This document shows positions 1 through 46,257 of a stretch of 46,257 bases of DNA, piece by piece. Each line of letters begins with the position of its first letter. Position 1 is the stretch's first letter. A program made the translations under genes and the position numbers. The stretch covers positions 1 through 46,257 of the forward strand of contig JAOULO010000026.1 in NCBI GenBank assembly GCA_029881995.1. The letters run 5' to 3'. The stretch comes from Gammaproteobacteria bacterium (GTDB lineage Bacteria; Pseudomonadota; Gammaproteobacteria; UBA6429; Thiohalophilaceae). The notes beneath the pieces were generated by a model that had not been told where the DNA came from, ran no database searches, and saw nothing but the letters and a program-made list of their open reading frames with translations.

Positions 1-555
1 TACAACCAGGGGATGTTGTTTATCCACAACCCGGTGAGAAAATACTCCCCAGCGTTTTTCCGGCAGGCGTTGTCGTTTCTGGCCATATCGAAACTGCATG
101 ACCGCATGGGTGGCCAGACAGGAGCACAGGGTGGAGGTGACATTATCCCAGGCCCAGTCGATAACCTCGATCAGTGGCTCCCAGAAGGGTTCTTCAGCCA
201 GATCCGGCTGGGTCACATTAGCTCCTGTAATGATCAAGGCATCCAGGCCTTCGGTCTTTATCTGATCGAAGGTTTCATAATACTGGTCAATATGGGCCTG
301 GCCCTTCGCACCCCGTGGCAGGGCATCAATGGTGAAAGGGTGGACATAGAACTGGGCAATCTGGTTACTTTCCCCTATGAGGCGAAAGAACTGTCGCTCA
401 GTTGCTTCCAGTGCAGCGTCGGGCATCATATTTAACAGGCCAATGTGGAGCTCGCGGATATCCTGGTGGATAGCGATGTTCGAGGGGATGATAGTCTCCC
501 CTTCCTGCTGCAGGCGCTTAAAGGCGGGTAATTTGGAATTGGCAACCAGTGGCAT
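1..555 (-). CDS. metA: MetA-like homoserine O-succinyltransferase, 3' end cut by window edge
   Basis: The first 185 residues of a MetA/homoserine O-acyltransferase-type protein (class I glutamine amidotransferase-like fold), which activates homoserine for methionine synthesis. It begins MPLVANSKLP. The segment NVTSTLCSCLATHA places Cys146 where E. coli MetA has its acyl-accepting Cys142 (TSTLFVCW), and IITGANV matches the E. coli IVTGAPL segment. The usual LNLMPKKIETE stretch reads LNMMPDAALEATE, so this is a divergent branch of the family and the acyl donor cannot be read off. The ATG at 553-555 lies 12 bases after the stop of the upstream P-loop ATPase, so the two are probably cotranscribed. 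The rest of the gene, including the later catalytic His and Glu, lies outside the window. Confidence 0.82.
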   Translation of the reverse strand, partial: MPLVANSKLPAFKRLQQEGETIIPSNIAIHQDIRELHIGLLNMMPDAALEATERQFFRLIGESNQIAQFYVHPFTIDALPRGAKGQAHIDQYYETFDQIKTEGLDALIITGANVTQPDLAEEPFWEPLIEVIDWAWDNVTSTLCSCLATHAVMQFRYGQKRQRLPEKRWGVFSHRVVDKQHPLVV

Positions 556-567
556 ATCAGATTCCTG

Positions 568-1413
568 TTATTGTTGTTCAGCGATGGCCTGTTTCAATAA
601 TTCGATAAAGTCCTTTTCACTGTTAACGTTTGTAAGTTGTTCTGTGCTGATAGTGTAACCATATTTATCCGCTATAGCCTTATAACGGGGAATACGTGAG
701 TTAAATAATCTGGGAAAAATCCAGCGCACAAAATCATCAGGTTCAATCTGGGCCACATAGGGAATACCTTTTTCTTCGAGGTAGATATTCAGTTGTTCAG
801 ACAAAAAGGCATCACGATAATAAAGTGGCTTGGGAAATCGTTCGGCTCGTTTAATTAACTCATGTTCATCTTGCTCAGTTGCCTGGATATAGACAAACAT
901 CGTGTGTTCAGCCAATAGCTCCAGTACCGAATTATCGTCCAATTCACAGACACTGCCTCCAGCATCATTAATAAAATGCCGGTAACCATAAAGTTGCTGA
1001 GCCTTGTGAATGAATGATGGAACATCTCGCATGGCAGCAAGTTCAGCCTCATGGTGCAGGGCCTGGCGACGTTTGAATTCCTCGATGGCAAGCCCACCCT
1101 GTTCAGGATTGCCCAGTTTACCCAGGAAGCTCGAGACCGGATTGAGATTATCGACCGTGATGTTATTGCGAATATAGATAGAATCTGAACGCAACAGATC
1201 ACGCAGGAATGGTACCTGCATGGCCTGTTGTTTAATATTATCGAGAATCGGCTCATCCAGATATCGTGTACCGATTCGATAGTCTCCGGAATAATGAAAC
1301 CAGTCCCGGTTACGGAGCATATTTGACAGGCGTGTTTTTCCTACGCCAGACATGCCTAGCAGGGTGATGGATATATGCTCCCAGTTTTCAAACTGTTCAA
1401 CGGTCAATTTCAC
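568..1413 (-). CDS. P-loop ATPase/kinase-like protein upstream of metA
   Basis: A 281-residue soluble protein with a good Walker A motif, GMSGVGKT (residues 20-27), near the N-terminus. This is followed by a substrate-like segment (WFHYSGDYRIGTRYLD) reminiscent of small-molecule kinases. A hydrophobic strand ending in VYIQATEQDE may be the distal nucleotide-binding strand. I do not recognise a named family; it could be a kinase or an ATPase. The ATG is preceded by GGAG at good spacing. The gene sits 12 bases before the MetA-like gene, so a role connected with methionine or homoserine metabolism is a contextual inference only. Confidence 0.7.
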   Translation of the reverse strand: MKLTVEQFENWEHISITLLGMSGVGKTRLSNMLRNRDWFHYSGDYRIGTRYLDEPILDNIKQQAMQVPFLRDLLRSDSIYIRNNITVDNLNPVSSFLGKLGNPEQGGLAIEEFKRRQALHHEAELAAMRDVPSFIHKAQQLYGYRHFINDAGGSVCELDDNSVLELLAEHTMFVYIQATEQDEHELIKRAERFPKPLYYRDAFLSEQLNIYLEEKGIPYVAQIEPDDFVRWIFPRLFNSRIPRYKAIADKYGYTISTEQLTNVNSEKDFIELLKQAIAEQQ

Positions 1414-1497
1414 ATTATTACTCCAGAGGACAACAAGGGGCCTATTTTAGACGAGAGCGTGGGTACTTTTCGAGTCCGGTATTGAAGAATGAGGGCC

Positions 1498-2790
1498 TTA
1501 AAAGGACATATTCAGCGAAATTGAATTAACCTGTCGCTTATAACTGTACCGGTTTAGATTTGAATCATTTCGGGTATGACTGGTTTTAGCTGTCAGGAAC
1601 CAGTTGGTATTCAGGTAGTAACTGATTTCAAGACTGGATTTGAGTCGAACATCGGCTCTGATAGCACTGAATGTACCCGTGGTCGAGGTATAGCGCCAAC
1701 GAGGGTACTCACTATAACGCCAGGCAAGATCAACTTTGGCTTCAAGCTTGTCTGTAAACAGGTAGGTATAGGCTGTTCTGACAGTACTGCGAATTGGTGA
1801 GTAATTGGCAGTGGAGGCGGGGGTTTCATTCCGATCATTGGTTTCAAACTCGTAATACAATCTGAAGCGATCATTTTTGCGCGTTTGTCGAAATTCCATT
1901 CGGGCTCGTTGTTTACTACCATCAAGTTCAGCATAAATGGGAGTACTATCGATTTCATAATATCGATATCGGAGTCGTAATTCACCAGTGGCAGAAGTCG
2001 GGTACTTTGTTTTCAATTCATAAATGGTAGTTTGCTGAAAATCCTTGCCACCCAGAGTACTTTCCAGGTAATCAATACCGGCATCATTTTGCCAATTCCC
2101 CGTGGTAAAAGGCAGATTGAGACCGATGCTCTTAAGTTGCATATTTTCGGTTTGTAATGAATGGTATTTTGAATCGAGTACATACGCTTCAACTTGTAGA
2201 CCATTTTTATCCGTGCCTAAAACCTGTAAGGAGCCGAATAAATAATAGTCGGTATAGCTGGAAGTTTTTTTACTGGGGGCCTCATTACTGGCCACCGTGA
2301 CATTATTATCCTGGCCATGTTCGATAGATGCAAAAACAGACCAGGATTTATCTGTCGGGATACCCAGTTTTTCCAACCGGTATTTTGCCAGTTTAATAAG
2401 TGAGACTTGTTGTGTATTGGCCAGGACTGTTTCGAAATGTGTTTGGGCAACGGGGGAATTATTTTGTTTGAGTGCGATAAGTCCAAGATTATATTCAGCA
2501 AGATATTTGATGTTGGGATACTCTCGAGCCTGCTCAAACCAGCGTTTGGCCTGGGAGTACTTGCCTAGCTTAAAATAGCTGACGGCTAGATTGTAATTCA
2601 GGGAAGCGGTTCTCATACCCTGTCGATGTGCTGTATTGAAGAGTCGAATGGCTATTTTGTACTGTTTGATCTTAAAGGCCTCTAAACCAGCCTGAAAGTC
2701 ATTTTCACCACTCGCATAGGCTGGACAGACGGGTAATAGAGTCAAACATAGTAGAGAAAAGCTGAGAACAGTGTGTTTCATGATACCCAT
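1498..2790 (-). CDS. TPR and outer-membrane beta-barrel protein
   Basis: A 430-residue exported protein. The first 27 or so residues form a signal peptide ending PAYA-SGE. Residues of about 30-150 contain TPR-like helical repeats (EAFKIKQYKIAIRLFNTA, LAVSYFKLGKYSQAKRWFEQA, LGLIALKQNNSPVAQTHFE). The rest is alternating aromatic/polar strands typical of an outer-membrane barrel, ending in the Phe signal SLNMSF. The architecture resembles surface-exposure proteins with a periplasmic TPR domain ahead of a barrel (DUF560/Slam-like), but shorter. ATG at codon 4 (2779-2781) has GGG upstream and is an equally good start. The gene precedes the ATPase and MetA-like genes by 84 bases on the same strand; no terminator is visible between them. 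Confidence 0.72.
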   Translation of the reverse strand: MGIMKHTVLSFSLLCLTLLPVCPAYASGENDFQAGLEAFKIKQYKIAIRLFNTAHRQGMRTASLNYNLAVSYFKLGKYSQAKRWFEQAREYPNIKYLAEYNLGLIALKQNNSPVAQTHFETVLANTQQVSLIKLAKYRLEKLGIPTDKSWSVFASIEHGQDNNVTVASNEAPSKKTSSYTDYYLFGSLQVLGTDKNGLQVEAYVLDSKYHSLQTENMQLKSIGLNLPFTTGNWQNDAGIDYLESTLGGKDFQQTTIYELKTKYPTSATGELRLRYRYYEIDSTPIYAELDGSKQRARMEFRQTRKNDRFRLYYEFETNDRNETPASTANYSPIRSTVRTAYTYLFTDKLEAKVDLAWRYSEYPRWRYTSTTGTFSAIRADVRLKSSLEISYYLNTNWFLTAKTSHTRNDSNLNRYSYKRQVNSISLNMSF

Positions 2791-2825
2791 CTGTTTTTAT
2801 CGATTTTCCCTGCCAGCATAAAAAA

Positions 2826-2842
2826 TCCCCCATAAAGGGGGA
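2826..2842 (-). terminator. Rho-independent terminator after sigma/anti-sigma operon
   Basis: Read on the minus strand, a CCCCC-TTTAT-GGGGG hairpin is followed directly by ATTTTTT. It lies about 57 bases past the stop of the acidic repeat protein and just before the TPR/barrel gene start, so it closes the sigma factor operon. Confidence 0.75.
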
Positions 2843-2898
2843 AAAATATCGCACACATTATTTGTGGTGACAAGGACTATTGTCACCAATAATAATGA

Positions 2899-3414
<516 letters not shown>

Positions 3415-3433
3415 TATCTATTTATTACCTTCA

Positions 3434-4090
3434 CTATGCAGATACAAAAACTTCTGGCGACCTGAGTTGTACCTTCGTTCTATCAATTTTGACAGGGATC
3501 CGAAAAATCCGGGTTTTACCCTGGTGTTTAATTCGGGCTGTTACAAGGGCATCACCGCTGCCGATAGCCTTGATGGGCAGTACCAGAGTATTGGCACCCT
3601 TTTTCAGGGTTGTCTGCCATTCCAGTTCAGTTTTGCCCTGATAGCCAGCCAGTTCAATATTGCCATCCAGTTCCAGCTGCATGGTCACCTTATTGAAGGC
3701 ATCCGGGGCTCGAAATACCAGGCTGACATTGCGAACCTCGCTAATACTCATGGCAATGGCATCCACGCCAGTATCAGGTTGCTGGGCTGGCATGATGTGG
3801 ACACCCAGCCAGATTACCAGACTGGCGGCGAGAGCCGAAATCAGGCCATTTACAGCATTTTTGCGGCGTTGTTGTTGGCGAATAGGTTCCAGCATCCGGC
3901 TGGTGAATCCGGGGCCAGGCGCTGGCACAGGCAGGGCACGCAGGGCCTGGCGCAATTCCTGGATCTGGTTAAGCTCAGATTGGCACTCTTTACATTTGCT
4001 GAGGTGCTGACGAGCCATATCCTGCTCTCCGGCGGGTAATACCCCGTCCAGATAGTCATCGATACACTGTTGTAGCTGTCTGCAATCCAT
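3434..4090 (-). CDS. Zinc-finger anti-sigma factor (membrane-bound)
   Basis: About 218 residues if started at the ATG at 4088-4090, which has GGTGA upstream; an upstream in-frame GTG at 4120 has no clear ribosome site. The N-terminus carries the zinc anti-sigma motif His29-x3-Cys33-x2-Cys36 (QHLSKCKEC). A single transmembrane helix follows at about residues 79-99 (LISALAASLVIWLGVHIM), then a periplasmic beta-rich domain of about 115 residues. This is the standard layout of a ZAS-type anti-sigma factor that holds an ECF sigma factor at the inner membrane. The gene lies immediately downstream of the sigma gene, so that sigma is the expected partner. Confidence 0.9.
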   Translation of the reverse strand: MDCRQLQQCIDDYLDGVLPAGEQDMARQHLSKCKECQSELNQIQELRQALRALPVPAPGPGFTSRMLEPIRQQQRRKNAVNGLISALAASLVIWLGVHIMPAQQPDTGVDAIAMSISEVRNVSLVFRAPDAFNKVTMQLELDGNIELAGYQGKTELEWQTTLKKGANTLVLPIKAIGSGDALVTARIKHQGKTRIFRIPVKIDRTKVQLRSPEVFVSA

Positions 4091-4152
4091 AAGTTTCACC
4101 GTATTCTTAAATAGAGACACGACATTTCAAGTAAAATAGTTCCACCAAATCA

Positions 4153-4704
4153 TCATATTTTCTGCAATTTTTCCCGTAAATATTGGCGAGCCCGGTTCAG
4201 CCTGGATTTCAGGGTTCCGAGTGGACATTCCAGAATACCTTCCAGCTCAGTCAGAGTATAACCCTCTACATCATGCAGCAAAATGACGGTTCGTTGATCC
4301 TCATTGAGTGACTGCATGGCATGCTGCAGATGGCGCTGGTGGATATCCATTTCCATGTGGTGTTCCGGATCTGAGTCCTGTTGTGATGCGACCAGCTCAG
4401 AGAGCAGGTTTTCATCCTCCGTTACCAGCCCAAGGGCTGAACGTTCTTTTTGCCGGTACAAATCAACAAACTGGTGATAGAGAATTTTAGCCAGCCAGGG
4501 GCGTAGTTTTTCGATCCGGGACATTTCATCTTTTTTCGAAAGCAGTTTGATAACAACATCCTGAACGAGATCTTCGGCATCGGCCTGGTTGTTACAGAAA
4601 CGGTAAGCAAGCTGATAAAGATGTGGTAAATGGGGTTCGATGAACTGCTCAAATTGCCGGGCTGATTTGATATTTCGATTCGGCCTGAACTGTTTGATGA
4701 CCAT
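4153..4704 (-). CDS. ECF-type RNA polymerase sigma factor
   Basis: 183 residues from the ATG at 4702-4704; a TTG three codons upstream is the alternative start. Region 2 is clear (YRFCNNQADAEDLVQDVVIKLL, then LRPWLAKILYHQFVDLYR), as is region 4 (LNEDQRTVILLHDVEGYT, then LECPLGTLKSRLNRARQYL). Region 3 is absent, as in all ECF sigmas. It is followed by its anti-sigma gene and the acidic exported protein. A sigma-70-like promoter stands just upstream, and no obvious duplicate ECF-type promoter was seen. The inducing signal is unknown; the anti-sigma layout suggests an envelope cue. Confidence 0.93.
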   Translation of the reverse strand: MVIKQFRPNRNIKSARQFEQFIEPHLPHLYQLAYRFCNNQADAEDLVQDVVIKLLSKKDEMSRIEKLRPWLAKILYHQFVDLYRQKERSALGLVTEDENLLSELVASQQDSDPEHHMEMDIHQRHLQHAMQSLNEDQRTVILLHDVEGYTLTELEGILECPLGTLKSRLNRARQYLREKLQKI

Positions 4705-4747
4705 CTTTAACAAAACCTCTGAACAAAGCAGCTAGTCGGCATGAAAG

Positions 4748-4777
4748 GTTATAGCACAATTTGTTTTTTGTTGTCAG
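4748..4777 (-). promoter_or_regulatory. Putative sigma-70 promoter of the ECF sigma operon
   Basis: On the minus strand CTGACA and TATAAC are separated by 18 bases, with the -10 box about 44 bases before the sigma factor ATG. The match is good but prediction by eye is weak evidence. Confidence 0.4.
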
Positions 4778-4869
4778 GCCGGATTTATGCCATAAGTGTA
4801 ACTGAATCATATTTTAAGATGTGGTAGTTTATATCTCTTGTTTGAAATGACTGTCTGCCTGGGCAATTT

Positions 4870-5646
4870 ATGTTAAAGCTTAAAAAATCAAAAATATGCC
4901 TTCTGGGGCTTGGAATCTTAATCCACTCTCCAGTGGCTGGTATTGTCAACATGGATTCTGTCCACTTTAAACAAAATCAGCTTGGCTTATCCGGCAATGT
5001 CCGTTTACAGGCAAGTTCAAACTCCGGTAATACAGATTCTCGCAATATCAGTTTTAGTAACCAGTTACAATGGAATAGTGAACAGCATATTAATTTGCTG
5101 GTGCTGGGATATGAATACGGTGAGGTGAATGATGAGCGTAACCGGAATAAATCATTCGTTCATGGGCGACATGTCTGGCATTACTCAGAGAGCTTTGATG
5201 TTGAGTTTTTTGTCCAGGCTGAAGAAAATGAATTCACTCGTTTAAGCTACAGGGGCTTAATGGGGACCGGGATCAGGGTGCCTTTTGCTGAGTCGGAAAA
5301 CCATCTGGCTTATCTGGGGCTTGGGGGATTTCAGGAGGTGGAAAAAATTACTCCACCACAGGGTTCAAACAATGAAGAAGTGAACCGCCATAATCGCTGG
5401 AATGTCTATCTGATGTCTCGCTACAAGCTGGCAGACAGGGTTAAATTCAGTAATACCCTTTACTGGCAGCCTCGAATGGATGATTCTTCGGACAGGCGGG
5501 CCCTGTTTGTCTCAATTCTGGATGTAATGACAACCCGCCAATTTTCCTTCCAGTTCAGTGTGGAATCTGTTTTTGACAGTAAACCTCCAGATGGAGTGGA
5601 AAAAACGGATACCCAGGTCAAGACGGGAATTGCCTATAGTTTCTAG
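4870..5646 (+). CDS. DUF481 (YdiY-like) outer-membrane beta-barrel protein
   Basis: 258 residues with an N-terminal hydrophobic signal (LGLGILIHSPVAG). The LSGNVRLQASSNSGNTDSRNIS motif is diagnostic of DUF481 proteins such as E. coli YdiY. It is followed by alternating amphipathic strands and a terminal aromatic residue (TGIAYSF). These are predicted small outer-membrane barrels of uncertain function. The gene is divergent from the ECF sigma gene, with 165 bases between starts, so the two could share regulatory sequence. Confidence 0.85.
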   Translation: MLKLKKSKICLLGLGILIHSPVAGIVNMDSVHFKQNQLGLSGNVRLQASSNSGNTDSRNISFSNQLQWNSEQHINLLVLGYEYGEVNDERNRNKSFVHGRHVWHYSESFDVEFFVQAEENEFTRLSYRGLMGTGIRVPFAESENHLAYLGLGGFQEVEKITPPQGSNNEEVNRHNRWNVYLMSRYKLADRVKFSNTLYWQPRMDDSSDRRALFVSILDVMTTRQFSFQFSVESVFDSKPPDGVEKTDTQVKTGIAYSF

Positions 5647-5712
5647 CTCCGTGATAATCGGACATTGTGGCCCCAACAACTCAGTGGTAATTGTTCTATA
5701 CTGGTTTTTCAA

Positions 5713-6072
5713 ATGAGTAATACAGACACTGAAAAGCTTAAATCAGGTTATGAGCGGCGTCTCTATCCTCGCTTTCAGATCGGTTCAACAGTCAGTATCC
5801 ATCATGGTTCATTTGGTATATTGATGGCCAGGACAGTTGATATTTCTGATGGCGGTATGCAAGTGCGTCTGGAGGATGGCCGTAAAATTCCCGAAGGCAG
5901 TCATTTGCAGGTAAATATGTTGAATTCTGCCAATCCCAATATAAGCTTTAACATGAAGGTCATTCGATCCCAGGATGATATTCTAGGGATGCAATTTATT
6001 GATTGTGAGTATGAAGGTCAGCGACACAATATCAATGAGCTATTTTCTGGCCTGAGTATCGAAAAGAAATAA
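5713..6072 (+). CDS. PilZ domain protein
   Basis: 119 residues if begun at the ATG at 5713 (MSNTDTEK); an upstream in-frame start at 5665 adds an unlikely leader. The c-di-GMP-binding signature is complete: RRLYPR (residues 15-20) and DISDGG (43-48), the RxxxR and D/NxSxxG motifs. It is a stand-alone PilZ domain, so it should act as a cytoplasmic c-di-GMP effector on another protein. It is followed 37 bases later by a second, different PilZ gene. Confidence 0.9.
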   Translation: MSNTDTEKLKSGYERRLYPRFQIGSTVSIHHGSFGILMARTVDISDGGMQVRLEDGRKIPEGSHLQVNMLNSANPNISFNMKVIRSQDDILGMQFIDCEYEGQRHNINELFSGLSIEKK

Positions 6073-6109
6073 TATTTCCTGTAGATAAATCTTGTTTTAG
6101 GGAGTTTGG

Positions 6110-6388
6110 GTGAAAGATAAGCGAAAGCATCAACGTATCCAGTTCTTACGTAAGGTGGTGGTATTGCTGCCTGACGAGGAAAGAATGGTTCTGGATGTAC
6201 TCGATTATTCTATGGGAGGAATGAGTGTTTTTAGTAAAGTTAGCTTTTCCATTGGTGATACCTTAATGCTGGAAAGGTTAACTACCCTGGATGGGGAAGA
6301 TAAGCCTTTGGGTCTGGAAGCTGAGGTGAGACATGTCCAGGAACATGATACAAAGGGGTTTGTTATTGGGCTGGAATTTAAACAATAA
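6110..6388 (+). CDS. Second single-domain PilZ protein
   Basis: 92 residues from a GTG start preceded by GGGAG at suitable spacing. The motifs are RKHQR (residues 5-9) and DYSMGG (32-37), so c-di-GMP binding is expected. The low similarity to the PilZ protein just upstream argues against a recent tandem duplication. A strong terminator follows, so the two PilZ genes probably form one short transcript. Confidence 0.88.
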   Translation: MKDKRKHQRIQFLRKVVVLLPDEERMVLDVLDYSMGGMSVFSKVSFSIGDTLMLERLTTLDGEDKPLGLEAEVRHVQEHDTKGFVIGLEFKQ

Positions 6389-6409
6389 TATTTTATTATT
6401 CCAGATAAC

Positions 6410-6446
6410 AAAAGGGACCGATAATTCTATCGGTCCCTTTTTTATA
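6410..6446 (+). terminator. Strong rho-independent terminator after PilZ pair
   Basis: A perfect 14-base stem (AAAAGGGACCGATA / TATCGGTCCCTTTT) with an ATTC loop runs into a T tract. It lies between the second PilZ gene and the convergent IscR-like gene. The A-rich foot of the stem may let it work in the other direction as well. Confidence 0.92.
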
Positions 6447-6462
6447 TCTAAATTTTTATCGA

Positions 6463-6897
6463 TCAGGCGACTGCGGTAGAAGAACTTGCTTCCTGAGTAG
6501 CTTCCTGTTGCAGCATATCCTGCTCTTCCTGAAGTTGGGAAAGAGTAATGCTGTCGAGATAGGTGTAGATCTTGGTACTCAAAGAGTTCCACATGGCTTT
6601 ACTGATGTTACTGTCGGCCTGGTATTCAGCGCATTTAGTTAGTTGTGGATCTATGGCAATAACGATATCAGCAACTGTTATTGCTTCCAGAGGTTTCGCA
6701 ATCAGGTAACCGCCACCTGGACCGCGAACACTGTTAACTAGCTGGTTTTTACGTAATGCTGCAAAAATTTGCTCCAGATAAGAGAGCGAAATGTTTTGCG
6801 TAGTGGAAAGTGAATTCAGTGAAATCGAATTTTTGGGGCTGTTTGCCAGCTCCAGCATTGCCTTAATTGCGTATTGTGTGCGAGATGATAGTTTCAT
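6463..6897 (-). CDS. Rrf2/IscR-like transcriptional regulator lacking the cluster cysteines
   Basis: 144 residues. The winged-helix N-terminus is very close to IscR (LSSRTQYAIKAMLELA, ISLSYLEQIFAALRKNQLV, then SVRGPGGGYLIAKP), including the recognition helix and the RGPGGGY wing. In the effector region IscR has three Cys that bind a [2Fe-2S] cluster; here only Cys89 remains (LTKCAEYQAD). The dimer helix (MWNSLSTKIYTYLDSITLSQL) is kept. It is therefore unlikely to bind a cluster in the IscR way and may sense something else or regulate constitutively. No isc or suf genes are adjacent. Confidence 0.88.
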   Translation of the reverse strand: MKLSSRTQYAIKAMLELANSPKNSISLNSLSTTQNISLSYLEQIFAALRKNQLVNSVRGPGGGYLIAKPLEAITVADIVIAIDPQLTKCAEYQADSNISKAMWNSLSTKIYTYLDSITLSQLQEEQDMLQQEATQEASSSTAVA

Positions 6898-7198
6898 GGC
6901 CTTTTATCCCTTGATTTTATATGTTTCATCATTTTTAGAACTATGTATTTTGCTAATACTGACAATAAAACTAGATGTTAAATGGGTGGAAAACAATGTG
7001 GATTTGTTAAAAATTGTAACAACTAGTCAATGTAAGGGTTCATTTTGTGATTTACGACACAATATACACATTAACTTATTGATATTTAACAAAAATAACA
7101 TCTTTTCAAAATACATACCGCCTGCTGAAGCCTCAACATCCGAGTTTGCTCCAGCCAACTATAAGTGATTTTAGCTATTTTTTATGATAATGCCAGTA
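6898..7198. other. AT-rich intergenic stretch, nothing definite
   Basis: About 300 bases between two minus-strand genes. It is AT-rich and must hold the IscR-like gene's promoter, but no convincing -35/-10 pair, terminator or structured RNA was found. An open frame crossing it on the plus strand has no family resemblance and is judged spurious. Confidence 0.5.
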
Positions 7199-7600
7199 TT
7201 AATGTGTGAATTTATTAAATTTTCTATTTTGTTTTTGAACCTGTCTAGATTCAATCGACTTATCTTGTTTGATGGGGTTGTAATTGGCCTGAATCAGTAA
7301 AAAATAAGCCCTCTCCAGTTTGTTGACACAACTCGGAAAAGACTTAAATTGACCGTCTATTTCAGCTGCCATTAGCAAAGAAGAAACCTGTCGATATAAG
7401 TGTGGCTCCATATCAGACCGATAGGTTTTAACCATCTTGTAGACCTGAACTAAACCTTCACTACAGGCAAAAAATAGTTGGTTTGTTGCTGGATCGGGAG
7501 CCCGGAGTGGATTTGCCAGAGTTGTAGGTGACATGACTGGGGAAATCAACAGACCACATAAAATAATAATACTCATTAATTTGAAGTTAAATCGCCACAT
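7199..7600 (-). CDS. Small exported protein of unknown function
   Basis: 133 residues with a signal peptide (hydrophobic IIILCGLLIS, likely cleavage after TLA). The mature part is helical, with two cysteines (in FFACSEG and FPSCVNKLE) that could form one disulfide, and a basic, Gln/Lys-rich tail. No family is recognised. The gene appears to be transcribed alone. Met9 is a possible alternative start. Confidence 0.55.
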   Translation of the reverse strand: MWRFNFKLMSIIILCGLLISPVMSPTTLANPLRAPDPATNQLFFACSEGLVQVYKMVKTYRSDMEPHLYRQVSSLLMAAEIDGQFKSFPSCVNKLERAYFLLIQANYNPIKQDKSIESRQVQKQNRKFNKFTH

Positions 7601-7923
7601 ACATCATTCCGGCTAAGGTTTTGATAATTACTACCAGTCAACTTAGCGTCCCGAAATCGGCATACATTAGTTAAAGCTATAATCCAATTTATGGATATTT
7701 TAATAAATCAGATAGCTACATAATAAAGTTGATAAACAAATTAAAAAAAAGCCTTCAACTGTTTGATATTATTATATAATAAATAAATCTTGTAATAGGT
7801 CTATCATAGCGCTACGTTTAGATTTATGCTTTTGAGATTCAGGCGTGGCTATCCTGAGGAACGAATTTTTTAACCTTCCCTCCATCTGGATACTGAGTTT
7901 ATTGTGGGAAGGTTTTTTTTGCC
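7601..7923. other. Intergenic region with candidate plus-strand small RNA
   Basis: This stretch holds the upstream region of the small exported protein (minus strand) and, on the plus strand, an AT-rich leader with a TATAAT at 7775-7780 and a hairpin/T-tract terminator ending at 7920. No plus-strand gene precedes that terminator, so a short non-coding transcript is the simplest reading. GGA motifs occur in TGAGGAAC and TCTGGATA. No Rfam family is recognised. Confidence 0.3.
7872..7920 (+). terminator. Rho-independent terminator without an annotated upstream gene
   Basis: The stem AACCTTCCC (7872-7880) pairs with GGGAAGGTT (7906-7914), followed by a run of eight T to 7920. The 25-base loop can form a small inner hairpin (TCCA-TC-TGGA). 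There is no T tract in the minus direction, so it does not serve the sulfurtransferase gene that ends at 7924. Confidence 0.65.
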
Positions 7924-8799
7924 CTAGGGTTTGTTTCCACGCCGAAGTTCCGTGTTTTTCATCTGGCTGTATTCCGCCATGGAACCATCATAAAGTCGGA
8001 TATTGGTGTAACCAAGCTTTCGTAGGGTAAAGTAACTGTGCGAAGCACGGTGACCAGATCGGCAATAAACAATAATTTGTTGTTTTTTGTCATTAATCTT
8101 TAGCTGATTGATTCGATTTAATAACGATGAGTCTGACTGTATTTGAAATGCGTCGTTAAAATTGACGTTATCTTCCCAATTCCACCATAAAGCGCCAGGT
8201 ATATGGCCACTACGTTTTTGACGTGGATGTCCGGTATACTCATCTTGACTTCTGACATCGAGTAGAACTTGTTTGGCGTGACTGATATCACTCAGTTTGG
8301 CCAGATTGTCTCGTCCAGATTTAAGGTTTGGTTGATATTGAGTTTTGGGGTAGTTCTTGTGATTGGCAACAACCTTACGGCCCTCAAGAATCCATTTAAC
8401 CAGTCCACCATTCAAGATAGATAGTTTTTGGTGCCCAAGTCTTTCCAGTTCCCAGAACAGCCGTGCTGCATTCAGGCCAGCGGTATCATCATAAATGACG
8501 ATATGCATTGTTGGGTTAATCCCAAGTTGCTCCATGATGGTGGCAATTTTCTGGCTGCCAACACTGACACTAGTTCTTTGACGGGTATGTTGATTGATGG
8601 CGTTATAGGGTAAATGCCTGGCCCCTGGAATATGAAAACGGCTGTATTGCATTGAATCTGACATGTCGATCAAGGCAATTTGTGGGGATTGAAGATTGTT
8701 GGCTAACCAGTCTGTTTCAACAAGGAGTGAGTTTGCCCGAGTTAAGCTTATGCTAAAAGAAAAACATAGAAAAATGATTAAAATCTGAAATTTTGGCAT
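7924..8799 (-). CDS. Periplasmic tandem-rhodanese sulfurtransferase
   Basis: 291 residues with a signal peptide (IIFLCFSFSISLTRA). Two rhodanese domains follow. The N-terminal one carries Asp where the catalytic Cys should be (VIYDDTAGLNAAR), as is normal for tandem enzymes. The C-terminal one has the active loop CRSGHR with Cys246. It should transfer sulfane sulfur from thiosulfate or a related donor to cyanide or a thiol acceptor, outside the cytoplasm. The CRxGxR loop fits thiosulfate:cyanide sulfurtransferases better than mercaptopyruvate enzymes. A role in inorganic sulfur oxidation is likely from the general context but not shown. Confidence 0.88.
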   Translation of the reverse strand: MPKFQILIIFLCFSFSISLTRANSLLVETDWLANNLQSPQIALIDMSDSMQYSRFHIPGARHLPYNAINQHTRQRTSVSVGSQKIATIMEQLGINPTMHIVIYDDTAGLNAARLFWELERLGHQKLSILNGGLVKWILEGRKVVANHKNYPKTQYQPNLKSGRDNLAKLSDISHAKQVLLDVRSQDEYTGHPRQKRSGHIPGALWWNWEDNVNFNDAFQIQSDSSLLNRINQLKINDKKQQIIVYCRSGHRASHSYFTLRKLGYTNIRLYDGSMAEYSQMKNTELRRGNKP

Positions 8800-8942
8800 G
8801 TAAAAAAATCCTAGTAATTACCTAATTAACTGACAGTTTTGTGAAAAAATTCCTGATGTAAAAGCAAAAATATCCGATAAGACATTCTATAACAAGAAAA
8901 GTTTTGCCTTCTATGCTGTTAGCAACAATCAGGAATAAATAA

Positions 8943-9845
8943 ATGTCTCAGGCCGATCTGGTAAAAACCGCAGATAAATCAATTTCAAACCATGAAATAT
9001 TTGGAAACCTGTTAAAACAGGAGGAAAAACAATTTCTTATGGATCGGGGAATTGTTTGCAGCTACGGTACAGGCCAGGTGATTTGTCAACAAAATGAACG
9101 TAAATCCAGTCTGTATATTGTTTTACTGGGTGAGGTGGAGGTGAATGAAGGTGATGGGCACAACAAAGTTGTTCTTGCCCATCTTGATAAAGGTGAAGTG
9201 TTCGGTGAGATTTCTGCTCTATTTGGTATTCCACGTGTTTCAAATGTTGTAGCCTCCAAGCCAACAGTAGTGCTTGAAATTACAGGTACAATATTTGAAG
9301 AGGTTATTAAAAAAAATCCAACCTTACTTAAAGCTATTGTACAACGGTTCGGTGATCGTATTGTTGAAACGGCCCTGAGAACGATTCCTTTTTTACGGTA
9401 CCTCCCCGTCGATTCATTGCAAAAGCTTATTAGTGAGTCGTCACTGGTTAGTGTAATCCCGGACAATCTGATTGTGAAAGAAGGAGAGCAGGGTGATGCC
9501 ATGTTTATCATTATCCATGGTGCAGCAAAACTCACCCACAACATAAAGGGAGAATCGATTCCACTTGCGATTGCCGGTCCGGGTGACTACTTTGGTGAAT
9601 GGTCAGTGTTAACAGGCGCTCCCAGGACTGCCACAGTAAAGGCATTGTCACATATAGAAATGATCAGAATTGAAAGAAATACCATCCTTGAGTTTATCCA
9701 GGATAACCCGGGTGTTCGTGATCGAATTGATCAAATTGCCCATATGCGACATGACGGAATAATTAAAGAGTACCCTGAAAAAGGTTCTGATAAACAAACC
9801 CGGAAGGTCATCGAGGAAATTAATTCAATTCTGGATAATGATTAA
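8943..9845 (+). CDS. Tandem cyclic-nucleotide-binding domain protein
   Basis: 300 residues with two cNMP-binding (CAP_ED) domains and no DNA-binding or enzymatic domain. The phosphate-binding cassette of domain 1 (84-104) is GEVFGEISALFGIPRVSN, with Gly-Glu and Arg kept but the Ala-Thr after Arg missing. Domain 2 (214-233) is canonical: GDYFGEWSVLTGAPRTATV. The first domain may therefore bind weakly or be structural. The C-terminal 35 residues are charged. An HDOD gene follows after 66 bases, suggesting a signalling pair. Confidence 0.87.
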   Translation: MSQADLVKTADKSISNHEIFGNLLKQEEKQFLMDRGIVCSYGTGQVICQQNERKSSLYIVLLGEVEVNEGDGHNKVVLAHLDKGEVFGEISALFGIPRVSNVVASKPTVVLEITGTIFEEVIKKNPTLLKAIVQRFGDRIVETALRTIPFLRYLPVDSLQKLISESSLVSVIPDNLIVKEGEQGDAMFIIIHGAAKLTHNIKGESIPLAIAGPGDYFGEWSVLTGAPRTATVKALSHIEMIRIERNTILEFIQDNPGVRDRIDQIAHMRHDGIIKEYPEKGSDKQTRKVIEEINSILDND

Positions 9846-9911
9846 TGTATTGAATTAAAATCCGGTATAATCTTTAATATATCTGGAAAGTGTGTTTGAC
9901 GGGAGCAGGTT

Positions 9912-10766
9912 TTGTCTTCACCACTTGAGCAAATCTCAAGTCACTTATTAACCGAGTTTGAAGCGGGGCGTCTTATAGTTCCATCTTTACCCGAAGTGAT
10001 TTCTCGTATCAGTGACGCCATAAATGACAAAAGAAAAGGAACCCAGCAAGTTGCAAAAATCATTCAGCTTGATCCAGGGCTGACAGCCAGATTGATTCAG
10101 ATTGCCAATTCACCTGCTTATCGTAGTTACTTTCCTATTGACTCATGCCAGATGGCAGTCACCCGAATGGGCTTAAGAACAACTCGCAGTATCATTACCG
10201 CTCTTGTATTGCATAATATTTTTAAAATTAAATCTCAGCTTTTACGTAATAGAATGAACAGGCTCTGGCAGCACAGTTGTAATATTGCCGCTATTTGTTA
10301 TGTCCTGGCCCAATTGCACAAGGGTAAGTTAGAACCGGAGAAGGCTTTGCTCGCGGGTTTGGTGCATGACATTGGTGAGCTGCCTGTGTTGCATTATATT
10401 AGTGATTACCCTGACCTGATTGGTTCCGAAAATAATTTGGATGAAATTGTTTCGAGTCTAAAAGGATCGTTGGGTCGGAAGATCCTTCAAAAATGGCAAT
10501 TTAGTACTGATCTAATTGAAGTCCCTGAGTTGGCTGATGAATGGTCCAGGGAAGCCCCTGGTCCGGTAGACTACGTTGATCTGGTCATTGTTGCTCAGGT
10601 GCATGGTTTATTCGGAACGAACCATAGTCAGCAAATCCCACCGTTAGTCGAGCTTCCGGCATTTAATAAAATGTCACTCTCTAAATTGGGGCCTGATGCG
10701 AGTGTTGAACTGCTACATGGAGCTCAGGAGGAGGTTCGGAAAATGCTCAATATACTGGTAAACTAA
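9912..10766 (+). CDS. HDOD domain protein
   Basis: 284 residues from a TTG start with GGGAGCAGG upstream; no ATG fits the family start. It has the HDOD signature: LPSLPEV-like VPSLPEVISRI, then VAKIIQLDPGLTARLIQIANS, and a residual HD pair in LVHDIGELP (His152-Asp153). HDOD proteins are signalling scaffolds, often linked to c-di-GMP, stress or motility control, and usually lack phosphodiesterase activity. It follows the tandem cNMP protein on the same strand. Confidence 0.88.
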   Translation: MSSPLEQISSHLLTEFEAGRLIVPSLPEVISRISDAINDKRKGTQQVAKIIQLDPGLTARLIQIANSPAYRSYFPIDSCQMAVTRMGLRTTRSIITALVLHNIFKIKSQLLRNRMNRLWQHSCNIAAICYVLAQLHKGKLEPEKALLAGLVHDIGELPVLHYISDYPDLIGSENNLDEIVSSLKGSLGRKILQKWQFSTDLIEVPELADEWSREAPGPVDYVDLVIVAQVHGLFGTNHSQQIPPLVELPAFNKMSLSKLGPDASVELLHGAQEEVRKMLNILVN

Positions 10767-10895
10767 GCACCATATTGATACTGGTTCTTGCGCAGTGGAA
10801 AATAACAGGTTTTCGGATTGATGCTTGAAAACAGCTGGCAGCCAGTATAGTGTGTCCAGTGTTTATTTGTCATCAGATTTCAGGAGCAAGGCCTT

Positions 10896-11474
10896 ATGTG
10901 GCAGAAAATTATCCATCTTGTATTTATTTGGGTTTTGAGTTCATCGGCATGGGCTGAAGGGATTGTCGCCACTTTAGGGAGTGATAATGCAAGGTTTTTC
11001 TATTCCACTCAAATGTGGGGCCAACAGGCAGGTCCTGTTGAACTTGAAATGGGCTTGTTTTTTGATGAAGAAAATACCTTCCTGGCCAATCTTGGCATGA
11101 TGTTAAGAAATGACACCATGGATAGCCCGTTTATATTTTCACTGGGTGGCAGAAGCTATTTTGCATCAGTTTCAGAGAAAAACACTACACAGGATTACGA
11201 GGTAGTGGCTTTGGCATTGGGGGCCGAACTTTTGTATGTACCTGATAATTTAGGTGGGCTGGGAATTGGTGCTCAATATTTTTATGCCCCTGATATTCTT
11301 GCGGGGGCTGATGCCGAGGGATTGACTGAGTGGGGTGTCTTTCTTGATTATCAGTTAACGCCACAGTCAAATATATTTATGGGTTATAGAAGCATAGAGG
11401 CCGATATTAAAGATGTTGGTATCGAGGTAGAAATCGATGACAGCTTTTACCTTGGATTCGGTATTCGGTACTAA
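10896..11474 (+). CDS. YfaZ-family outer-membrane protein
   Basis: 192 residues with a signal peptide (WVLSSSAWA-EGI) and a good AGGAG ribosome site. The body is short beta strands with the YfaZ pattern (LGGRSYFAS, ALALGAELLYVP, GGLGIGAQYFYAPDIL) and ends in GFGIRY, an outer-membrane C-terminal aromatic. The family is predicted to be a small porin of unknown substrate. The following HAD gene starts inside its last 38 bases. Confidence 0.83.
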   Translation: MWQKIIHLVFIWVLSSSAWAEGIVATLGSDNARFFYSTQMWGQQAGPVELEMGLFFDEENTFLANLGMMLRNDTMDSPFIFSLGGRSYFASVSEKNTTQDYEVVALALGAELLYVPDNLGGLGIGAQYFYAPDILAGADAEGLTEWGVFLDYQLTPQSNIFMGYRSIEADIKDVGIEVEIDDSFYLGFGIRY

Positions 11475-12188
11475 GTGGACTTATCAGGGACAGATTAAAG
11501 CTGTCTGTTTTGATCTCTTCAAGACTCTGGTTGATGTTGGCCAGGTGCCAGACTCGGTTGGGAGATTTACGACGGATATCCTGGGAGTAGATAGGTTACT
11601 TTGGAGAGAAGCCTGTTTCGGGCCAAATCATAATATTCGAGAGCCTACTGACCCTTTTGAGACACTCCTGAAACTGGCGCGGAGTCTCAAGCCTGATATT
11701 TCGATAGATTTGGTTCAACAGGCCATGATTGAAAGGCAGTTCCGTTTTGATTATGCCCTGACCCACGTAGATAAAGATATTTTACGGTCACTTCAGTCTA
11801 TTCGTAACAGGAATTTCAGAACCGGGCTTATCTTCAATGCCTCCTCTAGTGAAATCAGTGCCTGGCCACAGTCTCCACTTGCAGAATTATTTGATGTCGC
11901 CACCTTTAGTTGTGAATGTGGACACGAAAAACCAGAATTTCAATATACCAAAAGACATTAGCCCAGCTTGGGGTACAGGCAAGAGATACATTGTTTGTAG
12001 GTGACGGGGGTAGTGATGAGCATCTGGGAGCTAAATTGTCAGGGGTGAAACCAATAATGATCACTCACTATCAACACGATGGTTCGAAATCGATGTTGCT
12101 AGAAAGATACCGCGATGTATTGGCGGGAGTGGTTAAAGATCTGGTTGAACTGAAAGTTGCTTTGAAAAGAATTAGAAAGAGGGCATGA
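11437..12188 (+). pseudogene. HAD-superfamily hydrolase gene interrupted by a frameshift
   Basis: Frame 1 (11437-11961) gives IKAVCFDLFKTLVD (HAD motif I, Asp nucleophile and Asp+2 replaced by Phe-Lys spacing as FDLFKT), the cap helices and the start of motif III in CECGHEKPEF. It then runs into a stop. A frame shifted by one base continues with IYQKTLAQLGV and motif IV FVGDGGSDEHLGAKL, to 12188. Joining KPEF-S-IYQKTL restores a normal protein of about 250 residues and needs just one extra base near 11940, for example TTTT instead of TTT. It is either a recent mutation or a sequencing error; no slippery heptamer is visible. GAGG lies before the first ATG, which overlaps the YfaZ gene. Confidence 0.8.
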
Positions 12189-12205
12189 AGCCCCCTATAT
12201 GAAAC

Positions 12206-12571
12206 TTAAAGAGCCATTTCTTTCAGGTTTTTAAGCGGCTGTACCTTAACAACATTACGGGCTGGTTTGGCCTTGAATACGGTGGGCTCACCGGTAAACG
12301 GGTTGATCCCTTTACGGGCCTTGGTTGCAGGTTTTCTGACGACTTTGATCTTTAGCAAACCAGGCAGGGTGAAAATACCAGCTCCATTACGCTTAACATG
12401 TCCATTAATCAGTGAGGCCAGTTCATCAAAAACGGCCACAACTTCTTTTTTCTTCATGTCAGTGTTTTCAGCAATGGTGGTGAATAATTGAGACTTGGTT
12501 AATGGTTCTTTGATAGTTTTTACAGTTGCTTGTTTTGCAGTTTTTTTCTTAGCTTTTTTCTTAGCGGCCAT
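12206..12571 (-). CDS. HU-family DNA-binding protein with Lys-rich N-terminal tail
   Basis: 121 residues. After an AAKKKAKKKTAK tail of about 20 residues comes an HU/IHF fold (LTKSQLFTTIAENTDMKKKEV, then the DNA-binding arm around GINPFTGEPTVFKAKPARNVVKV). Pro in the NPFTGEP arm tip is as in HU. The tail recalls eukaryotic H1-like or AlgP-like tails and probably adds non-specific DNA affinity. GGGAG precedes the ATG. A nucleoid-associated role is expected. Confidence 0.9.
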   Translation of the reverse strand: MAAKKKAKKKTAKQATVKTIKEPLTKSQLFTTIAENTDMKKKEVVAVFDELASLINGHVKRNGAGIFTLPGLLKIKVVRKPATKARKGINPFTGEPTVFKAKPARNVVKVQPLKNLKEMAL

Positions 12572-12782
12572 ATATTCGCTCCCGAAAATTAGTGTTATTT
12601 TTAAATCAGGTAGATGAACCTACCACAGGTTTTGTTAATTTGGGGCTACTATACAAGGCTTTTTTGCAAAACGGTATACTCAAAATAAAAAAACATGTGA
12701 TTTTTTGCAGAAAAAAGTGTTTTTCTGACATGGTTGATCAATTTATTTAGACTTAATTGGAATATCAAAGAATTAAAATATT

Positions 12783-13190
12783 ATGATTGAAAGATTGCAA
12801 ATAAATGTTAAAGGGCAGGGGCTACATCTGATTACATCAGATGTATCTCGAATACTATCCGGGATGAAGATTACTGAAGGCTTATGTACCCTGTTTCTAA
12901 GGCATACCTCGGCAAGTCTGGTTATACAGGAAAATGCTGATCCATCCGCGAGACGTGACCTTGAAGCATGGTTAAACCGGCTGGTACCTGAAAATGATCC
13001 ACTTTATACACATACCCTGGAAGGGCCTGATGATATGCCTGCCCATATAAAAACGGCGCTAACTGCCTCCTCACTTTCTATCCCCGTTTTTGACGGTCGA
13101 CTTTTGTTAGGAACATGGCAAGGCATTTATTTATGGGAGCATAGGTATTATTCCGGACAACGTGAGCTGGTCGTTCATTTAACAGACTAA
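12783..13190 (+). CDS. yjbQ: YjbQ (UPF0047) family protein
   Basis: 135 residues, full length for the family. Conserved segments are LRHTSASLVIQENADP, HTLEGPDDMPAHIK and GTWQGIYLWEHR, the last with the Trp and Glu-His typical of UPF0047. The E. coli homologue has weak thiamine-phosphate synthase activity; its true role is unsettled. A Rieske protein gene starts 16 bases later on the same strand. Confidence 0.9.
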   Translation: MIERLQINVKGQGLHLITSDVSRILSGMKITEGLCTLFLRHTSASLVIQENADPSARRDLEAWLNRLVPENDPLYTHTLEGPDDMPAHIKTALTASSLSIPVFDGRLLLGTWQGIYLWEHRYYSGQRELVVHLTD

Positions 13191-13206
13191 ATGAGTTTCG
13201 GCGTAT

Positions 13207-13542
13207 ATGGTTGAACAGGTTATCATTGCAATAGATGAGCTCACTGATTCAGGGGCAAAGAGTTTTGTTGTTTCCAGCCTTGAGGGAGAAATTGAGGGAT
13301 TTGTAATATATTTTTCGGGTGAAGTCAGGGCCTATCAAAATAGTTGCCCTCATACTGGGGTTACCCTGAACTGGTCAGATAATCAATTTTTTGATGGTGA
13401 TCACAATTTGATCATGTGTAGTTTACATGGTGCCCTGTTTCAGCCCCTTGATGGCTATTGTGTATGGGGCCCCTGCCAGGGTGAATCGCTAAAATCTTTA
13501 CCAGTTGAGCTTGTTGGAGGGCAGGTCGTTATCTATATTTGA
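13207..13542 (+). CDS. Rieske [2Fe-2S] ferredoxin-like protein
   Basis: 111 residues, soluble, with no signal or membrane segment. The cluster ligands are present: Cys47-x-His49 in CPHTGVTLN and Cys71-x2-His74 in CSLHGALF, plus Cys85 and Cys90 in GYCVWGPCQG, a frequent extra pair in this group. It could be a small electron carrier, or a ferredoxin component for an oxygenase that is not in this window. It probably forms an operon with the YjbQ gene 16 bases upstream. Confidence 0.9.
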   Translation: MVEQVIIAIDELTDSGAKSFVVSSLEGEIEGFVIYFSGEVRAYQNSCPHTGVTLNWSDNQFFDGDHNLIMCSLHGALFQPLDGYCVWGPCQGESLKSLPVELVGGQVVIYI

Positions 13543-13656
13543 AACTATAGCGAAATTTGGGGTAAAGCTTTATTTTTCTGTGCCGATAGACCAGTACTAA
13601 GCGAGTTAGTTGACTATGTTTAGATGTGGGATGAGATAAGCCGTTTTTAAGTAGCC

Positions 13657-14241
13657 ATGCCTTTTATGAAACCTCTTTATTTACGATCTATAGTCGTGAT
13701 GGTGCTGGTTCTCCTGAGTGGGACAACCTTTGCCAAAACTGTCTATGTTAATGATCAAATTCGAGTGGGCCTCCGTCCAGAACCTAATAATGATGCCGCA
13801 CCTCTGACCGTTGTTGCCACAGGCGATAAGCTGGAATTACTGGATAAAGATTCAGGTTATGTTCTGGTTAGAACCGCAGAAGGTACTGAAGGCTGGATTA
13901 AGGAGATCTACACAACTGCAACTGTTCCTGCCATTGTTCAGCTACGTAGTCTTAACCAGAAAGCAGGTGGAACGGACGTTAAACTGCAGGAATTAAACAA
14001 GCAGATTACTTTGATGGAATCTGCCAATAAAGTTCTCACTGAGGAATTAGAGGAAGTAAAGAACGAGAAAAGTAAGTACCAATTACAACTAATGGCACTA
14101 AAGAGTGGACAGGGTGGCAGTGGTTGGTTCTTCTGGTTGGGTGGTATTGTAGTATTTACTATTGCCAGTTTTATTCTGGGTATGTACTGGTACAGAAACC
14201 AGGCCATGAAACGCCTCGGTGGACTCCGAATTTATTTTTAA
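13657..14241 (+). CDS. SH3-domain, coiled-coil, C-terminally anchored membrane protein
   Basis: 194 residues: signal peptide (VVMVLVLLSGTTFA), a bacterial SH3 domain (about 28-95, VYVNDQIRVGLRPEPN to GTEGWIKEIYTT), a coiled coil (about 105-145) and a C-terminal transmembrane helix (GWFFWLGGIVVFTIASFILGMYW) with a short basic tail. This is the layout of the TIGR04211-type SH3-and-anchor family (YgiM-like), found next to varied genes in gammaproteobacteria; function is unknown. Met4 is an alternative start. Confidence 0.87.
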   Translation: MPFMKPLYLRSIVVMVLVLLSGTTFAKTVYVNDQIRVGLRPEPNNDAAPLTVVATGDKLELLDKDSGYVLVRTAEGTEGWIKEIYTTATVPAIVQLRSLNQKAGGTDVKLQELNKQITLMESANKVLTEELEEVKNEKSKYQLQLMALKSGQGGSGWFFWLGGIVVFTIASFILGMYWYRNQAMKRLGGLRIYF

Positions 14242-14369
14242 ATTCTATTAATATTCTTAAATTGGTTAAAATTCATCCTGTTTCTGAGTTTTAACCTTAA
14301 TTTGTGAATCTTTTCCTCTAACGGGTGTTTACCCGGGATGCCTATACAGGGTATTAATGATTCTGATTA

Positions 14370-15572
14370 ATGCCTCGGGGAAGAGTCAGGACATTGGCGA
14401 ATAAAGACACCACAAGCATTGAGCAACTAAAAGGCCTGGAGCCTTTATCAACTTTGTCAGATGAACGTCTGGAAGAGTTGCTTCCCTTAACTGAAATTAA
14501 ATTTCTGGCAATTGGTCAGAGTTTGTTTCGGGAAGGAGATGTAGATAACCAACTGGTGTATTTACTCAATGGGGATGTTAGGGTTCATTCTTCTGACGAT
14601 AAGTTAGACACGGTAATATCGCATAAAACCAGGGAAGCTTGCTTTCCCCTTGATGATAGTCAGCCCCATATGATGTCAGGTACAGCGCTTGGTAAAGTCA
14701 TAGCCCTGTATATCGATAACAGTGTGCTGGATTATCTGATGATGTGGGATCAGATGGCGATTGAAGATAGTCTGATGAATTCAGTCGAAAATTTATTACC
14801 AGAAGAAGCTGGACAGTCAGAACCTCTATCATTCATTGATACCATCACACTTCACGAGCCTGTTTCACCAAGTTATCATGATCTAGATACACCGGAACAT
14901 CAAAACTGGATACGTCGCATGCGACAGGTGATGGCTTTTCGTAATTTACCCCCTGCCAATTTAAGAACCTTACTGGATAGAATGGAGACGGTGGACGTCA
15001 AGGCAGGTGATGTGATTGTCAAACAGGGTGAGCAAGGTGATTACTATTATGTTCTAACTGATGGTAAAGCCCGTGTCACACAAAGTGTAGAGTTGGCCAG
15101 TTTGGGAGGCGGAGACAGTTTTGGGGAAGAGGCGCTTATCTCGGGCGCTACCCGTAATGCGACTGTGATCATGCAGGAAGATGGCCAGTTAATGCGCCTA
15201 TCAAAGCAGGATTTTAATTCGTTGTTAAAGGAACCAATGCTAAAACGTCTATCAGCAGAAGAGGCTCAACAAAGAATTAAACAGGGAGCCTGCTGGCTGG
15301 ATGTTCGCTATGCACGGGAGCATCACCATCAACGGTTGCCTGGTTCAATTAATATTCCATTACACGAGTTACGTTCACGGTTGGAAGAGCTGGATAAGTC
15401 AATTCATTACATCTGTTATTGTGGCACGGGTAGAAGGAGTTCGGCGGCAGCGTTTTTGTTGTCACAGAAGGGATTTATAGCCAGTGTTCTAAATGGTGGA
15501 ATCCAGATACTGGCGGGAGACAAGCTTTCAGCCGGGCGGCCAGCTAAAAGACCGGCCACCGAGGAGGTGTAG
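14370..15572 (+). CDS. cNMP-binding / cNMP-binding / rhodanese fusion protein
   Basis: 400 residues and no signal peptide, so cytoplasmic. Residues of about 25-130 form a degenerate cNMP-binding fold ([20 protein letters not shown]) with no phosphate-binding cassette. Residues of about 190-285 form an intact cNMP domain with [19 protein letters not shown]. Residues of about 285-380 are a rhodanese domain ([27 protein letters not shown]) with active loop CGTGRR, Cys351. It joins nucleotide sensing to sulfane-sulfur chemistry in one chain. The start is uncertain (ATG 14370 or TTG 14394). The last 45 bases overlap the convergent HIT gene. Confidence 0.9.
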
Positions 15573-15869
15573 GTGAATATGGAACACCGTCTGACCTCCG
15601 TGGTCATTGCAGTTCATTGTTAAACGATAGCCATCATCGGCAAAACCTAATTGCTTGGCCAGCATACTGGCTGTCCTCATAAGCTTCCCAGCAACAAGCT
15701 CATCATCTTCGGTAAGATCATTTGCTGTACTGATATGTTTTTTAGGAATGCACAGAATGTGAGTTGGGGCCTGGGGATTGATATCACGAAAGGCCAGAAC
15801 ATCCTCATCCTGATAAACGATATCCGCCGGGATTTTGCTATCAATAATATTACAGAATAGACAACTCAT
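15528..15869 (-). CDS. hinT: HIT-family purine nucleoside phosphoramidase (HinT-like)
   Basis: 113 residues, full length. It begins [20 protein letters not shown] and has the histidine triad HIHLHLLGG with His97, His99 and His101. It ends GRSFSWPPG, matching HinT proteins, which hydrolyse AMP-lysine and related phosphoramidates. The 3' end overlaps the cNMP-rhodanese gene by 45 bases in tail-to-tail orientation. Upstream on the same strand are the aldo/keto reductase (41-base gap) and FIST genes. Confidence 0.93.
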
Positions 15870-15910
15870 CTTGGTTTCCTCTCTACTTGTTTCTCGTAAA
15901 TTGGGCCTGT

Positions 15911-16957
15911 TTAAGGACTGGGATTGGGATGTTGCTTGTGGATGGCTTCTATACCACTGATGACTTCCTCGCTCAGTTCAATATTGATACTGTCGATATT
16001 ACTTTTTAACTGCTCCAGGTTTGTTGCACCAATGATATTACTGGTAAGAAAGTCCTGCCGGTTGATAAAGGCCAGTGCCATCTGAGCCGGATCCAGTTCA
16101 TGTTGTCGTGCCAGTGCAACATAAGCCTCGGTTGCTGCCACAGCCTCATCGTTCATATAGCGGTTGTAATCCGGCCAGTTGGTAATGCGTGCCCCTTCTG
16201 GTCTGGCACCGCCTGCATATTTACCCGACAGAACACCAAAGCCAAGTGGTGAATAGGCAAGTAAGCCACATTGTTCACGTATTGAGATTTCTGCCAAACC
16301 AATTTCATAACTGCGGTTCAGCAAGCTATAGGGATTTTGTACACTGACAATTTTTGGCATGTCATGCTTTTCAGCTGCATGTAAAAACCTTGTTACACCC
16401 CAGGGGGTTTCATTGGACAGGCCGATGTGACGCACCTTGCCGGTTTTAACAATGTCGTTTAATACTGACAGGGTTTCTTCAATGGGGACGGGTTGATCCT
16501 CGGGATCATGTTTATAGCCCAGCTTGCCAAAGAAATTGGTTTTACGACCCGGCCAGTGTAACTGGTAGAGGTCAAGGTAATCGGTCTGTAACCGATTCAG
16601 GCTGGCCTCCAGGGCAGCCTCGATGTTCTGGCGATCGAAACAGCGGGTGGCTTCATCTCTGATATGGGGCAGCCAACCATCGGCAGGGCCTGCTACCTTG
16701 CTGGCCAGGATAATATCCTGTCGATTGCCTCGGGCCTTGAACCATTCGCCAATGATGATTTCAGTCTGGCCATAGGTTTCAGCCTTCGGTGTGATCGGAT
16801 ACAACTCAGCGGCATCGAAAAAGTTGATACCCTGCGTAATGGCGTAGTCCATTTGTGCAAAGGCCTCTTGCTGGGTGTTCTGTTCACCCCAGGTCATGGT
16901 ACCCAGGCAGATCCGGCTGACTTCTAAATCGGTTTGTCCTAACTGGCTATATTGCAT
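15911..16957 (-). CDS. Aldo/keto reductase (Tas-like)
   Basis: 348 residues. Family motifs: [24 protein letters not shown] at the start, catalytic Asp and Tyr in [10 protein letters not shown], Lys in ILASKVAG, His in YQLHWPG, and the NADPH-binding C-terminal segment ([15 protein letters not shown]). The length and the [11 protein letters not shown] insert match the Tas subgroup of NADP(H)-dependent reductases. The substrate is not known. It starts 14 bases after the FIST gene stop and is probably cotranscribed with it. Confidence 0.92.
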
Positions 16958-16971
16958 TGATTCACCTGTCT

Positions 16972-18063
16972 TTATAAAAATAATGTCAGTACACCGGTAT
17001 AACCATAGAGGTGGTGTCCGGCAATTTCACCATTGGCATAAAAGCCCACCAGGGGAACATCGCCAAGTTGTTCCTGAATCAGCTGCATTTCTTTTGATAC
17101 TTCACCAAACATATGTTGGCCTCGGCCCATGCAACTGAAATAGAGACCACCTCGAGGTTCACCTGTCAGGCGCTGTTTGATATGGGTCAGCATACGTTTG
17201 AGATCATCCACGGCCGTTTTACCGTCCCGACGACAGAACATGATGGGTGCCCCGGTTTGTAAATACTCACCAATGGCCAGTACACCATTGTCCGGGTCAG
17301 TACCAATGAGGTTTCTGACCATGTAATCACCCGTATCACTGCCACTGATAGGGAAACCGGCAAAGATATAACCTCCAATCCGATTTAGATCGCGGGCCAG
17401 AATTTCACCTATGTCTTCTTTTAAGACATCCAGTGCTGGGCGATGATCAAGACTGACAGCATAATTCCCTTCACATTCGGTAATACTGTGGGTGGGACCG
17501 ATAGGGGAACAGCCCTGTGTCAGTCCAGAAACAACAGGGATGTTGTCTGAAAGTACGACCCCAGAGAGTTGGCCTTCACAGATCTCATCAGCCAGTTGGT
17601 AATAATAACTATTAGAGGAGGTCAGCCCACCTACCAGATAGGCGTCACCCAGTTTTTCAGTCAGACCATCGATCAGATCGGGTAGCTGACCATTACGGGG
17701 GTCACCATGCATCACACCAAATTGCAGGCCAGGCTTGGGTTGACTCGACAATTCATCGGGTGAGGTAATGAGATAAAAATGCTCTTGTGGAAAATCAGCC
17801 AGCATCATTACCATGGCCGGTTCTTCATAATATTCCTTGCCGGTGCAACAGACCGCATGACCAATCGTTCCGGTCCAATGAGTGACGCCGGTTTTTTCCA
17901 TCAGCTCACGTTTAATGCGTGCCATATCAGCGGCATAAAAGTCGGTCACATATAAAAAGCCCAACTGGTAATCAGCAGTCACCTTACCGAGTTGTTGCAG
18001 ACAACTGTCAACAGCCTGTTGCCAACTGGCATCACTGGCATGGGCAAGTTTAAATGTTTTCAT
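16972..18063 (-). CDS. FIST N/C domain sensory protein
   Basis: 363 residues with FIST_N (about 30-215, with TGTIGHAVCCTGKEYYEEPA and DAYLVGGLTSS) and FIST_C (about 225-345, ending GFYANGEIAGHHLYGYTGVLTLF). These domains are thought to bind small ligands such as amino acids and usually feed signalling pathways; here the protein stands alone with no kinase or cyclase domain. The gene heads a probable FIST/aldo-keto reductase/HIT transcript, and a terminator separates it from phosphoribulokinase upstream. Confidence 0.9.
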   Translation of the reverse strand: MKTFKLAHASDASWQQAVDSCLQQLGKVTADYQLGFLYVTDFYAADMARIKRELMEKTGVTHWTGTIGHAVCCTGKEYYEEPAMVMMLADFPQEHFYLITSPDELSSQPKPGLQFGVMHGDPRNGQLPDLIDGLTEKLGDAYLVGGLTSSNSYYYQLADEICEGQLSGVVLSDNIPVVSGLTQGCSPIGPTHSITECEGNYAVSLDHRPALDVLKEDIGEILARDLNRIGGYIFAGFPISGSDTGDYMVRNLIGTDPDNGVLAIGEYLQTGAPIMFCRRDGKTAVDDLKRMLTHIKQRLTGEPRGGLYFSCMGRGQHMFGEVSKEMQLIQEQLGDVPLVGFYANGEIAGHHLYGYTGVLTLFL

Positions 18064-18125
18064 CAGTAAACCTGTATCTGTTACTAAGTGTTATGCTAAC
18101 ACGCTACAGTCGGAATGGCAGGTAT

Positions 18126-18154
18126 AAAAAAACCGGGACAACGCCCGGTTTTTT
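18126..18154 (-). terminator. Rho-independent terminator after phosphoribulokinase
   Basis: AAAAAAACCGGG-ACAACG-CCCGGTTTTTT is symmetrical and could act in both directions; it lies 20 bases past the phosphoribulokinase stop. The other side faces the start of the FIST gene, so its main role is to end the minus-strand prk transcript. Confidence 0.9.
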
Positions 18155-18173
18155 ATGAGATAAGAAACAGAAT

Positions 18174-19064
18174 TTATTTGGCTTTTTTCTTTTTCTCGAT
18201 CAGTTCGTGAATTACAGGATTCAGAATCAGTTCCATGGCAAAGCCCATCTTACCACCGGGTACAACCAGAGTATTAGGACGTGACATGAAGGAATCCTGG
18301 ATCATGTTCTGTAGGTAGGGGAAGTCCACACCTTTAGGATCACGGAAACGAATGACAATAAAGCTCTCATCCGGGGTTGGGATATCACGAGCGATGAATG
18401 GGTTGGATGTATCAACAGTCGGTACTCGTTGGAAGTTGATATCGGTACGTGAGAACTGTGGGGTAATGTAGTTCACATAGTCTTCCATACGACGCAGGAT
18501 CGTGTCGACAATAGCTTCGGCAGAATAGCCACGCTCTGCATTATCACGATGGATTTTCTGGATCCACTCAAGATTGACGATAGGAACAACGCCCACCAGC
18601 AAATCAACAAACTTGCTCACATCGTGGTTACTATCCTTGGCACCACCATGCAGACCTTCGTAGAAAAGCAGATCAGTATCTTCAACAATCTCTTCCCATG
18701 GCGTGAACTGGCCTGGGTTTAAGGAAGTACCAAGACGGGCATTATGTTCTTCGGCTTCTTCATCTGAGTGCAGATAGTAACGACGTTTACATTTGCCAGA
18801 TTTGCCATAAGACTCGAATGTTTCACTCAGCAGATCAAAGTGGTTTGAGTTGGAACCAAAGTGGCTGAGGTTTTTACCTTCATTCTGGAAGGCCTCGATC
18901 TGCTTTTTCATTTCAGCGCGATCAAAGCGATGATAGCTGTCACCTTCAACGATCAGAGGGTTAATCTGCTCACGGAAGAAGATGTGCTCGAAGGCGCGTT
19001 TAACTGTTGTTGTGCCGGCACCGGAAGAACCTGTGACCGCAATAACCGGATGTTTGGCTGACAT
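18174..19064 (-). CDS. prkB: Phosphoribulokinase (bacterial class I)
   Basis: 296 residues. The P-loop GSSGAGTTT (residues 12-20) is characteristic, as are EGDSYHRFDRAEMK, HFGSNSNHFDLL, LFYEGLHGG and PIVNLEWIQKIHRD. It phosphorylates ribulose 5-phosphate to RuBP for Rubisco, the Calvin-cycle marker in this window. Size and motifs match the octameric proteobacterial class, which is activated by NADH. It stands alone between terminators, with no cbb genes beside it; a Lys-rich tail ends the protein. Confidence 0.96.
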   Translation of the reverse strand: MSAKHPVIAVTGSSGAGTTTVKRAFEHIFFREQINPLIVEGDSYHRFDRAEMKKQIEAFQNEGKNLSHFGSNSNHFDLLSETFESYGKSGKCKRRYYLHSDEEAEEHNARLGTSLNPGQFTPWEEIVEDTDLLFYEGLHGGAKDSNHDVSKFVDLLVGVVPIVNLEWIQKIHRDNAERGYSAEAIVDTILRRMEDYVNYITPQFSRTDINFQRVPTVDTSNPFIARDIPTPDESFIVIRFRDPKGVDFPYLQNMIQDSFMSRPNTLVVPGGKMGFAMELILNPVIHELIEKKKKAK

Positions 19065-19274
19065 AGTAGCTCCTTAAACGATATTTCTTTGCAATAATTT
19101 TTTTTGGAAACCGGTGCTCAAGTCAGGGGGAAAATCATTTTCATTATCGGCCTGACGAGCGGGGCGCCTATTGTAATGGAAACGGGGAGAGAAAGTCTCC
19201 CCCGCATAACATCAATTTCCTGAATGATCGATGCATATGGCGCCATTTAGATAACTTGTACAAAACTTATACAG

Positions 19275-20564
19275 TTAGTTTTGTTCGCGTTTAATCGCTC
19301 GATGGCCAATGTCCTTGCGAAAGTACATCCCGTCCCAGCTAATTTTTTCTACCAGTTGATAGGCACGCTGCTGGGCTTCACTAACATTTGTGCCCAAGGC
19401 GGTGGCGCAGAGGACGCGACCACCACTGGTGACGACCTGACCATCTTTTTCTGTCGTACCGGCATGGAAGACCTTGGCATCGGCCAATTCGGCGGCAGCT
19501 TCGAGGCCATTGATGGTGTCACCCCTGGGATAATCACCAGGGTAGCCTTTGGCTGCCAGAACCACACCAAGGGAGGCGCGGGGGTCCCAGTCGGCCTTGA
19601 TTTTATCGAGAGTTTTGTCCAGTGCCGCTTCACAAAGCTCTGTCAGATCCGATTTAAGGCGAATCATAATAGGTTGAGTCTCAGGGTCACCAAAGCGGCA
19701 GTTGTATTCCAGTACCTTGGGGGTACCGTCAGCAGCAACCATCACGCCGGCGTAGAGGAATCCAGTATATGGATAGCCTTCAGCGGCCATACCTTTTACT
19801 GTGGGTTCAATCACCTCTACCATGATTCGGTCGTGAATTTGAGGAGTGACCACTGGGGCGGGGGAATAAGCGCCCATGCCGCCCGTATTGGGACCGGTAT
19901 CGCCGTCATGGGCAGCCTTGTGGTCCTGGGAGGAGGCCATGGGCAGAATATGCTCACCATCGGCAATGACAATGAAACTGGCTTCTTCACCTGTGAGGAA
20001 CTCTTCCACTACTACGCGGTGACCGGCCTCGCCAAAGGCATTACCCGCCAGCATATCCCGGATGGCCTCTTCGGCTTCCTGCTCGGTCTGGGCCAGGATT
20101 ACGCCCTTACCAGCAGCCAGGCCATCGGCCTTGACGACAATAGGGGCTCCCTGCTGCCTGACATAGGCAATAGCCGGGTCAATTTCGGTAAAAACACCGT
20201 AGGCAGCGCTAGGGATGTTGTGTCTGGCCAGAAAATCCTTGGTAAAGCTTTTTGAGCCTTCCAGCTGTGCGGCAGCCTGGCTGGGGCCAAAACAGCGTAG
20301 TCCGGCGGCCTGGAATTGATCCACCACACCCAAAACCAGGGGGGCTTCGGGCCCCACAATTGTCAAATCAACAGACTGTTGCCTGGCAAATTTAAGTAAT
20401 CCATCGATATCTTCAGCACCAATGGAAATATTTTCCATCTTGGGTTCTATAGCCGTACCCGCATTCCCTGGGGCGACATAGACGGTATCCACCCTTGGTG
20501 ATTGTGCGACCTTCCAGGCCAGGGCGTGTTCGCGGCCACCACCGCCAATGATTAAAACTTTCAT
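19275..20564 (-). CDS. purD: Phosphoribosylamine-glycine ligase
   Basis: 429 residues, standard length. It begins MKVLIIGGGGREHALAWK and continues VAPGNAGTA, then IVGPEAPLVLG and the ATP-grasp core (PIVVKADGLAAGKGV, GEEASFIVIADGEHILP, YNCRFGDPETQ). It makes GAR, the second step of purine synthesis. The expected partner purH is not next to it on the visible side. A GGGGAGA-GAAAG-TCTCCCC hairpin 70-90 bases after the stop (19185-19205) lacks a good T tract, so termination there is uncertain. Confidence 0.97.
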   Translation of the reverse strand: MKVLIIGGGGREHALAWKVAQSPRVDTVYVAPGNAGTAIEPKMENISIGAEDIDGLLKFARQQSVDLTIVGPEAPLVLGVVDQFQAAGLRCFGPSQAAAQLEGSKSFTKDFLARHNIPSAAYGVFTEIDPAIAYVRQQGAPIVVKADGLAAGKGVILAQTEQEAEEAIRDMLAGNAFGEAGHRVVVEEFLTGEEASFIVIADGEHILPMASSQDHKAAHDGDTGPNTGGMGAYSPAPVVTPQIHDRIMVEVIEPTVKGMAAEGYPYTGFLYAGVMVAADGTPKVLEYNCRFGDPETQPIMIRLKSDLTELCEAALDKTLDKIKADWDPRASLGVVLAAKGYPGDYPRGDTINGLEAAAELADAKVFHAGTTEKDGQVVTSGGRVLCATALGTNVSEAQQRAYQLVEKISWDGMYFRKDIGHRAIKREQN

Positions 20565-20812
20565 GAGATTACCTGCTCAGTTGGTCTAAATGTGCCCCGA
20601 ATCTGATTTGGGATATCCAGGGGCGCTTATTTTGCAATTTCAGGGTGTTGAATGCAAAGGCAATATTTGTGTCTGGGGAGTAGTGCAGCAGAGTGTCTGC
20701 TATTTGGTACTTAAAGACAAAAGCTATAAATGATATATCGTTACACTATACTATGAACTTCACGCTTGGAATTTAATTCGGTAAATTGTCTTCATATAAA
20801 ATAAAAAGGTTT

Positions 20813-22159
20813 ATGTCCTTGTTTTTCAAAACCCTTCGCTGGTTATTTGGTTTATTCTTATTACTGCTGGTCCTGTATGGTCTTGGCCGCCTATTACATA
20901 TTGCACAGGACAGCCTGTACATAGGTGAACGTGCGTCCTATTTGCAACTTGCATCTCACAGTCAGATGACGGTTCGCTGGCAATCCATTAAATCCTATCA
21001 GGGAGAACTTAGATATGGTCCGTCCCCTGATAAGCTTGATGGGCGTGTTAGTGAAGTACGAAACACTAACTTGCATGAAATTACTATCAGAAATTTGAAA
21101 GCCATGACACGTTACTATTATCGTTATGGCATCAAGGGAGATGACAAAAGCTCAGGTCAGACTCACTGGTTTGTTACTTCACCGGAGATGGGTTCAGAAA
21201 AATCCACTCGCTTCTGGGTACTCGGTGACCCTGGGCTGGCCATTCCAGGTCAGACAAAAGTCAGGAACGCTGCACTTGAGTGGTTAAAATCCAATAAACG
21301 CCCTGGTCGAGCAGACCTCGATATCCTGTTAACAACAGGAGATAACGCCTACAAGTCAGGAACAAATGAAGAGTTTCAGAAACATTTTTTTGAACCCTTT
21401 AAAACCATTTTGAGTAATGTTCCGGTATGGCCGGTTTTTGGTAATCATGATGCAAGGCGTTGGAGCTTTTTCAGAATATTTTCATTTCCGACTCAGGGTG
21501 AAGCAGGTGGTGTCCCTTCGGGTACGGAGCACTATTACTCTTTTGATTATGGTTCAGTACACTTTGTGGTACTTGACTCACATGCCTCAAGATGGAACAA
21601 CAACCGGGAAATGGTTAAATGGCTCCGTAAAGATTTAATCGCGAATCGACTTCCATGGGTGATTAGCCTGTTTCACCACCCACCCTATTCCAAAGGATCA
21701 CATAATTCAGATAGTCAGCGTGATAGTCGGGGCAGAATGTTCGAAATGCGTGAGAATGTTTTACCTGTGCTAGAAGAGCATGGTGTTGATCTTGTTTTAA
21801 ATGGTCATAGCCATATGTATGAACGATCTTTTCTGATTGATTGTCATTATGGAAATTCACAAAGCATAAAAAAGTCCATGATACTAAGTCGTAACAAACA
21901 GCATTATGTTAAGCGTAGTATCGGGAAAGGAAAACATGAAGGGACGATATATGCTGTTGTGGGTTCTTCAGCAAGGGCAGATCATGGCCCAATGGATCAT
22001 CCTGTGATGGCAGAATCTTTGATGGAAACCGGATCACTAGTTGTCGATGTTGTCAGAAATCGTCTTGATGCACGCTTTATTTCAGGTGAAGGACTGATTG
22101 CCGATCATTTTTCGATCACCAAGGGTGTTAATAATGCAACGGTTAATGGTTGTGAATAA
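20813..22159 (+). CDS. Membrane-anchored purple-acid-phosphatase-like metallophosphoesterase
   Basis: 448 residues from the ATG at 20813, which has AAGG upstream; a TTG at 20786 is the alternative. The N-terminus has one transmembrane helix (LFGLFLLLLVLYGLG), then a fibronectin-like domain (TVRWQSIKSYQGELRYG to LKAMTRYYYRYGI) as in purple acid phosphatases. The metal-binding blocks follow: VLGDPG, TTGDNAY, FGNHDA, LFHHPPYS and NGHSHMYER. It should hydrolyse phosphate esters at the periplasmic face; the substrate is unknown. It is divergent from purD and followed by galE. Confidence 0.87.
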   Translation: MSLFFKTLRWLFGLFLLLLVLYGLGRLLHIAQDSLYIGERASYLQLASHSQMTVRWQSIKSYQGELRYGPSPDKLDGRVSEVRNTNLHEITIRNLKAMTRYYYRYGIKGDDKSSGQTHWFVTSPEMGSEKSTRFWVLGDPGLAIPGQTKVRNAALEWLKSNKRPGRADLDILLTTGDNAYKSGTNEEFQKHFFEPFKTILSNVPVWPVFGNHDARRWSFFRIFSFPTQGEAGGVPSGTEHYYSFDYGSVHFVVLDSHASRWNNNREMVKWLRKDLIANRLPWVISLFHHPPYSKGSHNSDSQRDSRGRMFEMRENVLPVLEEHGVDLVLNGHSHMYERSFLIDCHYGNSQSIKKSMILSRNKQHYVKRSIGKGKHEGTIYAVVGSSARADHGPMDHPVMAESLMETGSLVVDVVRNRLDARFISGEGLIADHFSITKGVNNATVNGCE

Positions 22160-22259
22160 AAATCAATTGTGTATGGAATTAATTTTGAATCTCATTTATG
22201 ATTTGCGACCAATAATATTGTATAAATAATATTACTACTGTAAGGAATAGGCTCAAGAT

Positions 22260-23255
22260 ATGTCAAAACCCATATTGGTCACAGGCGGTGCAGGTTACAT
22301 TGGAAGTCATGTTGTAAAACAATTGGGAAAAGCTGGTGAGAAAGTTGTTGTTCTGGACAATCTGTCGAAAGGGTTTAAAGACGCAGTTACTTACGGGGAA
22401 TTGGTAGTAGGAGATACCGGTGATAAGGAACTGGTATCAAAAGTCCTCAAACAATATGATATTGATACGGTCATGCATTTTGCCGCTCACACTATCGTCC
22501 CTGAGTCAGTTTCAGATCCTTTAAAATATTATTGGAACAATACCTGCAGTACACGCAATCTGCTTGAGTGCTGCAGTGAACAAAATGTAAAGCATTTTAT
22601 ATTTTCTTCAACCGCCGCTGTTTATGGAATGCCAGCAGAGGGTTTTGCAACGGAAGAAACTACTCTAGATCCAATTAATCCCTATGGCACATCCAAACTA
22701 ATGAGTGAATGGATGCTGAAAGATTTGTCTTTTGCTACAGACCTGAAGCATGTTGCATTACGTTACTTTAACGTGGCTGGTTGTGATCCTGAAGGCCAAA
22801 TTGGTCAGTCAACTCCCGAAGCAACCTTGTTGATTAAAGCGGCCTGTGAGGCGGCAGTGGGCAAACGTGATTCGATTTATATCTTTGGTACAGATTATGA
22901 AACTCACGATGGGACTGGCATCCGGGACTACATTCATGTCGTTGACCTTGCAAATGCCCATATTCGAGCACTGGATTATTTACGCAAAGGTGGTGAATCC
23001 AATACGTTGAATTGCGGTTATGGCCATGGGTATAGTGTTCGAGAAGTTCTGGACATGGTTTCTAAAGTAAATGGAAAACCATTACACATCATTGAAGAAG
23101 CACGTCGGGCTGGCGATCCGCCTCAACTGATAGCCAAAGTTGATAAAATTCGGGAAGTTCTTGGTTGGGTACCAGAATATGATAATCTGGAAGTGATTGT
23201 TAAATCTGCTCTAGAGTGGGAACGCTTGATTGCAAGTAATAAGGCTTATCATTAA
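22260..23255 (+). CDS. galE: UDP-glucose 4-epimerase
   Basis: 331 residues. The NAD-binding GGAGYIGSH, a catalytic Tyr-x3-Lys in NPYGTSK, the Ser/Thr in FSSTAAVYG and the substrate segment GIRDYIHVVDLANAH are all present. It interconverts UDP-glucose and UDP-galactose for surface polysaccharide. A 100-base gap separates it from the phosphoesterase; no other sugar genes are adjacent. Confidence 0.95.
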   Translation: MSKPILVTGGAGYIGSHVVKQLGKAGEKVVVLDNLSKGFKDAVTYGELVVGDTGDKELVSKVLKQYDIDTVMHFAAHTIVPESVSDPLKYYWNNTCSTRNLLECCSEQNVKHFIFSSTAAVYGMPAEGFATEETTLDPINPYGTSKLMSEWMLKDLSFATDLKHVALRYFNVAGCDPEGQIGQSTPEATLLIKAACEAAVGKRDSIYIFGTDYETHDGTGIRDYIHVVDLANAHIRALDYLRKGGESNTLNCGYGHGYSVREVLDMVSKVNGKPLHIIEEARRAGDPPQLIAKVDKIREVLGWVPEYDNLEVIVKSALEWERLIASNKAYH

Positions 23256-23592
23256 TCTATAAAACCTTTAAAATAGCTGTTATTAATATTGGTATTGCAG
23301 GTACTTTGAATATTTCACTTTCCTATACTACTTAATCTATTTAAGTCTCGACATTTCAAAAATCTACTCACAATAATCCTGGTGGACTAATCTCTTTGGA
23401 CTAGTCTCTAGTCGCTGGACTAGCTACAGTAGCTGATACTCAGGTTTACCTTCTCCCTCTATAGTTAAGTTATCGTATGTAAGCGTTGGCTCCTGCAGTA
23501 CCCTGATGCAATAGTTTAGGGGATATTAAGGAATTGTTGCTGGTGTGCTTATGTTAGATTGGCGTCAAAGTATCAGATAAAGAGGGATTACC
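23256..23592. other. 337-base intergenic region before the giant lipoprotein gene
   Basis: No gene was found. It contains a compact group of repeats and palindromes at 23383-23434 (listed separately) and a good ribosome site, GAGGGAT, just before the lipoprotein ATG. No convincing galE terminator or sigma-70 promoter could be picked by eye. Confidence 0.6.
23383..23434. repeat. Cluster of TGGACTA repeats and CTAG palindromes
   Basis: TGGACTA occurs three times (23383, 23397, 23416). Between and after the copies are two inverted repeats: GACTAG-TCT-CTAGTC (23399-23413) and AGCTA-CAG-TAGCT (23422-23434). Three CTAG tetranucleotides fall within 24 bases. It lies about 160-210 bases before the lipoprotein start and looks like a multi-site operator, or a small hairpin array. 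Confidence 0.6.
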
Positions 23593-26500
23593 ATGAACAG
23601 AATATTGTTGATCAGTCAAAAATGCCACCGTCATATATTCGTTATATGTCTACTAGCAAGTGCTCTGACAGCTTGTGGTGGATCAGATTCCGGAGGTTCA
23701 TCCGTAGCACAAGAAAACACGGGCGCTATGACGGTGAAAATCACTTCACCTGAGTCAGGGAAATCAATTTCAGAAAATGAACCGGTCTCGTTTGTGGGGG
23801 AGGCCAAGCACGCTAAGGATGGTAAATTGAGTGGTGATGCCCTGATCTGGTCCTCAGACCGAGATGGTGATCTTGGTACAGGGAATAATATTACTGTTGA
23901 AGGCCTGTCTGCAGGTGGCCATAACATCAAGCTTACAGCAACGGCATCAGATGGTGATTCCAACTATGACATTGTTTTTATGTGGGCAGAAAAATCAGAT
24001 AGTACTAAAGAGAAACGGGTCGGTGAGACAAATCCTTATGCCGGTAAAATACAACGCCTGCCCATTCAGGGGGATGATGAGCTGATTACTATTCGGCGCA
24101 AGGTCAGCGACCATTCTATGGAGTTTGGATGGATAAAGAAGCCAGTGTCGACCTACGATGATGGGCCATCCAGTGAACCGGTTGCACCAGAAATTACGGC
24201 TTCTGTCAGTGATCGTATTCCAGTTGTCGCGGATACGGGACGTATCAGTGGCAAGCCAGTCCGTGACATGGCGTTGATTACCCGTCCTGCATCGGGAGGC
24301 ACTCAGTATCTACTGGAAATTCTCAGCCTGTTTGAGGCAGGTCAACATGTATTGGCGAGCTACCCGTTTAACTTACCAATTGCCAATAGCGATATTGCTA
24401 TCCACGTTGCTGATTTGGATATCTTTAATGAAACCCAGGATCCAAAATCAGAATCGCAGTATTACGATGAGGTGGTGGTAGCTTACCCGGAAATGATAGA
24501 GGGTGAGCGACGGGCCACAGTTAAAGTACTGAGCTTCGAGTCAGCAGAGTTTGCAGACATGCGGGAGGGGGCAACCCCTTCAGTTGTCTCCGAGCGGACG
24601 ATTACAACGACTCAGGCGATGCATCCATCAAGTAAATTGATCTTACGGTCTGGCGAAGAGGTCACTTGGCGCGTCAGGGGACCACACCTGGTTGTTTCGT
24701 ACCTGAATACTGCTGGTGCGATAGTCGTAGACGTTTTTCGGTATGTCCATAGCCGCGACAATTGGGACGAATCTGATCCGGTAACCGATAGCCGTGAAAT
24801 TGAGTTCATTGTGCATCAAGCTGTTAGCAATCCATTGCCCGCAACCACGGTGGTTGCAGGTGGCTGGAACCTGGTACTGGGCTATGGCGGTGAAATTGGT
24901 GCAGACTCTCCTTTGAGTGGGACCGACATTATTTTTCCAATGTGGCATGCGGGTGGCAGATTCTATCAGGATGCATGGAAGCTGGAAGATCGCGATAGTT
25001 TTAACAACCCTTTAAGTGTTGATGGGCCGAAGAATTTTTTATTTGCCAGGACGCCATTTCCGGCAATTAGCTTTGAAATTTTACCCGATTCTAAACTTGA
25101 GGTTGTGGTTGGCCGTATTAGCCATGACGAACATATGGGTGTCAATAACGAAAATACCTTCACGCCAGCTGAGTGTGAAATAACGGGCTTTATTGTGTTG
25201 GCAGATACCAATTACGGCCCGGTTGCTCAATCTATGCGTGCCATTATTCCAGATTTTTTAGAGATGTCTCAACCCTTACTATTTGGACCTGCCGTCTTGC
25301 AACCTGACTGGTGGCCGGGTTATACCCGTGAAGATTTTAGGAAAGAGACGACCACACTTAGCCAGACTTCAATCACCAGTGGGGCTTTTACCAGTTATCG
25401 TAATGGGCTATGGCTTGAACGGGGCACAAGAACTGCTGAACTACCTTGTAATAATGGCAGTAATGGCTCGCGGCAGGGACCGATGCCGTCATTTTATGTA
25501 GCACATCCTGAGCTTGACCAACTGCATGCAGTAACAGTTTTTGATGGTTTAACTAGTCGGGGAGCATTATTCAGCACGGGTCCGTTACTGTCTTCACCGG
25601 GTGATAGTGTATTACTGTTATCGGGTGATGCAGATGGCGATGCGGCCTATCGCAGGAGCCCGACAGTTTGCATTAATGGTAATGCACCGAGTAATTGCCG
25701 ACCGATTTATCTCGGTGATGCGGAGTTGCATTATGCGATAGAAGACATGGAAACGTCCAATGTGATATTACAACAACCGCCCAAACATATTGATTATCTC
25801 CCCAAACTTGGGGGAATGACTAATGTTAGTATGGTGGATGATTTCTTTGCCGAGTTTTCACAACTCGATAGTAATAACGGTAGTATCACGCATAAGGCAA
25901 AGTCGGACTGGATGCTGGGTTCAAAGGCCAGTGGTGATGTTGGAACGGTAGATCCTTTTACTGCGGGTACCGGTTTTTCACTATCGCTAGATGCCGAACA
26001 TAAAACTGTAGCCGACAGTTTCAAGGGCAGTACGGTCACCGTATCGTTGCAGCAAACTACGGCGGCCATTGGTGATGATGTGGTATGGGGCAAGTTACAA
26101 ACCATTGATTTCTGGCGCTTCCCTGCACAGGGTGGCAAGACACTCGATAACAGTGCTGATACACGCTTTGCAGAAAATGCCTATTTTGAAATCGCAATTC
26201 CCGATAAACCCGTTACCCTGATTGGTCCGGGTACATTAAATGAGAGCTATAACCCAACCCACCATATTGGAAATATCTTGAGTTATCCTACTTTTTCCAA
26301 AGATGTTACCGATTTAGGTGAGTTATTTGGCCTGCTTGGTGGTTATGTACCCACAGATGAGTTTGGTAACAAGCAATGTGATTCCTTTGAAAATATCGAT
26401 TTTGTAGGTTGTCTTGTTAATGTTAATGAGAATCCCGCAGCTGCACCCATTCTTGAAACAGTTGATACGGTCAGTTCTGCAATCGAAGAGGCAGGCCGCT

Positions 26501-28032
26501 TATACGGTGGTGAATTTAACCGTATTACAGCACCGATTGATGTAGCAGAGGTCTTACAGGTAGGGGGTACGTCCTACCGGGCTCAACTTGAATTTTCCGA
26601 AGAAACTCGTCGTGGTTCATCAGTTACCAATACTGATTCCATTAATGGTGAGTTCACCGAGAAACTGGCTCTGGATCTGAAAGGCACCAGGGTTCCTGTA
26701 AAAGTCGGCTATGAGCAGCAATTACGTGCTGCAGCAGGATTTGAAATAGCATCGATCTCCGAGAATACCCTCAGTTCCCAAACACGGGTGGCACTGAATA
26801 TTCCAGGGGGCTTACCGACACAGCGTTCTTACCAGATCCGGCCTTCATTTGGCTTCACTGTCGGTGGCAGTCTTAATCTGACTTACCAGGTGAACACGGC
26901 AGGACTGACAGAAAGTTTCTGGAGTCAACACTACACACGCCCAGATCCTGCCTTGAACATGCCGTTCCGGATTGTCAGGGGTGACCCTGGTGCCGGATCA
27001 ACGTCGAATGAGTTTGTGCTGGGTACAGATTTAACACGTAACCGTATCAAGAGTTTCTTTGTGCGCGATGGATCCAATGTCGATCCGTTGAACCCGGCGG
27101 ATAAGGTTGGTTTCGAACTGGCCAAAGTGCCACTAGAAGGTGATCCAGTACAACTTGAAGTGCGCGTGACTAATCTGAGTGTTGGTACGGCTGTTTCTAA
27201 TCTCGTGGTGGAGTTTAGTGCCAAGGAGTATGTCAATGGGGAACCAACCGGGCAGGAAGCTCCAATTGGAGGTACGGTAATTCCATACCTTCCTCATCGT
27301 GGGCAGTTTGATGAGGATGCCAATGCACATGTGAAGAGTGCTTATGTGTATTGGGATACCAAAGGTTTTGGACCACAACCCGGATCTGCAATGAAGACCT
27401 GGATGGTCTATGTCACACTGGATCCAGCAGATGCAATCCCCAATGAAACTCATGAGTTACTTGATCGTTATTCCGATCCTTTGAAAGGTCCGACAGGTGA
27501 GGTTCTAGATCCTAAGTTGGAAAAGGCTCAGAACAATCGTGGTTGGTCAATGGTACGCATTGCACCAGCACTTGAAATAGAACCAAGCATGACATCAAGC
27601 TCAGTTAAGAAAACAGCGTTCAAGATGGGAGCCACCCCAGTAAAACCCACCCAAGAAAAACCTGTTGCACTAGTGGCAGGTTATGCCAAGGAAACAGAAA
27701 AGTTACGGGACCGTCTTGCTGGGGACACTGAGAATACGGACTTTGCCAGCCTTGAAGGTAAGCTTGGGGAAACCGTCGAATTAACTGTTGGATTACAGGC
27801 ATCATCACTGGTACGTGACTATGGAACATTACGGGTGTTTAATGGTGACCCGAGTTCGGGAGGGAGTCTGTTGTTAAGTAAACACGTACAAGGTATCTCG
27901 GCGAGTGAAGCCAGTTTCGAGAACTTTACATGGAGACCTGAGTCAAGTGGTATGAGTGTCCTTTATGTGGTGTATTCTGGAGGTGGAGTTGATCAGCCAT
28001 TGGTGACTCCGGTTCCGATCAGAGTTCGTTAA
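23593..28032 (+). CDS. Giant outer-membrane lipoprotein of unknown family
   Basis: 1479 residues. The lipobox LTAC puts the lipidated Cys at residue 28; the next residues GGSDSGG do not give an inner-membrane retention signal, so outer-membrane or surface location is likely. Residues of about 45-125 form an Ig/PKD-like domain (VKITSPESGKSIS to SAGGHNIKLTATASDGDS). The remaining 1350 residues are beta-rich, with no motif I recognise and few cysteines. A segment of about 985-1080 alternates Ser/Thr with hydrophobics (RRGSSVTNTDSINGEFTEKL). The region of about 1430-1479 resembles a closing Ig-like domain. The gene is monocistronic. Adhesin, surface enzyme or pore-former are all possible. Confidence 0.8.
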   Translation: MNRILLISQKCHRHIFVICLLASALTACGGSDSGGSSVAQENTGAMTVKITSPESGKSISENEPVSFVGEAKHAKDGKLSGDALIWSSDRDGDLGTGNNITVEGLSAGGHNIKLTATASDGDSNYDIVFMWAEKSDSTKEKRVGETNPYAGKIQRLPIQGDDELITIRRKVSDHSMEFGWIKKPVSTYDDGPSSEPVAPEITASVSDRIPVVADTGRISGKPVRDMALITRPASGGTQYLLEILSLFEAGQHVLASYPFNLPIANSDIAIHVADLDIFNETQDPKSESQYYDEVVVAYPEMIEGERRATVKVLSFESAEFADMREGATPSVVSERTITTTQAMHPSSKLILRSGEEVTWRVRGPHLVVSYLNTAGAIVVDVFRYVHSRDNWDESDPVTDSREIEFIVHQAVSNPLPATTVVAGGWNLVLGYGGEIGADSPLSGTDIIFPMWHAGGRFYQDAWKLEDRDSFNNPLSVDGPKNFLFARTPFPAISFEILPDSKLEVVVGRISHDEHMGVNNENTFTPAECEITGFIVLADTNYGPVAQSMRAIIPDFLEMSQPLLFGPAVLQPDWWPGYTREDFRKETTTLSQTSITSGAFTSYRNGLWLERGTRTAELPCNNGSNGSRQGPMPSFYVAHPELDQLHAVTVFDGLTSRGALFSTGPLLSSPGDSVLLLSGDADGDAAYRRSPTVCINGNAPSNCRPIYLGDAELHYAIEDMETSNVILQQPPKHIDYLPKLGGMTNVSMVDDFFAEFSQLDSNNGSITHKAKSDWMLGSKASGDVGTVDPFTAGTGFSLSLDAEHKTVADSFKGSTVTVSLQQTTAAIGDDVVWGKLQTIDFWRFPAQGGKTLDNSADTRFAENAYFEIAIPDKPVTLIGPGTLNESYNPTHHIGNILSYPTFSKDVTDLGELFGLLGGYVPTDEFGNKQCDSFENIDFVGCLVNVNENPAAAPILETVDTVSSAIEEAGRLYGGEFNRITAPIDVAEVLQVGGTSYRAQLEFSEETRRGSSVTNTDSINGEFTEKLALDLKGTRVPVKVGYEQQLRAAAGFEIASISENTLSSQTRVALNIPGGLPTQRSYQIRPSFGFTVGGSLNLTYQVNTAGLTESFWSQHYTRPDPALNMPFRIVRGDPGAGSTSNEFVLGTDLTRNRIKSFFVRDGSNVDPLNPADKVGFELAKVPLEGDPVQLEVRVTNLSVGTAVSNLVVEFSAKEYVNGEPTGQEAPIGGTVIPYLPHRGQFDEDANAHVKSAYVYWDTKGFGPQPGSAMKTWMVYVTLDPADAIPNETHELLDRYSDPLKGPTGEVLDPKLEKAQNNRGWSMVRIAPALEIEPSMTSSSVKKTAFKMGATPVKPTQEKPVALVAGYAKETEKLRDRLAGDTENTDFASLEGKLGETVELTVGLQASSLVRDYGTLRVFNGDPSSGGSLLLSKHVQGISASEASFENFTWRPESSGMSVLYVVYSGGGVDQPLVTPVPIRVR

Positions 28033-28054
28033 CAGGATACAATGTTAAAGTTAT

Positions 28055-28072
28055 CAGGCCAAGGATGGCCTG
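28055..28072. terminator. Weak bidirectional hairpin between convergent genes
   Basis: The 7-base stem CAGGCCA-AGGA-TGGCCTG lies between the lipoprotein stop and the cobyric acid synthase stop. Neither side has a true T tract, so it is a plausible but weak terminator. Confidence 0.4.
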
Positions 28073-28106
28073 TTCTAAACAAATTTGAAAATAAAAAGGA
28101 ATGATT

Positions 28107-29576
28107 TTATACAACATTTTCGAAACAGTCCGATGAAGTAAGTAATTTTTCAATATCCAGGCTTGCAGCCATTACTATGGCCAATCGGTCCATTTCTTTT
28201 TCTCTCATCACTCTGTAATCAGGTGTATCGGCATTTGTTAACCCTGCCCATTTCAATAAACTATTACAAGCCTGTTGATTTTCTAGCAGCCCATGTAAAT
28301 AGGTACCAAGAATCTGATTATCTTCCGATATAACACCGTCTTGACCATTGCCAAGTAATATAGCCGGTCTATCAAGTGCCGGTCCTGTACTGAAACCCAT
28401 GTGGATCTCATATCCCTCGATGGGTGAGTTGTCCAGGGCCAGGTTGCCAGAGATACGAGTGAGTTGTTTGTTTTCTTTTAGGGTTGTTTGCATCTCTAAC
28501 AAACCAAGACCTTCAAGTGTCTTCATAGAGCTTTCCAGACCATGTGGATCATGAATGCTATTACCCAGCATTTGAAAGCCTCCACAGATACCCATAAGCT
28601 TTCCGCCATAGCGCAGGTGTTTTTGTATTGTCTTTTCCCAGCCCTGTTGTCTTAGCCAGATAAGGTCATTGGCGACACTTTTACTGCCCGGCAGAATAAT
28701 GAGATCAGCTGCAGGTATTTCCATATCAGGTCCGATAAATTGAAAATCTACCTGGGGATGATAGCGCAGTGGATCAAAGTCAGTGTGGTTACTGATGCGG
28801 GGAAGGGCTGGGACTATAACTCTAAATGTACGATCCTGTTTTTCTGAAATGGCATGAAGGTTTAACGCATCTTCTGCTTCGATATGTAAACCATGTAGAT
28901 AGGGAACAACACCAAAAACTGGCTTACCGGTTTTTTGTTCCAGCCAGTCAATGCCAGGTTGTAACAGGCTGAGATCACCACGGAAACGATTAATAATAAA
29001 ACCGGTGATGCGTTGTTGTTCCGACTCTGACAGGAGTTCAAGTGTACCCACAAGGTGAGCAAACACACCGCCACGGTCGATATCGGCGACCAGTACAACC
29101 GGGCAATCCACTTTTTCAGCAAAACCCATATTGGCAATATCTTTATCTCGTAAGTTGATCTCGGCTGGGCTACCTGCCCCTTCTACAATCACCCAGTCGT
29201 ATTGCTCACTCAGTCTCCGATGGGAGTCGAGTACGGCCTGCATGGCCGTGGTTTTGTAGTCGTGATAACTGACGGCATCCATGGTAGAGAGGGCCTTGCC
29301 GTGGATAATGACCTGGGCACCCTTGTCGGTGGTGGGCTTGAGCAAGACAGGATTCATGTCGGTATGGGGCTCGAGACCGCAGGCCATGGCCTGGACGGCC
29401 TGGGCCCGGCCAATTTCACCACCTTCCGGTGTAACAGCACTGTTATTGGCCATATTCTGGGGTTTGAAGGGGGCGACCTTTGCATCACGCTGTTTGAGGA
29501 TTCTGCAAAGGCCGGTGACCATAATGCTTTTACCCGCATCGGAAGTCGTGCCCTGGATCATGAGTGTTTTTGTCAT
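28107..29576 (-). CDS. cobQ: Cobyric acid synthase
   Basis: About 489 residues when begun at the ATG at 29574-29576 ([17 protein letters not shown]), the start used by homologues; an upstream ATG adds 11 non-conserved residues. The N-terminal synthetase domain has the P-loop-like GTTSDAGKS and KPQNMANNS. The C-terminal glutaminase domain has Cys in [11 protein letters not shown] and His in [10 protein letters not shown]. It amidates four side chains of adenosylcobyrinic acid diamide. It is divergent from cbiB, with about 75 bases between starts, at the head of the B12 cluster. Confidence 0.96.
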
Positions 29577-29650
29577 AGGGGCATAATTGTGGCATGGGTG
29601 ATGTCCCATTGGTACCGGAAGAAGCGTTTGAAATCAGTTAAACTAACAGC

Positions 29651-30577
29651 ATGTCTCTCATACTTTCCCTGATAATTCTTATTGCGGTTTTTCTCGATTT
29701 TTTGCTGGGTGAACCAAAACGGTTTCACCCACTGGCGGGGTTTGGTCGTCTGGCTGTGATGGTTGAAGGGGTTCTATATGGCGCTCGTCAGCCACCGGCC
29801 ATGATTTTAAAAGGGCTTGGCATTATTGCCTGGTTTGTTTTAGTTTTACCGTTTGTGTATCTGGCCTGGTGGCTCAGCAGTATCAGCTGGTTACACTATC
29901 TGGTAGATGTCGCTTTGCTCTATCTTGCTCTGGGGGCTCAGAGTCTGGGGCAACATGCGAGGCATGTAGCTCTGGCTTTAAATCGGGGTAGCCTGCAGGA
30001 AGCTCGACAACGAGTTGGTATGATGGTCAGTCGTGATTCAACCGAACTGGATGAAACAGCCATAGCGCGGGCAACCATAGAATCTGTCCTTGAGAATGGT
30101 TGTGACGCGGTATTTGGAACCCTGTTCTGGTTCATTGTCCTCGGGGCACCGGGTGTTGTGCTCTATCGACTGGCCAACACACTTGATGCCATGTGGGGAT
30201 ATCGTAATACTCGTTATCAGCACTTTGGTTGGGCTGTGGCGCGTATTGACGATCTTCTCAATTGGGCCCCGGCCCGTCTCACGGCGCTGACCTATATATT
30301 AATTGGTAAGACTCGACAGGGATGGCGTTGTTGGGTCGAGCAATCTGGTAATTGGTATGGACTCAATCCCGGGGTGGTGATGACAAGTGGCGCAGGAGCT
30401 TTGAGTCTCACCCTGGGTGGGCCAGCCCCATATCATGGCATGATCAAGGAACGCCCCATTATTGGCACAGGCGAAACGCCCGCTCCTGCTGATATAGAAA
30501 GGGCCGTTCTGTTTATTCAGCGAGGTCTGTGGCTCTGGTTGTTATTGATTTTTGCAGGAGGTTGGTTGTTTGCTTGA
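29651..30577 (+). CDS. cbiB: Adenosylcobinamide-phosphate synthase
   Basis: 308 residues, an integral membrane protein. The family motif is near the start (FLDFLLGEPKRFHPLAGFGRL), and conserved segments follow (VSRDSTELDETAIARATIES, ENGCDAVFGTLFWF, ANTLDAMWGYRN). It attaches aminopropanol phosphate to adenosylcobyric acid. It is the first gene of a plus-strand operon; its stop overlaps the start of cobD by 8 bases. Confidence 0.95.
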   Translation: MSLILSLIILIAVFLDFLLGEPKRFHPLAGFGRLAVMVEGVLYGARQPPAMILKGLGIIAWFVLVLPFVYLAWWLSSISWLHYLVDVALLYLALGAQSLGQHARHVALALNRGSLQEARQRVGMMVSRDSTELDETAIARATIESVLENGCDAVFGTLFWFIVLGAPGVVLYRLANTLDAMWGYRNTRYQHFGWAVARIDDLLNWAPARLTALTYILIGKTRQGWRCWVEQSGNWYGLNPGVVMTSGAGALSLTLGGPAPYHGMIKERPIIGTGETPAPADIERAVLFIQRGLWLWLLLIFAGGWLFA

Positions 30578-31595
30578 GCATGGCGGTAATCTAAGACAGG
30601 CGGCTTTAGAATACGACATACCCCTGGAAGATTGGCTGGATCTTTCAACGGGAATCAATCCCAATGGATGGTCGGTACCAAATATCAGCGCAGCAGCCTG
30701 GCAGCAGTTACCACAGGACAACGATGGTCTGGAATTATCAGCACAACAGTATTATGGGGCACCCTCATTATTAGCTGTTGCTGGCTCGCAGGCGGCAATC
30801 CAGGTTTTACCCCGCCTTAGACCACAAGGCACGGTAGGGATATTGTCTCTGAGCTATGCTGAACATCGCCATAACTGGCAACAACAGGGGCATAAGATAA
30901 TTGAATTAAATGTAGATGAGATTGAATCGCATCTATCTGAACTAGATGTCTTGCTCTTGGTCAATCCTAATAATCCAACTGGGATCCGTTATACGGTATC
31001 GCAGTTGTTACTCTGGCATACTAATTTAGCTGAACGAAATGGCTGGTTAGTTGTGGATGAGGCCTTTATGGACTCCACTCCGGAAAATAGTCTGAGTCAT
31101 TTTAGTGACAGGCCTGGACTGATTGTCCTGCGTTCCCTGGGTAAATTTTTTGGTCTTGCAGGAGTGCGCTGTGGATTTGTCCTGGCAGAGAAACCCTTAT
31201 TGGAACAACTCAGAGAATACCTGGGACCTTGGACACTACCAGGCCCAAGCCGCGAGGTCGCACAACAGGTTTTGTGTGATATAAACTGGCAGATAACGAT
31301 GCGAGATCAACTGAGAAACGCAGGAGAGCGATTAAAGGATTTGCTGGAATGCTATAGTTTAAACCCTGAGGGTGATGTAGATCTTTTTAAATGGTTCAAG
31401 CATCCGGCCGCCAAACTGATACAGTCCAGCCTGGCCAGGCAAGGAATCTTGGTACGGTATTTTGATAAACCTGCTAGCCTCAGGCTAGGCTTACCCAAAA
31501 CGGAAAAAGATTGGGTACAGCTTGACGTGGCATTGGAAAACACAATTCATGAAATAAGAGGTCGAAAGATTACAAATGAGAGTATGGCAGTTTAA
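30570..31595 (+). CDS. cobD: L-threonine O-3-phosphate decarboxylase
   Basis: About 341 residues from the TTG at 30570, which gives the conserved LEHGGNLRQAA start and has AGGAGG eight bases before it; the upstream TTG at 30552 precedes that ribosome site. It has a fold-type I aminotransferase core: DLSTGINPNGW, LLVNPNNPTG, VVDEAFMD, and the PLP lysine in RSLGKFFGLAGVRCGF. It makes aminopropanol phosphate, the CbiB substrate. The 8-base overlap with cbiB suggests translational coupling. This is Salmonella CobD; the same enzyme is called CobC in Pseudomonas. Confidence 0.94.
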   Translation: MLEHGGNLRQAALEYDIPLEDWLDLSTGINPNGWSVPNISAAAWQQLPQDNDGLELSAQQYYGAPSLLAVAGSQAAIQVLPRLRPQGTVGILSLSYAEHRHNWQQQGHKIIELNVDEIESHLSELDVLLLVNPNNPTGIRYTVSQLLLWHTNLAERNGWLVVDEAFMDSTPENSLSHFSDRPGLIVLRSLGKFFGLAGVRCGFVLAEKPLLEQLREYLGPWTLPGPSREVAQQVLCDINWQITMRDQLRNAGERLKDLLECYSLNPEGDVDLFKWFKHPAAKLIQSSLARQGILVRYFDKPASLRLGLPKTEKDWVQLDVALENTIHEIRGRKITNESMAV

Positions 31596-32505
31596 TAAAC
31601 GTTTAATTTCAGGATTGTGTCTAGTTCTTCTGGTATTACCAGTCAGGGCAGAGTTATTTTTTACCGATGATCAGGGCAAAACTATTTCCCTAAACAAACC
31701 GGCAAAACGAATTATCAGTCTCGCACCCCACATTACAGAAAACCTGTTTGCGGCCGGTGCTGGTCAATACATCGTAGGTGTCGTGGCCTATAGTGACTTT
31801 CCACCCGAAGCCAATAGAATCAAGCAGATTGGCAGTTATAAAAAAATCGATGTTGAAGCCGTTGTTGCACTCAAGCCCGATATTATTATTGCCTGGGGTG
31901 CTGGTAATGATGAATTGCAAATTGAACAGTTCAGAAAACTGGGAATCCCTGTCTATGTGGAGGATCCGAGAAAGATTCAGGATATTGCAGACTCAATCGA
32001 AGATTACGGTCGCATGGTAAACAACATGCACGAGGCGATCGAAGTCGCCAGGGAATTTCGGTTACGATATCGGGATATCCGTAAAAAATATTCAGCCCGT
32101 GCCCGATTGCGTGGTTTTTATCAGGTCTGGAATAAGCCATTGATTACAATTAATGATCAGCATCTGATTACGGATGTAATGAATGTTTGTAGTATCGATA
32201 ATATGTACGGTGAGCTGACCCAACTGGCCCCTCGAATCACTATCGAGTCAGTCATTGAAAAAGATCCCCAGATGATTATTGCCAGTGGCATGGGTGAAGC
32301 AAAACCAGAATGGCTGGATGACTGGCGTAAATGGAATCAGCTACAGGCCGTCCAGTATAACAATCTGTATTTTATTCCCCCTGCGATTATCCAACGCCAC
32401 GCCCCTCGTATTCTCGATGCAGCGGAAAGACTATGTGAACAGGCCGAAGAAGCGAGGCGTAATTTTAGTAAGCCCAAGGCTACTTCGATTACTTCTACAA
32501 AGTAA
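31576..32505 (+). CDS. btuF: Cobalamin-binding periplasmic protein
   Basis: 309 residues with a signal peptide (GLCLVLLVLPVRA). It is a class III periplasmic binding protein with BtuF motifs: KRIISLAPHITENLFAAGAG, VGVVAYSDFPPEANRI and VALKPDIIIAW. It delivers corrinoids to BtuCD. It begins 20 bases inside the end of cobD and overlaps the following methyltransferase start by one base (TAATG), so it is fully embedded in the operon. BtuC and BtuD are encoded 11 kb away on the other strand. Confidence 0.92.
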   Translation: MRVWQFNKRLISGLCLVLLVLPVRAELFFTDDQGKTISLNKPAKRIISLAPHITENLFAAGAGQYIVGVVAYSDFPPEANRIKQIGSYKKIDVEAVVALKPDIIIAWGAGNDELQIEQFRKLGIPVYVEDPRKIQDIADSIEDYGRMVNNMHEAIEVAREFRLRYRDIRKKYSARARLRGFYQVWNKPLITINDQHLITDVMNVCSIDNMYGELTQLAPRITIESVIEKDPQMIIASGMGEAKPEWLDDWRKWNQLQAVQYNNLYFIPPAIIQRHAPRILDAAERLCEQAEEARRNFSKPKATSITSTK

Positions 32506-33260
32506 TGGGTGAAAGCACTTCATTTTCAGACCATTTCACGAGTAGTGCTAAGCGATACTCACAGTTTCGGCCTGAATACCCCGATGACATGTTTCAATAT
32601 CTGGCCAGTATGTGTGATACACATGAACGTGTATGGGACTGTGCAACAGGTTCCGGTCAGGCGGCACGAAAGTTTACTCCTTATTTCGATAGCGTGGTTG
32701 CCAGTGATGCCAGTTATGAACAAACCAGGAACGCTGAATCGATAGAAGGTTTAAGCTACTTATCATGCCTTGCAGAACAAACACCCTTTCAGAACCATTG
32801 CTTTGATTTGATCAGTGTTGCTCAGGCAGCACACTGGTTCAGATTGGAAGAATTCTATATCGAGGTTAAACGTCTACTTAAACCTCAGGGGGTGCTAGCT
32901 GTATGGACATATAACCTGATGCGCATTAATCCAGACGTCGATGAAATTATCTGGCATTTATACAATGACGTACTGGGAGCGTATTGGCCTTTTGAGCGCA
33001 AGCTGGTTGAGAATGGCTACCGGGATTTATATTTTCCGTTACAGAAAATTACTGTACCGAAGTTTTCAATGAGTCTGGACTGGAGCTTTGATCATTTGCT
33101 TGGTTATCTATCTACCTGGTCTGCAGTTAAACGTTACAGGGAAAAAAATAAATCCGATCCCGTTGAGCGATTATCAACAAAACTTCAATCAGCATGGGGC
33201 AATGAAACGGTTCGTAGTATCGACTGGCCCTTATCTATACGTGCTGGACATATGAATTAG
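32505..33260 (+). CDS. Class I SAM-dependent methyltransferase in the B12 operon
   Basis: 251 residues. Motif I is VWDCATGSGQAAR, followed by the acidic VVASDAS, then YLSCLAEQTPFQNHCFDLISVAQAAHWF and a VKRLLKPQGVLAVWTYN post-motif. This layout fits the methyltransferase type 11 group, related to small-acid methyltransferases. It is not a corrin-ring methyltransferase of the CbiL/CobA type. The TAATG overlap with btuF says it is cotranscribed with B12 genes; whether it acts on a corrinoid is unknown. Confidence 0.87.
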   Translation: MGESTSFSDHFTSSAKRYSQFRPEYPDDMFQYLASMCDTHERVWDCATGSGQAARKFTPYFDSVVASDASYEQTRNAESIEGLSYLSCLAEQTPFQNHCFDLISVAQAAHWFRLEEFYIEVKRLLKPQGVLAVWTYNLMRINPDVDEIIWHLYNDVLGAYWPFERKLVENGYRDLYFPLQKITVPKFSMSLDWSFDHLLGYLSTWSAVKRYREKNKSDPVERLSTKLQSAWGNETVRSIDWPLSIRAGHMN

Positions 33261-33289
33261 TTATGTGACAACCAACTAGTCCCCGTATT

Positions 33290-33316
33290 TTTCTTGAGTA
33301 ATACTATCTCAAGAAA
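33290..33316. repeat. Perfect 9-base inverted repeat upstream of the PhyH gene
   Basis: TTTCTTGAG-TAATACTA(T)-CTCAAGAAA, without a following T tract on either strand. It lies 66 bases before the PhyH gene ATG and just after the B12 operon, so it could be an operator or a weak, non-canonical terminator. Confidence 0.6.
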
Positions 33317-33320
33317 GTCT

Positions 33321-33375
33321 TAAGCCGTCCGCTAGGGGTTTAACAGGCCTGACAAGGGAGGCCCTAGGGCGGCTA
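33321..33375 (+). promoter_or_regulatory. Long imperfect hairpin in the PhyH leader
   Basis: TAAGCCG-(T)CC-(G)CTAGGG pairs with CCCTAG-GG-CGGCTA across a loop that can hold an inner GGCCT/AGGCC stem. It ends only six bases before the ATG at 33382, and no other ribosome site is visible near that ATG, so folding should affect translation. Confidence 0.45.
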
Positions 33376-33381
33376 AGCGAT

Positions 33382-34287
33382 ATGGCGATACTGATTGAAG
33401 ATACCTCTGTTCCAGCGGTCGAAGAAAATGTTCCAAGCTTTGAACAGGTCAATAACCCCGCATTCTGGCTCGAATTAAATCCACACTTCACGATAACGGA
33501 GACAGGAAGTCAGGATAAGATTGCACCATTACCTATAGATGTGACTGAGGAAATGATGCATTACCTGCGGCTGGATGGTTATATCCAGCTGGATAACCTG
33601 ATACCAGCGCAAATGGTCTCCAATCTGCGTAAAAGCATTATCACGCTTAGAGATAAAGGCATTAACCCAAGTTTTGTCTTTGTTTATGACGAATTCTGGA
33701 CCATCTCACGTCAGTTGAATCGTTTATTGTCACCGGTACTGGGTGAAACCTATCAACAATTACCCGATTTCTGGGCCTGGTATCTTGATCCGCAACGGGA
33801 GGATGCCGGCTGGCGACCCCATCGGGACCGGATACATGGCGAAACGGTTTATCCGGATGGTATGCCTAAGAGTGTCACAGTGTGGTTGGCCCTTACGGAT
33901 GCAACCCCATTGAATGGGTGTATTTATATGCTGCCTGCCCATCTTGATGCGGATTATTTTAATTTCAAAACCCGTGATACCAATGTTAATGCCCATGGTA
34001 TAAGGGCATTACCGGCCTCGGCAGGTACTTTATTGATGTGGAACCAACGGGTAGTACACTGGGGAGGGACCAGCAGCACGCGAACCAATGAACCTCGTAT
34101 TAGCCTGGCCATCGAATTTCAGCGGGCTGATGTTCCTCCGTTCAATACACCATTAATCAAGGCACCAGAGGCCCTGTTGCCTTTTGATATCCGATTAATG
34201 CTGATTGCCAAGCAGTTTACGCAATACCATCACATGTATAAATTGTCACCGGAACTAGAAGCATTATCGAAACAGATTCTTGAGTAA
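33382..34287 (+). CDS. Phytanoyl-CoA dioxygenase (PhyH)-family oxygenase
   Basis: 301 residues, cytoplasmic. The Fe(II) facial triad is visible as HRD in GWRPHRDRIHGE and a distal His in RVVHWGGTSS. The 2-oxoglutarate-binding Arg is probably in NEPRISLAIEF. A helical N-terminus precedes the oxygenase fold. The substrate is unknown; bacterial PhyH proteins hydroxylate lipids, amino acids or small metabolites. It sits after the B12 operon but has its own structured leader. Confidence 0.82.
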   Translation: MAILIEDTSVPAVEENVPSFEQVNNPAFWLELNPHFTITETGSQDKIAPLPIDVTEEMMHYLRLDGYIQLDNLIPAQMVSNLRKSIITLRDKGINPSFVFVYDEFWTISRQLNRLLSPVLGETYQQLPDFWAWYLDPQREDAGWRPHRDRIHGETVYPDGMPKSVTVWLALTDATPLNGCIYMLPAHLDADYFNFKTRDTNVNAHGIRALPASAGTLLMWNQRVVHWGGTSSTRTNEPRISLAIEFQRADVPPFNTPLIKAPEALLPFDIRLMLIAKQFTQYHHMYKLSPELEALSKQILE

Positions 34288-34310
34288 AAGCTTGTTCCGC
34301 GTGGTTATCT

Positions 34311-35078
34311 TTATTTTTGTGCCCGGTGAATCTCTCTTAATTTCGATACTGCTAGTCCAGCTTCATCGGCATGACTAATTGCTCGGGCTAAACGGCCTGG
34401 TGCTGAACGCCCCATGCACATGTGTTCAAGATCGCCCTTGATTCCTTCCACCATGCCTTCGATCAGTTTATCACGATCATGTCTATTACCGGTAAGCCAC
34501 TCCTGAATATCGATGACTTCATTGGCCACTTCTCGAGCCAGGGCTTCATTTTTATACCATAAATCATCAACCGTGCCGCCAATAACCAGTCCGGAAATAT
34601 TGGTGGTCAGGATGTAAACATTTTTACGTACCAACTCAAATTCAAGCTCCTGTTCGGATTTTACCTCCCAGCTTGGGATGTCTAGTGAAGTCAGAGCATC
34701 TTCCAGAAGACTGGCGCGAGGGCCATAGCTTGGAGATGGGACGAGGATTTTGTAATCCTGGCCTTTTTTCTTTTCAAACCAGACTGAAACAACGGTGGGG
34801 TTATTGATCTTATGAGTCTGCCAGTCTCTCGGCAGCAATTCATTTTGTAACAGGCCTATGTTATTGCGCCAGTTGGTAGGAATTTTTTCAAGAGTAGGGT
34901 GTAAATCATTTTCACCCACAGCTACAAGTACAAAATAAGGATCAGAAATGGCCTTTGCCATTTCATTCATGTCCGTGTTGCGAGTGACAGGATAGACAGG
35001 GTGACCGGTACGCAATAAACCACGGGTGAATACTCCACCCATTTCACCTATACCAATTACTACAACCGGTTCTTTCAT
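34311..35078 (-). CDS. NAD(P)-binding protein related to ketopantoate/6-phosphogluconate dehydrogenases
   Basis: 255 residues. The Rossmann start is VVVIGIGEMGGVFTRGLLRTGHPVYPVTR. A helical C-terminal half (LVIGGTVDDLWYKNEALAREVANEVIDIQEWL) follows, of the kind seen in ketopantoate reductase-like enzymes. I cannot assign a substrate; the usual catalytic Lys/Glu pair is not clear. Its upstream region contains a perfect FNR-type site placed about 41 bases before a plausible start of transcription. It is divergent from hppA. Confidence 0.7.
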   Translation of the reverse strand: MKEPVVVIGIGEMGGVFTRGLLRTGHPVYPVTRNTDMNEMAKAISDPYFVLVAVGENDLHPTLEKIPTNWRNNIGLLQNELLPRDWQTHKINNPTVVSVWFEKKKGQDYKILVPSPSYGPRASLLEDALTSLDIPSWEVKSEQELEFELVRKNVYILTTNISGLVIGGTVDDLWYKNEALAREVANEVIDIQEWLTGNRHDRDKLIEGMVEGIKGDLEHMCMGRSAPGRLARAISHADEAGLAVSKLREIHRAQK

Positions 35079-35137
35079 AATTTCCTACTCCAGAGTCACA
35101 AAATTTAAATCTAATACAGAATATTAGAATATTAGAA

Positions 35138-35151
35138 TTGATTAAGATCAA
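35138..35151. promoter_or_regulatory. Perfect FNR/ANR-type binding site
   Basis: TTGATTAAGATCAA is an exact match to the FNR consensus TTGATNNNNATCAA. It lies in the 218-base gap between the divergent NAD(P)-binding gene (start 35078) and hppA (start 35297). On the minus strand a TATTAG -10-like box at 35111-35116 is at the class II FNR spacing. CRP-family relatives with a similar half-site are an alternative reader. Confidence 0.65.
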
Positions 35152-35296
35152 TACGCACTAATATAAAGTATGTTTGTGCGTAACCCAACATTAAAGATAA
35201 ATATGGTTCTATTAGCTAACACAATGAGCATTGTCTCGTAAAACAGGGTACGATTCGAGCACCCAAGAATAACTAACCTCCAAGGGAGAAGTACAC

Positions 35297-37315
35297 ATGT
35301 CCACTGGTTTGATGTTTGCTTTAATCGCCTCGCTGATTGCCATCGCTTACGGGATCGTCACGATCTCAGGGTTGATGAAAAAATCACCAGGCAACGACGA
35401 GATGCAGAGAATCTCATTGGCCATCCAGGAAGGAGCATCGGCCTATCTGAAACGTCAGTACATTACCATCGGTATCGTTGGTGTGGTGCTGACTGTATTA
35501 ATTGCTATTTTCCTGCATATGGAAACGGCTGTTGGTTTTGCCATCGGTGCCGTTTTCTCTGGCCTGGCTGGTTTTATCGGTATGCACGTTTCCGTGCGTT
35601 CCAATGCCCGTACCGCTGAAGCGGCACGCTCAGGCCTGAACGCTGGTCTGCAGCTTGCCTTCAAGGGCGGCGCCATCACCGGTATGCTGGTGGTTGGCCT
35701 CGGTTTGCTGGGTGTTGCAGGTTACTACATGATCCTCACCAAGATGGGATCATCTGACCCATTGCATGCCCTGGTTGGCCTGGCCTTCGGTGGTTCGCTG
35801 ATTTCTATCTTCGCCCGACTGGGTGGTGGTATTTTCACCAAGGGTGCGGACGTTGGTGCGGACATTGTGGGTAAGGTAGAAGCTGGTATCCCGGAAGATG
35901 ACCCCCGTAACCCTGCTGTTATCGCTGATAACGTAGGTGACAACGTAGGTGACTGCGCCGGTATGGCCGCTGACCTGTTTGAAACCTATGCCGTGACTAT
36001 CGTAGCAACAATGCTGCTAGGTGGTCTGCTGATGAAAGGTATGGGTGAAACAGCCATTATTTATCCGCTGGCCCTGGGTGGTGCGTCTATTATCGCCTCT
36101 ATCGTCGGTACCTTCTTCGTATCGATTAAAGAAGGTGGCAAGATCATGAGCGCCCTGTACCGCGGTGCGATTGTTTCCGCTGTGCTGTCTGGTATTGCTT
36201 TCTACTTCATCACCGATGCGATGATGGGTGACAACGGTACTTACTCCACTATGCAGCTGTTTGGTGCCTCCCTGGTCGGTCTGGTCCTGACCGTGGCCAT
36301 GGTAGTGATTACTGAATACTACACTGCGACAGAATATGCGCCCGTGCGTCATATTGCCGAAGCCTCAACTACGGGTGACGGTACTAACGTGATTGCCGGT
36401 CTGGGTGTCTCTATGAAGTCCACTGCGTTGCCAGTACTGGCGGTATGTGCTTCTATCTGGGTTTCCCATGAAATGGCTGGTCTGTACGGTATCGCCATTG
36501 CTGCGACTTCCATGCTGTCCATGACAGGTATTATCGTGGCCCTTGACGCCTACGGTCCGATCACTGATAACGCCGGTGGTATTGCCGAAATGGCGGAACT
36601 ACCCGAAAGTGTCCGTGAAACCACAGATGCTCTGGATGCGGTAGGTAATACTACCAAGGCTGTTACCAAGGGTTACGCCATCGGTTCTGCCGGTCTGGCC
36701 ACCCTGGTACTGTTTGCGGATTACACCACATCGCTGGCCCAGCACAATGGCGGTCAGGCTATCGCTTTCGACCTTTCCAACCACATGGTCATCATCGGTC
36801 TATTTATCGGTGGTCTGGTACCTTACCTGTTTGGTGCCATGGCGATGGAAGCGGTAGGTCGTGCAGCCGGTGGTATCGTGAACGAAGTACGTCGTCAGTT
36901 TAAAGAGATGCCTGGCATTATGGATAAGACCCAGAAGCCTGATTACTCCAAGGCCGTTGATATGCTGACCATCGCGGCGATTAAGGAAATGATGATTCCT
37001 TCATTGCTGCCAGTAGCCGTACCTGTTGTTGTCGGTCTGACACTGGGTAAAGAAGCACTGGGTGGTGTACTGATTGGTACTATCGTAACCGGTCTGTTCG
37101 TCGCTATCTCAATGACCACCGGTGGTGGTGCCTGGGATAACGCCAAGAAGTACATCGAGGATGGCAACTACGGCGGTAAGGGTTCTGATGCCCACAAGGC
37201 CGCGGTAACCGGTGACACTGTAGGCGACCCCTACAAGGATACTGCCGGTCCTGCTATCAACCCACTGATCAAGATTATGAACATTGTGGCACTGCTTATG
37301 GTTCCACTGCTGTAA
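35297..37315 (+). CDS. hppA: Membrane-bound proton-translocating pyrophosphatase, K+-independent type
   Basis: 672 residues with many membrane helices. The PPi-binding motif [13 protein letters not shown] and the [27 protein letters not shown] segment are intact, as are further conserved acidic loops near the C-terminus. The sequence [10 protein letters not shown] has Lys and Thr at the two positions that separate K+-independent H+-PPases from K+-dependent ones (Ala there). It pumps protons using PPi. It has a strong ribosome site (AGGGAGAAG), an independent terminator, and codon use that looks more biased than its neighbours, suggesting high expression. Confidence 0.97.
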
Positions 37316-37342
37316 GATTCAAATCTGATTATTGATTGAAAA

Positions 37343-37374
37343 AACAGGCGTCCGAAAGGGCGCCTGTTTTTTTT
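37343..37374 (+). terminator. Rho-independent terminator after hppA
   Basis: AACAGGCGTCC-GAAA-GGGCGCCTGTT, a GNRA-type loop on an 11-base stem (one G-T pair), ends in eight T. It is about 28 bases after the hppA stop. Confidence 0.95.
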
Positions 37375-37633
37375 CGCCTTTTACTTTCTTATTGCGTTAC
37401 TTCAATTTTTCAAAATGAATTAAACCCTATTCTACGTTGTGGTGTCTCAGTAAGTGACAACAATAGATGACTGGTAATGCTCTTATTATTGTGAGGAAAT
37501 GTCAGATTTTAGTGATGGTTTACAAGGTAAATATTTCACAATTAGGAAAGAATTTTTTCACGGTGAAAAATTAGTCAGTTAGCTATATTTGAATCGAACT
37601 TACATTAACTGAATTAACCATGGGGGGTTAATT
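37375..37633. other. Leader region of the small exported protein gene
   Basis: No convincing gene. A 27-codon open frame (37499-37582) has its ribosome-like GAGGAA too close to the ATG. The region holds a near-perfect palindrome at 37554-37570, a TATATT at 37584-37589 that could be the -10 box, and GGGGGG before the ATG at 37634. Confidence 0.5.
37554..37570. promoter_or_regulatory. Operator-like palindrome TTTTTCACGGTGAAAAA
   Basis: Eight-base arms meet at a single central G. It overlaps where the -35 box should lie for a TATATT -10 at 37584-37589, 64 bases before the next gene's ATG. This is typical of a transcription-factor site; no T tract makes a terminator unlikely. Confidence 0.5.
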
Positions 37634-37972
37634 ATGAAAATACGGACATTTTACTGTGTCGCAATGGCACTATTGTTGATCCCGGTTACACAAACCAGTG
37701 CAGCCCAGAGCCTAAACGGTGAACCATCTTTCATGAACTGGCAGTTAAAACGCCTGTTTCGACCATCTGAACAACAGCTTCAGGCAGAACAGAACGGTTT
37801 TATCTTTATCTACGATGGTATCAAGAGTAATGATGTTGAAAAAGTGATGCAGGAACAGTTTCATCGCCTGGATAGCATGATGTTCACTGGTATCATTATT
37901 ACCAATGAAGATGGCGAGCCGGTTATCGATCCCAAAACGGGTCTTGCGATGAGAGAAGATGATGGCTGCTAA
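37634..37972 (+). CDS. Small exported protein of unknown function
   Basis: 112 residues with a clear signal peptide (VAMALLLIPVTQTSA-AQS) and a strong GGGGGG ribosome site. The mature part of about 88 residues contains IFIYDGIKSNDVEKVMQEQFHRLDSMMFTGIII, a helix-and-strand pattern, and ends in an acidic EDDGC with a single Cys at the terminus. No family was recognised. It is convergent with the second btuF-like gene. The terminal lone Cys is unusual and could link to another protein or a thiol. Confidence 0.7.
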   Translation: MKIRTFYCVAMALLLIPVTQTSAAQSLNGEPSFMNWQLKRLFRPSEQQLQAEQNGFIFIYDGIKSNDVEKVMQEQFHRLDSMMFTGIIITNEDGEPVIDPKTGLAMREDDGC

Positions 37973-38033
37973 ATAAACAGACGTTTGATTTAGGAAAGCT
38001 AGAATAATTGATTATCTATCTGGCAGTATGTTC

Positions 38034-38828
38034 CTAATACCAGGAGGCCTGTTTCTTATCGAGTTCCTTGAGACCTTTCAAAATGACTGGAGCAGGGTGG
38101 AGAAAGTTTTCTCCATCCAATAGAATAAATTTAACAGGAACATCAGGTATAACTAGTTTACATCTGGAACTTTTTTTTCGTTCAAAAATAAACAGTATAT
38201 CGGGTTTAAATGTGTTCAATAGGGATGTAATCCCTTCAATTTCATTTCCCGGTTTGAGATGACGAATTTTTTCGTGTGTCTCGACAAGAGTAAATCCAAT
38301 CTGTTGAAAAAGATCATACAGCCAGGTTCGCTTACCAAATGAATAAGGTGATCCACTGCAGGAGGAGAGTAATAGAGCACTCCTATTGTTTGCGTTTATG
38401 TTTTTGATCCGGGTTCTAAGCTCATTACTGAACTGGTGAATTTTGTGCTGTTTTTGAGTCTGATTTGTAATGTCTAAAATTAATTTTAAGTTTTGAATAA
38501 TCTCAGACATACTGTCAAAGCCATTGAGCCGATAAAACTGTACCCCTTCTGGTGTGGATTTGGCCATTTTTTCCTCAGTAATCCAGTTTGTGGTAAAGAT
38601 TATCTCGGCCATCAGGCTATCAATGGCCTGTTTATCAGGATCAAGAATCCCACCCGTTGTGGGTAGCTCTAATGTGTCATAACGACTCACACCAACAATG
38701 CAGTCTTCCAGTCCGAGCCACTGTAGAGTATATGTAATGTAGGGCGACTGGCTGATGATTCGTGGACAATCCTGAGCTTGGGCAGAGTTGCTTAGCCAGA
38801 GGAATATAGTGAGTAAAACATATCTCAT
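38034..38828 (-). CDS. Second BtuF-like periplasmic binding protein
   Basis: 264 residues with a signal peptide (LTIFLWLSNSAQA). The class III binding-protein fold is recognisable: CPRIISQSPYITYTLQWLGLEDCIVGVSRYD near the start and LLNTFKPDILFIF in the second half. It is shorter and diverged from the BtuF encoded at 31.6 kb. It is the last gene of the riboswitch operon, 3 bases after the adenosyltransferase stop. It may bind cobalamin, cobinamide or another corrinoid; ligand preference is inferred from position only. Confidence 0.83.
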   Translation of the reverse strand: MRYVLLTIFLWLSNSAQAQDCPRIISQSPYITYTLQWLGLEDCIVGVSRYDTLELPTTGGILDPDKQAIDSLMAEIIFTTNWITEEKMAKSTPEGVQFYRLNGFDSMSEIIQNLKLILDITNQTQKQHKIHQFSNELRTRIKNINANNRSALLLSSCSGSPYSFGKRTWLYDLFQQIGFTLVETHEKIRHLKPGNEIEGITSLLNTFKPDILFIFERKKSSRCKLVIPDVPVKFILLDGENFLHPAPVILKGLKELDKKQASWY

Positions 38829-38831
38829 AAT

Positions 38832-39392
38832 TTATGTTTTATCTTTAAAACGCGCTGGTTGCCATAGCACTTCTTCTCCATTTTCATGTCGAGCCAATAC
38901 ACGGGCAATAACAAACAACAGATCTGATAGTCGATTTAGGTAGGATAATGCTGGTGGGTTCACGGTGTCTTTTTTACTCAGAGAAAAAGTTCTGCGTTCA
39001 GCGCGACGGCAAACTGTTCGAGCAAGATGGCAATGGGATGTAGCAAGTCCTCCGGCCGGGAGAATAAACTCTTTCAAATAGGGTAGGTCTGCATTGTATT
39101 TATCAAGCGAGGTCTCAAGCCAGATGGTGCGCTCTGAGGTAATAATATTTCGATCCGGCATGACCAGTTCGCTACCCAGATCAAATAGGTCGTGCTGAAT
39201 TTCTAATAATAACTGGTAGATTTCATCTGGAATATCATAAGCCATAACAGTGCCTACTACACTGTTGAGTTCATCAACAGTACCAATGGCCTCAATTCGA
39301 ATATCATCCTTATCGAGTCGAGTGCCTCCACCGATACCAGTGGTACCTTTGTCACCTGTACGAGTGTATATCTTAGAAAGTCGATTGCCCAT
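38832..39392 (-). CDS. cobO: PduO-type ATP:cob(I)alamin adenosyltransferase
   Basis: 186 residues. The ATP site YTRTGDKGTTGIGGG is at the N-terminus, followed by IEAIGTVDELNSVVG and the RRAERR segment. These are PduO/Cob(I)yrinic acid a,c-diamide adenosyltransferase motifs, unlike the CobA P-loop type. It forms the Co-C bond of adenosylcobalamin. It is third in the operon, with 3-base gaps on either side. Confidence 0.95.
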   Translation of the reverse strand: MGNRLSKIYTRTGDKGTTGIGGGTRLDKDDIRIEAIGTVDELNSVVGTVMAYDIPDEIYQLLLEIQHDLFDLGSELVMPDRNIITSERTIWLETSLDKYNADLPYLKEFILPAGGLATSHCHLARTVCRRAERRTFSLSKKDTVNPPALSYLNRLSDLLFVIARVLARHENGEEVLWQPARFKDKT

Positions 39393-39395
39393 AAA

Positions 39396-39944
39396 TTATC
39401 CCTCCAACTGGTAGATAACGGGGATTTCCAATAACTGGCCATTTAGCTCACGAGATTTAACATCAAGTTGACCAATAAGATTAAGAGTGTTAAGTGCTGA
39501 ATTATCCAATATGTCATAGCCAGAGCTTTGTTTAATATGAAATTTATGAATGTTGCCCATACTATTAACTTCGAAACCAATAATAACTTTACCTTGCCAG
39601 CCCCGTTGTTGAGCAAGAGCAGGGTATGTGAAGTAATGTTGAATATTTTTTCGGAGTTGGCCTAGTAATTTAGCTTTGGCTACTTGATTGTTTTTTGATC
39701 TTGTTTCACTTGTGTTCTGTTGTTTTTTATTTTCTGCCGCCGCATTGTGCTGTAATTTGGAAATTGCTTGTATTTCTTTTTTTAGTTTGCTTTGTGGGTT
39801 TTTTATAATTTGAATCGCTATTTGGCTGTCATCTTGAATTGGAACATTTATAGAATAGGTCTGGCTTGATATAAGCCAGACCATATGGACAAGGAGGGAT
39901 AAAATAACAAATAACATCATCCTGTGATGAGCATGAAATTTCAT
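39396..39944 (-). CDS. tonB: TonB-family energy transducer
   Basis: 182 residues. A single N-terminal membrane helix (MMLFVILSLLVHMVWLIS) is followed by a Lys/Gln-rich periplasmic linker in place of the usual Pro-rich one, then a TonB C-terminal domain (YFTYPALAQQRGWQGKVIIGFEV, YQLEG). It lies 19 bases after btuB, so it is probably a dedicated TonB for that receptor. No exbB/exbD is in this window. Confidence 0.9.
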   Translation of the reverse strand: MKFHAHHRMMLFVILSLLVHMVWLISSQTYSINVPIQDDSQIAIQIIKNPQSKLKKEIQAISKLQHNAAAENKKQQNTSETRSKNNQVAKAKLLGQLRKNIQHYFTYPALAQQRGWQGKVIIGFEVNSMGNIHKFHIKQSSGYDILDNSALNTLNLIGQLDVKSRELNGQLLEIPVIYQLEG

Positions 39945-39963
39945 GATTTATCCCCGAATATTT

Positions 39964-41799
39964 TTATAAGCCTTGATATCGTATTGATAGCATGTAAGTA
40001 CGACCATAGGTGTTATAGTCCCCAGAAAAACTTGATGCTAGTACATACTCTCTATCTGTGAGATTTCCAATTTTAGCCTGAAGGTCAAGATTGTCAGAAA
40101 ATCTGTAGTGGTAAGCTAAATTAACAATTTCATATTTTGCAAGCTGAACACTTGCATTTCGATCATTTCTGCTGCTGAAGTAATTAAATTCGCCACGTAC
40201 ATTATGTCTGTTGAATGTTTTAGTAATGGCCAGGTTAAATTTTTCATGCGGCCGTCTGTCAAGTTGTCTTCCTGTTTTTATATTCTCAGCATCCGTTACA
40301 GTAAATGATGAATGAATATCCCAGTTTACAAGTTTAACTGTATATTGTAATTCGGCACCACGAATGATAACAGCATCGATATTTTCAGGTTGATATGTAT
40401 ATTCAGTTGCGCCTGTTTGTGTTGATTGCCACTCAATTAGATTATTAATTTTGGTGTAGAAGAAGCTAAGACTTGCATTCGTATTGTCGATGTTGTTCTT
40501 GAATTCCAGTTCAGTTGTTTTGCTTTCTTCTGGCCTTAAATTTGGGTTCCCTTCAGTAATATATGTGGTGCCAAAAAACGTGTCGGTCTGTGCAGGCCAG
40601 AACAGATCATTTACAGTTGGCGATTTGAATCCAGTGCCGTGAGATAAGACTGTTTTTGTATTGTTGGTTAAATTATGGCCCCATGCTAGATGCCAGGTAT
40701 CGTAATCACCGAAATAGTTGTGATTGTCGACTCTGCTAGAAAGTGAAAAGTTATTTGTGTCAGAAATATGGTACTGGAGTTGTGCGTACGCTGCCTTTGT
40801 TATGATTTTTTTATCAATTGTGCCACTGTTGTCTTTCGTAACGTCGTCTTCCCAATAATCAGCCCCTACGGTCAACAGGTTTTGACCAAAAGTGAAGTCA
40901 TTTTGCCATGCAGTACTTGTTCTTCTAGTTATGATATTAGAAGGAGTACTTGGGCTTTTGATTTTATTTCTATCTAAGGCACTTCCTAAAGTTAAGGATT
41001 GAGACCAGTTTCTGGTTGTTCTGTTCGTTAACTTAATACTGGTCACACCCTGTGTGAATTCACTATTACCAGTGTCAGGATCAAGTTGATTTTCACCACC
41101 AGAATAACTTGAATTAAAATTGAGTGATGTGTCCTTAGAGAATTGACCATTTAAGGACAAAGAAGCAAATTTATTCTCGTATCCACGACTATCAGGTTCC
41201 TTTTTTAGTACAGGTATACCATCTGTTTCATTTGCACCTAAGTTTAAGCTATAACGCCAGTTATTACCGCCACTAATACCCATACTGATGTCTTTTGTAT
41301 TATGACTACCACCACCGAGCTTGATATATGGCAAATGGTTTGCTCGAGTAAAAATTTGAATGACCCCACCAATTGCATCAGAGCCATAAAGGCTCGCTTT
41401 AGGGCCGCGAACAATTTCGATTTTTTCAATTGATTCTAGAGAGATATTTTCCCATGCATATCTTCCCAAAGTTGCTGATGCTGAACGGATTCCATTGATT
41501 AAGACCAAAGTGTGGTCACTCTCAGTACCTCGAAGGAAAATACTCGTGGCTTTACCAGTGCCTCCTGTACGACTAACATGGATTCCAGAAACATTAGACA
41601 ATATATCTATAATGTCTCTAGCCTGACTACGTTGAATATTTTCCTGAGTGATAACGGTGACTGATGCTAAGCTTTCGTTTGCAGTTTGTGCTGTACGAGT
41701 TGCTGTAACTACAACGGTATTTTGTTCTTCAGCATATGGGTTAGAAATACCACTGACAAGAATGGCACTACCAAGCAGGCCACTTAAAATTGTTTTCAT
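39964..41799 (-). CDS. btuB: TonB-dependent cobalamin receptor
   Basis: 611 residues with a signal peptide and a TonB box (NTVVVTATRT, residues 27-36). The plug domain has VSGIHVSRTGGTG, IFLRGTESDHTLVLINGIR and EKIEIVRGPKASLYGSDAIGGVI, all BtuB-like. The 22-strand barrel follows and ends in SIRYQGL, lacking a terminal Phe. It imports corrinoids across the outer membrane. It has a GAGGA ribosome site nine bases from the ATG, which the leader RNA can sequester, and is the first gene after the cobalamin riboswitch. Confidence 0.95.
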   Translation of the reverse strand: MKTILSGLLGSAILVSGISNPYAEEQNTVVVTATRTAQTANESLASVTVITQENIQRSQARDIIDILSNVSGIHVSRTGGTGKATSIFLRGTESDHTLVLINGIRSASATLGRYAWENISLESIEKIEIVRGPKASLYGSDAIGGVIQIFTRANHLPYIKLGGGSHNTKDISMGISGGNNWRYSLNLGANETDGIPVLKKEPDSRGYENKFASLSLNGQFSKDTSLNFNSSYSGGENQLDPDTGNSEFTQGVTSIKLTNRTTRNWSQSLTLGSALDRNKIKSPSTPSNIITRRTSTAWQNDFTFGQNLLTVGADYWEDDVTKDNSGTIDKKIITKAAYAQLQYHISDTNNFSLSSRVDNHNYFGDYDTWHLAWGHNLTNNTKTVLSHGTGFKSPTVNDLFWPAQTDTFFGTTYITEGNPNLRPEESKTTELEFKNNIDNTNASLSFFYTKINNLIEWQSTQTGATEYTYQPENIDAVIIRGAELQYTVKLVNWDIHSSFTVTDAENIKTGRQLDRRPHEKFNLAITKTFNRHNVRGEFNYFSSRNDRNASVQLAKYEIVNLAYHYRFSDNLDLQAKIGNLTDREYVLASSFSGDYNTYGRTYMLSIRYQGL

Positions 41800-41802
41800 A
41801 TA

Positions 41803-41903
41803 TTTTTTTCCTCAAAGATTACGCTCACCCGCGTGGGGTACCAACGTGCTACGGAGGAAAAAACGCAAGGAAGAGAATATCATCCCGACGGTCTCGCCCT
41901 CCG
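41803..41903 (-). promoter_or_regulatory. Riboswitch expression platform: competing helices over the btuB ribosome site
   Basis: In the RNA, UUUUUUCCUC (41854-41863) can pair over ten bases with GAGGAAAAAA (41804-41813), which holds the btuB ribosome site. The same CCUCCG (41852-41857) can pair instead with CGGAGG (41898-41903) directly downstream of the aptamer. The two helices exclude each other, the pattern of a translational on/off switch. Confidence 0.65.
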
Positions 41904-41918
41904 CGACACACCCGATCA

Positions 41919-42109
41919 ACTTCAGGCCGGTCTCCGGGCTTGTGAGTGGATTAATTCCTGCTGAACCGCCTTCCCATGCATAGCACAGTGGCTGATTGAT
42001 TCGGCTTTTCTCACTTACCGTTGCGGGGGCAGCGCCGGACTTCCCATGTGATGGGGCACCGGCTTCCCGTTTCATTTTGTGGGGGAATTCCCAACAAAAC
42101 ACCTGAAGT
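41919..42109 (-). ncRNA. Cobalamin (B12) riboswitch aptamer
   Basis: A 191-base element on the minus strand. P1 is ACTTCAGG (42102-42109) with CCTGAAGT (41919-41926). Inside are the conserved GGGAAGCCGGTG, CCGGCGCTGCCCCCGCAACGG and GTAAGTGAG core, then GCCACTG, GGGAAGGCG and the B12 box AGCCCGGAGACCGGCC just before P1. It should bind adenosylcobalamin (or another cobalamin) and repress the btuB-tonB-cobO-btuF-like operon when B12 is plentiful. Confidence 0.96.
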
Positions 42110-42334
42110 AAATTGCCGGGCCAGTCTAGGGGCTGGAGTGGGAGGAGTCAATTCACATAAGGAGATATCATGCTATTCTAATATTGATTTGCTCAAATAA
42201 TATACAGGGTGAAATTTTAGCAAATGTGATCTAGTAAAATATTGTGAACAGTGGCACACATATTGTATGTAGCAAAAGCATGGTCAACTAAAATACAGTA
42301 TATTTTATAGGAATAATCGCTAAGGATTGAAGGG

Positions 42335-43027
42335 ATGATGCGTCGAATCTTGGTTTTAAACAGTAAGGGTGGTTGTGGCAAGTCGACAATTGCGACAACC
42401 CTTGCCAGTCGGTATGCCTGTGATGGTTTTAACACTGCACTGATCGATTATGATCCCCAAGGCTCCAGTATGCGCTGGTTATCACAACGCAGTAAAAATC
42501 GGCCAGTAATTCACGGAGTCGATGCTCACAAAAATCTGGCCATGAATGTAACCAGTACCTGGGCATTACGCGTTCCGCCTCAAACCGAGCGTATTATCCT
42601 GGATGCCCCGGCAGGGGTTATGGGTCACAACATTCTCGATTACCTGCGGGTCATCGATACCATAATCATCCCCGTTCTTCCTTCTCCCATTGATATTCAT
42701 GCTACCGCCCGATTTATTGAAGACCTGTTACTTATAGGCAAGGTCAGGCAGACAGGTATTAATGTTGGTGTCGTTGCTAATCGAGTCAAAAAGAATACCA
42801 ATGTCTATGGCGCACTGGAACGTTTCCTGGCAACTTTAAAGCTCCCGTTAATTACTGAATTCAGAGATACGCAACACTACGTCAGGGCCTTTGGTCAGGG
42901 GATTGGTATTCATGAGATGTGGGACTACCGCGCCAGAGTCGATCAAAAAGACTGGTTACCTCTGTTCAATTGGCTGGAAAATGAAACAGTAGTCGAACAA
43001 CCCGCTGCCATTAAAAGGGTGGGTTGA
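42335..43027 (+). CDS. ParA/MinD-family ATPase
   Basis: 230 residues. A deviant Walker A is at the start (ILVLNSKGGCGKSTIATTLA), followed by ALIDYDPQGSSMRWL and the Walker B-like IILDAPAG, then IIPVLPSPIDIHAT. These are ParA features, without an attached DNA-binding domain. No parB gene is next to it, so it is probably an orphan positioning ATPase (for chemoreceptors, carboxysomes or other cargo) and not a chromosome partitioning pair. It is divergent from the riboswitch operon and its stop abuts the convergent btuD stop. Confidence 0.87.
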   Translation: MMRRILVLNSKGGCGKSTIATTLASRYACDGFNTALIDYDPQGSSMRWLSQRSKNRPVIHGVDAHKNLAMNVTSTWALRVPPQTERIILDAPAGVMGHNILDYLRVIDTIIIPVLPSPIDIHATARFIEDLLLIGKVRQTGINVGVVANRVKKNTNVYGALERFLATLKLPLITEFRDTQHYVRAFGQGIGIHEMWDYRARVDQKDWLPLFNWLENETVVEQPAAIKRVG

Positions 43028-43798
43028 TCAACCCGCCAGGTAAATTTCCTTATTATTACTCTTTATTAATGTCATTGGATAGCCGTACAAGCGGCTAAGA
43101 TTTTCCGCTGTTATGACATCTTCACATTTACCACTCAGGTAGTCTTTGTTCTCAAACATCAACAATGCATGATCGCAATATCGTGTAGCCAGATTGATAT
43201 CATGCATGATCATCAGCATGGCCTGTCTGTTCTGTTTGATTTGCTGTGAGAGGCTGGATAGAATTTTGTGTTGGTAACGCAGGTCCAGATGATTAGTGGG
43301 TTCATCAAGTAACAGGAGTGTTGTCTGCTGACAGAGCAGGGTAGCAATGGCGACTCGACGTCTTTCACCACCGGACAGGGTAAGTATGGATCGGTCTTCG
43401 AATCCCTGCATCTCGACAAAGGCCAGGGCATCTCGGGCAATTTTCAGGTCCTTCTCTGATTCCCATTGCCAGTTCTTAAGATGTGGGTGTCGACCACATA
43501 GAACCGTCTGCATCACAGTGCCGGGAAAGGCATCTTCATAGTCCTGTAATAACAGCCCCATAAAGCGGGCTAGTGCTCTGGGTGGAATGTTCTCAATCGT
43601 AGTGTTATTAATTTCAATTTGACCACTGACCGCAGGATGTAAACCTGCCAGGGTGTGTAACAGGGTTGTCTTGCCAACACCATTCATGCCCAGGATCGCC
43701 CAGCACTCACCAGATCCAATGTTCAGGTTTAAATCCTTACAGACAGCTTTGCAGCCAATTTCTACGGCCAGGTCTTTTGTGGTCAGTAAATTGGTCAT
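43028..43798 (-). CDS. btuD: Cobalamin ABC transporter ATPase
   Basis: 256 residues. Walker A GMNGVGKTT, the signature LSGGERRRVAIA, Walker B LLLLDEPTNHLD and the His switch MIMHDINLA are all complete. It belongs to the iron/B12 (FecE/BtuD) subfamily. It overlaps btuC by four bases (ATGA). The B12 assignment relies on the neighbouring btuF, btuB and cob genes; a heme or siderophore transporter is less likely. Confidence 0.88.
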   Translation of the reverse strand: MTNLLTTKDLAVEIGCKAVCKDLNLNIGSGECWAILGMNGVGKTTLLHTLAGLHPAVSGQIEINNTTIENIPPRALARFMGLLLQDYEDAFPGTVMQTVLCGRHPHLKNWQWESEKDLKIARDALAFVEMQGFEDRSILTLSGGERRRVAIATLLCQQTTLLLLDEPTNHLDLRYQHKILSSLSQQIKQNRQAMLMIMHDINLATRYCDHALLMFENKDYLSGKCEDVITAENLSRLYGYPMTLIKSNNKEIYLAG

Positions 43799-44778
43799 AA
43801 ACGATGTACCTGTCCACGATAGAGTAAAAATAAAAACATTGGTACACCAATGGCTGCCGATATAACACCAACGGGTAATTGCTGAGGTGCAATAATAGTG
43901 CGTGACAGAGTATCTGCCAGAATAAGCATGCTACCCCCCATTAAGGCGGAGGCAGGTAACAAAATCCGATTATCAGAAAATCCCATCAGGCGGATTAAAT
44001 GGGGAATAACCAGCCCGATAAAACCGATACTGCCTGCCAGGGTAACGGCCGTGGCTGTCATCAGTGAGGCAAGAATATAAATCAATAAACGTAACTGGTT
44101 TGTCTTCACACCTAATGAAGCGGCCTGAAGTTCGCCCTGGCTGAGAATATTCAAATTTCGTGCAACAGAAATACTGATTAATAGACCAGCGATTAATACG
44201 ATTACACTAGGGCCGATGGTTTCTGCATAACCCAGATCACCCATTAACCAGAACAGCATACTGCGCAGGTTTTGATCGGGACTGATGGCCAGCAGGAAGC
44301 TGATCATGGCTCCCCAGCCGGAAGCCAGGACGATGCCGGTTAATAATAGACGGGTCGGTGTCCAACTGCCCTGGCCATGAGACAGGCCAAACACCAATAA
44401 CATGGCGCAAAGTGCCCCAACAAAGGCACTGCCTGAGAGTGCCAGGCCACTCAGGCCGGTAAGAATCGCGATCAGTGCCGCGACGGCTGCACCACCGGAT
44501 ATGCCTAATACATAAGGGTCTGCGAGAGGATTGCGGAGCAAAACCTGCATTAAGGCACCCGATAAGGCCAGTAAGCCCCCTGTGATAAATGCCGCAGCTG
44601 CACGAGGCAGGCGCAGTTCCAGCACGAGTTGCTGGGCCATGGTTTTCTGCTCAACATAAAAACTGCTGATGATCTCAGGCCAACTGATGGAAAGACTACC
44701 GGCATAGAGAGCTAGTAGCAGGCATCCGATACTAATAAGGGATAGGGTAATGAGTAAGCTGATGGCCCGATGGTTCAT
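43795..44778 (-). CDS. btuC: Cobalamin ABC transporter permease
   Basis: 327 residues of the FecCD family with about ten membrane helices. Characteristic segments are LRLPRAAAAFITGGLLALSGALMQVLLRNPLADPYVLGISGGAA, GSIGFIGLVIPHLIRL and LPVGVISAAIGVPMFLFLL. It pairs with the ATPase downstream (4-base overlap) and should form BtuC2D2. It starts 45 bases after the HAD gene stop, so it is probably read on the same transcript. Confidence 0.9.
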   Translation of the reverse strand: MNHRAISLLITLSLISIGCLLLALYAGSLSISWPEIISSFYVEQKTMAQQLVLELRLPRAAAAFITGGLLALSGALMQVLLRNPLADPYVLGISGGAAVAALIAILTGLSGLALSGSAFVGALCAMLLVFGLSHGQGSWTPTRLLLTGIVLASGWGAMISFLLAISPDQNLRSMLFWLMGDLGYAETIGPSVIVLIAGLLISISVARNLNILSQGELQAASLGVKTNQLRLLIYILASLMTATAVTLAGSIGFIGLVIPHLIRLMGFSDNRILLPASALMGGSMLILADTLSRTIIAPQQLPVGVISAAIGVPMFLFLLYRGQVHRL

Positions 44779-44823
44779 GAGTTAGCAAGATACCCCATCA
44801 GCCCGGAAGACAAAAGCCGCGAG

Positions 44824-45483
44824 CTATTCGTCACGTAAGCTGATGATTGGCCAGCCTACCATTTCGGCATGCTGTGCGAGGGTTTCATCGGGATCCACGG
44901 CCACCGGATTTTCTACGCGTTCAAGCAGAGGAATATCATTCAGGGAATCACTATAAAACCAGCTGCCTTCCATTGAGTGTTGAGTACTGGCCAACCAGGC
45001 ATCGAGTCGTTTGATCTTACCTTCCTGGAAACAGGGTACACCGCTAACTTGACCAGTGTATCGGCCATCCAGCATTTCTGGTTCAGTGGCAAGCAGGTGC
45101 TCTATACCCAGTTCTTCAGCGATAGGTTGGGTAACAAAGCGATTTGTGGCGGTAATGATCATCAGGATATCTCCCTGCTGGCGATGTTTTTCCAGTAAAG
45201 CTCGACTTTTCTGACTGATGATGGGGAGGATCTGACTGGCCATAAATTCCTGGTGCAGTTGTTTTAGGGTCGATGGCTCCATTTCAGCCAGGGGTCGCAG
45301 ACTGAAGGCAAGAAACTCATAGATATTCAGCTGACCGGCTTTATATTCCTCATAAAACCGCAGGTTCTCTCGTTCATAGGCATCCCCATCGACCACGCCC
45401 TTACTGGCCAGAAATCGGCCCCATAGATAGTCACTGTCGCCTGTTAGTAAGGTGTTATCGAGGTCAAAAATTGCCAGAGTCAC
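44824..45483 (-). CDS. HAD-family phosphatase (SerB-like, HAD-IB)
   Basis: 219 residues. The nucleophile motif is IFDLDNTLLTGDSD (Asp7, Asp9), the second motif IITATNRF, and the last motif FYSDSLNDIPLLERV. The helical cap of the phosphoserine phosphatase-like group follows motif I. Substrate is unknown; phosphoserine or a similar small phosphoester is possible. It is the first gene of a probable HAD-btuC-btuD transcript, so a cobalamin-pathway phosphatase role (CobC-like step) is conceivable but unproved. Confidence 0.87.
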   Translation of the reverse strand: MTLAIFDLDNTLLTGDSDYLWGRFLASKGVVDGDAYERENLRFYEEYKAGQLNIYEFLAFSLRPLAEMEPSTLKQLHQEFMASQILPIISQKSRALLEKHRQQGDILMIITATNRFVTQPIAEELGIEHLLATEPEMLDGRYTGQVSGVPCFQEGKIKRLDAWLASTQHSMEGSWFYSDSLNDIPLLERVENPVAVDPDETLAQHAEMVGWPIISLRDE

Positions 45484-45681
45484 TGGGAAATATCCTGTTC
45501 GTTTTGTGTAAAAGGCCGCAATCTTACCTCAGATTCAGCTAGACCCCATAGCCTGACTCGGCTATTATTAGTATGTTACTGTTTTTAAAGTAGTTTTTAT
45601 AAAAACAAAGATTTGCCGGACGGGGGCTATTTATGGAAAAATGGCTTGTTACTAACCATTTTGGAAAAGGCTTGTTCATAA

Positions 45682-46197
45682 GTGATTGATTCAGAAGGAT
45701 ACAGGGCCAATGTCGGCATCATTCTCTGTAACCAGGCAGATCAACTGTTCTGGGCGCGGCGTATTGGTGAAGATGCCTGGCAGTTCCCTCAGGGCGGCAT
45801 TCAGTCCAATGAGTCCCCCGAACAGGCCCTGTTTCGTGAGTTGAATGAAGAAGTCGGTCTACAGCCAGATGATGTACAGGTGGTTGGATGTACTCAGGGC
45901 TGGTTACGGTATGATATACCCAAGCGGTTTTTACGACGTCATATCAAGCCGGTTTGTATTGGCCAGAAACAACTCTGGTATCTGTTACGTCTGGTCGGAG
46001 ATGAACAGCGGGTCTATTTGAATAACACCAAAACCCCGGAGTTTGATCGCTGGCGTTGGGTCAATTACTGGCTGCCTGTCAAAGAAGTTGTTCCATTTAA
46101 GCGTCAGGTCTATCGTCAGGCACTGGAAGAGCTGGCACCACTGTTACAACTGGTGGGTGGCAGTCAGCAGCTTGCCGGTTGTGTAAAACACCGCTAG
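45682..46197 (+). CDS. rppH: RNA pyrophosphohydrolase
   Basis: 171 residues from a GTG start giving [17 protein letters not shown], close to E. coli RppH throughout. The Nudix box starts at GGIQSNE and ends RELNEEVGL, and the following [16 protein letters not shown] and [22 protein letters not shown] are conserved. It removes pyrophosphate from the 5' end of mRNA to start decay. A short open frame (45633-45689) overlaps the start, but has no support as a gene. Confidence 0.97.
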
Positions 46198-46257
46198 TTT
46201 CCACATTATCCTCATTATAAAGATGGAGAGGCCATGTCAGGGCTGACATGCAGATGG

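Follow-up and report, generated by a model that had tools for sequence, protein, structure and literature searches.

A widespread gammaproteobacterial protein family joining tandem cyclic nucleotide-binding domains to a rhodanese: a candidate link between cyclic nucleotides and sulfur transfer

Background

What might be the role of a protein carrying two cyclic nucleotide-binding (CNB) domains and a rhodanese in a single chain, and which bacteria possess it? This question is raised by a gene on contig JAOULO010000026.1 of a gammaproteobacterial genome (assembly GCA_029881995.1), positions 1 to 46,257 of which, the whole stretch of DNA analysed, are referred to below as the window. Fusions of a CNB domain with a rhodanese homology domain in bacterial chains, as in the window protein, were listed in 2007 in the "Other_bacterial" group of Kannan et al. 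(PMC2246266). In the excerpts of that paper that were available, the combination is only listed, with no subfamily, residues or function, whereas the family described here possesses tandem CNB domains, a nearly fixed junction, a characteristic Asn and several paralogue groups. A search of open-licence PMC papers found no functional study of a CNB-rhodanese fusion and no function for the family, a large and conserved one in which the window protein is an ordinary member; the present work adds the pattern of conserved residues across the family, the description of the junction, the groups of paralogues and the contexts in signalling gene clusters.

Results and discussion

The fusion gene and its product

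The orf was found exactly where a sequence-only reading had placed it, at nt 14370-15572 on the forward strand, running from ATG to stop and encoding 400 aa. No clear ribosome-binding site precedes the ATG at nt 14370, and an alternative in-frame start, TTG at nt 14394, would bring the N-terminus somewhat nearer to the length of the orthologues, whose start codons were picked by script in this comparison; the start codon is uncertain, and the domains are unaffected by the choice. Scans around the gene gave 5 promoters versus 4.2 expected from shuffled sequences (no excess) and 3 terminators versus 2.0 expected (little excess). The gene is real and not a chance reading frame, since its sequence and its position are both conserved among relatives. 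Its product is predicted to be cytoplasmic, because no signal peptide was evident by eye; the structure model contained no membrane segments.

The domain content proposed from the sequence, namely a degenerate CNB1, an intact CNB2 and a rhodanese whose catalytic loop is complete, all in one chain, was borne out by Pfam and by the models. Pfam cNMP_binding (PF00027) matched at 6.8e-26 (90.5 bits versus a curated cut-off of 27.5), with two stretches at E <= 0.1, the best being residues 209-287, and Rhodanese (PF00581) matched residues 295-379 at 9.6e-15 (55.3 bits versus a cut-off of 22.2). The full-chain AlphaFold2 model, for which a 30-row alignment served as input, had a mean pLDDT of 84.1 and a pTM of 0.67.

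CNB1 (about residues 17-140, nt 14418-14789, forward strand), delimited by the models and by fold comparison, ends in a long helix (residues 117-140) and reached a pLDDT of 87.8 when modelled alone. Its best fold match was DNR (2z69; Z 13.8, rmsd 2.1, 109 residues aligned), and the Z scores of PKG I and FNR were less than one unit away; the CNB fold is present, and the canonical phosphate-binding cassette is absent. A linker follows (residues 141-173, nt 14790-14888), with low model confidence (AlphaFold2 pLDDT below 50 at residues 147-171) and a median identity of 11% in the clade of the window protein, and is probably flexible. CNB2 (residues 175-290, nt 14892-15239), intact by Pfam and fold, was nearest in structure to cAMP-bound PKA RI-alpha (3pna; Z 17.6, rmsd 2.5, 124 residues aligned), a match tied with that to PKG carrying cGMP or its analogues. 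The rhodanese (residues 292-380, nt 15243-15509) is joined to CNB2 without a linker, and its fold matched 3gk5 (Z 17.2, rmsd 1.4, 96 residues aligned) and 8a56 (Z 17.2, rmsd 1.3, 94 residues aligned). In the window's own clade of 19 rows, conservation is highest in the rhodanese, with a median identity of 64% compared with 60% for CNB2 and 52% for CNB1.

The tandem CNB arrangement is shared with the PKA regulatory subunit and PKG, to whose CNB domains CNB2 is also nearest by structure. The fusion differs from the PKA regulatory subunit in lacking two functional cassettes, CNB1 having no Glu and, in the window protein, no Arg, and from both PKA and PKG in that a rhodanese follows CNB2 and no kinase domain is present in the chain. 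The sensor fold is likewise shared with transcription factors of the CRP/FNR family, in which a DNA-binding domain takes the place that the rhodanese has here; identity as a CRP-type regulator was rejected, as no helix-turn-helix domain was matched by Pfam up to E 0.1. With the single-domain rhodaneses PspE and GlpE, and with the corresponding domain of CoA-persulfide reductase (8a56), the window rhodanese shares the fold and the six-residue Cys loop (NCBIfam PspE at 3.8e-10, below its cut-off), the difference being its fusion to tandem CNB domains. According to the available parts of PMC8346489, shells of Family 2B encapsulins carry a CNB domain and rhodaneses are enriched accessory genes in Family 2A desulfurase operons. 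Membership of the encapsulins was rejected, since the model encap_f2b covered only residues 183-293, the CNB part, at 43.5 bits versus a cut-off of 400, and no HK97-type shell domain was matched by Pfam in the fusion protein.

Conserved residues and the CNB2-rhodanese junction

Profile searches of the fetched loci gave 132 hits, 130 of them full length; the 108 distinct sequences among these were divided by tail length into 73 short forms (less than 100 aa beyond the profile match) and 35 long forms. In the CNB2 phosphate-binding cassette (residues 251-266, nt 15120-15167), F251 and G252 were kept in all 108 members, E253 in 106 (71/73 short and 35/35 long forms), and R262 and N263 in 105 each (in both cases 73/73 short and 32/35 long forms); E253, R262 and N263 were all invariant in the 30-row alignment. 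A motif scan found Asn after the cassette Arg in 102/102 family matches and in 0/9 other matches at the same loci, some of which are perhaps not CNB domains. In the excerpt available of Table 1 of PMC2246266, the residue at this position is Thr, Ser, Gly or Lys when the PKA and PKG rows are left aside. Judged by these sequences, Asn263 is unusual. At the corresponding position of CNB1 (residues 92-104, nt 14643-14681), the loop is short and without Glu, reading QPR in most of the family and QPH in the window protein; position 100 is R in 96/108 members and H in 8/108, the His being shared by the window protein and a relative of the same genus.

Cys351 lies, as had been read from the sequence, in the rhodanese active loop CGTGRR (residues 351-356, nt 15420-15437). 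All 73 short forms possess Cys351, Arg356, Asp311 and Arg313 together and show no gaps in the loop. Among the 35 long forms, Cys351 and Arg356 are each kept in 30, and the five without Cys all have Ser in its place; four of these five fall in one clade of five, and four of the five keep the cassette Glu and Arg, the exception (L127) having Lys for Arg. With Ser for Cys351 in 5/35 long forms, the rhodanese cannot serve as the usual catalyst in part of the family, which argues that catalysis is dispensable there while the CNB cassette is kept.

The junction is nearly fixed. In 106/108 members the last CNB2 helix has P289 at its end, and the stretch from this residue to Asp311 in the rhodanese spans 23 residues in 86/108 and 24 in 20/108. 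In the model, the CNB2 helix 279-290 is followed directly by elements of the rhodanese, to which the next helix (296-304) belongs. PKA and CRP have a separate lid helix over the nucleotide; no such helix was seen in the fusion protein model. Given the nearly constant P289-D311 length, the join looks rigid rather than like a flexible tether.

Paralogues and long-tailed relatives

In a FastTree tree of the 108 members, the window protein fell in a clade of 19 rows with full support (SH-like values only). Every row of this clade with a known family label belongs to the family of the host; the named metagenome genomes there carry no such label. The host genome encodes three full-length members, the window protein included. 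One paralogue, of 347 aa (L033:6127-7170), keeps the Cys; the other, of 912 aa (L032:5230-7968), has the loop SNNKDD, with Ser for Cys351, and probably contains a coiled coil and a membrane helix, as judged by eye.

The 912-aa paralogue lies directly downstream of a row of genes (L032:70-5058) which, judged by their sequences, appear to encode two TPR proteins, an ExbB/TolQ-like, two ExbD-like and a TonB-like protein. This cluster resembles the core of the Agl/Glt machinery, as described in the accessible parts of PMC3169522; according to the same source, such a core outside Myxococcales and Bdellovibrionales holds an additional gene without a homologue in those groups. A general link of long forms to TolQ/ExbB-ExbD-TonB clusters was rejected, as only this locus and one other (L035) showed it, 2/34 long forms, several loci being short or cut by contig ends.

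An FGE-sulfatase-like domain (PF03781) ends 3/13 long forms scanned (L038:4951-9345, L110:8923-14571 and L117:8087-12055). At six further loci (L121, L122, L125, L126, L040 and L120), two neighbouring genes, in tandem or divergent, each encode a CNB-CNB-rhodanese chain with a tail of about 275-920 aa; the 6 tails scanned of these 12 gave no Pfam match up to 0.01.

Distribution of the family

With a full-length profile, the architecture was found in 169/370 genomes drawn evenly from the class. At E <= 1e-20, 173 genomes matched; the four weak ones (G165, 4.1e-45; G273, 9.9e-29; G362, 6.1e-21; G372, 1.1e-26) were dropped and counted among the 201 non-carriers, the weakest one kept being G400 at 2.2e-60. 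Some match was obtained in 57 of 58 relatives, many of these to single domains only. In a phylum-wide draw of 299 genomes, 17 matched at 1e-60, 13 from the same class and 4 from outside it. These counts show that the fusion family is common across gammaproteobacteria. Plasmid carriage was rejected: of 199 plasmid records returned by tblastn, one had a place aligned over 80% of the query, with an identity of 24.7%, and none resembled the fusion.

The host itself possesses soxB and dsrA, along with 27 rhodanese-domain matches, and restriction of the fusion to sulfur oxidisers had been put forward as a point to check. SoxB matches were found in 96/169 carriers versus 66/201 non-carriers, an enrichment given without correction for shared ancestry, and 73/169 carrier genomes had no SoxB match, other routes of sulfur oxidation being possible there. 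Common in the class and found in these 73 genomes, the fusion is not a mark of sulfur oxidisers. The sequence-only reading had named, as evidence that would speak against it, a common housekeeping form with known function; the commonness of the fusion is evident from the 169/370 genomes, while open-licence PMC papers yielded no known function.

Cyclases as a possible source of ligand

Class III cyclase (PF00211) matches were present in 151/169 carriers versus 82/201 non-carriers, and among genomes without class III, class I cyclase (PF01295) was found in 15/18 carriers versus 6/119 non-carriers. Taken together, a class I or III cyclase was encoded by 166/169 carriers versus 88/201 non-carriers, counts that carry no correction for shared ancestry, and in genomes of at least 2.5 Mb, a split based on genome sizes hand-copied from the result tables, by 144/146 carriers versus 60/96 non-carriers. 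Neither class was found in the carrier genomes G111, G249 and G390. What the association shows is a nearly constant source of ligand in carriers, rather than binding by the protein.

The host genome has four class III cyclase matches, none of them on the window contig. One is a CHASE2-cyclase on contig C116, three genes from the 347-aa paralogue and within 5 kb of it; another match (C16:45812-46327) lies about 1.8 kb beyond the gene of the 912-aa paralogue, at the limit of the DNA fetched for that locus; it was found by a separate search. Cyclases as general neighbours were rejected, since phmmer found class III cyclase only at L033 and L072 (= L061) among 126 fetched loci with a family member, the flanks being short.

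Gene neighbourhood

Both neighbours that had been cited from the window are present: a tandem-CNB gene at nt 8943-9845 (cNMP_binding, 3.1e-39, two stretches) and, at nt 7924-8799 on the minus strand, a two-domain rhodanese gene (1.7e-38, two stretches), the product of which has an N-terminus that looks like a signal peptide by eye. Among 19 loci from relatives, an SH3-domain gene lies upstream of the fusion, as in the window, in 15 and a HIT gene downstream in 10. Nine have an extra HDOD-type gene between the SH3 gene and the fusion (one Pfam-checked, L014); it is on the minus strand, encodes about 450-525 aa, and is absent from the corresponding place in the window (nt 14242-14369). The tandem-CNB gene was seen in 6/19, a count limited by the many loci that do not extend that far. 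In the window, it encodes 300 aa and is followed by an HDOD protein gene (nt 8943-10766 for the two), and in several relatives the two are again found close to the fusion.

Across the class, 48 loci with short forms, mostly from top-scoring matches and not a random sample, had neighbouring clusters that differed by subgroup. By BLAST clusters, GAF-HD genes were found at 10 loci, CHASE2 genes at 8 (6 kinase and 2 cyclase), PP2C at 7 and FHA at 5, together with AmtB at 9 and fadB-like genes at 7, the last two named from their sequences. Pfam confirmed kinase neighbours at L086 and L088, cyclases at L033 and L072, PP2C at L086, FHA at L099, and GAF plus HD_5, which we take to be of the HD-GYP type, at L099, L086 and L044; the other neighbours were assigned by BLAST cluster, and CHASE2 kinases were told from CHASE2 cyclases by their C-terminal sequence. 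At seven loci (L086, L088, L095, L099, L101, L102 and L104), short forms lie beside CHASE2-Ser/Thr kinase, PP2C, FHA and GAF-HD genes in varying combinations, no CHASE2-kinase being seen in L099. Such loci are a possible bacterial PKA-like module.

Proposed function and alternatives

The reading of the whole chain that we favour, at a rough probability of 0.45, is a receptor of the PKA regulatory-subunit type, responsive to cAMP or cGMP, with the rhodanese rigidly coupled to CNB2. As its conservation suggests, the canonical cassette of CNB2 would bind a cyclic purine nucleotide, with cAMP and cGMP the likeliest candidates, and CNB1, in which the fold is kept and the cassette lost, would probably act as a dimerisation, docking or inhibitory module. 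The rhodanese would take the place of the lid helix, directly after CNB2 helix 279-290, and might itself cover the nucleotide. Since no separate lid helix intervenes and the rhodanese follows CNB2 at that place, ligand binding would be expected to move or expose it and to switch its activity in transferring or accepting sulfur, or its interaction with a partner. In the host, with its soxB and dsrA, the likely effect would be second-messenger control over a cytoplasmic sulfane-sulfur step. For the separate parts, sulfurtransferase competence seems probable and binding of cAMP or cGMP likely, while the coupling of the two has a little under an even chance. Nucleotide-gated sulfur transfer, as suggested by the sequence-only reading, is thus a fair hypothesis in view of the domain content, the conserved catalytic residues, the rhodanese being the most conserved domain, and the cyclases encoded by nearly all carriers.

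The order of cause and effect is not given by sequence, and the relationship might be reversed, with the rhodanese as the sensor: uptake of sulfane sulfur by Cys351, or its oxidation, would change how tightly the cyclic nucleotide is bound, or how the two CNB domains interact with, for example, a Ser/Thr kinase, a phosphatase or a cyclase. A single-domain rhodanese without a fused acceptor enzyme would suit this role, as would the signalling clusters at short-form loci (CHASE2-kinase, GAF-HD, PP2C and FHA at 6, 10, 7 and 5 of the 48, with 2, 3, 1 and 1 Pfam-checked); however, the neighbours scanned around the window gene do not make up such a cluster and no partner was found, and we consider the reversal rather unlikely. 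Alternatively, the rhodanese could be a protein-binding module in a cyclic-nucleotide-responsive adaptor, sulfur chemistry being incidental. The long forms speak for such a scaffold, with Ser for Cys351 in five of them, mostly in a single clade and with the CNB2 cassette mostly kept, and with extra tails that include the FGE-sulfatase-like ends, but a mere scaffold would have no need of the Cys351 and Arg356 kept in 73/73 short forms, and this explanation appears unlikely.

A different doubt concerns the ligand: like CooA, CNB2 could bind a molecule that is not a cyclic nucleotide, making the protein a redox or metabolite sensor. DNR (Z 13.8) and FNR (Z 13.0), which are not known as cyclic-nucleotide sensors, are among the structures nearest to CNB1, tied with many others. 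Asn263, in differing from the cassettes in the excerpted Table 1 of PMC2246266, is unusual enough that a ligand different from cAMP and cGMP may be bound. Against a ligand outside the cyclic nucleotides stand the Glu and Arg of the CNB2 cassette (106/108 and 105/108) and the nearly constant presence of a cyclase in carriers, and we consider it very improbable.

Should the favoured receptor with a ligand-gated rhodanese prove correct, a single protein would connect cyclic nucleotides directly to sulfane-sulfur metabolism; should the protein act with the kinase cluster instead, bacteria would have an analogue of PKA regulation. A broader and frankly speculative proposal, unlikely to hold in full, is that of a widespread family in which a PKA-R-like tandem CNB welded to a rhodanese couples cyclic-nucleotide signalling to sulfane-sulfur chemistry. 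In several lineages it would act together with a membrane CHASE2 Ser/Thr kinase, PP2C and FHA proteins as the bacterial equivalent of the PKA module; in the long forms, the switch would have been moved onto other outputs, such as coiled-coil membrane proteins and FGE-type domains, in some cases after loss of the Cys.

Other genes near the fusion in the window

Downstream of the fusion gene, in the conserved neighbourhood, nt 16972-18063 encode a FIST-domain protein (PF08495, PF10442), which is adjoined by a gene of the phosphoribulokinase/uridine kinase family at nt 18174-19064. About 5 kb from the fusion, nt 20786-22159 encode a metallophosphoesterase-like protein with a weak NCBIfam match (3.9e-06, far short of the cut-off) to SpdA, a cyclic-nucleotide phosphodiesterase.
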